Shown here: positions 1 through 32,801 of the stretch, in pieces
Numbering within the stretch: position 1 is the first letter of the stretch
Layout of the letters: each line of letters begins with the position of its first letter
DNA from: an uncultured Ruminiclostridium sp.
Lineage (GTDB): Bacteria > Bacillota > Clostridia > Oscillospirales > Ruminococcaceae
Assembly: GCA_905235805.1 (NCBI GenBank)
Contig: CAJOMV010000133.1
Coordinates: 1 to 32,801 of the forward strand
Direction of reading: 5' to 3'
Length of the DNA stretch: 32,801 bases
The notes under the pieces: generated by a model
The model's input: only the letters and a program-made list of their open reading frames with translations
Databases searched by the model: none
What the model was told of the DNA's origin: nothing
Made by a program: the position numbers and the translations under genes

Positions 1-1
1 C

Positions 2-2092
2 TTTATTTATCTGCTGTATCTTTTATACATCTCGGTAAGAATGTTTTCAAAGCGCTCGGTGCAGGAGGGTATCGCTGTTCTGTTCATAGCGGTCACTGTT
101 GCGGGTGCCGCCGTGATCTCGTTCATCGACAGGGGAGAATATGTGGATACCATGATCGCGGTCGCTCTGCTGATGTACTATCTGTATGTGTATTCGCAAT
201 ATGCGAAGCGTGACGCGAAGATAAATGACGATCTGGTAAAACAGCTGAGCGAACAGACGGAAGCTGCCGTCGCCGCAAACCGGGCGAAATCGGCATTCCT
301 GTCAAATATGTCCCATGAGATACGCACACCTATCAACGCTATCCTCGGCATGAACGAGATGATACTCCGCGAGAGCGAGGACAAGGACATACTCGAATAC
401 TCCGAAAATGTGCGCACCGCCGGAAACACCCTGCTCGGCATAGTCAACGATATTCTCGATTTCTCGAAGATAGAAGCCGGGAAAATGGAGATAATCCCCG
501 TCGATTACGACCTGTCGTCGGTGCTGAATGACCTGGTGAACATGGTCCAGACAAGGGCGGACGCCAAGGGACTGCTGATAAAGCCGGACTTTGACAAGGA
601 CATACCGAAGCTGCTCCACGGCGACGAGGTGCGTTTAAAACAGGTGATAACCAATATCCTCACCAACGCTGTGAAATATACCGAAAAGGGCAGCGTCACC
701 TTCGGTGTGACCTACGAGAAGCCAGAATACGGCAACGACCTGATAGACCTGAAGGTGTGGGTAAAGGATACCGGTATCGGCATCAAAGCCGATGACATGA
801 ACAAGCTTTTCAGCAAGTTTGAGCGTATCGAGGAAGAACGCAACCGCAATGTCGAAGGCACCGGACTCGGCATGAACATCACACGGCGTCTGCTGGAGAT
901 GATGGGCTCGTCGCTGAAGGTGGAGAGCGTTTACGGCGAGGGCTCCACATTCTCCTTCAGCCTGATGCAGAAGGTCGTGAAGTGGGATCCTCTCGGAGAT
1001 TACGAGACAGCGTACAAGGCTTCCCTCGGTAATCATAAAAAATACCGCGAAAGGTTCACGGCTCCCGACGCGGCAGTGCTTATGGTGGACGATACGCCCA
1101 TGAACCTGACGGTGTTCAAGAGCCTGCTCAAGCTCACGGGCATCAGGATAGATACGGCTGCAAGCGGGGACGAGGGACTTGCGCTTGTACGAGAAAACAA
1201 GTACGACATCATCTTCCTCGACCACATGATGCCGGAAAAGGACGGTATCGAAACGCTGCACGAAATGCAGTCGTGGGGAGACTACCCGAACAGGGACACC
1301 AAGAAGGTCTGCCTCACAGCGAACGCTATCTCCGGCGCGCGTGAAGAATACCTCGCGGCAGGCTTTGACGACTACCTCACAAAGCCGATAGATTCAGCAA
1401 AGCTGGAGGAAATGCTGCTGGAATACCTGCCGAAGGAGAAGATACACGACCCTGCGAATGACATAGACACCGGGGAGGACGAATTATTCGGCAGTGAACC
1501 GAAGCTCCCGGATTTTGTGGAGTATATCGGGGAGATCAGCACCGACGCGGGCGTCACGAACTGCGGCTCTGTCGAGGGCTACATCTCCGCGCTGAAAACC
1601 TATGCGGAAATGATAGGGAACCACGCTGACGAGACCGAGAAATTCTGGCAGGCGGGCGATCTCGAGAACGCCACCATAAAGATACACGCAATGAAGAGCA
1701 CCTCCCGCATTATCGGCGCGATAGCGATAGGCGAGCTTGCGCAGAAGCTTGAAACTGCCGGAAAAGAAGGTGACGCGCAAACTGTCGGCGCGGGTATCGG
1801 GGAGCTTCTCGAACGGTGCAGAAAGCTGGGAGCACAGCTTTCCCCGCTGCGTGATGATACGGAAGAAGCCGCAGACGATGACGCTCTCCCGCCGATCTCG
1901 ACCGAAGAGCTGCACGAAGCGTATGAGATGATAAAGGAAGCCAACTCCATGTTCCAGCTCGATAACATAAACGAGATAGCGGAAAGTCTCAGGGGGTACC
2001 GTATTCCCGACGAGGAAAAGGAGCGCGTGAAAGCATTGATCAAGGCGGTAGATGATCTTGATTACGACAAATTGACGGAGATACTGCCGTAA
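2..2092 (+). CDS. Hybrid sensor histidine kinase (HisKA-HATPase-REC-HPt), 5' truncated by the window
   Basis: Membrane sensor kinase that should autophosphorylate and run an internal phosphorelay. The first ATG is at 41, but the frame stays open, coding hydrophobic residues, back to base 2. The gene therefore almost certainly starts outside the window with more membrane helices. Numbered from the ATG at 41, residues 11-28 and 38-54 are hydrophobic. The phosphoacceptor is His92 in SHEIRTP. ATPase boxes are at 205-209 (N), 243-247 (DTGIG) and 273-277 (GTGLG). The receiver has acidic Asp350/351, phospho-Asp394 in FLDHMMP and Lys448. A C-terminal HPt domain has His549 in IHAMKS. No DNA-binding output domain is present, so the phosphate probably passes to a separate regulator. 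The kinase core closely resembles that of the kinase at 25836-28808. A terminator follows directly. Confidence 0.95.
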   Translation, partial: FIYLLYLLYISVRMFSKRSVQEGIAVLFIAVTVAGAAVISFIDRGEYVDTMIAVALLMYYLYVYSQYAKRDAKINDDLVKQLSEQTEAAVAANRAKSAFLSNMSHEIRTPINAILGMNEMILRESEDKDILEYSENVRTAGNTLLGIVNDILDFSKIEAGKMEIIPVDYDLSSVLNDLVNMVQTRADAKGLLIKPDFDKDIPKLLHGDEVRLKQVITNILTNAVKYTEKGSVTFGVTYEKPEYGNDLIDLKVWVKDTGIGIKADDMNKLFSKFERIEEERNRNVEGTGLGMNITRRLLEMMGSSLKVESVYGEGSTFSFSLMQKVVKWDPLGDYETAYKASLGNHKKYRERFTAPDAAVLMVDDTPMNLTVFKSLLKLTGIRIDTAASGDEGLALVRENKYDIIFLDHMMPEKDGIETLHEMQSWGDYPNRDTKKVCLTANAISGAREEYLAAGFDDYLTKPIDSAKLEEMLLEYLPKEKIHDPANDIDTGEDELFGSEPKLPDFVEYIGEISTDAGVTNCGSVEGYISALKTYAEMIGNHADETEKFWQAGDLENATIKIHAMKSTSRIIGAIAIGELAQKLETAGKEGDAQTVGAGIGELLERCRKLGAQLSPLRDDTEEAADDDALPPISTEELHEAYEMIKEANSMFQLDNINEIAESLRGYRIPDEEKERVKALIKAVDDLDYDKLTEILP

Positions 2093-2112
2093 ATTTCATA
2101 TTTCAGAGCTTT

Positions 2113-2152
2113 CCTGACAGATGTGAAGGTCTGTCGGGGGAGTTCTTTTTTT
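2113..2152 (+). terminator. Rho-independent terminator after the hybrid kinase
   Basis: A 9-bp stem (2113-2121 with 2130-2138, one G-T pair) and an 8-base loop are followed by a tract of T residues at 2146-2152. It lies 20 bases past the kinase stop codon. Confidence 0.8.
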
Positions 2153-2164
2153 ACGGAACAGAAG

Positions 2165-2194
2165 AACGCCCCGCACATTTTCGTGCAGGGCGTT
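2165..2194. other. GC-rich intergenic hairpin without a U tract
   Basis: AACGCCC (2165-2171) pairs with GGGCGTT (2188-2194), and inside it GCAC (2173-2176) pairs with GTGC (2183-2186). Neither strand has a T run immediately downstream, so it is not a standard terminator. It lies between two convergent genes and could be a backup stop signal for SurE-operon transcripts on the minus strand, or a 3'-end stabiliser. Confidence 0.5.
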
Positions 2195-2252
2195 GCAATA
2201 TACAAATGAATAGCCGCCGTGATTTGTGGCTGCGCGCTTTTGGGGGGACTCT

Positions 2253-2271
2253 TCACGACATCATGTCGTGA
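2253..2271. repeat. Near-perfect 19-bp palindrome in the SurE 3' region
   Basis: Two 9-base arms, TCACGACAT (2253-2261) and its exact complement (2263-2271), are separated by one base. No T tract follows on either strand. Its place downstream of surE and between convergent genes does not suggest an operator. Its function is unknown. Confidence 0.45.
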
Positions 2272-2354
2272 GAGAAATGGGGTACCCTCCCTATCCCCCT
2301 TTCCCCGGGCGGCGTCAGCTCCGGCTCGAGCGCAAGCAAAACACTTCGGCGGGG

Positions 2355-3068
2355 TTATGTAATGTTGGTGGCGATGCCGACGGAGACGCAATTATCGAAG
2401 ACGGCGCGCAGGTCGGTACCCTCGGAGGCTTCCCAATTCCTGATACCGTCCACCATATAGCTCATCTTCCCGTCGGGGAGCCTGGTCTCGGAATATCTGT
2501 CACGGTAGAAGCCGTCGGTGGATACGAGAGTATCGCGGCGCACTCCGCGGCATTCCCCGAGCCGGCAGCCGGGGAAGTTCACGTTCCATATCCGGTTCTC
2601 ACCGAGGGGCTTTTCTGTAAGCTCCGCGATGAGCTCGTCGAGATACCTGTCTGTGACCTCGTGGGTGTCGGAGATCCCCTCGGAGAACGCGATAGCGTGT
2701 ATCTTCAGGAACGAAGCCTCGAAAGCGGCGCCCGCTGTCGCGGAATACTGGATATCCGAGGCGACGTTATAGCCGAAATTTATCCCGGAGAACACATGGT
2801 CCGGCTTGCCGGGGACTATGTTCAGCGCTCCTATGCGCACGCAGTCCGCGGGAGTGCCGCTGCACGCGAACGCACGCACTCCCGGTACCGGGAAGGCGGT
2901 CTCCCATGCCTCAACACTGTGGCGGAGGGTTATGCTGTGGGAGAGTGCGCTCCGCTGGCTGTCGGGGGCTACCACCCACACCTCGCCGTATTTCAGTGAT
3001 GCCGCCGCGAGACGCGCTATGCCGTCCGAGCTGATCCCGTCGTCGTTGGTTATCAGTATCTTTTTCAT
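2355..3068 (-). CDS. surE: 5'/3'-nucleotidase SurE
   Basis: Cytoplasmic divalent-metal-dependent phosphatase of the SurE family, which hydrolyses nucleoside monophosphates and short polyphosphates. The 237-residue protein has the family's usual length of about 250. It opens with MKKILITNDDG, whose Asp9-Asp10 are metal ligands. It also has the SGTPADCV motif (about residues 70-77) and the SGIN-G-N segment that supplies the remaining metal and nucleotide contacts. GAGGT sits 9 bases before the ATG and overlaps the stop of the upstream metal-binding lipoprotein. Only 11 bases separate the two genes, so SurE is the last gene of a three-gene operon read from 4515. The link between a nucleotidase and metal uptake is not explained by the sequence. 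Confidence 0.95.
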   Translation of the reverse strand: MKKILITNDDGISSDGIARLAAASLKYGEVWVVAPDSQRSALSHSITLRHSVEAWETAFPVPGVRAFACSGTPADCVRIGALNIVPGKPDHVFSGINFGYNVASDIQYSATAGAAFEASFLKIHAIAFSEGISDTHEVTDRYLDELIAELTEKPLGENRIWNVNFPGCRLGECRGVRRDTLVSTDGFYRDRYSETRLPDGKMSYMVDGIRNWEASEGTDLRAVFDNCVSVGIATNIT

Positions 3069-3079
3069 TGCCGTTTACC

Positions 3080-4078
3080 TCATTTGCTGAGAGTTTCTCT
3101 GAGTACCTCGTAATTTTCGCGCATGAGCGATATATATGTCGCGCCCGCGTCCGTCTGCGCACGATTCACGGACTGAAGGGAGTCGAGCTCCGCTATCGTC
3201 TGGTCTTTCGCCTGCGTGCTGTTTATGACAGTCTGCGCGACGGACTTGTCGGAGCCCTCTATCGTGTACACCGTCCCGCACCCGAGCTCATCGAGCTTCT
3301 GCGAGAGGAATACTATCGTCTCAAAGCTTGCCTCCGTTTCGGCGGAGCAGCCCGCGAACGCCGCGTAATAATCGAGCCCGTAGTCCTCGGTGAAGTAGCG
3401 GAAGGGGAACCTGTCACCGAATATGAGCGTTTTTTCGGACACCGCGCCGAGCATCTCCGCAAAGTCGCTGTCGAGCTTGTCAAGCTCGGACAGGTACGCG
3501 GCGAGGTTCGCGCTGTAAGCCTCGGCGTTGGCTGGGTCGAGCTTTCTAAGCTCATCGGCGATATCGGAGCATATCAGCTTCGCGTTGCGCACGGAGAGCC
3601 AGACGTGCTCGTCGTATTCTTCCTCTTCCTCCTCGCCTTCGTCCTCTTCTTCTTCCTCCTCGGGCATCATACCCTCTTTAATTTCCTCGGTCTTTGCGTT
3701 GTCACCGACAGCTTCGAGCATATTGATGACCCGCATATCCTTGTTGACAGCACCCGCGAGCGCGTCCTCCACCCACTTGTCGGATTCTCCGCCCGCGTAT
3801 ATGAACAGGTCACAGTCCGATATCCTGATGATGTCGTCCGCGGTGGGCTGGAAGTTGTGCAGGTCGATACCGCTTTCGAGCAGGTAGGTGATATCGGCGT
3901 TGTCCGCGTTGCTGCCCAATATCTGCCGCACCCAGTCGTAACCCGAAAAGACTGTGCAGACTATGCTGAGCTTTCCGCTTTCAGCGGCTTCGCCCGCGGC
4001 AGTGCTGCCGCAGCCCGCGAGAAGTGATACAGCCGTGAGTACGGCTGCTATTGATATAGTGTGTTTATTTGTGAACAT
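3080..4078 (-). CDS. Metal (Zn/Mn) ABC transporter substrate-binding lipoprotein with acidic loop
   Basis: Extracytoplasmic solute-binding protein of cluster A-1 (ZnuA/TroA-like), 332 residues. A signal peptide ends in a lipobox, LLAGC with Cys23. Candidate metal ligands are His74 (DLHNFQPT) and His158 (DEHVWLS). At the third-ligand site, where ZnuA proteins have His, the segment is GDRFPFRYF (221-229). Between the first two ligands, where ZnuA usually carries a His-rich loop, residues 140-157 are almost all Glu/Asp. GGAGG lies 9 bases before the ATG. The gene is 76 bases downstream of the small Cys/His membrane protein and 11 bases upstream of surE. No permease or ATPase gene is adjacent, so it either serves a transporter encoded elsewhere or acts alone. 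The family is sure; the metal is not. Confidence 0.9.
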   Translation of the reverse strand: MFTNKHTISIAAVLTAVSLLAGCGSTAAGEAAESGKLSIVCTVFSGYDWVRQILGSNADNADITYLLESGIDLHNFQPTADDIIRISDCDLFIYAGGESDKWVEDALAGAVNKDMRVINMLEAVGDNAKTEEIKEGMMPEEEEEEDEGEEEEEEYDEHVWLSVRNAKLICSDIADELRKLDPANAEAYSANLAAYLSELDKLDSDFAEMLGAVSEKTLIFGDRFPFRYFTEDYGLDYYAAFAGCSAETEASFETIVFLSQKLDELGCGTVYTIEGSDKSVAQTVINSTQAKDQTIAELDSLQSVNRAQTDAGATYISLMRENYEVLRETLSK

Positions 4079-4095
4079 AAAAACAAGACCTCCGT

Positions 4096-4107
4096 AATTA
4101 TAATTAT
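4096..4107. promoter_or_regulatory. AT-rich 12-bp perfect palindrome upstream of the metal-binding lipoprotein
   Basis: TAATTATAATTA is self-complementary and lies 18 bases before the lipoprotein ATG, flanked by CCG and TCG. On the minus strand it contains TATAAT. It could be an internal -10 element or a site for a Fur-family repressor such as Zur. It does not match a full Zur box, so this is only a candidate. Confidence 0.3.
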
Positions 4108-4154
4108 CGCATAACAGGCATAGTGAGCCTGAGCCGTTTTTTGTCGGCTATGCG

Positions 4155-4454
4155 CTAATCACGAAGCTCTGTTCTGAGTGAAATGAGCGTTACGGCGCGG
4201 CATTCCGCCGATACAGCACGGAATGCGGCTGTGAAAGGCATAACAGCCGCAATGAGTACCGACATGGCGGTGAATTCCGCAGCGGTGCCGCGAATGGTGT
4301 TTATGCAGCACTCAATGACCCGGCATATACCGCAGTCATCGGTGTGGGTGCAGTCATGGTCGGCATGCTCCGCAATGAAAAGGAACGAGCATAAGAACGA
4401 GACACAGATAAGTAAAGCCGCTGTCAGTAATATGCGCTTTCCTGCCTTTGTCAT
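4155..4454 (-). CDS. Small Cys/His-rich membrane protein, hypothetical
   Basis: A 99-residue protein with two predicted membrane helices (about 8-27 and 62-80). Between them is a short loop rich in metal-ligand residues: HADHDCTHTDDCGIC (residues 30-44), then Cys49 and Cys50. I chose the ATG at 4454, not the one at 4487, because AAAGGAG lies 9 bases before it and because the upstream ATG falls inside the -10 box. It is the first gene of an operon with a Zn/Mn-type binding lipoprotein. A role in metal handling is plausible but inferred only from position and the Cys/His loop. I do not recognise a characterised family. Confidence 0.75.
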   Translation of the reverse strand: MTKAGKRILLTAALLICVSFLCSFLFIAEHADHDCTHTDDCGICRVIECCINTIRGTAAEFTAMSVLIAAVMPFTAAFRAVSAECRAVTLISLRTELRD

Positions 4455-4486
4455 ATACGCTCGCTCCTTTCGCCTAATTTCTATCA

Positions 4487-4515
4487 ATTATAGCATAACG
4501 GGACGGATATGTCAA
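4487..4515 (-). promoter_or_regulatory. Consensus sigma-A promoter for the metal/surE operon
   Basis: On the minus strand, TTGACA (4510-4515) and TATAAT (4487-4492) are separated by exactly 17 bases. Transcription would start about 25 bases before the ATG at 4454. Confidence 0.85.
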
Positions 4516-4582
4516 GTGAGTTCATCGCGGGAGCTTTCGGAGAGCGGGTCTGCGGGTCCCGAAAAAAATATATGAAAAACTA

Positions 4583-4611
4583 TTGACAAGGGATAGTATG
4601 TGTGCTATACT
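4583..4611 (+). promoter_or_regulatory. Sigma-A promoter of the GntR/ABC operon
   Basis: TTGACA (4583-4588), a 17-base spacer and TATACT (4606-4611). The ATG of the regulator is 40 bases downstream of the -10 box. Confidence 0.85.
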
Positions 4612-4634
4612 GTATATAGTCAAATATGTACAGT
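4609..4634. promoter_or_regulatory. Probable GntR (YtrA-type) operator
   Basis: ACTGTA (4609-4614) and TACAGT (4629-4634) form a perfect inverted repeat. With one mismatch, the symmetry extends inward through ATA/TAT to 9 of 10 positions per arm. The 26-bp dyad covers the end of the -10 box and the expected start site. A bound repressor would block transcription, which suggests autoregulation by the first gene of the operon. Confidence 0.6.
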
Positions 4635-4650
4635 GTGACAGGAGCGCTTC

Positions 4651-5022
4651 ATGAAGATAATTATCAAAAACAAATCGGAGCTGCCGATCTATGAGCAGAT
4701 CGAACAGCAGATGAAAACGCAGATACTTGAGGGGACTATTCCAGCGGACGAGCAGCTGCCCTCGATACGGCAGCTCGCCAAGGATCTCAGGATAAGCGTC
4801 ATCACCACCACCCGCGCCTACAACGACCTCGCAGAGGAGGGCTTCATCATCTCCGTCGCGGGAAAGGGCTATTTCGTCGCCCCGCGGGACAATGAGCTGA
4901 TGCGGGAGCGTATGCTCTTTGAAATGGAGGACGGTCTCGAGAAAGCTGTCACCAATGGGCGCAACGCGGGGCTCACAAACGATGAAATAATGGAAGCTTT
5001 GAAGAAATTTCTGGAGGAATGA
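4651..5022 (+). CDS. GntR family transcriptional regulator, YtrA subfamily
   Basis: A 123-residue regulator. The winged helix-turn-helix covers about residues 10-75 and includes the signature PIYEQIEQQM, then QLPSIRQLAKDL and the wing GKGYFV. The C-terminal part is only a short helical dimerisation region of about 45 residues with no ligand-binding domain. That is typical of the YtrA subfamily, whose members usually repress an adjacent ABC transporter operon. AGGAG lies 6 bases before the ATG. The stop overlaps an ATG of the next gene and the GGAGG for that gene lies inside this one, so the two are translationally coupled. The inducing signal is unknown; in related systems it is often a cell-wall-active peptide antibiotic. 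Confidence 0.95.
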   Translation: MKIIIKNKSELPIYEQIEQQMKTQILEGTIPADEQLPSIRQLAKDLRISVITTTRAYNDLAEEGFIISVAGKGYFVAPRDNELMRERMLFEMEDGLEKAVTNGRNAGLTNDEIMEALKKFLEE

Positions 5023-5024
5023 TC

Positions 5025-5894
5025 ATGGAGAATATTCTTGAAATTAAGGGTCTGAACAAGGCGTACGACGGTTTTGCGCTGAGGGACGTGACCTTTGCAC
5101 TGCCAAAGGGCTACATAATGGGATTTGTCGGACAGAACGGCTCCGGCAAGACCACCACTATCCGCTCCATTCTCAACATGGCAAAGATCGACAGCGGCAG
5201 TATAAGTGTGTTCGGACTTGACAGCGTGACCGACACCATAGCCATAAAGGAGCGTCTCGGCGTAGTCTTCGACAGCCTCTATCTCGCGGAGCACCTGAAC
5301 GTAAAGCTGATAGAAAAGCAGATGAAGCCATTCTACAAGGACTGGAGCAGTGAGGAGTTCTTCCGTCGTATCAAGGAATTCGACTTACCCGACAACAAGC
5401 GGGTGGGCGATTTCTCGAAGGGCATGAAGATGAAGCTGATGATAGCCATAGCGCTGTCCCACGGCGCGGAGCTGATGATACTCGACGAGCCCACCAGCGG
5501 ACTTGACCCTGTGGCGCGGGACGAGCTTCTCGATATCCTCGCGGAGTACATCGAGGACGAGAACAGGGGAGTGCTCTTCTCCACTCATATCACCGCGGAC
5601 GTTGAACGTATCGCGGATTACGTTACCATACTGCATAACGGAAAGGTCTGGTTCACGGGAGAAAAGGACGATCTCTCGGAGAAATACGCGGTCATCAAGG
5701 GTGCCGAGAAGGATATCCCCACAGCTCTCAAGGAAAAGATGATAGGCTTCCACGCGTACCGCAACGGCTTCGAGGCGCTTATACCTACCGACGACTTATC
5801 GGGCATACCCTCTTCTCTCGAATACGAGAAGGCAAGCATCGACGAAATTCTCGTCTACATTGCAAAGGAGGATAAAAATGGGCGACATAGTTAA
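5025..5894 (+). CDS. ABC transporter ATP-binding protein
   Basis: A 289-residue nucleotide-binding subunit of an ABC-2 type exporter. Walker A is GQNGSGKTT (36-44), the signature is a degenerate FSKGM (130-134) in place of LSGGQ, Walker B is LMILDEP (150-156), and the switch His is His188 in STH. About 100 further residues follow the ATPase core. An ATG at 5019 is also in frame, but GGAGG (5013-5017) is 1 base from it and 7 bases from 5025, so 5025 is the likely start. It should power the two membrane proteins encoded next. Its last 17 bases overlap the following gene. Confidence 0.95.
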   Translation: MENILEIKGLNKAYDGFALRDVTFALPKGYIMGFVGQNGSGKTTTIRSILNMAKIDSGSISVFGLDSVTDTIAIKERLGVVFDSLYLAEHLNVKLIEKQMKPFYKDWSSEEFFRRIKEFDLPDNKRVGDFSKGMKMKLMIAIALSHGAELMILDEPTSGLDPVARDELLDILAEYIEDENRGVLFSTHITADVERIADYVTILHNGKVWFTGEKDDLSEKYAVIKGAEKDIPTALKEKMIGFHAYRNGFEALIPTDDLSGIPSSLEYEKASIDEILVYIAKEDKNGRHS

Positions 5895-6609
5895 AGTAAT
5901 GCGCATGGACTTCATTACCTCCGCAGGCAGTGTGACAGCAAACGGCAAGGGTGAGCTTATCCTCGGCATACCGCTGCTTCTGCTGTTTCTCGCAATGCCG
6001 CTGTTTTTAAGCCCTTTACTAAGCTTCTACCTGATATTCGCGGCTATGGTGCTGGTTATACCTCTCCAGAACACCGCAAAGGGCGACCTCGGGCACCTGT
6101 ACGGCATTCTCCCCGTGAAGCGGGGGAACATTACACGGGCGCGGTTCGCGTACATCTTCCTGATATACCTCGTGTCGGAGCTTGTTTCCTTCCTGATAGC
6201 GTGGATATCCATTCTTCTGAACCTCAACAGACTTCTCCCCGATGACTCGGCGCTTGTGGAGATAGGGAGAGAATACTACGATTCAGCGAAGCTACCCGAG
6301 ATAGGAGTGGTGTTCGTCGGGTTCACCATGTTCTTCTGCTTTATGTTCTCATTTATGGAGATGATGGGGCAGATACACGGCAGAGAGAACGAGATGAAGA
6401 TACTGTTCATCTTCCTTGCGGGGATAGTTGTAGTCGTTCTCGGCTTCACATGGCTCGCAAGTATCGGGATAATACCGTATATGGACTTTTCGGGTATGTC
6501 TGAGCCAGAGGCGTTTCCTACCTTCGTTATCATTCACCTCGTCGTCGGAGCGCTGTGTGTACTGTTCAGCGAGATCACCGCCGCGAAAATGGCGGCACGG
6601 GAGCTTTGA
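5878..6609 (+). CDS. ABC-2 type permease subunit 1
   Basis: A 243-residue polytopic membrane protein with about six hydrophobic segments. These include a Leu/Pro-rich stretch near residues 28-62 and later helices ending with FVIIHLVVGALCVLF. AAAGGAGG lies 6 bases before the ATG at 5878, which rules out the earlier ATG at 5860. The gene overlaps the ATPase gene by 17 bases. It shares an opening pattern (a short amphipathic MRMDF/MRIDL segment) and general layout with the next gene, so the two probably form a heterodimeric channel. The substrate is unknown. Confidence 0.88.
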   Translation: MGDIVKVMRMDFITSAGSVTANGKGELILGIPLLLLFLAMPLFLSPLLSFYLIFAAMVLVIPLQNTAKGDLGHLYGILPVKRGNITRARFAYIFLIYLVSELVSFLIAWISILLNLNRLLPDDSALVEIGREYYDSAKLPEIGVVFVGFTMFFCFMFSFMEMMGQIHGRENEMKILFIFLAGIVVVVLGFTWLASIGIIPYMDFSGMSEPEAFPTFVIIHLVVGALCVLFSEITAAKMAAREL

Positions 6610-6620
6610 GGAGGTGCGCC

Positions 6621-7403
6621 ATGCAGAAATACATTGACCTTATGCGCATCGACCTGTTAACCATGAAGGGTGACAAGAACAGTATGCGCTCGATGCTGAT
6701 ACTTCTGTTCGTGGGAAGCATTGCCGGGGAGATATTTGTGTCTCCCATGTTCGGCTTCATCGGTATGCTGATGGTTGGCGGTATGATCGTCGCCACATGG
6801 TATCAGAGCCAGTCGAAATGCCACACGGCAAAGCTGTTCGGACTTCTGCCGGTGTCGAGAAAGGATATCGTTGCCGCGAGATTTATGCTGTTCATCGGGC
6901 TGTTCCTCGCTATGAGCGTTGTGATGTACGCGTTCATGGAACTGTCGCTGGTGCTGGGTATACACAAGGAGATAGCGGGGGACATGCAGGCTATGCTTGA
7001 TAAAACGGGCGCCGATATTGATTTCGGCAGCGCGTGCAGATTGGGCTTCTTCGTATTCTTCGATTTCGGTATGTTTTTGGTAGCCGCGTCACTGAAGGGC
7101 TATTTTACCGCCCCCGCGGCATATGAGACGGCAGCGGGACTGGGTACCGCCACATCGAAGATGAACGCAAAGGGCGCGCTGACAGCTTTCGTTATTCTCA
7201 TAACCGCGATAGTGCTGTCCCTGTTTTTCAGCGGAGTGATATACCTCGGAACGGCGGGGGCTGTCATATTGCAGATATTCATACAGCTTTTCACCGCGGG
7301 CGGTGGTATCATGTTCGGGCTTGTGATGATAACGCTGGCTGGGTTCTCGGCATACTACAATTATCTCTGCACTGTTATCGCGTATGAAGACGCGGAAATT
7401 TAA
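6621..7403 (+). CDS. ABC-2 type permease subunit 2
   Basis: A 260-residue polytopic membrane protein that begins MQKYIDLMRIDLLTMKG, similar in pattern to the first permease. About six hydrophobic segments follow. Its cytoplasmic segment KLFGLLPVSRKDIVAARF parallels HLYGILPVKRGNITRARF in subunit 1, which supports a paralogous permease pair. GAGGAGGTG lies just before the ATG at 6621, only 11 bases past the previous stop. An in-frame ATG at 6555 lies inside the first permease gene and was rejected. Confidence 0.9.
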   Translation: MQKYIDLMRIDLLTMKGDKNSMRSMLILLFVGSIAGEIFVSPMFGFIGMLMVGGMIVATWYQSQSKCHTAKLFGLLPVSRKDIVAARFMLFIGLFLAMSVVMYAFMELSLVLGIHKEIAGDMQAMLDKTGADIDFGSACRLGFFVFFDFGMFLVAASLKGYFTAPAAYETAAGLGTATSKMNAKGALTAFVILITAIVLSLFFSGVIYLGTAGAVILQIFIQLFTAGGGIMFGLVMITLAGFSAYYNYLCTVIAYEDAEI

Positions 7404-7416
7404 GGAGGGCTGCGAA

Positions 7417-9243
7417 ATGAAAAAGATCATAGCGACATTCGCTGCGGCACTCTGCGCGGCTTCAATGCTCTGCGTACCTGTCAGCGCCGAGGAAAGCGAT
7501 GTTATACTCCCCTCCGGTGCCGCGGTCTCGGACTTCGGCAGCGCAATGGAGCAGCTTGCGGCGCAGAACAAAAAGGACGGGCGGGTGTATGCCTCTGCCG
7601 CGGTGGGGATATTCCGGGGCGATGAGGTGCTTTACACCGGGTATTTCGGACAGACAGATATCGCGGGCGGTATCGACGCCGCGGACTACTCGGTCTATGA
7701 GTGGGGGAGCATTTCCAAGACCTTCGTATGGGTCAGCGCTATGCAGCTGTGGGAGCAGGGAAGGCTCGACCTGAACGCGGATATCCGCACATATCTCCCC
7801 GAGGGCTTCTTCCACAACCTCTCATACGACGATCCCATAACTTTTATGAATCTGATGAACCACAACGCGGGCTGGCAGGAAACTGTCCGGCAGATAGAGA
7901 CGGAGGACAGCGCTGCGATACTTCCACTGAAAGACGCCTTGCAACTCTGTGAGCCTGCGCAGATACACCGCCCCGGGGAGGTGACCGCGTATTCGAACTA
8001 CGGCGCGGCGCTTGCGGGGTACATTGTCGAGTGCGTGAGCGGCACGGACTACTGCGAGTACGTCCACAGGAACATTCTCGAGCTCCTCGGTATGGAGCAC
8101 ACCTCCGTAAGCCCCGACCACAGCGATAACAACTGGGTCAGGGTCCAGCGTGAGAAGCTGCACTGTTACCGCTTTCAGGTCGGCAAAACCATTGACCTCG
8201 GCAACTGCCTGTCTTATATAATGCCTTACCCGGCGGGAGCTGTCACAGGCACTCTCGGGGATATGATGATATACGGTCAGGCGCTGGTGAACGATGACGC
8301 GCCCCTTTTCGCAAACAAGGAAACGCAGGAGCTGCTCCTTACCGGCACTGCATTCTTCGGCAGCTCCGATATCCCGAGCTGCTGTCACGGCTTCTGGACG
8401 GAGGAATACGCTGTCCGCACCTACGGACACGGAGGCGCTACCAACGCGGGACAGGCGAACCTGATATTCGACCCCGTGTCAAAGGTCGGGCTTGCTGTCA
8501 TGGTCAATGAGCCTGACGGAAATATGTTCCTGAATGCCACACCGTCCATTGTATTCGGTGCTCTCACACCCGACAGGTTCGTGTCCGCGGATATCAGGGA
8601 AACGACCATAAGCGGACATTATCTTATGTCGCGCTCGACATACCGGGGACTTGCAAGATTTCTTCCCTATATCACCGCAGCTTCTCTTGACGAGAAGGCG
8701 TACGATATCGGGAACAACGTTCTGCTGCTCGGTGATGAGAGCGGCGGCATGATACTGGGACGAAAGACCTATCCCGACGGCACGGAAGCCCTTGAGCTCG
8801 GCTCTATGGAGTACATAAAGGACGATGCCTATATCGCGGAGCTCCTTCTTTTTACGCTGTACATGATCTTTACGATAGCGGCGCTCTATTTTATCCGCAT
8901 AAAGCGCAAGCTGAAAAAAGCAGGAAGGTACACCGCTTACACCGGCGCGAGGGTCATGGGGGCAGGTGACTGGGCTATAGTTGTGTCGTTTGTGACATGG
9001 ATCGGGTCGTTCGCGGTTTACAGCGCGTTCAGCAGTCTCCCGACCGCCGCGGGAGCAGCCATAGGCGTGGTGCAGATAATTTGCATGGCGGTGTGCGCTG
9101 TGTCGGCTGTCGGTGCGCTGGTGTCTCTTGCCGCGGGCAAACAGAGGACCCGTCCCCATATTTATATGCTCAGCGCAGTGCTGCATACGGTGGCTGTCGT
9201 TACCGTGCTGTACTATGAGATGTATGTGTTCTGGGGCTGCTGA
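7417..9243 (+). CDS. Secreted serine hydrolase (class C beta-lactamase/DD-peptidase fold) with C-terminal membrane domain
   Basis: A 608-residue protein. A Sec signal peptide (1-24, ending VSA) leads into a serine beta-lactamase-like domain. The nucleophile motif is Ser98-x-x-Lys101 (SISK), the second motif is Tyr192-Ser-Asn194, and the third is HGG (338-340). The C-terminal third carries four predicted membrane helices (about 473-493, 518-538, 545-572, 583-605), so the catalytic domain faces outward but is anchored. Members of this family include beta-lactamases, D-aminopeptidases and esterases, and the substrate cannot be read from sequence. AAGGAGG precedes the ATG at 7417, 13 bases after the second permease. 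Co-transcription with a GntR-controlled exporter suggests a role in the cell envelope or antibiotic response (inference). Confidence 0.9.
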   Translation: MKKIIATFAAALCAASMLCVPVSAEESDVILPSGAAVSDFGSAMEQLAAQNKKDGRVYASAAVGIFRGDEVLYTGYFGQTDIAGGIDAADYSVYEWGSISKTFVWVSAMQLWEQGRLDLNADIRTYLPEGFFHNLSYDDPITFMNLMNHNAGWQETVRQIETEDSAAILPLKDALQLCEPAQIHRPGEVTAYSNYGAALAGYIVECVSGTDYCEYVHRNILELLGMEHTSVSPDHSDNNWVRVQREKLHCYRFQVGKTIDLGNCLSYIMPYPAGAVTGTLGDMMIYGQALVNDDAPLFANKETQELLLTGTAFFGSSDIPSCCHGFWTEEYAVRTYGHGGATNAGQANLIFDPVSKVGLAVMVNEPDGNMFLNATPSIVFGALTPDRFVSADIRETTISGHYLMSRSTYRGLARFLPYITAASLDEKAYDIGNNVLLLGDESGGMILGRKTYPDGTEALELGSMEYIKDDAYIAELLLFTLYMIFTIAALYFIRIKRKLKKAGRYTAYTGARVMGAGDWAIVVSFVTWIGSFAVYSAFSSLPTAAGAAIGVVQIICMAVCAVSAVGALVSLAAGKQRTRPHIYMLSAVLHTVAVVTVLYYEMYVFWGC

Positions 9244-9253
9244 TAAGTAATAT

Positions 9254-9302
9254 AGAAAGCCTGTCATTTCAATGCGAAATGACAGGCTTTCTGTTTCTCT
9301 TC
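9254..9302 (+). terminator. Strong terminator of the GntR/ABC operon
   Basis: A perfect 17-bp stem (9254-9270 with 9276-9292) with a 5-base loop, followed by GTTTCTCTTC. It may also stop minus-strand transcripts of the PARG-like gene, although there is no T tract on that side. Confidence 0.85.
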
Positions 9303-9375
9303 TATCGTCTGGCACAGACCCTATCGGGGCGCACGCGAAGCGATCCGCCTTTCCCGTGTCACGAGTGCAAGCGGC

Positions 9376-10185
9376 TTACTCGCGCCCGCAAGCGCCCAGC
9401 AGCTGGGAACGAAAAGCGGTGTAATTGCGGCTGTCGGGGCTGCCATAAATGGCAAAGCATATCTCGGAGAACGACCTGCCGAAGCCCTCATCTGCTATGA
9501 CCTGCCGGAAATACGCCGCTACTTTCTGCGGGTCATTCCCGAACGCGCCGCAGCCCCACGCTCCGAGGACAAGCTCCCTGTTTCCGTGGGCGGCGGCAGC
9601 CGCAAGTACAATTCTGATACGCCGAAGCATGGTTTCTCTGACCGTTTTCTCCGAAGCGAGCATGGCGGCGCCGAATCTGTTAGGCGCGGGAACGGTGATG
9701 ACCGACACGATGAAGGGCTCTTCGATGAGCTCGCAGCGCTCGTTCCTGAAAACGCAGACATTCGGGGAATACAGCATATAGTCGGATTCCACTGTGCTGA
9801 CGTGAGTGTTGTTGAAGCGGTACATTTTTGCGGCTGTCTCCGAGCTTATCGAGGCGTAGAGAGTGCTGCAGCGGCAGAGGGCTTCCTCCTGCGCGTTCGC
9901 GCCGAGCAGAAATCCCCCGCCGGGGTGGTGAGCGTTGGCAAAGTTCATGACACAGGGAGACTGATATCTGCGGGCAGCCTGAAAGGAATCCTCGGTCGTG
10001 ACGGTAACGGCGCACATTGTTCCTTCGGGTATCTCTCGGGCTGTGAGGCGTGTCCCCTCCTCGGGAGATATCACCTCCGCCGCCGTGAAGTCGCCGTCCG
10101 GCAGGACGACCTCCCGCCCGTTCAGCGTATAATGCCTGTCGCGGGTTATTTTTATGCTTTCTTTTGCTGTTGCTATGTTGTTCAT
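9376..10185 (-). CDS. Bacterial PARG-like protein (TIGR02452 / DUF2263 family)
   Basis: A 269-residue, probably cytoplasmic enzyme of the microbial poly(ADP-ribose) glycohydrolase family, which removes ADP-ribose from modified targets. The family signature is present: NFANAHHPGGGF, then seven residues between GGG (89-91) and the catalytic QEE (99-101). A later segment, LVLGAWGCGAFGNDP, matches the macrodomain-like core. I chose the ATG at 10185 over one at 10224 because GGAGGG precedes it by 9 bases and the upstream ATG falls within the promoter -10/start region. The gene stands alone on its strand, with no ADP-ribosyltransferase beside it. A frameshifted DUF3990-like gene, possibly of ADP-ribosyltransferase ancestry, lies about 12 kb away. 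Confidence 0.88.
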   Translation of the reverse strand: MNNIATAKESIKITRDRHYTLNGREVVLPDGDFTAAEVISPEEGTRLTAREIPEGTMCAVTVTTEDSFQAARRYQSPCVMNFANAHHPGGGFLLGANAQEEALCRCSTLYASISSETAAKMYRFNNTHVSTVESDYMLYSPNVCVFRNERCELIEEPFIVSVITVPAPNRFGAAMLASEKTVRETMLRRIRIVLAAAAAHGNRELVLGAWGCGAFGNDPQKVAAYFRQVIADEGFGRSFSEICFAIYGSPDSRNYTAFRSQLLGACGRE

Positions 10186-10206
10186 TTTCGTGATCCCTCC
10201 GTTATG

Positions 10207-10235
10207 ATTATAGCATAAACGCACCTTTTATTCAA
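10207..10235 (-). promoter_or_regulatory. Promoter of the PARG-like gene
   Basis: On the minus strand, TTGAAT (10230-10235), a 17-base spacer and TATAAT (10207-10212), placed 22 bases before the ATG. Confidence 0.65.
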
Positions 10236-10297
10236 GTACCCGAGCGTTTGAAAAGTGGTCAAAAATGGGACAATTCGCAATTAATTGATCGTTTGGC

Positions 10298-10326
10298 TTG
10301 TAATCACCGGCGCTTTGTGGTATAAT
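10298..10326 (+). promoter_or_regulatory. Promoter of the restriction-modification genes (extended -10)
   Basis: TTGTAA (10298-10303), a 17-base spacer and TATAAT (10321-10326) preceded by TGG, which gives an extended -10 that compensates for the weaker -35 box. Confidence 0.7.
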
Positions 10327-10359
10327 GGAAAAAAATATCAATTTGCAGGAGGAATGTAC

Positions 10360-11337
10360 ATGACAGAGTATACCCTGAACTATATCATAAGAACTCCTAA
10401 GCTCCACAAAGGAGATCATTACGCCATACAGCAGAACCCGCTTCTCGGGAATATCACCTACGAATTTGACGGGGACGCACTTCGGAGCAATGGGCTGAAC
10501 AATGTGTCATTCTGCTTCTTTGTCCGGTGGAACGAGGGCTACACTGCCGGTCCCATTGATGAGCATATCTGGATAAAGAAGGAGCTTGTCGTAAATGAAG
10601 CGAAAACAGTAAGTACCAAGGATCCGCATTTTGACGAGGCTCTGCTTGCTTCGGAGCCGCTTGAGACTATGCGGAAGCGCACAGAACTGTTTGAGCGCCT
10701 CGGGCTTTCGCTGTCCTATACGGTAATGCAAAAGATACCGACCTCCCCCTTGCCGGCAGATACGGCAAAGCTGTTCATTGACATAGAATACAGCGACGGG
10801 GAGCTCATAAAAAAGATACTGACCTATGCGGAGCTTAAAGAAAAGCTGGTGGAATATACCGGGCGTTCGCTTGTTATGGGGAAGGAACTGAAGTATTATG
10901 AGACCGAGCTTGAGAAGATACTCTCGGTCGACAGGAGCAGAACTTCGGCACCGTTCCCCGGTGACTGCGATATGCTGCTTTACGGCGATGACTTCAGCTG
11001 CAAGGCTATAGCGGAGTTCAAGAAGAGAACGTCGTTCGGCGCGTCGGTGGCTATCAAAGATCAGTCGATAATGAGATATCTCGCCCATGACAGGCTTAAA
11101 TACACGCGTCTGAACATACTGCGCAGCTATATCGAAGAGAAGGTCGGACACAGTATCCCGCTGCTGACGGTGTTCTACTCGACTGCGGATGACAGCGATA
11201 TCAACAAGATAAAGATAGAGGCTGTCAACCGTGATATCAGCAGCGGTAAGAGCGTGTACTTTGCGCTGCCCTCCGAAAACAGCATAGGTGACAATCACGC
11301 GGAGCTACTGCGTCAAGTGCTGGGGTTCACCGAATGA
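10360..11337 (+). CDS. Putative restriction endonuclease, PD-(D/E)XK type
   Basis: A 325-residue soluble protein. I do not recognise a named family over its full length. In the C-terminal half, a PD-(D/E)XK-like core can be read: PFPGDCDMLLY (198-208) with Asp204, then AIAEFKKRT (216-224) with Glu219-x-Lys221, 14 residues later. The N-terminal 190 residues have no motif I can name and may bind DNA. AGGAGG lies 7 bases before the ATG at 10360; an ATG at 10354 is too close. The last four bases overlap the start of an adenine methylase gene, an arrangement typical of type II restriction-modification pairs. Restriction activity is inferred from the motif and partner. It could instead be a different DNA-processing nuclease. 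Confidence 0.7.
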   Translation: MTEYTLNYIIRTPKLHKGDHYAIQQNPLLGNITYEFDGDALRSNGLNNVSFCFFVRWNEGYTAGPIDEHIWIKKELVVNEAKTVSTKDPHFDEALLASEPLETMRKRTELFERLGLSLSYTVMQKIPTSPLPADTAKLFIDIEYSDGELIKKILTYAELKEKLVEYTGRSLVMGKELKYYETELEKILSVDRSRTSAPFPGDCDMLLYGDDFSCKAIAEFKKRTSFGASVAIKDQSIMRYLAHDRLKYTRLNILRSYIEEKVGHSIPLLTVFYSTADDSDINKIKIEAVNRDISSGKSVYFALPSENSIGDNHAELLRQVLGFTE

Positions 11338-13082
11338 TGAGCACGGCGAGGAAAGAGAGGGTCTCCGGCACCGCGGAGCTGATAAGGCTGAATGAATACC
11401 CGGTGCGTGACGTGCTGCCGGAGCTGCTTGCGGACAAAACAAACGGCGGGAATATCAGCTTCGGCGCGGGAAACGCGGAGAAGGAACGCGTGAGCGCGGA
11501 AATGCTGCCGGGGAAGGAGCCTGTCCCCGATATCCGCCCGAGAGTGCTGAAAGAGCAGGAAAAACAGCTTGAGCGTACCCGGAAGAATGCCGAGGTGTTC
11601 ACACCGCTCTGGGTCGTGCGCAAAATGACCGAACTTGCGGACGCGGAGCTGCGTAAAACGGAGAAATACCGGGAATGGCAGGGATATGTCGGCGCGAAGG
11701 TGCTGGAATTGACCTGCGGTGAAGCGCCGTTCCTTGTGACGCGGTATGACGCCGTAAGCGGAGAGCCCGTGCCGCTGTATGAGCGAACGGGAATGCTTGA
11801 CCGCAAGCTGCGGGCTATAAAAGCGGGCAGCGCGGGTGAGTGGACAGAGTGGGCATACAGGGCGTATGAGGCGGTCTTCGGGTACGAGCTGTCGGGGGAC
11901 AATCTGCTGATAGCGCGGGTAAATCTGCTCATCACCTTCTGTGACTGCATGGAGGAGCTGTGGCATCGAAGAGCTTCGGAGAATGAGCTGCTGCGGCTCG
12001 CTGATATCATCGTGGGCAATCTGCTCCAGAAGGACGGGCTCGCGAAGACGGGTGAAGCGCATGAGCGTTTCGACCTTGTCATTGGGAACCCGCCGTATCA
12101 GGAGGAGACCACAGGCGGCAGCAATACCGCGCCGCCGGTCTATCACCTGTTCATGGAGGAGGCGTACCGCGTTTCCGACCGGGTGGTGCTCATCACTCCG
12201 GCGAGGTTCCTGTTCAACGCGGGATACACGCCGAAGACATGGAACGGGAAAATGCTCGGAGATCCTCATTTTAAGGTGGTGAGCTATTATCCCGACCCGC
12301 GGGAGGTCTTCGGAGAGGCGGAAATAAAGGGCGGTGTAGCGATAACCTACCGTGATGAGAACAGCGACTTCGGCGCCGTCGGTACCTTCATGCGCTCGGA
12401 CATCCTCGGGAGCATTCTGTGCAAGGTCACGGAGCGGAAGGATTTCGTGAGCATGAGCGATATTGTCGTGACGAGCTTTGCGTATCATTTCACTCCGCTG
12501 ATGTATGACGAAAATCCCGCACTTGCGGACAGGGCAAGCAAGGGTCACAGGTACGACCTTCAGTCGAACACGTTTGAGAAATATCCCGAGATATTTTCCG
12601 AAAAGCCTCTGAAAGACAGGGAGAATATACGGATACTGGGACGCTCGCGGAATGAGCGCAGGTACAGGTACATAGACAGGCGCTATGTGAATGAGGTCTC
12701 CAATCTCGGCAGGTACAAGGTGTTCATGCCGAAGGCGGGGGGCAGGGGAATGTTCGGAGAGCCGCTGCCGGAGCCGGTCATAGGTCTGCCGGGAGACGGC
12801 GCGACAGTGACCTTTACGGGCATAGGCAGCTTCGGGACAGCCGCGGAGGCGGAGAACTGCGCCAGATATATACGCACGAAATTTGCGAGGGCTCTGCTGG
12901 GTGTGCTGAAGGTAACGCAGGAGCTCACACCGGCAAAATGGCGGTATGTTCCCGTTCAGGATTTCGGCGCGGGCTCGTTTATCGGTCAGTGCGGCACGGA
13001 CGCGCAGCTCGATGTCATGCTGTACGAAAAGTATGGGCTGACCGCGGAGGAAAGGGAGTTCATCGAACGAAACGTGAAATGA
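11334..13082 (+). CDS. Eco57I-like N6-adenine DNA methyltransferase
   Basis: A 582-residue DNA methylase. Motif X-like FTP is at 89-91, motif I (AdoMet binding) is LELTCGEAPFL (124-134), and catalytic motif IV is NPPY (252-255), which marks an N6-adenine methylase of the gamma class. The region after about residue 350 is long enough for a target recognition domain. No nuclease motif is seen in this chain, so cleavage would have to come from the overlapping upstream protein. The start overlaps the upstream stop (ATGA) and a second in-frame ATG follows at once. No strong ribosome site is visible, which points to translational coupling. The recognition sequence cannot be predicted. Confidence 0.9.
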   Translation: MMSTARKERVSGTAELIRLNEYPVRDVLPELLADKTNGGNISFGAGNAEKERVSAEMLPGKEPVPDIRPRVLKEQEKQLERTRKNAEVFTPLWVVRKMTELADAELRKTEKYREWQGYVGAKVLELTCGEAPFLVTRYDAVSGEPVPLYERTGMLDRKLRAIKAGSAGEWTEWAYRAYEAVFGYELSGDNLLIARVNLLITFCDCMEELWHRRASENELLRLADIIVGNLLQKDGLAKTGEAHERFDLVIGNPPYQEETTGGSNTAPPVYHLFMEEAYRVSDRVVLITPARFLFNAGYTPKTWNGKMLGDPHFKVVSYYPDPREVFGEAEIKGGVAITYRDENSDFGAVGTFMRSDILGSILCKVTERKDFVSMSDIVVTSFAYHFTPLMYDENPALADRASKGHRYDLQSNTFEKYPEIFSEKPLKDRENIRILGRSRNERRYRYIDRRYVNEVSNLGRYKVFMPKAGGRGMFGEPLPEPVIGLPGDGATVTFTGIGSFGTAAEAENCARYIRTKFARALLGVLKVTQELTPAKWRYVPVQDFGAGSFIGQCGTDAQLDVMLYEKYGLTAEEREFIERNVK

Positions 13083-13095
13083 AAGGGCACAGAAA

Positions 13096-13902
13096 ATGTC
13101 ATCAAATATAAAAAACGGTTCCGTACCGATAGGCGGAACGGAGATGTCGTATGTCTCATTCGGCAGCGGGGAAAGGGCTGTCATATTCATTCCGGGATTG
13201 TCGGACGGGCTTGCTGCCGTCCGAGGCAAGGGCGCTCTGCTCGCAGGACCGTACAGACTGTTCTTCGACAAATATACGGTCTATATGTTCAGCAGGAAGG
13301 ACGAAATGCCGGAGGGGTATTCCATACGCGAAATGGCTGCGGACCAGGCAGAGGCAATGAAGGCTCTCGGCATCGGAAAAGCCTGCGTCGCGGGGGTATC
13401 GGAGGGCGGTATGATCTCACAGTACTTAGCCGCTGACTACCCGGAAACGGTGGAGAAGCTCATTCTCGCGGTCACTGCTCCTTACGCGAACGATACGGTC
13501 AGGACTGTGGTAAGCTCGTGGATAGAAATAGCGGAGCGAGGCGACCATAAGCGACTCATGACGGACACCGCGGAGAAAAGCTACTCGGACGCGCATCTCG
13601 CGAAGTACCGCAGACTGCTGCCGCTGCTCGGGTTTGTCGGAAAACCGAAGGATTACCGCCGGTTCCTGATAAACGCGAGGGCGATCCTTACCTTCGACGC
13701 CGGAGATGTGCTGAAGAACATAGCCTGCCACACGCTCATCATCGGCGGGGGACAAGACAAGGTCGTCGGGACTGCCGCGGCGGGGGAGCTGCATGACCGC
13801 ATACCCGGCAGCGAGCTTCACATCTATTCGGAGCTCGGTCACGCCGCGTATGAGGAGGCGAAGGATTTTAACAGACGTATATTCGATTTTTGTGAGAAAT
13901 GA
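13096..13902 (+). CDS. Alpha/beta hydrolase
   Basis: A 268-residue cytoplasmic alpha/beta-hydrolase-fold enzyme. The oxyanion region is FIPGLSDG (about 31-38). The nucleophile elbow is GVSEGG (Ser about 102), the acidic residue is probably the Asp in GGGQDKVVG, and the catalytic His is in SELGHAAYEEA near the C-terminus. The substrate is not predictable. It starts 13 bases after the methylase stop with AAAGGG upstream, so it is probably co-transcribed with the restriction-modification genes, though a functional link is not expected. A terminator follows. Confidence 0.88.
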   Translation: MSSNIKNGSVPIGGTEMSYVSFGSGERAVIFIPGLSDGLAAVRGKGALLAGPYRLFFDKYTVYMFSRKDEMPEGYSIREMAADQAEAMKALGIGKACVAGVSEGGMISQYLAADYPETVEKLILAVTAPYANDTVRTVVSSWIEIAERGDHKRLMTDTAEKSYSDAHLAKYRRLLPLLGFVGKPKDYRRFLINARAILTFDAGDVLKNIACHTLIIGGGQDKVVGTAAAGELHDRIPGSELHIYSELGHAAYEEAKDFNRRIFDFCEK

Positions 13903-13933
13903 ATAATATCCTCATTCCGAGGCGCATGATAAC

Positions 13934-13982
13934 GTCCCGGACTGTACCGTACAAGCGGCGCGGTCCGGGACCTTCTTTTTCC
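13934..13982 (+). terminator. Rho-independent terminator after the alpha/beta hydrolase
   Basis: A 9-bp GC-rich stem (13934-13942, GTCCCGGAC, with 13963-13971), a 20-base loop and a following CTTCTTTTTCC tract. Confidence 0.8.
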
Positions 13983-14004
13983 GCCGGTACGGAACATAAA
14001 ACGA

Positions 14005-14033
14005 TTGACTTTTCCGGCAATGTGTTATATAAT
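14005..14033 (+). promoter_or_regulatory. Promoter of the HD-GYP/BMP gene pair
   Basis: TTGACT (14005-14010), a 17-base spacer and TATAAT (14028-14033). The leader to the ATG is only about 50 bases, too short for a cyclic di-GMP riboswitch. Confidence 0.8.
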
Positions 14034-14091
14034 ATAAATAATTATGTATTGATAACGGTATATCCCTGAATAACCTGAGGAATGAGAAAAT

Positions 14092-17000
14092 ATGAATAAA
14101 AACAACTATCTGAAAACAGCGGCATTCTTTGCTATGTGCATACTGCTGAATATCGGGGGAAAGTATCTGTCGATACTGTTAAGCCTGCCGGTGTGGCTCG
14201 ACTCCTTCGGTACGGCGCTCACAGCCTACGGCTTCGGTCCGGTATGCGGCGCGGTGGTGGGCTTCGCGGGGAATGTGATATACGGAATGAGCGACGGAGT
14301 TTCCCACATTTACAGCATCACGAGCATAGTTATCGGCATCGTGATAGGCTTGTCGGCGCGGAAGGGACGCTTTGAGACCATACTGGGGACTATGACCGCG
14401 AGTATGCTGGTCACGCTGTCCTCGATAGTGGTGTCGGTGCCGCTTAATCTGCTGTTCTATGAGGGAATGACGGGAAATGTGTGGGGCGACGGCGTGATAG
14501 GCTTTCTCGGCGACCATGGCATACCCCGCCTGCTTTCCGCGGTGGTAGGGGAGTTCTATGTGGATTTCCTCGACAAGGTGACGGCGCTGATGGTGCTGTT
14601 CGGTGTGATAAAGCTCCGCAGAAGGCTGAAGAACGGCAGAATGGAGCAGCACAAGGCACAGCATTCCGCCGCCGCGAAGGTGACGGCGCTGTTCGTGTGC
14701 GGAGCCTCGGTGCTGGCGGTGCTTAATACCGGCGCGAGCGCTGCCGGAAACGGCGGGAGCGACTACAACGGCTATGTGCGCACGGTGTACAGCAGCGACA
14801 ACGGGCTCCCGTGCGGCGAGGCGAACGACATAGTGCAGACCAAGGACGGTATACTGTGGGTAGGTACATACGCCGGGCTTTACCGCTATAACGGCAGTGA
14901 GTTCAGGTGGACGGACTTTGAGTCTGTCAGGAATGTGAACTGTCTCTTCGTGGACGAAGAGGGAAGGCTCTGGATAGGAACGAACGACAACGGAGTTTCC
15001 ATAAGCATCAACGAGAGCATCGCGAACGTAATAGACAAGGACGACGGGCTGCCGTCGGACTCCGTGCGCTGCATAACCCAGACGGCGGACGGGAACTACT
15101 ATATCGGAACCACCGAGAGCATGGCTGTGCTCACACTGAACAACGGTCTGCGCCTTCTCAATGTGATACCGCAGGTACATTACGCGGTAACGCTGACCGC
15201 CGACAAGGACGGACACGCCGCAGCTGTCAGCGCCGACGGAATGCTGTTCCTCCTAGGAAACGGCGAGATACTTACCTCCAAGGAGATATCCGGCAGCGAC
15301 GACATCTACACCTGCTGCACCTTCGGAGAGGACGGCACTCTCTACGCCGGCACCTCGGGAGACAGGATATTCGTGTATGAGCTCTCCGACGGAAGCCTTG
15401 TGCAAAAAAAGACGATAACCACCTCAGGTATCAGCAGCATACAGTCCGTAAACTTCATCGGCAGCGGCTTGGGCATTGTCTGCGCCGACAGCGGCGTGGG
15501 CGCGATCGATGAAAACGGCGGCTTCACCCGCATTAATACCGACGAATTCAACAACTCCATAGACAATATGACCGTGGATTATCAGGGAAATCTCTGGTTC
15601 ACCTCGTCCCGTCTCGGGCTTTTAAGGCTGTCGCAGTCGGTGTTCACGGACATTTACCGTAAGTACGGGCTGACCGGCAAGGTCGTCAATTCCACCGAGG
15701 AATGGAACGGCTGCCTGTATTTCGGCACCGACAACGGGCTCGATGTTGCTGATATGAGTGCCGTGTCTCCCTTGACGAACGAGCTCACCGAGATGCTCGA
15801 CGGTGTCCGCATAAGATGTGTCCGCAGGGATTCGAGGAATGACCTGTGGCTCTGCACATACGGAAAGGGTCTTCTGAAGGTCTCTGCCGACGGGAAGGTT
15901 GAGATATACGACGGCTCGAACGGTTCCTTCGGCAACCGTGCGAGAACGATAATGGAAATGTCGGACGGCACTATGGTCGCAGCGGGCGATACGGGCATGA
16001 CCTTTATCGGACAGAGCGGCATCTTACGGACGATAAGCTACGGCGACAAGCTCTCCAATGCCATGATACTCAGCCTGCTGGAGACCGATGCCGGTGCGCT
16101 CCTCGCGGGGACCGACGGCGACGGTATCGCGGTCATCAAAAACGGCGAGGTGGTGCGCACGCTTACCCGCTATGACGGGCTCTCGTCGGGAGTTATCCTC
16201 CGTATGACAAAATGCACCGACGGTGAGCATATACTCATCGTGACCAGCAACGGGCTCTGCTGCATGGACGGGGACTACAATATCCATACACTCGAGAACT
16301 TCCCGTATTTCAACAACTACGATATCTGGACGAGCGAGAGCGGACGGCTCTTCGTATTAAGCAGCGCCGGTATATATGTGGCGGACGAGAAGGACGTCAT
16401 AAACGACAAGCCCGAAATGCGCTGTGAGATCCTCGACGCGAAGAGCGGTCTCAACGCTTCCCTTACCGCGAACTCATGGAACTACTGCGACAGTGACGGC
16501 GACCTCTACCTTTCCGCCGATACGGGCGTATATACGGTAAATACCTCCGATTACGCGGTGCAGAGACGGTCGTACAGAATGCTCGTTACGTCTGTGAAGC
16601 TCGACGGCACTGCGTATCCCGTTGAGCGCGGCGAGACCTTCGAGATCGCCAGAGATGTCGGCAGGATAGAGATATTCCCCGAGGTGATAAACTATACTAT
16701 CGAGGACCCGTATGTGAGCTATTACCTTGAGGGCTTTGATGACGAGCCCACAATAGTCTCCCAGAGCGCTCTCACTTCCGTTACCTATACCAATCTGCCC
16801 TCGGGAAGCTATACCTTCCATATAGCGGTGCTAGACAGAGATCTGAACGATACTCTCGAGGAGAGCTCCTATTCCTTTTTAAAGAACAGGGAGATATACG
16901 ACAACGACTGGTTCATCGTATATATGCTCGTGGTAGCGATGATAGCGGTGGCTTGGCTGACATGGTTCATCGCCAAGTCGCAGATACAGCGCACGCTCCT

Positions 17001-17643
17001 GATACAGCAGAAGCAGCTCGAGCTTGCCGAGAAGCAGGTGCAGATGGGCAACGAGACTATCCTCGCGATAGCAAGGACCGTCGATGCAAAGGACGAGAAT
17101 ACCAGCCAGCATTCGCAGCGCGTGTCGGAGTACGCTGTCAAGATAGCCGAGCAGCTCGGCTTCAGCAAGGAGGAACGCGAGAATCTCCGCAAGGCTGCTC
17201 TCCTCCACGATATCGGAAAGATCGGTATCCCCGACCGTATCCTCAACAAGCCCTCACGGCTTACCGATGAGGAATACGCGATAATGAAAACACACGTTAC
17301 CCGCGGCGGTGAGATACTCAAGGACTTCACCCTTATAGAAAACGTGGTGGACGGCGCGCTGTATCACCATGAGCGCTATGACGGGACCGGCTATGCCAGC
17401 GGGCTCAAGGGCGAGGAAATACCGATATACGGTAGAATAATCGGTGTGGCGGACGCGTTTGACGCTATGACCGCCAACCGTGTATACAGAAAAAAGCTCG
17501 ACATCGATTTTGTTATGGGTGAGCTTGAGCGATGCAAGGGCACACAGTTCGACCCTGTTATGGCAGATATCATGATAAATCTTGTGAAGAACGGCAAGAT
17601 CGACATAGAAAGCATTTACGGAAAGGAGACGGAACAGAAATGA
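14092..17643 (+). CDS. Giant sensor: ECF S-component-like membrane domain + beta-propeller + Y_Y_Y + HD-GYP
   Basis: An 1183-residue membrane protein. Residues 1-178 are polytopic (about six helices) and resemble an ECF-transporter substrate-binding S component, with WLDSFGT and GFGPVCGAVVGFAGN. A further helix (196-216) leads to an extracytoplasmic region of two-component-regulator-type propeller repeats (about 225-820), with blades such as GILWVGTYAGLYRYNG and GRLWIGTNDNGV. A Y_Y_Y-like domain (about 830-930) and a helix (939-960) follow. A cytoplasmic HD-GYP domain (about 985-1175) ends the chain, with His1039-Asp1040 (HDIGKIG), His1068, His1092-His1093 and Asp1121. The GYP motif reads GYA (1100-1102). 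HD-GYP domains usually hydrolyse cyclic di-GMP; metal ligands are kept, so activity is plausible. Its stop overlaps the start of the BMP-family gene. Confidence 0.92.
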   Translation: MNKNNYLKTAAFFAMCILLNIGGKYLSILLSLPVWLDSFGTALTAYGFGPVCGAVVGFAGNVIYGMSDGVSHIYSITSIVIGIVIGLSARKGRFETILGTMTASMLVTLSSIVVSVPLNLLFYEGMTGNVWGDGVIGFLGDHGIPRLLSAVVGEFYVDFLDKVTALMVLFGVIKLRRRLKNGRMEQHKAQHSAAAKVTALFVCGASVLAVLNTGASAAGNGGSDYNGYVRTVYSSDNGLPCGEANDIVQTKDGILWVGTYAGLYRYNGSEFRWTDFESVRNVNCLFVDEEGRLWIGTNDNGVSISINESIANVIDKDDGLPSDSVRCITQTADGNYYIGTTESMAVLTLNNGLRLLNVIPQVHYAVTLTADKDGHAAAVSADGMLFLLGNGEILTSKEISGSDDIYTCCTFGEDGTLYAGTSGDRIFVYELSDGSLVQKKTITTSGISSIQSVNFIGSGLGIVCADSGVGAIDENGGFTRINTDEFNNSIDNMTVDYQGNLWFTSSRLGLLRLSQSVFTDIYRKYGLTGKVVNSTEEWNGCLYFGTDNGLDVADMSAVSPLTNELTEMLDGVRIRCVRRDSRNDLWLCTYGKGLLKVSADGKVEIYDGSNGSFGNRARTIMEMSDGTMVAAGDTGMTFIGQSGILRTISYGDKLSNAMILSLLETDAGALLAGTDGDGIAVIKNGEVVRTLTRYDGLSSGVILRMTKCTDGEHILIVTSNGLCCMDGDYNIHTLENFPYFNNYDIWTSESGRLFVLSSAGIYVADEKDVINDKPEMRCEILDAKSGLNASLTANSWNYCDSDGDLYLSADTGVYTVNTSDYAVQRRSYRMLVTSVKLDGTAYPVERGETFEIARDVGRIEIFPEVINYTIEDPYVSYYLEGFDDEPTIVSQSALTSVTYTNLPSGSYTFHIAVLDRDLNDTLEESSYSFLKNREIYDNDWFIVYMLVVAMIAVAWLTWFIAKSQIQRTLLIQQKQLELAEKQVQMGNETILAIARTVDAKDENTSQHSQRVSEYAVKIAEQLGFSKEERENLRKAALLHDIGKIGIPDRILNKPSRLTDEEYAIMKTHVTRGGEILKDFTLIENVVDGALYHHERYDGTGYASGLKGEEIPIYGRIIGVADAFDAMTANRVYRKKLDIDFVMGELERCKGTQFDPVMADIMINLVKNGKIDIESIYGKETEQK

Positions 17644-18851
17644 ATGAAACGAAAAAGACCTATCTGACCGTCGCCTTAACGGCACTGATGCTGATACTGA
17701 TATTTGCCGTGATACACTTCATACGGCTGAATACAGATACCTCCCGAGATACCATAAAGGTAGGCTTTGTGTACGAGGGAGACGAGAGCACTCCCTATAC
17801 CGCGAACTTCATAAAGGCGCAGAGAGCTCTTGAAAAGCAGCTCGGTGACAAAGCTGAGATCATCGTCATGAGCAATACCCATGAGACCGCGGGAGGAGGA
17901 AAGGCTCTCGAGGATCTCATAGACGCGGGCTGCGATATCATATTCACCACCAGCTTTGGCTATGGCGAGGCGGCAAAGCGCTGCGCCGGTGAGCACCCGG
18001 AGGTACAGTTCTGTCAGGCGACCTGCTATAACTCCGGCGATGACCCCGTTTACAGCAACTACCATACCTTCATGGGTGAGATTTATCAGGGCAGATACAT
18101 CTCCGGCGTGATAGCCGGTATGAAGCTGCGGGAGATGATAGACAGCGGAAAGCTGTTTCCAGAGCAGGCAAAGATAGGCTATGTCGCGGCATACCCATAT
18201 CCCGAGGTCATCTCGGGATATACAGCGTTCTTCCTCGGAGTGCGATCGGTAGTTCCCGAGACTGTCATGGAGGTCAAGTACACCGATACATGGTCGAGCT
18301 ACTCCGTAGAAAAGAAATGTGCAGATGAGCTCATCGAGCGCGGCTGCGTCATCATCTCTCAGCACTCCGACACCACAGGTCCCGCTGTGGCATGCGAGGA
18401 AGTTTTCGGTAAGAAGGAGGTCTACCATATCGGCTATAACCAGAGTATGATAGATGTGGCTCCGACTACCTCCCTCATCAGCTCCCGCATCAACTGGGCT
18501 CCTTATATCCTCGGGGCGTGTCAGGCAGTGCTGGAGAACAGGCGGATAGAGGACCGCGTTCGCGGCAATGTACACGGAAACGATATCGGTGCGGGCTTTG
18601 AAATGGGCTGGGTCGAGATGCTCGAGCTCAACTCAATTGCGGCAGCCGACGGCAGCAATGAGACTATCCGTCGCCTAATAAATGAATTCAATTCCGGAAA
18701 GGTCGATGTGTTCAGGGGAGATTATATCGGTGTCGACCCCTTCGACGACACCAATACCTACGATCTGAAAAACGGTTATGCCGAGAACGAAAAGACCTCC
18801 GCACCTATGTTCGGATATGTGCTGAAGGATGTTATCACAGTAGTCGGATAA
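17640..18851 (+). CDS. BMP-family (PnrA/Med-like) ligand-binding protein, membrane-anchored
   Basis: A 403-residue protein. Residues 8-28 form one hydrophobic helix with no lipobox Cys, so the protein is likely held by an uncleaved anchor, facing outward. The rest matches the basic membrane protein family of nucleoside-binding proteins: VGFVYEGDES, GCDIIFTTSFGYGE, GEIYQGRYISGVIAGM, IGYVAAYPYPEVISGYTAFFLGVRS (shown in part), a QHSDTTGP segment and a WAPYILGACQAVL segment. The ATG overlaps the HD-GYP stop (ATGA), and AAAGGAG lies 11 bases upstream, inside the partner gene. No ATPase or permease gene is nearby. Translational coupling suggests it passes ligand information to the HD-GYP sensor (inference). 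Purine nucleosides are the usual ligands of the family. Confidence 0.9.
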   Translation: MNETKKTYLTVALTALMLILIFAVIHFIRLNTDTSRDTIKVGFVYEGDESTPYTANFIKAQRALEKQLGDKAEIIVMSNTHETAGGGKALEDLIDAGCDIIFTTSFGYGEAAKRCAGEHPEVQFCQATCYNSGDDPVYSNYHTFMGEIYQGRYISGVIAGMKLREMIDSGKLFPEQAKIGYVAAYPYPEVISGYTAFFLGVRSVVPETVMEVKYTDTWSSYSVEKKCADELIERGCVIISQHSDTTGPAVACEEVFGKKEVYHIGYNQSMIDVAPTTSLISSRINWAPYILGACQAVLENRRIEDRVRGNVHGNDIGAGFEMGWVEMLELNSIAAADGSNETIRRLINEFNSGKVDVFRGDYIGVDPFDDTNTYDLKNGYAENEKTSAPMFGYVLKDVITVVG

Positions 18852-18878
18852 CCTCGTTTGTCAAGTAAAAATTTCCTT

Positions 18879-18907
18879 TAATATTCCGGTATCGTCGTCA
18901 CATAATA
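18879..18907 (+). promoter_or_regulatory. Candidate sigma-G-like forespore promoter
   Basis: TAATA (18879-18883), 17 bases and CATAATA (18901-18907). The B. subtilis sigma-G consensus is about GHATR, 17-18 bases, CATNHTA; only the first base differs. This fits forespore control of the spore protein gene that follows, with a leader of about 100 bases. Confidence 0.5.
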
Positions 18908-18910
18908 CTG

Positions 18911-18996
18911 TTGCGGGAACGAAAGCGTTTCCGCAAAACAAAAACGTGCCGGCATATTCCGGCAGTTAATACGGGACACCGTATAGTGTTTCCCGT
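18911..18996 (+). promoter_or_regulatory. Structured leader with three consecutive hairpins
   Basis: Hairpin 1 has an 11-bp stem (18911-18921 with 18926-18936, one G-T pair) and an AAAG loop. Hairpin 2 is TGCCGG (18947-18952) with CCGGCA (18959-18964). Hairpin 3 is ACGGGA (18971-18976) with TCCCGT (18991-18996), extended by CAC/GTG. Hairpin 3 ends one base before the AGGAGG (18998-19003) of the spore protein gene. None is followed by a T tract. The leader may stabilise the mRNA or control translation. Hairpin 1 might instead mark the end of the upstream transcript. Confidence 0.5.
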
Positions 18997-19011
18997 CAGG
19001 AGGAAAATATC

Positions 19012-19188
19012 ATGGCAAGCAAAAGAAACAGCAACTTAAACAATATCAAGATGCAGGCTGCCAACGAGGTTGGCGTTCCGCTCAAGGATAACGGTTACAA
19101 CGGTGATCTTACTTCCAGACAGGCCGGCTCCGTAGGTGGTCAGATGGTCAAGAAGATGATCGAAAGCTATCAGAATACCGCTAAGTAA
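19012..19188 (+). CDS. Small acid-soluble spore protein, alpha/beta type
   Basis: A 58-residue DNA-binding protein that coats and protects forespore DNA. The family signature is clear: NIKMQAANEVGVPL (11-24), then GDLTSRQAGSVGGQMV (31-46), matching the conserved TSR...GSVGG core, followed by KKMIESYQ. AGGAGG lies 8 bases before the ATG. The family in Bacilli is usually 60-75 residues, so this one is on the short side, as is common in Clostridia. It is preceded by a sigma-G-like promoter and a three-hairpin leader. Its last codons and stop lie within a perfect hairpin. Presence of this gene implies the organism can form spores or recently could. Confidence 0.95.
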   Translation: MASKRNSNLNNIKMQAANEVGVPLKDNGYNGDLTSRQAGSVGGQMVKKMIESYQNTAK

Positions 19189-19197
19189 GCGGTATTC
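19173..19197 (+). other. Perfect hairpin spanning the spore protein stop codon
   Basis: A 10-bp perfect stem (19173-19182 with 19188-19197) and a 5-base loop. The last codons, the stop TAA (19186-19188) and the next nine bases are all inside it. A second, terminator-like hairpin begins 3 bases later. The pair probably stabilises the 3' end of the mRNA. Confidence 0.55.
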
Positions 19198-19199
19198 AG

Positions 19200-19240
19200 A
19201 CAAAGCCCTCATGCTTCACGCGTGGGGGCTTTGTTATATC
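19200..19240 (+). terminator. Terminator of the spore protein gene
   Basis: A 15-bp stem (19200-19214 with 19220-19234, two G-T pairs) with loop TTCAC, followed by a weak TATAT tract. Confidence 0.7.
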
Positions 19241-19318
19241 CGGGTTGAGGGTATAACAAAAGGGAAGGGGGCATTTTTGGTAAAATAGCTGATTTGAAGT
19301 CAGCACGCTAAAATTGTG

Positions 19319-19347
19319 TTGACATATATAAGGCTGTGTGGTATAAT
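19319..19347 (+). promoter_or_regulatory. Consensus promoter for the zinc-ribbon gene pair
   Basis: TTGACA (19319-19324), exactly 17 bases and TATAAT (19342-19347), 54 bases before the ATG at 19402. Confidence 0.85.
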
Positions 19348-19401
19348 TATTGTGTATCTTGACGATAAAGCGGTTACGACCGCGGCAAAGGGGAGTTATA
19401 A

Positions 19402-19866
19402 ATGGGAAAATTCTGCGGAAAATGCGGCACGGCAATACCCGAAGGAACGAACAGGTGTCCTTCGTGCGGGTTTGACCCTACAATACCCGAAATATTGAAC
19501 GATGTCGGGGATATCGGCATCAGATGCTGCAAATACGGCATTTCCGGCGGCAGACTGACTAAGCTGGCTGACGAGGATATCAGAATAACGAACGGCACGG
19601 AGTGCTTCAATAAGCTGATATGGACTGCCGACGAGTTCGGTACGGGCGCCGATAAGAGCGGGGAAAGAGACTTCGAGTTCTTCTGCACGGTCGGTGACGG
19701 AGAGGGCAGTATGGTGCTGCCCGTTGACTTAAGCGACACGGAAGTACCCTACAGGATAGGCGCTATGATAACCGACGACCTGAAACTGCACTTTTACATA
19801 GGTTCTGACGCCGATAATCTGGAATATGTATGTGAATTCCTTCCTTCCGAAACGGATGACGAATGA
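19402..19866 (+). CDS. Zinc-ribbon protein of unknown function
   Basis: A 154-residue soluble protein. An N-terminal zinc ribbon has Cys5, Cys8, Cys19 and Cys22 in FCGKCG and CPSCG. The rest (about 30-154) is acidic and beta-rich in appearance, with no motif I recognise and no membrane helix. GGGGAG lies 7 bases before the ATG, behind a consensus promoter. The next gene starts 40 bases later and opens with the same kind of zinc ribbon, so the two probably form an operon and may act together. Zinc ribbons at protein N-termini often mediate protein-protein contacts. Confidence 0.75.
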   Translation: MGKFCGKCGTAIPEGTNRCPSCGFDPTIPEILNDVGDIGIRCCKYGISGGRLTKLADEDIRITNGTECFNKLIWTADEFGTGADKSGERDFEFFCTVGDGEGSMVLPVDLSDTEVPYRIGAMITDDLKLHFYIGSDADNLEYVCEFLPSETDDE

Positions 19867-19906
19867 GGATATTCCGGGACAGTATAGTATGTGAGGTTGA
19901 TAGTAT

Positions 19907-21922
19907 ATGAATTGCTTGAAATGCGGCAGACCACTGAATAACGGAAAAAAATGCCCGTCGTGCGGGTTTGATATCACGGCTCCGGGAGCCGCGGTATGGC
20001 TCCCGTTCGAGCTCGGGGAGGACGAGACAGCTGCGCTGAACGCATGGCTGAGCGGCGGGGAAGCCGACGGAAGCGATGACGAGACAGAGCTGGTGGGCGA
20101 TGATAACACTGTAATTGCAGGCGTGGCGGCAGATGATGAGCTCACAGAGCTCAGCCCGGTGAAGCCCGCGGAATCACCCTTCGGAGAAGCGGTGTACCGC
20201 AAGCCCCCGAAGCCCTACAATTCCGCCGAGGTAATGGCGGAGGTGCCGCGCCCGACAAGAGCTCCCCAGAAGAAAAAACAACAGCAGCAGAAGAAGTCCG
20301 GCAAGGGAAAGATCATTGCCGCGGGTATAGGCGCTGTGGCGGTCATAGGCATCATCATTGCCGTGGCGAACGGCGGCAAGAGCGATACTCCCGAGGTCTC
20401 GGACACTAATAATAATAGTACATCTCAGCAGGCTGCCGCGACGCAGTCCGCGGAGAGCAATGAGCCCGGCGCGGAGCCCGCGGAGAGCGCGGCGACCGAC
20501 AAGAACTCCGCCGCCGGCAGCTCCGACACAAGCACTCCTCATGTTACCACCCCGGATGCTGCCGAGGAGGAGTTTGAGGACGAGGTGTCCGAGGCTATCG
20601 CGCGCGGAGGCAGACTTACCTTCCCAGAGGGCGAGTATACCGGCGAGATCAGCAACGGCAAGCGCGAAGGCTACGGCATGATGACGTGGAACAGTGGAGA
20701 TGTGTACTCCGGCAAATGGAGCAACGACATCATGGACGGCAGAGGCAGAATGACATGGGCTAACGGGGACGAGTATGTCGGCGACTGGGTCGAGGGTATA
20801 CGCACAGGCTCCGGCAGATATACATGGGCGGACGGCTCGGTCTATGACGGACATTTCGAGGACGGCGTTCTCTCGGGCGAGGGCGTTGAGTACTACGCGA
20901 GCGGCAATGTTTATTCCGGCTCATGGAAGAACGGCAAGCCCGACGGTAAGGGACGTTACAAGTTTTACAGCGGAGCTGTGTATGAAGGCGCGTTTGTCGC
21001 GGAGTTCTTCCACGGCTACGGAAAGATGACATACTCCGACGGCAGAGTGTACGACGGAAACTGGGAATACGACAAGCGCAGCGGTGAAGGCACATACACC
21101 GACACGAACGGCGAGGTCTATACCGGCAGCTGGTCGGACGACAAGCGCAACGGAAACGGCACGCAGTCCTACCTCAACGGTGATGTGTACTCCGGTAACT
21201 GGGTGAACGATATCCGCAGCGGACAGGGCAGACTTACCCGTGACAACCACGAGACCTACAACGGCAACTGGGTCAATGATGTCCGTGCGGGACAGGGTAC
21301 CTACACCTACGCAAACGGTCAGGTATATACCGGCAACTGGACCAACAACATGAGAAACGGCTCCGGCAAGCTAACCTTCCCGAACGGGGAGACCTATACC
21401 GGCACCTTCACGAACGATAAGGTCACCGGCTCGGGTACATACAAGTACACGAACGGCGACTCTTATACCGGCGATATCGTCAACGGCGTCCGTCAGGGCA
21501 GCGGCAAGCAGATCTACCACGACGGCGGCGTATACGACGGCGGCTGGAAGAACGATATGCGCAACGGCAAGGGCAAGTACAACTGGTCCGACGGCACCAG
21601 CTACGACGGCGACTGGGTAGATGACAGCATGACCGGTCAGGGAACATATATCTGGACGAGCGGCAACCGCTATGTGGGTGCGTTCGTGGACGGCAAGCTC
21701 AACGGCAAGGGTACCAAGTACTATGCCGACGGAAGAGTGAGCACGGGTACATGGGTGAACGACGGACTTGAGGGCGAAGGCACCTGCACATGGCCCGACG
21801 GCAACAAGTACACCGGAGAGTGGGCTGACGGTCTCCAGAACGGTTACGGTGTTCTGAGCGACAAAAACGGTCACACCATTTACGCAGGTTACTGGGAAAA
21901 CGGTGAACGCATCAGCGGATAA
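19907..21922 (+). CDS. Zinc-ribbon, single-pass membrane protein with 18 full MORN repeats
   Basis: A 671-residue protein. The N-terminal zinc ribbon has Cys3, Cys6, Cys16 and Cys19. It is followed by an acidic and then a basic, Gln/Lys-rich linker (up to about 134), one membrane helix (about 135-155), and a Ser/Ala/Glu-rich spacer (158-235). From residue 244 to the end there are 18 full 23-residue MORN repeats and a partial nineteenth, with consensus Y-x-G-x-W-x-N-x-x-x-x-G-x-G-x-x-x-x-x-x-G. The basic linker before the helix suggests the zinc ribbon is cytoplasmic and the MORN array outside (inference). MORN arrays bind lipids or proteins or form rods. A terminator follows 5 bases after the stop. 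The promoter is that of the preceding gene. Confidence 0.92.
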   Translation: MNCLKCGRPLNNGKKCPSCGFDITAPGAAVWLPFELGEDETAALNAWLSGGEADGSDDETELVGDDNTVIAGVAADDELTELSPVKPAESPFGEAVYRKPPKPYNSAEVMAEVPRPTRAPQKKKQQQQKKSGKGKIIAAGIGAVAVIGIIIAVANGGKSDTPEVSDTNNNSTSQQAAATQSAESNEPGAEPAESAATDKNSAAGSSDTSTPHVTTPDAAEEEFEDEVSEAIARGGRLTFPEGEYTGEISNGKREGYGMMTWNSGDVYSGKWSNDIMDGRGRMTWANGDEYVGDWVEGIRTGSGRYTWADGSVYDGHFEDGVLSGEGVEYYASGNVYSGSWKNGKPDGKGRYKFYSGAVYEGAFVAEFFHGYGKMTYSDGRVYDGNWEYDKRSGEGTYTDTNGEVYTGSWSDDKRNGNGTQSYLNGDVYSGNWVNDIRSGQGRLTRDNHETYNGNWVNDVRAGQGTYTYANGQVYTGNWTNNMRNGSGKLTFPNGETYTGTFTNDKVTGSGTYKYTNGDSYTGDIVNGVRQGSGKQIYHDGGVYDGGWKNDMRNGKGKYNWSDGTSYDGDWVDDSMTGQGTYIWTSGNRYVGAFVDGKLNGKGTKYYADGRVSTGTWVNDGLEGEGTCTWPDGNKYTGEWADGLQNGYGVLSDKNGHTIYAGYWENGERISG

Positions 21923-21927
21923 AATAC

Positions 21928-21961
21928 AAAAAACGGACTGCTTTGCGGCAGTCCGTTTTTT
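21928..21961 (+). terminator. Terminator after the MORN protein gene
   Basis: The GC core CGGACTGC (21934-21941) pairs with 21948-21955, flanked by six A and six T residues that extend the stem to 14 bp. The T run ends at 21961. Confidence 0.9.
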
Positions 21962-21987
21962 ACAACATAGTAAGGAGAGTGTACAGC

Positions 21988-22562
21988 ATGAGCAGGATAC
22001 CGCTGTTTCATACGGGATATGACAGGATACCGCAGCCCGATATCCGCGACGGGCGGAAAAACGCCGACTTCGGGCAGGGGTTTTATCTGTCGGGCGACAA
22101 GGAATTTTCCAAGCGCTGGGCGAGAGAAAGAAAGGGCAGCTCCACATACCTGAATTACTACGAGCTTGAGACTGACGGGCTGAATATAAAGACATTTTCC
22201 CGTGACGCCGAATGGTTCGGTTACATATACGCGAATCGCTCCGGCCAGCCCGATGAGCTCGCGGGATATGATGTTATCGTCGGACCGATAGCGAATGATA
22301 CCATTTATGACACATGGGGCATTACCACGAGCGGACTGCTGAAAGGGAACAGGCGGTGGGGCTGCTGCTTATCGGACCGCAGTATGTGCAGACAGTCATA
22401 AAGACAGAAAAAGCTGCTGCCGGGCTGGAGTTCATCTCCGCGGAGATACTGGAGCCTGCGGAAATATCGAGGTACCGGGAGACCGTCCGAAAAGAGGAGT
22501 CGGAGTTTCAGGCACTGTTCGCGGAGAAGCTTGCGGAGATCACGGGAATAACAGTTGAATAA
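21988..22562 (+). pseudogene. DUF3990-like gene broken by a frameshift
   Basis: AAGGAG lies 10 bases before the ATG at 21988. The first frame reads a DUF3990-like start, LFHTGYDRIPQPDI, then ADFGQGFYLS and YDVIVGPIANDTIYDTWG. It loses sense after codon 22342-22344 (GLLK) and stops at 22401. The frame one base back continues with EQAVGLLLIGPQYVQTVIK to a stop at 22562, which is what the intact protein should say. A single base is missing in the AAAGGG run near 22342-22347. The intact product would be about 191 residues. This family has motifs reminiscent of ADP-ribosyltransferase toxins. No promoter is visible after the MORN gene terminator. A sequencing error is the main alternative to a true mutation. 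Confidence 0.8.
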
Positions 22563-22569
22563 AAACAGA

Positions 22570-23934
22570 TCAGGCTTTTCCGTCCTGTATGCCGGGGCTG
22601 TCCTCCTTGGGGAGCCGCCGGAAAAAGACGATGCCGAAGGGGATAGTTATGGGCATGGATATCAGCAGAGACAGGGGCTGCGCCTCCTGTATGCCGGAAA
22701 GTCCCCGCAGGCTCGCGAGTATCAGCAGCGCCGGGATAAACAGCAGACCGCTTCGCAGGGAGGACAGTATCGACGCGCCGAGCCGCTTTCCAGTGCTCTG
22801 GAAAAGCATCTCTATCGCCATACACGGCGGCAGCAGGAGCTGCGAAAGTGCCTGCAGCCGCAGTGCGCGCACGCCTATCTCTATGACCTCGGGGTCGTCG
22901 CGGAATATGCCTATCAGGGGCTCCGCGAACACGAACAGCACCGTGCTCCCCACGAGTATGATACATTCTGCGGCTATGGCAGTGAAGCGGAAGGCGTTTC
23001 TCAAGCGTCTGTATTTCCCCGCGCCGTAATTGAAGCCTGCCACGGGTTGAAAGCCCTGTCCTATGCCGAGGGCTATGGAGAACGAGAAGAACGCTATGCG
23101 CGAGACTATGCTCATTGCCGCGACAGCCGCGTCTCCGTATACCGCGCAGCAGGAGTTGAGCAGGACGGTGGTGATGCTGTTGAGCCCCTGCCGCAGAAGG
23201 CTCGGAAAGCCTGTCGCCATGATATTGCCGAGCATGGCGGGGGTGCAGCTTTTAAGGTTCCGCGGTCTTAGCTTTGACTCCGTTTTTCCTCGCAGGAACA
23301 TTCCGAGGAGTATCGTCCAGCTCACGAGCTGACTTATCGCCGTGGAAAGTCCCGCTCCCGCGATGCCCATACCCAGCAGGAACATGAATATCGGGTCGCA
23401 CGCGATATTCAGCACAGCGCCCGTCATCAGTCCGATCATTCCGAGGTCGGCTCTGCCCTCATAGCGGAGAATGTTGTTGAGCGTGAAGCTCGAGCACATG
23501 AACGGCGCGGCGAACAGTATATATGTGATGTAGGTCTTTGCGTAGGGGGCAATGGTGGGAGTACTGCCGAGGGCGCTCACTATCGGGTCGAGGTTGAACG
23601 CGCCGATAAGCAGTATCGCCGCCCCGCAGACAAACGAGGCGGTGAAGCCGAGCGTCGCGTTATATGATGCCCTGTCGCTGTCACGGCAGCCGAGAAGCCG
23701 TGCTATCACGCTCCCCGAGCCCTGCCCGAACATGAACCCGAATGCCTGTATTATTGACATGAACCCGAATACCACTCCGACGGCGCCGCTAGCGCTTGTC
23801 CCGAGCTGTCCCACGAACGCCGTGTCCGCAAGATTGTATATGTTCGTGACCAGCATCGAGATGATAGTCGGTACCGAGAGCGTCAGCACCAGCCTTGATA
23901 CGGGCGTTGTTATCATTCTTTCGTATTGTTTCAT
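22570..23934 (-). CDS. MATE family efflux transporter
   Basis: A 454-residue polytopic membrane protein of the MATE family, which exports organic cations or drugs in exchange for sodium or protons. Family features include VPTIISMLVTNIYNLADTAFVG near the N-terminus (shown in part), FGFMFGQGSGSVIARLLG (about 65-82), and the equivalent second-half segment IALGIGQGFQPVAGFNYGA. The pattern of about twelve hydrophobic helices and the length are typical. AAGGAG lies 5 bases before the ATG. Its stop is only 7 bases from the end of the convergent frameshifted gene, so neither has its own terminator between them. The substrate is unknown. It is separated from the phosphatase gene upstream by a terminator. 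Confidence 0.95.
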   Translation of the reverse strand: MKQYERMITTPVSRLVLTLSVPTIISMLVTNIYNLADTAFVGQLGTSASGAVGVVFGFMSIIQAFGFMFGQGSGSVIARLLGCRDSDRASYNATLGFTASFVCGAAILLIGAFNLDPIVSALGSTPTIAPYAKTYITYILFAAPFMCSSFTLNNILRYEGRADLGMIGLMTGAVLNIACDPIFMFLLGMGIAGAGLSTAISQLVSWTILLGMFLRGKTESKLRPRNLKSCTPAMLGNIMATGFPSLLRQGLNSITTVLLNSCCAVYGDAAVAAMSIVSRIAFFSFSIALGIGQGFQPVAGFNYGAGKYRRLRNAFRFTAIAAECIILVGSTVLFVFAEPLIGIFRDDPEVIEIGVRALRLQALSQLLLPPCMAIEMLFQSTGKRLGASILSSLRSGLLFIPALLILASLRGLSGIQEAQPLSLLISMPITIPFGIVFFRRLPKEDSPGIQDGKA

Positions 23935-23970
23935 ATAGCTCCTTCCGTACTCATCTGTAGGATATAAAGA

Positions 23971-24009
23971 GGGCAGAACACTGTAAACCGCAGTGTCCGC
24001 CCTTTTTTT
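23971..24009. terminator. Terminator between the phosphatase and MATE genes
   Basis: GGGC (23971-23974) and ACACTG (23978-23983) pair with CAGTGT (23991-23996) and GCCC (23999-24002) around a small internal loop. Seven T residues follow on the plus strand (24003-24009), and TCTTTATAT follows on the minus strand. It probably stops transcripts of the minus-strand kinase-phosphatase operon. Confidence 0.65.
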
Positions 24010-24046
24010 ATCATGTACGCTTTCTTTGTCATGTTTGGGGAGCGCT

Positions 24047-25822
24047 TCAGTCTCCCTTCCATATCAGGCTCATTATCGTTACATCGTCGAACGGGTCATT
24101 CTCAGGCTGGAATACCTCGACCTCCCGTTTAAGGTCCTTGACGATGCGCTCACAGGAGCTCTTTGCGTTGCGCTCAAGCACCTCCATGAGCCTGTCCATA
24201 CCGAAACGCTTTCCGTCGGAGGATTTAGCCTCCGGCACACCGTCGGTGTACAGGAACAGCCTGTCGCCCTTTTTAAGCGTTATATTTTCGTTTTCGAACT
24301 TTGTATTCTCTTCAGCGGCAAGCGGAGGGCAGTGGTCTTTCTTTATGACCTTGACCATTCCGTTCTGTACGCCTATGATAGGGTACTCATGACCCGCGTT
24401 CGCGTACTCGACAATTCCCGTTTTAAGGTCGAGGATACCCAGCCACACGGTGATGAACAGTCCGCCGCCGTTGTTCTGACAGAGGATATTGTTCACTTCA
24501 TAAAGCACCTGTGCGGGGCTGCCGCCGAGCATTACCTTGTCGCGCAGCACAGCCTTTGCGACTACGCAGAACAGCGCCGCGGGAACGCCCTTGCCCGAAA
24601 CGTCCGCCATTACGAGAGCAAGGTGGTCGTCGTCGATGAAGAAGAAGTCGTAGAAGTCGCCGCCGACCTCCTTCGCGGGGGTCATAGCCGCGTACAGCTC
24701 TATATCGCTGCGCTTCGGGAAATCCGTCGGCAGCATATCCGCCTGTATTTTCGTCGCGACTCCGAGCTCCGCTGTGAAACGCTCCTTCTCGGCTGTTATT
24801 GTCCGGATATCGTTTATATGCTGGTCAAGCTCTCGCACCATTTCCGCGGTCTGCCTTGCAAGGGAGGCTATCTCGTGTTTGCCGGCAGCGTTGGCTTCTA
24901 TTTTTTCCGCCACCGCGGGGTCTTTGTTTGCGGCATATTCGCGGACCTCCGATTCGAGGTCTCCTATACGCTTGATGTATGCCCTGTTGATGAATATGAG
25001 CATAAGCAGCATACTCAGTATCAGTATTGCTCCGATCATCACGAACTGCATGAGCGCATTACGCAGTATTGCATCGTTCACAGCGGCTATGCTTATTTCG
25101 GCGGCAATGACACCCAGCTTTTCGCCGTTTATATACAGCGGCATATAATAGCCGTAAGTCTTTCCGTATTCATTATCATAGGCATCATAGCCTTCGGGGC
25201 TTTCCCCGGTGTTCCATGCCTCCCACATCAGCCGGTGAGACTCTGCGGGCTGAGGATATTCAAAGCAGACATTCAGCAGACTCTCATCGTCTTCGCTCGG
25301 CTCTCTTACCCCGTCAAGGAGAAACATCATATAATCCTCACCGAGCTGCGGTCTGGGAACAACATAGTATGTATATTCGATATTGAACGCTTCCTTGGCT
25401 TTCTCAAATTCGAGAAGATAATACTCGTGCTTGTATTCCGCGTAAGCGAGCTGTATATCATGGTCGAGCTCGTCAAAGGCTATCGTTTCACCGAGTATCT
25501 TATCGGGATAACGCTCTTCAAACATACGTTCAAAATTTGAACGGGCAACGTCCGGGTTCGTAAAATCTATCGGTATCCGCATCTCATGCCCGTATTCAAG
25601 ACAGAAACGCTGATAAAGGGGAAAGTCATTGCCGTCCGTAACGAGCAGCTTCGACAGATAATCCGCTATATATTTGATGCTGCTCTCACACTGCTGTCTG
25701 TACAGCTCATTCTGATTTTCGTATGTGGCGAACGCGCTGAACGCAAGTGCCACAAGCGTAAATATCAGGAATATCGCAGCAAATCTTACCAACAATCCAT
25801 CTCTTTTTCTTATTTTGCTCAT
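24047..25822 (-). CDS. Membrane PP2C-type serine phosphatase (SpoIIE/RsbU family) with sensor and HAMP
   Basis: A 591-residue protein. Helices at 11-33 and 257-279 flank an extracytoplasmic sensor region of about 220 residues (34-256). A HAMP-like linker and helical region (280-350) lead into a SpoIIE-type phosphatase domain (about 375-588). Metal-binding acids are visible: Asp389 (VGGDFYD), Asp407 (MADVSGKG), Asp527 (YTDGV) and Asp579/580 (FDDVT). Such enzymes dephosphorylate anti-sigma-factor antagonists (STAS proteins) in partner-switching pathways; no STAS or anti-sigma gene is nearby. It starts 13 bases after the stop of the dCache hybrid kinase, so the two are co-transcribed and may read related signals. 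The ribosome site is weak (GGGG about 10 bases upstream). Confidence 0.93.
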   Translation of the reverse strand: MSKIRKRDGLLVRFAAIFLIFTLVALAFSAFATYENQNELYRQQCESSIKYIADYLSKLLVTDGNDFPLYQRFCLEYGHEMRIPIDFTNPDVARSNFERMFEERYPDKILGETIAFDELDHDIQLAYAEYKHEYYLLEFEKAKEAFNIEYTYYVVPRPQLGEDYMMFLLDGVREPSEDDESLLNVCFEYPQPAESHRLMWEAWNTGESPEGYDAYDNEYGKTYGYYMPLYINGEKLGVIAAEISIAAVNDAILRNALMQFVMIGAILILSMLLMLIFINRAYIKRIGDLESEVREYAANKDPAVAEKIEANAAGKHEIASLARQTAEMVRELDQHINDIRTITAEKERFTAELGVATKIQADMLPTDFPKRSDIELYAAMTPAKEVGGDFYDFFFIDDDHLALVMADVSGKGVPAALFCVVAKAVLRDKVMLGGSPAQVLYEVNNILCQNNGGGLFITVWLGILDLKTGIVEYANAGHEYPIIGVQNGMVKVIKKDHCPPLAAEENTKFENENITLKKGDRLFLYTDGVPEAKSSDGKRFGMDRLMEVLERNAKSSCERIVKDLKREVEVFQPENDPFDDVTIMSLIWKGD

Positions 25823-25835
25823 CTGTTTTACCCCG

Positions 25836-28808
25836 TTATACGGATATCTGTCCGATGACTGCCGCTATCTGCGCCCCGAGCATCCTGCACCGGAACAGCA
25901 GATCGTCCATTTCCTTGTTTATGACATCGATATTGCCCTTGTTCCCGGCGTTTTCCAGCCGCCTCGCGTAGCGGCGTATCTGCTCCGCGCCTATGGTGCG
26001 GGAGGCGCCCTTCAGGCTGTGCAGCATTACCGTTGTGTTCTCGATATCTCCGCACAGCCAGTAGTGGGTCATCTTGTCGAGATGCACGTTCATCATTTCC
26101 GAATAAGCCCGCAGCAGCTCGAGGTAAGCTTCCTCGGAGCCTGCATTGTTGATGCCCTGCACAGCGTCAAGCTCGATGATATTGAATACCGCGTCTGGAA
26201 TGACAGCCTTCGGGGGCTCCTTCGGCTTTACTGTCACAGCGGCTCTCAGCTTTTCGGGAGGCAGATACTCGCATATCATCTCCTCCAACTTCGCTGACTC
26301 TATCGGCTTGGTGAGGTAGTCGGTGAAGCCCGCCTCGATGTACTTTTCCCTCGCGCCGGAAATGGCGTTCGCGGTAAGGCATATCATCGGGGTATCGCGG
26401 TTGGGACCGCTTTCGGAGGCTTTTATCTCCCGGAGCGTTTCGATACCGTCCTTCTGCGGCATCATGTGGTCGAGGAAGATGATATCGTACTTGTTTTTAA
26501 GGGCGAGCAGTATGCCGTCGTCTCCGCTCTCGGCAGTGTCTATCTTTACCTGTGTGCTTTTGAGCAGGCTTGTGAATACCAGCAGGTTCATGACCGTGTC
26601 ATCGACCACGAGTATGTGCGCGTCGGGGGCGGTGAACTTCTCGTGATACTTCGTGCGGGAGGCAATGGAGCTGCGGTGAGCCTCCTCATAGTTGCCGAGC
26701 TCGTCCCATTTGCGGACCTGCTGCTTCAGCGAGAAGCCGAAGGTGGAGCCCTCTCCGTAAACGCTGCTCACATCGAGTCTGCTGTCCATCATCTCCAGCA
26801 GTCTCTGCGTGATGTTCATGCCGAGACCTGTCCCCTCGACGTTGCGGTTGCGTTCCTCTTCAATGCGCTCGAACTTGGAGAACAGCTTAGCCATATCCTC
26901 CTGCCTGATGCCGATGCCGGTGTCCTTGACAGCTATCTTGAGCATGATGCAGTCTGGCTCGTCCGGCAGCTTTTCATAGGTCGCGCTGAAGGTGACGCTG
27001 CCCTTTTCGGTGTACTTGGCGGCATTGGTGAGGATATTGGTGATGACCTGCTTTATGCGCACCTCATCGCCGTGGAGAAGGTGCGGCATTGTGCTGTCGA
27101 AATCGGTTATGAGCATGAGCCCCTTATTGTCGAGACGGGTCTGTATCATGCCCACGAGGTCGCTGAACACGGTGGCGAGGTCATAATCCACCGGGATTAT
27201 CTCCATTTTGCCGGCTTCTATCTTCGAGAAGTCGAGGATATCGTTTATCAGTCCGAGAAGGGTATTGCCGGCTGTGCGAATGCTCTCGGAGTAGGATAAG
27301 ACGGCGGGGTCATTGCTCTCACGGAGCACCATTTCGTTCATGCCGAGCACGGCGTTGATAGGCGTGCGTATCTCATGGGACATATTCGAAAGGAACGACG
27401 ACTTTGCCTCGTTCGCTGCCACCGCGCGCTCGGAGATGTCTATGAGCTTCTCACGGTCCTTCTTTTCGGCGTCGATATCCTCCAGCATCCACAGCACATG
27501 TGAGAGCTTTCCGTCCGAAGTACGCTGTGACTCCACAAATCTTGCCCTGACCCATCTGTAGCCGTGCGACTGATATTCGAGGACGAGGTTGCCCTTACCC
27601 GCGAGGCGCTCCTCGAGTGTCGAGAGGTCCACGAAATCTATCGCCGCCTGCTTGGAGGGAGTATCGGGCATACTCTCCATTATACGGTTGAAGGTCTCCT
27701 GGACGTCGCTCTCGTCTGGTGTGAACTGTGTCAGGAAGCGGGGGTTGAAATTCTTTATCTGTATGAGGCTGTTGTTTATGATGTCGATGTCACTTAAGGA
27801 AAGGTAGATGTCCGCGGCGGAGGAAAGCTGGGAATTGAGGCGCTCGGCGAGTATCTCCTTTCTGCCTGTGCGTATGAGGATATAGACCACCGTAGCGAAC
27901 AGCAGCACCGATATGATGATGCTCACCAGGAACATTATGCGTATTGGCATGTACTCGTCCGAGGTCGCGACAGCGGAAACGCTGACCCAGCCGCCGTGTA
28001 CGGGAACTATGTACGCGGTATAGGCATGACCGCCGAAGGATACATCGAAGTACTGTTCTTCGAAGCCTGCCATTTTCGCGGCGATAGCCGTGCCGACCGT
28101 GCCGGTCTCCTCGAGGTAGGATTTTCCGAGCTCCTCGGTGTCGGAATGAGCAACTACCGAGTAGGTGCTGTCGAGCACCATTTCGGTGAGGTTGGTGCTG
28201 CTTGCGGACTGCTGTTCGATGACCTGCTGTATATGCTCGAGGGATACATCGAACATAACGATGCTTTCTCCGTCGGACATGGTTTTTGCGATAGTCATCA
28301 GTATATTTCCGGTATGTACGTCCTTGTACGGGTCAACGAGCACGAAGTTTCCCTTGTCCGCCATAGCCTTCTTGTACCACGGGCGCTCTGCAGGTACATA
28401 GTCGGGAATGCGTATCTTACACTGCTTTCCATCGAAGATCCTGCCGCCGATGAGGGAGTAGAGCTTTGTAGTCTCCGAGCCTATGGTATTTTTCAGCGAG
28501 GCATCCTGCTGTATCATGAAATCGAGTATCTCCTCGTCCGGAGCTCCGCTGACTATCAGATCGTCAAGGGTATATTCCGCTATAGAAAGGGCGTTCGAGC
28601 AGTCGGATAGGAAGGAGTCCACTATCTTTGCCGAGCGCTCCGCCGAGATCTGTCCGGTATTTATCATATTCTCATTCATGGAATTAAGGAGCAGGACATT
28701 GTACGTCACGATAACAACAGCCACAAAAACGGCTATCACTATCGAGATGATAAGTGTACCCTTGCTTCGGTTTTTTATGATGTCGCGGAAAGATATTTTG
28801 TTATTCAT
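25836..28808 (-). CDS. Hybrid sensor histidine kinase: dCache-PAS-HisKA-HATPase-REC-HPt
   Basis: A 990-residue membrane kinase. Helices at 18-40 and 291-313 flank a double Cache sensor (about 45-285), with the typical ERPWYKKA (141-148) and VDPYKDVHTG segments. A PAS-like fold follows (about 325-448). The phosphoacceptor is His478 in SHEIRTP. ATPase boxes include NILTNAAKY, DTGIG (629-633) and GTGLG (659-663). The receiver has Asp736/737, phospho-Asp780 (FLDHMMP) and Lys834. The HPt domain carries His930 (LHSLKGASR). The kinase core is strongly similar to that of the kinase at the left edge, so the two are paralogues. Cache domains usually bind small amino acids or carboxylates. The gene has its own promoter and leads an operon with the phosphatase. 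Confidence 0.95.
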   Translation of the reverse strand: MNNKISFRDIIKNRSKGTLIISIVIAVFVAVVIVTYNVLLLNSMNENMINTGQISAERSAKIVDSFLSDCSNALSIAEYTLDDLIVSGAPDEEILDFMIQQDASLKNTIGSETTKLYSLIGGRIFDGKQCKIRIPDYVPAERPWYKKAMADKGNFVLVDPYKDVHTGNILMTIAKTMSDGESIVMFDVSLEHIQQVIEQQSASSTNLTEMVLDSTYSVVAHSDTEELGKSYLEETGTVGTAIAAKMAGFEEQYFDVSFGGHAYTAYIVPVHGGWVSVSAVATSDEYMPIRIMFLVSIIISVLLFATVVYILIRTGRKEILAERLNSQLSSAADIYLSLSDIDIINNSLIQIKNFNPRFLTQFTPDESDVQETFNRIMESMPDTPSKQAAIDFVDLSTLEERLAGKGNLVLEYQSHGYRWVRARFVESQRTSDGKLSHVLWMLEDIDAEKKDREKLIDISERAVAANEAKSSFLSNMSHEIRTPINAVLGMNEMVLRESNDPAVLSYSESIRTAGNTLLGLINDILDFSKIEAGKMEIIPVDYDLATVFSDLVGMIQTRLDNKGLMLITDFDSTMPHLLHGDEVRIKQVITNILTNAAKYTEKGSVTFSATYEKLPDEPDCIMLKIAVKDTGIGIRQEDMAKLFSKFERIEEERNRNVEGTGLGMNITQRLLEMMDSRLDVSSVYGEGSTFGFSLKQQVRKWDELGNYEEAHRSSIASRTKYHEKFTAPDAHILVVDDTVMNLLVFTSLLKSTQVKIDTAESGDDGILLALKNKYDIIFLDHMMPQKDGIETLREIKASESGPNRDTPMICLTANAISGAREKYIEAGFTDYLTKPIESAKLEEMICEYLPPEKLRAAVTVKPKEPPKAVIPDAVFNIIELDAVQGINNAGSEEAYLELLRAYSEMMNVHLDKMTHYWLCGDIENTTVMLHSLKGASRTIGAEQIRRYARRLENAGNKGNIDVINKEMDDLLFRCRMLGAQIAAVIGQISV

Positions 28809-28845
28809 AAAATAAATTCTCCCAGGATTACAGACATTCTATTAT

Positions 28846-28875
28846 ATTATATACTTATTATATATATTTTGTCAA
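28846..28875 (-). promoter_or_regulatory. Promoter of the kinase-phosphatase operon
   Basis: On the minus strand, TTGACA (28870-28875), an 18-base spacer and TATAAT (28846-28851), in a very AT-rich stretch. The -10 box is about 38 bases before the kinase ATG. Confidence 0.75.
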
Positions 28876-28925
28876 CTATATTTTGGAAAATGACGTGTTT
28901 TTTTCGCGAAATGATAGATTTTGCC

Positions 28926-28954
28926 TTGACAATCCCGGGAAAAGATTATATAAT
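28926..28954 (+). promoter_or_regulatory. Promoter of the LytTR regulator gene
   Basis: TTGACA (28926-28931), exactly 17 bases and TATAAT (28949-28954). It diverges from the kinase promoter, with the two -35 boxes 50 bases apart. Confidence 0.85.
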
Positions 28955-28985
28955 AAATAAAATATCGTGTGAAGGTGATAACGGA

Positions 28986-29783
28986 ATGAATGCCAAGCTC
29001 TGCGCCGATAAAAGCGCCTATATAGTCAACGAATACTATAAAAACAACGTGTCGCCGTATCTGGACGCAATGGCTGACAACGTTATCTGGCACGGACCCG
29101 CCATAGGACAGCGCCTCGAAAGCCTTGCCGCTATGCGGGAGGCGTGGGGGAATGAGCAGAACGCTCTTACCTTCACCCTCGGCGATACGGAGGTGCAGTA
29201 CATACAGACTTCCCCCTCGTCGTGCGAGGTAATGATGATGTACGTCGTGACAACGTACTACCCGAACGGAGAGACTCTCCCGCTGTTCCAGCGGATACAG
29301 TTCAGCTGGGGCGACGTCGTCTATACCGACGAGAACGGCCGCCGGAAGCGTATACCGAAGATATTCATGGTCCATATATCCAATCCCGGTGAGCAGCATT
29401 CCGACGACTTTATCTACCCCATGCACTTCAACGAGGTCTACGACCATTCCGCAAAGCCGTTTCAGGTGCCGCGGATAAGCCTTCGGGGCTCCGACAATGT
29501 GTTCTATGTGCTCGCCTTGAGCTCGATATTGTGGATAGAGTCCCAACCCGAGCAGCACAGCATCGTACACCTGACCGACAGAGCCCTCCGGATAAGGGAT
29601 TCCGTCTCGGTGATAGAGAAGCAGACCGAGGGGAAGCTTATCCGCGTCCATTCGGGCTTCATCGTGAACCCCGGAGAGGTAAGGTCGGTGCAGCGCTTCA
29701 GTGTTACCATGTCCGACGGCGCCGTAATACCTATCCCCGAAAGAAAATATACCGTAATAAAGAAGCTTCTGCTCGGTTCCTGA
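28986..29783 (+). CDS. NTF2/SnoaL-like domain fused to a LytTR DNA-binding domain
   Basis: A 265-residue, probably cytoplasmic regulator. Residues 1-155 look like an NTF2-like (SnoaL/SgcJ) cone: NNVSPYLDAMADNVIWHGP is a typical opening, followed by beta strands including EVMMMYVVTTYYPNG. Residues 162-262 form a LytTR domain, with ILWIESQPEQHSIVHLTD, a KLIRVHSGFIVNP segment and a closing IPIPERKYTVIKKLL. LytTR domains normally sit behind a receiver; here a possible small-molecule-binding pocket takes its place. I chose the ATG at 28986 because AAGGTG lies upstream and because earlier ATGs fall before or inside the promoter. It lies between the dCache kinase (divergent) and the second giant HD-GYP gene (downstream), and may control either. 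Confidence 0.82.
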   Translation: MNAKLCADKSAYIVNEYYKNNVSPYLDAMADNVIWHGPAIGQRLESLAAMREAWGNEQNALTFTLGDTEVQYIQTSPSSCEVMMMYVVTTYYPNGETLPLFQRIQFSWGDVVYTDENGRRKRIPKIFMVHISNPGEQHSDDFIYPMHFNEVYDHSAKPFQVPRISLRGSDNVFYVLALSSILWIESQPEQHSIVHLTDRALRIRDSVSVIEKQTEGKLIRVHSGFIVNPGEVRSVQRFSVTMSDGAVIPIPERKYTVIKKLLLGS

Positions 29784-29818
29784 CCGCTCATCTCTCACGG
29801 TCCCGGGTGAAGCGCCTG

Positions 29819-29861
29819 TATTGCCCCGATAGCAGGACCCGCTTGACAAATCGGGGCAATA
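29819..29861. promoter_or_regulatory. 12-bp inverted repeat overlapping the next promoter
   Basis: TATTGCCCCGAT (29819-29830) and its exact complement (29850-29861) are separated by 19 bases. The -35 box of the downstream promoter lies in the loop and the right arm fills the -35/-10 spacer. It can act as an operator, or as the terminator hairpin of the LytTR gene (followed by GTTGTATTATTTAG), or both. Confidence 0.6.
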
Positions 29862-29871
29862 GTTGTATTAT
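29843..29871 (+). promoter_or_regulatory. Promoter of the second giant HD-GYP gene
   Basis: TTGACA (29843-29848), 17 bases and TATTAT (29866-29871), 35 bases before the ATG at 29907. Confidence 0.75.
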
Positions 29872-29906
29872 TTAGTAGTACGATAATTACGGAAAGAGGA
29901 ACCGAT

Positions 29907-32801
29907 ATGATATCAAAGCACACGAAAATATTTGCGGGACTGACCGCGGCGGCTGTGATGCTGCTCACCTCGCCCCTCGGCGGCGTTACCGCGTCCGCGG
30001 TCGGCGGCGGGGCTGCCGTGACGGGCAGGGACGAGAACTCGGGATATGCCGCGAAGCTGTACAACGCCGAGAACGGGCTGCCCACCTCGGACGCTAATGT
30101 GATACTCGCCGCGTCTGACGGCTTTATATGGGTAGGCGGCTACGCAGGACTGCTCCGCTATGACGGCACCACCTTCGAGCGGCAGGATCCCTCCACCGGC
30201 GTCACCAACGTCAACGCCCTCTACGAGGACAGCAGGCACAGGCTCTGGGTCGGCACCAACGACAACGGTATAGTCGTTCTTGACGAGGGCTTCAGCAGGC
30301 ACTACACCTACCTCGACGGACTGCGTTCCTCGTCGGTGCGCGCCATTACCGAGGACGCGGCGGGCAATATCCTCGTCGGTACCACGCAAGGTATGTGCTA
30401 CATAGATACCGACCTCAATTTCCACGACCTCGCGGAGCCGCAGACGGAGAACTCCTATATCCTCCGTCTTGACCGTGACTCCGAGGGCACGGTCTATGGC
30501 AACTCGCGCGGGGGAGGCTTCTTCCGCATACGAGACCTGCGCATCACCGACTACTTCAACTCCGAAGACCTCGGGATAGGGACAGTCAACACCATTACCG
30601 CCGATCCCGACGCTCCCGGAGCCGTTTATCTCGGCACAGATGACGGCAGGTTCTGCCGCGGGAGCTTCGATGACCGCTTCAGCGGCATCACCTCGGAGGC
30701 GCCCGCTTACCTCGGCACTGTCTATGACACCGACGAAGCCGGGAACATTACCGACGTGCGGGAGGAATTCTCCACGCTTGACGTCACGATAAACAAGATA
30801 GGCATAGCCGCCGGCACAATATGGCTCATAACAGACGGGAAGATACTCTACAAGGACAGCGGCGGGCAGTTCCGAGCTCTCGAGAATATTCCCCTCACGG
30901 GCTCTATCGAGAACTTCACCGAGGATTATGAGGGCAATCTCTGGTTCAGCTCCACCCGGCAGGGCGTCATGAAGGTAGTCGCCAACAAGTTCGAGAATGT
31001 CACCGATAAGGCGGAGCTCCCCGAGCGCGTGGTCAATTCCACCTGCCTACACGGGGGACTGCTCTTCGTCGGCACCGACGCGGGGCTTCAGGTCATCGAC
31101 CCTAAGGACGACACTCAGGTCGACCATGAGCTTGAAGCCTATATGGGAAGCGCCCGTATCCGCTGCATCGACGAGGATGACAACGGGAATATGTGGCTCT
31201 CCACCTATACGGGAGACCTCGGGCTGGTGTGCTATACCGCCGACGGGAAGATAGTCTCCTATACCGAGAAGGACGGTCTCGCGAACAACAAGTGCCGCTG
31301 CTCTGTCACCGCTCCCGACGGCGCCGAGATAGTCGGCACCAACGGCGGAGTTTCGATTATCCGTGACGGTAAGATAGAGCGCAGCATCACCGCCGAGTCG
31401 GGTTTGAGCAACACAGTCGTCCTCACCGTGGCAGCCGCCGGGGACGGTGTGTATTTCCTCGGCACCGACGGTGACGGCATCTACATCAGCGACGGCAACA
31501 AGCTCTCCCGCATAGGGCTCGCGGACGGTCTCACCAGCGAGATAATCCTGCGCCTCAAGCGTGACCCCGAGCGCGGAGTTATATGGGTGCTCACCTCCAA
31601 CTCCGTGCAGTACATACAGGACGGCGTTATCAAGACCGTTCAGAACTTCCCCTATCTCAACAACTACGATATCTACTTTGCCGATGACGGCAACGCTTGG
31701 CTGCTCTCCTCCAACGGCATCTATGTCGCCAACGCCTCCGAGCTTCTCACGAGCGAGAAGTACGACTATATGTACTACGGCATTTCCGACGGTCTGCCGA
31801 CCATACCCACCGGAAATTCCTTCAGCTGCATAAGCGATACCGGCGACCTTTACATCTCCGGGCGCGGCAATGTCACCCGCGTCAACATCGACCGCTATTT
31901 CGACAGCACCAGTGACATCATGTTCAGCGTTCCCTACATAGAAGCGAACGACGTCCGCTATTATCCCGATGAGAACGGCACCTTCCGCGTGCCCTCCGAC
32001 GCGAACACTATCACGGTGTTCGACTACGCTATCACCTACTCCATGCACGACCCCGAGATAATGTACAGCCTCGAGGGTGCCGACGATAAGGGCGTTATCG
32101 TCAGCAAGTCGGATATGCAGCCTGTCCGCTACACCAACCTCTCCGGCGGTGAGTACAAATTCACTCTCTCCCTCATCGACAGCGTCAAGCACGACGCGCA
32201 GCAGACCATGACTGTCACTATCATCAAGGAGAAGGCATTTTTCGAGGAGCTGTGGTTCTACTTCCTCATAGGTGCCGCGGTCGTGTTCGTAATATCCAAC
32301 GCCGTCAAGCTCTACATCGACCACAAGACCCGCGTCTATGAACGCCGCGCGCAGGAGCAGAAGATCTTCATACGCGATATGGCAGAGGCATTCGCCAAGA
32401 CCATAGATATGAAGGACAAATACACCAACGGTCACTCCAACCGCGTCGCGAAATACACCGCAATGCTCACTCGTGAGCTCGGTTATGACGAGGATACGGT
32501 CGAGAAATACTACAACATCGCCCTCCTGCACGATATCGGAAAGATAGGCGTACCCATGGAGGTGCTCAACAAGCCGGGCAAGCTCACCGATGAGGAATTC
32601 GAGATAATCAAGTCTCACACTACCCTCGGCTATAATGTTCTCAAGGATATCAAGATAATGCCCGAGATAGCCATAGGAGCGGGCTCTCACCATGAGCGCC
32701 CCGACGGCAAGGGCTATCCCAACCACCTCAAGGGCGAAGATATACCTCGTGTCGCGCAGATAATCGCAGTCGCGGATACCTTTGACGCCATGTACTCCAC
32801 C
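29907..32801 (+). CDS. Giant propeller-Y_Y_Y-HD-GYP sensor protein, 3' truncated by the window
   Basis: Open from the ATG at 29907 to the last base (965 codons, no stop). AGAGGA precedes the start by about 6 bases. A Sec signal peptide (about 1-32) replaces the polytopic N-terminus of the paralogue at 14092. Propeller blades follow (about 45-660), for example GFIWVGGYAGLLRYDG and RLWVGTNDNGIVVLD. A Y_Y_Y-like domain (about 680-775), one helix (782-805) and a cytoplasmic HD-GYP domain come next, with His875-Asp876 (HDIGKIG), His928-His929 and a canonical GYP at 936-938. Predicted role: cyclic di-GMP phosphodiesterase controlled by an extracytoplasmic signal. Both proteins share segments such as QNFPYLNNYDIY, here, and ENFPYFNNYDIW. 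The end of the HD-GYP domain lies outside the window. Confidence 0.93.
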   Translation, partial: MISKHTKIFAGLTAAAVMLLTSPLGGVTASAVGGGAAVTGRDENSGYAAKLYNAENGLPTSDANVILAASDGFIWVGGYAGLLRYDGTTFERQDPSTGVTNVNALYEDSRHRLWVGTNDNGIVVLDEGFSRHYTYLDGLRSSSVRAITEDAAGNILVGTTQGMCYIDTDLNFHDLAEPQTENSYILRLDRDSEGTVYGNSRGGGFFRIRDLRITDYFNSEDLGIGTVNTITADPDAPGAVYLGTDDGRFCRGSFDDRFSGITSEAPAYLGTVYDTDEAGNITDVREEFSTLDVTINKIGIAAGTIWLITDGKILYKDSGGQFRALENIPLTGSIENFTEDYEGNLWFSSTRQGVMKVVANKFENVTDKAELPERVVNSTCLHGGLLFVGTDAGLQVIDPKDDTQVDHELEAYMGSARIRCIDEDDNGNMWLSTYTGDLGLVCYTADGKIVSYTEKDGLANNKCRCSVTAPDGAEIVGTNGGVSIIRDGKIERSITAESGLSNTVVLTVAAAGDGVYFLGTDGDGIYISDGNKLSRIGLADGLTSEIILRLKRDPERGVIWVLTSNSVQYIQDGVIKTVQNFPYLNNYDIYFADDGNAWLLSSNGIYVANASELLTSEKYDYMYYGISDGLPTIPTGNSFSCISDTGDLYISGRGNVTRVNIDRYFDSTSDIMFSVPYIEANDVRYYPDENGTFRVPSDANTITVFDYAITYSMHDPEIMYSLEGADDKGVIVSKSDMQPVRYTNLSGGEYKFTLSLIDSVKHDAQQTMTVTIIKEKAFFEELWFYFLIGAAVVFVISNAVKLYIDHKTRVYERRAQEQKIFIRDMAEAFAKTIDMKDKYTNGHSNRVAKYTAMLTRELGYDEDTVEKYYNIALLHDIGKIGVPMEVLNKPGKLTDEEFEIIKSHTTLGYNVLKDIKIMPEIAIGAGSHHERPDGKGYPNHLKGEDIPRVAQIIAVADTFDAMYST

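Follow-up and report, generated by a model that had tools for sequence, protein, structure and literature searches.

The Question and the Locus

What does a binding protein of the BMP (PnrA-like) family, whose fold and pocket are common to nucleoside or purine ABC importers, do beside the gene of a large membrane receptor ending in an HD-GYP domain? Two such genes follow one another in the window, by which we mean the whole analysed DNA stretch of 32,801 nucleotides. To our knowledge, the signals of many cyclic di-GMP (c-di-GMP) enzymes are unknown, and here the sequence alone points to purines as a candidate signal, with a possible co-receptor and a receptor on which this can be tried, in Lachnospiraceae, Ruminococcus and Treponema of the rumen and gut. 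The features used below are as follows.

14092..17643, + strand: receptor gene (1183 aa), comprising an S-component-like domain, propeller, Y_Y_Y domain, transmembrane helix, linker and HD-GYP domain
14113..14646, + strand: S-component-like membrane domain, residues ~8–185 (NF045596 ECF_S_CD3073 at 3.1e-19, below cut-off; PF07155 at 0.038; alignment)
14668..14724, + strand: transmembrane helix ahead of the propeller, residues 193–211 (hydropathy)
14776..16641, + strand: propeller region, residues 229–850 (Reg_prop and alignment), presumably outside the cytoplasmic membrane
16714..16854, + strand: Y_Y_Y domain, residues 875–921 (Pfam)
16915..16971, + strand: transmembrane helix, residues 942–960 (hydropathy)
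17074..17556, + strand: HD-GYP domain, residues 995–1155 (Pfam and residue conservation)
17623..17628, + strand: AAGGAG, the likely ribosome-binding site of the BMP gene (read from the sequence)
17640..17643, + strand: ATGA overlap of the receptor stop and the BMP start (read from the sequence)
17640..18851, + strand: BMP (PnrA-like) binding-protein gene (403 aa), with an anchor helix at residues 10–28 and no lipobox
17790..18629, + strand: Bmp domain, residues 51–330 (Pfam Bmp 6.1e-27), with pocket residues Y53, S105, F106, E189, W218, H242 and D244

The first-pass annotation of this DNA had described a 4-base ATGA overlap between the two genes and a BMP with a membrane anchor but no lipobox Cys, and both descriptions agree with our reading: the overlap occupies 17640–17643, and hydropathy finds a single strong hydrophobic helix in the protein, without Cys. 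The start used for the BMP gene is 17640, while the ORF listing begins farther upstream, with the in-frame ATG at 17532. The further statement that no ABC genes are near holds with one qualification: an ABC_tran gene and two ABC2_membrane_5 genes, one of these under the cut-off, lie about 6.7 kb upstream (5019–7403), but they are of exporter type and do not belong to the BMP-importer class. No riboswitch was found ahead of the operon: there was no gathering-level match in 7 sources, and a scan of 231 bases gave one weak match (E 0.21).

The Receptor and Its Importer-Like Domain

The receptor matches the Pfam families HD_5 (4.9e-40), Reg_prop (2e-23) and Y_Y_Y (8.5e-09). H1007, H1039, D1040, K1043, H1068, H1092, H1093 and D1121 of its HD-GYP domain, which we take to be the HD residues and metal ligands, are invariant in all 67 aligned rows, and the proline of the GYP motif is replaced by A in the window receptor and occurs in only 35 of the 67. 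With its metal-ligand residues intact, the receptor looks able to break down c-di-GMP, a messenger very likely in use in this organism because its genome holds 25 GGDEF and 10 HD_5 matches. The domain order and the hydrophobic helices suggest a sensory part outside the membrane and a c-di-GMP enzyme inside.

Residues 12–176 match the ECF S-component family NF045596 at 3.1e-19 with 69.3 bits, under the 180-bit cut-off, as are two free relatives of the domain (86 and 102 bits); we therefore propose for the N-terminal ~180 residues only a fold related to the CD3073-family S components, and do not claim family membership. This domain, overlooked by the first-pass annotation, is likely a second ligand-binding module of the receptor. 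Its free relatives were sampled at 12 loci picked among the higher-scoring short ORFs; they stand in ECF operons and adjoin nucleoside phosphorylase genes at 8 of the 12. Through these neighbours the module would also point to nucleosides, and they hint at the kind of substrate taken by an ECF S-component family so far named only as putative.

The Purine Pocket of the Binding Protein

The BMPs encoded beside such receptors (the paired BMPs) look built to catch purines, judging by their pocket. The residues mapped from AtzT and 3s99 are retained in the window protein, and among 100 distinct paired BMPs Y53 is kept in 97, S105 in 89 (with 7 gaps), E189 in 97, W218 in 100, H242 in 96 and D244 in 94; the exception is F106, a backbone contact, which is Y in 71 of the 100. 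The importer BMPs have the same pocket. AtzT is reported to bind guanine at about 110 nM (PMC6834077), and the pocket suggests a purine base no less than a nucleoside.

The alternative that survives best, though we consider it unlikely, is that the BMP senses a non-purine, such as another heterocycle or a modified base, and still drives the HD-GYP receptor. AtzT reportedly accepts triazines besides guanine (PMC6834077), and one survey, in its available text, predicts sugars for nearly all of its Bmp proteins (PMC9602780). However, the AtzT-mapped stacking and hydrogen-bonding positions, F106 aside, are kept in 89 to 100 of the 100 paired BMPs, and the S-component-like module likewise suggests nucleosides.

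Outside the pocket, the paired BMPs (100 rows) differ from those of the importer tier (40 rows). F144, M145, W324, Y362, L376, L395 and D397 are paired-only residues, each present in 0 of the 40 importer-tier rows, and the segments 257–260 and 305–313 are missing from that tier. The C-terminal tail is present in both groups, and only its residues L376, L395 and D397 are specific to the paired proteins.

Importer Proteins as a Contrast

The first-pass annotation had proposed a dedicated sensor and had named two findings that would speak against it: a BMP gene usually accompanied by nucleoside ABC permeases in relatives, or one that is not conserved beside HD-GYP genes. Neither was observed. No BMP-type permease was detected near the paired BMPs at any of 80 loci (the best 80 of 119), of which 54 offered at least 3 kb downstream and 26 less than 3 kb. 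Lower-tier BMPs in long regions are accompanied by two permeases in 31 of 32 cases, the exception lying at the edge of its stretch, and the importer-tier BMPs have their own operons with ATPase and permease genes. A lipobox-like motif, scanned as a pattern over a wide stretch, occurs in 40 of 40 importer-tier BMPs; of the paired BMPs at the best 80 of 119 loci only 7 show it, and some of these seven matches fall within the anchor helix.

At the level of whole genomes, a BPD_transp_2 permease was found neither in the window's own genome (80.7% complete) nor in 4 of the 22 paired genomes (94–99% complete). Importer-class permeases occur somewhere in the genome in the other 18 of the 22, and an importer-tier BMP is also present in 8 of the 22; sharing of the BMP with an importer is possible in those 18, because the importer BMPs have the same pocket and the permeases are there. 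On the tree, the paired clade adjoins the importers and probably derives from them.

The importer role was rejected as the main reading on these grounds: no permease of the class found in the window's own genome or in four other paired genomes, none near the 80 loci (the best 80 of 119), a rare lipobox, and importer-tier BMPs with operons of their own. We regard it as quite improbable that the BMP still serves uptake, either with a distant permease or by supplying the S-component-like domain, so that the pair would couple uptake to signalling. The importer-class permeases and importer-tier BMPs of the genomes just listed would allow this, as would the resemblance of the S-component-like domain to an importer part, but no such permease was found in five paired genomes, the window's own included, and an anchor helix occupies the lipobox's place.

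Several importer BMP genes are preceded by a ~190-aa ORF that could be mistaken for a phosphoribosyltransferase; the one copy checked (L088) is Uma2, and for this reason the ORF was not used as ligand evidence.

Conservation of the Gene Pair

The association of the BMP with the receptor is more than chance. A search of relatives for the same gene pair, suggested by the first-pass annotation, found it conserved: in 78 of 80 close relatives (the best 80 of 119) the receptor gene lies directly upstream of the BMP gene, and of the remaining two, one locus is ended by a contig edge and one (L049) is an exception. These 80 are mostly Bacillota, with 14 spirochaetes, and come mostly from MAG contigs; because the best 80 of 119 were taken, they are biased to close relatives. 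A second set, 299 genomes drawn separately from a single family, has the receptor beside 21 of 22 upper-tier BMPs, the other being at a contig end, and beside none of the 8 next-best (lower-tier) BMPs examined; this set partly overlaps the 80 loci, as 2 of its 22 BMPs are identical to rows among them. Seen from the receptor side, 21 of the 24 top-tier propeller receptors in these genomes adjoin a BMP, one is split by contig ends and two are without a BMP; no BMP occurs in the 33 second-tier propeller neighbourhoods examined, which were drawn from a larger set of matches.

Each partner can persist alone, since L049 has a BMP without the receptor directly upstream, and L167 and L168 have a receptor without a BMP. 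Of the 123 columns conserved in the propeller, these solo receptors retain 114 and 111; relative to the 5th percentile of paired receptors one value is inside and the other slightly under, and only five columns are lost in both, which gives no clear indication that a docking face has disappeared.

The genes overlap at 61 of the 78 measured junctions, at 30 of them by exactly 4 bases (start codons assigned by script), and adjacency and gene order are kept down to ~50% protein identity in two phyla, according to the record titles. A search for a third gene kept with the pair found none, the two largest clusters covering 18 and 12 of 81 loci with scattered positions and strands. On the BMP tree, 36 paired rows fall on one side of a branch with an SH-aLRT of 100, and the BMP and receptor clades coincide except for the two solo receptors; the trees were built by a quick method on samples (36 paired BMP rows and 20 BMP-paired receptors). 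Least probable of all is that the genes are merely co-transcribed by operon economy, with unrelated functions and no interaction, for although two receptors and one BMP lack a partner, the order kept across two phyla in mostly overlapping genes, the lack of another conserved neighbour and the coinciding clades argue against it.

The Proposed Sensor

We suppose that the two proteins probably serve as a dedicated sensor for extracellular purines, put together from components of importers. There is a good, though not overwhelming, chance that the two genes form one unit in which an extracellular purine co-receptor controls c-di-GMP breakdown. The BMP would be a membrane-tethered binding protein no longer serving an importer, and its pocket suggests an extracellular purine, either a base or a nucleoside, as the ligand. 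Depending on its ligand state, it may dock on the receptor's outer region, either the propeller or the S-component-like domain, and docking may alter the cytoplasmic HD-GYP activity. The outside purine supply would thus set the rate of c-di-GMP breakdown, with attachment or motility as the putative output. The interpretation given in the first-pass annotation is supported in part. Its dedicated sensing unit is well supported, because no BMP-type permease was found near this BMP clade at the 80 loci (the best 80 of 119) and the HD-GYP gene is regularly kept beside it; its contact between BMP and propeller, acting on the phosphodiesterase, is a hypothesis; and it missed the S-component-like module and the purine pocket.

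A broader proposal is offered tentatively, as we hold it somewhat less probable than its opposite. The receptor would have arisen from parts of two unrelated importers, the BMP and the ECF S component, both turned to sensing, reading purine base and nucleoside at one and the same receptor and feeding one c-di-GMP hydrolase. The S-component–propeller part would be a general chassis, able to carry a GGDEF, a hybrid histidine kinase or an HD-GYP-with-receiver output as well, and to pair with at least one further class of binding protein, SBP_bac_1, which occurs beside L183 and L185. More generally, the gene pair illustrates a way in which components of importers might turn into receptors.

The available text of the survey cited above counts 13 of 22 families of binding proteins as known stimulators of receptors, and whether Bmp is among them is not given there (PMC9602780). 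A 2022 census, likewise in its available text, states that SBP_bac_3 was the one family, among the 27 in the periplasmic-binding-protein clan, to have been studied in c-di-GMP networks (PMC8846402). Our literature search returned no paper joining HD-GYP with PnrA, with the regulator propeller or with an ECF transporter, and none on CD3073; an earlier report of the BMP–receptor pair may still exist.

Comparison with Known Systems

The paired BMP belongs to the same family as the BMP-type purine-binding proteins AtzT and 3s99 and has the same purine-contacting positions, but an anchor helix stands where a cleavable export signal would be. With the BMP/PnrA nucleoside or purine ABC importers it has fold and pocket in common, but differs from them in its rare lipobox, in the lack of any permease found and in the receptor gene that stands instead. 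The first 180 residues of the receptor are related to the CD3073-family ECF S components (NF045596), although here the domain is fused to a receptor and scores under the family cut-off.

In LuxP–LuxQ and TorT–TorS, a binding protein and a signalling enzyme are encoded together and the output is a kinase. Contig C28 of the window's own genome likewise encodes both in a BMP–hybrid kinase cluster, the BMPs of which fall outside the paired clade on the tree. All three have a kinase output, in contrast to the c-di-GMP hydrolysis predicted here.

The closest parallel involves NspS, a PotD-like polyamine protein. The NspS–MbaA system is described as sensing polyamines in Vibrio cholerae and also in Sinorhizobium, with NspS being of importer-like descent and its ligand state setting the activity of MbaA, a membrane c-di-GMP enzyme (PMC8967002). 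In both cases the binding-protein gene is encoded with the receptor gene (here in the 78 of 80, best 80 of 119, and the 21 of 22 given above), the receptor has an outer sensory part and an inner c-di-GMP enzyme (here by predicted topology), and the binding protein stands outside any importer (here by gene content only). The parts are different: MbaA is a GGDEF–EAL protein, whereas the present receptor joins an S-component-like domain and a propeller to HD-GYP and has for its partner a BMP that carries a purine pocket, in Bacillota and Spirochaetota. The best reading by this analogy is that the pair works like NspS–MbaA with unrelated parts; by descent it is not a member of that family.

Architecture of the gene pair

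The receptor gene and the overlapping downstream Bmp-family gene (BMP) form a real, conserved pair that is, with high probability, dedicated to signalling; the first-pass annotation had proposed such a sensing role, which is now argued for by the conserved pairing and the absence of BMP-type permeases. The relevant window features are the following:

14092-17643, plus strand: receptor ORF, 1183 aa, Pfam HD_5, Reg_prop and Y_Y_Y
17640-18851, plus strand: BMP ORF, 403 aa, Pfam Bmp
5019-7403: exporter-type ABC gene set (scanned window ORFs)
3080-4078, minus strand: ZnuA-type binding protein (scanned window ORFs)

The two ORFs share ATGA, the four-base overlap already noticed at first reading, and AAGGAG finishes eleven bases ahead of the BMP start. 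The earlier two-part domain picture was incomplete: it overlooked receptor residues 12-176, which resemble the CD3073-family ECF S component (NCBIfam, 3.1e-19, 69 bits versus 180 required). Hydropathy gives four helices in this S-component-like part, one further helix each at 193-211 and 942-960, and the single BMP anchor helix noted at first reading. The simplest topology would place the S-component-like domain within the membrane, the propeller and Y_Y_Y outside, HD-GYP inside, and BMP tethered outside. The ABC genes recognised among the scanned window ORFs are only the exporter-type set and the ZnuA-type binding protein; the earlier statement that no ABC genes lie near holds, qualified by the exporter-type set about 6.7 kb upstream, which belongs to another class than the BMP importers.

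Elsewhere in the window, 19907-21922 encodes a 671-aa protein with 18 MORN repeat matches. At 25836-28808 on the minus strand, a hybrid histidine kinase carries Hpt plus a dCache-like sensor (slightly below cut-off) and adjoins a SpoIIE-type phosphatase (24047-25822, minus strand).

Conservation of the pair

How often the two genes adjoin in relatives, a count suggested by the first-pass annotation, was determined in two samples. Genome contigs were scanned with BMP and the best 80 of 119 relatives kept; the receptor stands directly upstream on the same strand in 78/80, a count including loci that show just the receptor C-terminal part at a contig start, and 66 of these best 80 of 119 have the S-like domain, propeller and HD-GYP in a single frame. 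The junctions overlap in 61/78, by exactly four bases in 30/78. At L008 the contig starts 36 bases ahead of BMP, and pairing cannot be judged there; L049 is an exception, because a different gene end sits upstream. L049:424-1728 is a paired-clade BMP from a Treponema MAG which, as catalogued, also holds a full pair (L077); further downstream, the opposite strand encodes an HD_5 protein of its own. Treponema or other spirochaetes provide 14 of the best 80 of 119 relatives and nearly all others are Bacillota, as catalogued (lineage looked up for two of the names), most loci being MAGs with possible contig misassignment (L062 and L079 are catalogued as named strains). No conserved third gene was found beside the pair, the largest neighbour clusters covering 18/81 and 12/81 loci.

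A second sample, with less bias, comprised 299 genomes from a single family around G087; BMP scores there are bimodal, with 22 matches of at least 538 bits and the next ones only from 360 down. The receptor is directly upstream of 21/22 upper-tier BMPs, the last lying at the end of its contig, and of 0/8 lower-tier BMPs examined in the same genomes; two of the 22 sequences duplicate rows among the 80. Of 24 top-tier propeller matches (at least 826 bits), 21 adjoin BMP, G498 is broken up by contig ends, and L167 and L168 are solo receptors lacking BMP; none of the 33 second-tier propeller neighbourhoods fetched has a BMP nearby. At the level of the window's class the pair is uncommon, since across 391 of its genomes only three BMP matches (window, G087 and G137) score above 500 bits.

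In a 67-row BMP tree, a branch of support 100 separates the 36 paired rows from the rest, importers being adjacent; in a 55-row propeller tree, BMP-paired and the two solo receptors form one group (support 100).

Contrast with importers

A location of BMP genes with nucleoside ABC permeases in relatives had been named as evidence against a sensor, and this is not what is seen: 0/80 paired loci have a BMP-type permease downstream, at least 3 kb of downstream sequence being present at 54. Four paired loci (L009, L012, L037 and L085) have an ATPase-like ORF without BMP-type permeases. Lower-tier BMPs in long regions have two permeases downstream in 31/32 cases (the exception sits at the edge of its stretch) and an ATPase in 32/32; in short stretches the ATPase is present in 7/8, and one importer set was Pfam-confirmed (ABC_tran and two BPD_transp_2). 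A lipobox-like motif occurs in 40/40 lower-tier versus 7/80 paired BMPs, some of the seven matches falling within the anchor helix.

BPD_transp_2 gave no match in the window's own genome (80.7% complete); such permeases occur somewhere in 18/22 paired genomes and are absent from four (94-99% complete), so that a canonical importer role of BMP is unlikely in at least these five genomes. An importer-tier BMP is additionally present in 8/22 paired genomes.

Putative ligand

The closest solved relatives of BMP by sequence are 3s99, in which adenine was modelled, and AtzT (6pi5), which accommodates guanine between Tyr45 and Trp194 (affinity about 110 nM), with further contacts from Ser97, Phe98 N, Glu165, Asn218 and Asn220 (PMC6834077). 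Using a numbering offset of 5, Tyr45, Trp194, Ser97, Phe98, Glu165, Asn218 and Asn220 align with BMP Y53, W218, S105, F106, E189, H242 and D244, respectively. In a set of 100 distinct paired sequences, the counts with the residue conserved are 97 for Y53, 89 for S105 (7 gaps), 97 for E189, 100 for W218, 96 for H242 and 94 for D244, the remaining 6 having N; the H and D of the final two positions recur in 3s99. Since these purine-contact positions are kept, a purine base is the most likely ligand, a nucleoside being possible. Importer BMPs share the pocket residues, F106 aside, in 35 to 40 of 40, and the pocket therefore informs on ligand, not role.

Across the 299 genomes, the best free relatives of the S-component-like domain have a length of about 200 aa. 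All twelve fetched (L202-L213) adjoin an ATPase match and an ORF of about 258 aa (CbiQ, EcfT-type, by Pfam as checked for one locus), and 8/12 adjoin a uridine/purine-nucleoside superfamily phosphorylase (assigned by Pfam in seven cases and by NCBIfam for L208, all NCBIfam matches being below equivalog cut-offs). At L211 and L212 an isochorismatase-like ORF takes the phosphorylase's place (Pfam for L211), and L207 and L210 have neither. Because of these neighbours, import of nucleosides or related compounds is the probable function of the free family, and the phosphorylases provide a substrate lead for CD3073-family-like ECF S components. The receptor's copy may bind such a compound too, which agrees in direction with the BMP pocket.

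Other outputs and apparent repeated recruitment of BMP

The S-component-propeller chassis also carries hybrid histidine kinases, HD-GYP with receiver domains, and GGDEF (L175:2471-6355 and L176:1939-5925, no BMP adjoining). Two chassis hybrid histidine kinases, sisters on the propeller tree (L183:1110-7203 and L185:3019-9112), have an SBP_bac_1 lipoprotein gene about 20-30 bases upstream, with no transporter recognised among the neighbouring ORFs displayed. L187-L191 combine an S-component-like HD-GYP protein of about 720 aa with a propeller hybrid kinase of 1200-1420 aa, a receiver-like protein being added in 3/5.

On contig C28 of the own genome (L005:5553-12943), two tandem anchor-type BMPs are directly followed by a hybrid histidine kinase plus a receiver-HD-GYP protein, and no permeases are in this cluster. 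The loci of 19 further relatives were read: 18 show an importer ATPase, and one, L215 from a different genome, resembles this cluster and has a related hybrid kinase flanking its BMP. Since the C28 BMPs sit on long branches of the 67-row tree and not within the paired clade, recruitment of BMP to signalling seems to have occurred more than once.

Two other BMP forms were observed. In L120-L125, BMP is the C-terminal half of a 640-680-aa protein (Pfam checked for L121) with no hydrophobic helix predicted; these proteins are apparently cytoplasmic and possibly intracellular purine sensors. L006:6710-8122 (own genome, contig C6) is a BMP that has a lipobox and whose pocket is divergent; it lies near peptidyl-prolyl isomerase-like lipoproteins, no transporter being recognised within the stretch.

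Proposed mechanism and known systems

HD-GYP metal-ligand residues are invariant in 67/67 receptors; the P of GYP is variable (A in the window receptor, P in 35/67). The own genome has 25 GGDEF and 10 HD_5 matches. Features found only in paired BMPs (F144, M145, W324, inserts 257-260 and 305-313, and C-terminal L376, L395 and D397) are candidate docking elements. On the receptor side, the two solo receptors still have 114 and 111 of the 123 conserved propeller columns, values that do not point clearly to loss of a docking face. We infer on good grounds both a purine ligand and docking. The results cover the component parts, and how these act together is our proposal: a purine outside would close BMP, which would dock on, or undock from, the receptor, and the propeller and helices would then shift, changing HD-GYP activity.

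The window pair is not a member of the importer BMP systems. In NspS-MbaA of Vibrio, the ligand state of a binding protein switches a c-di-GMP enzyme (PMC8967002); the window pair is not homologous to this precedent, yet would work like it.
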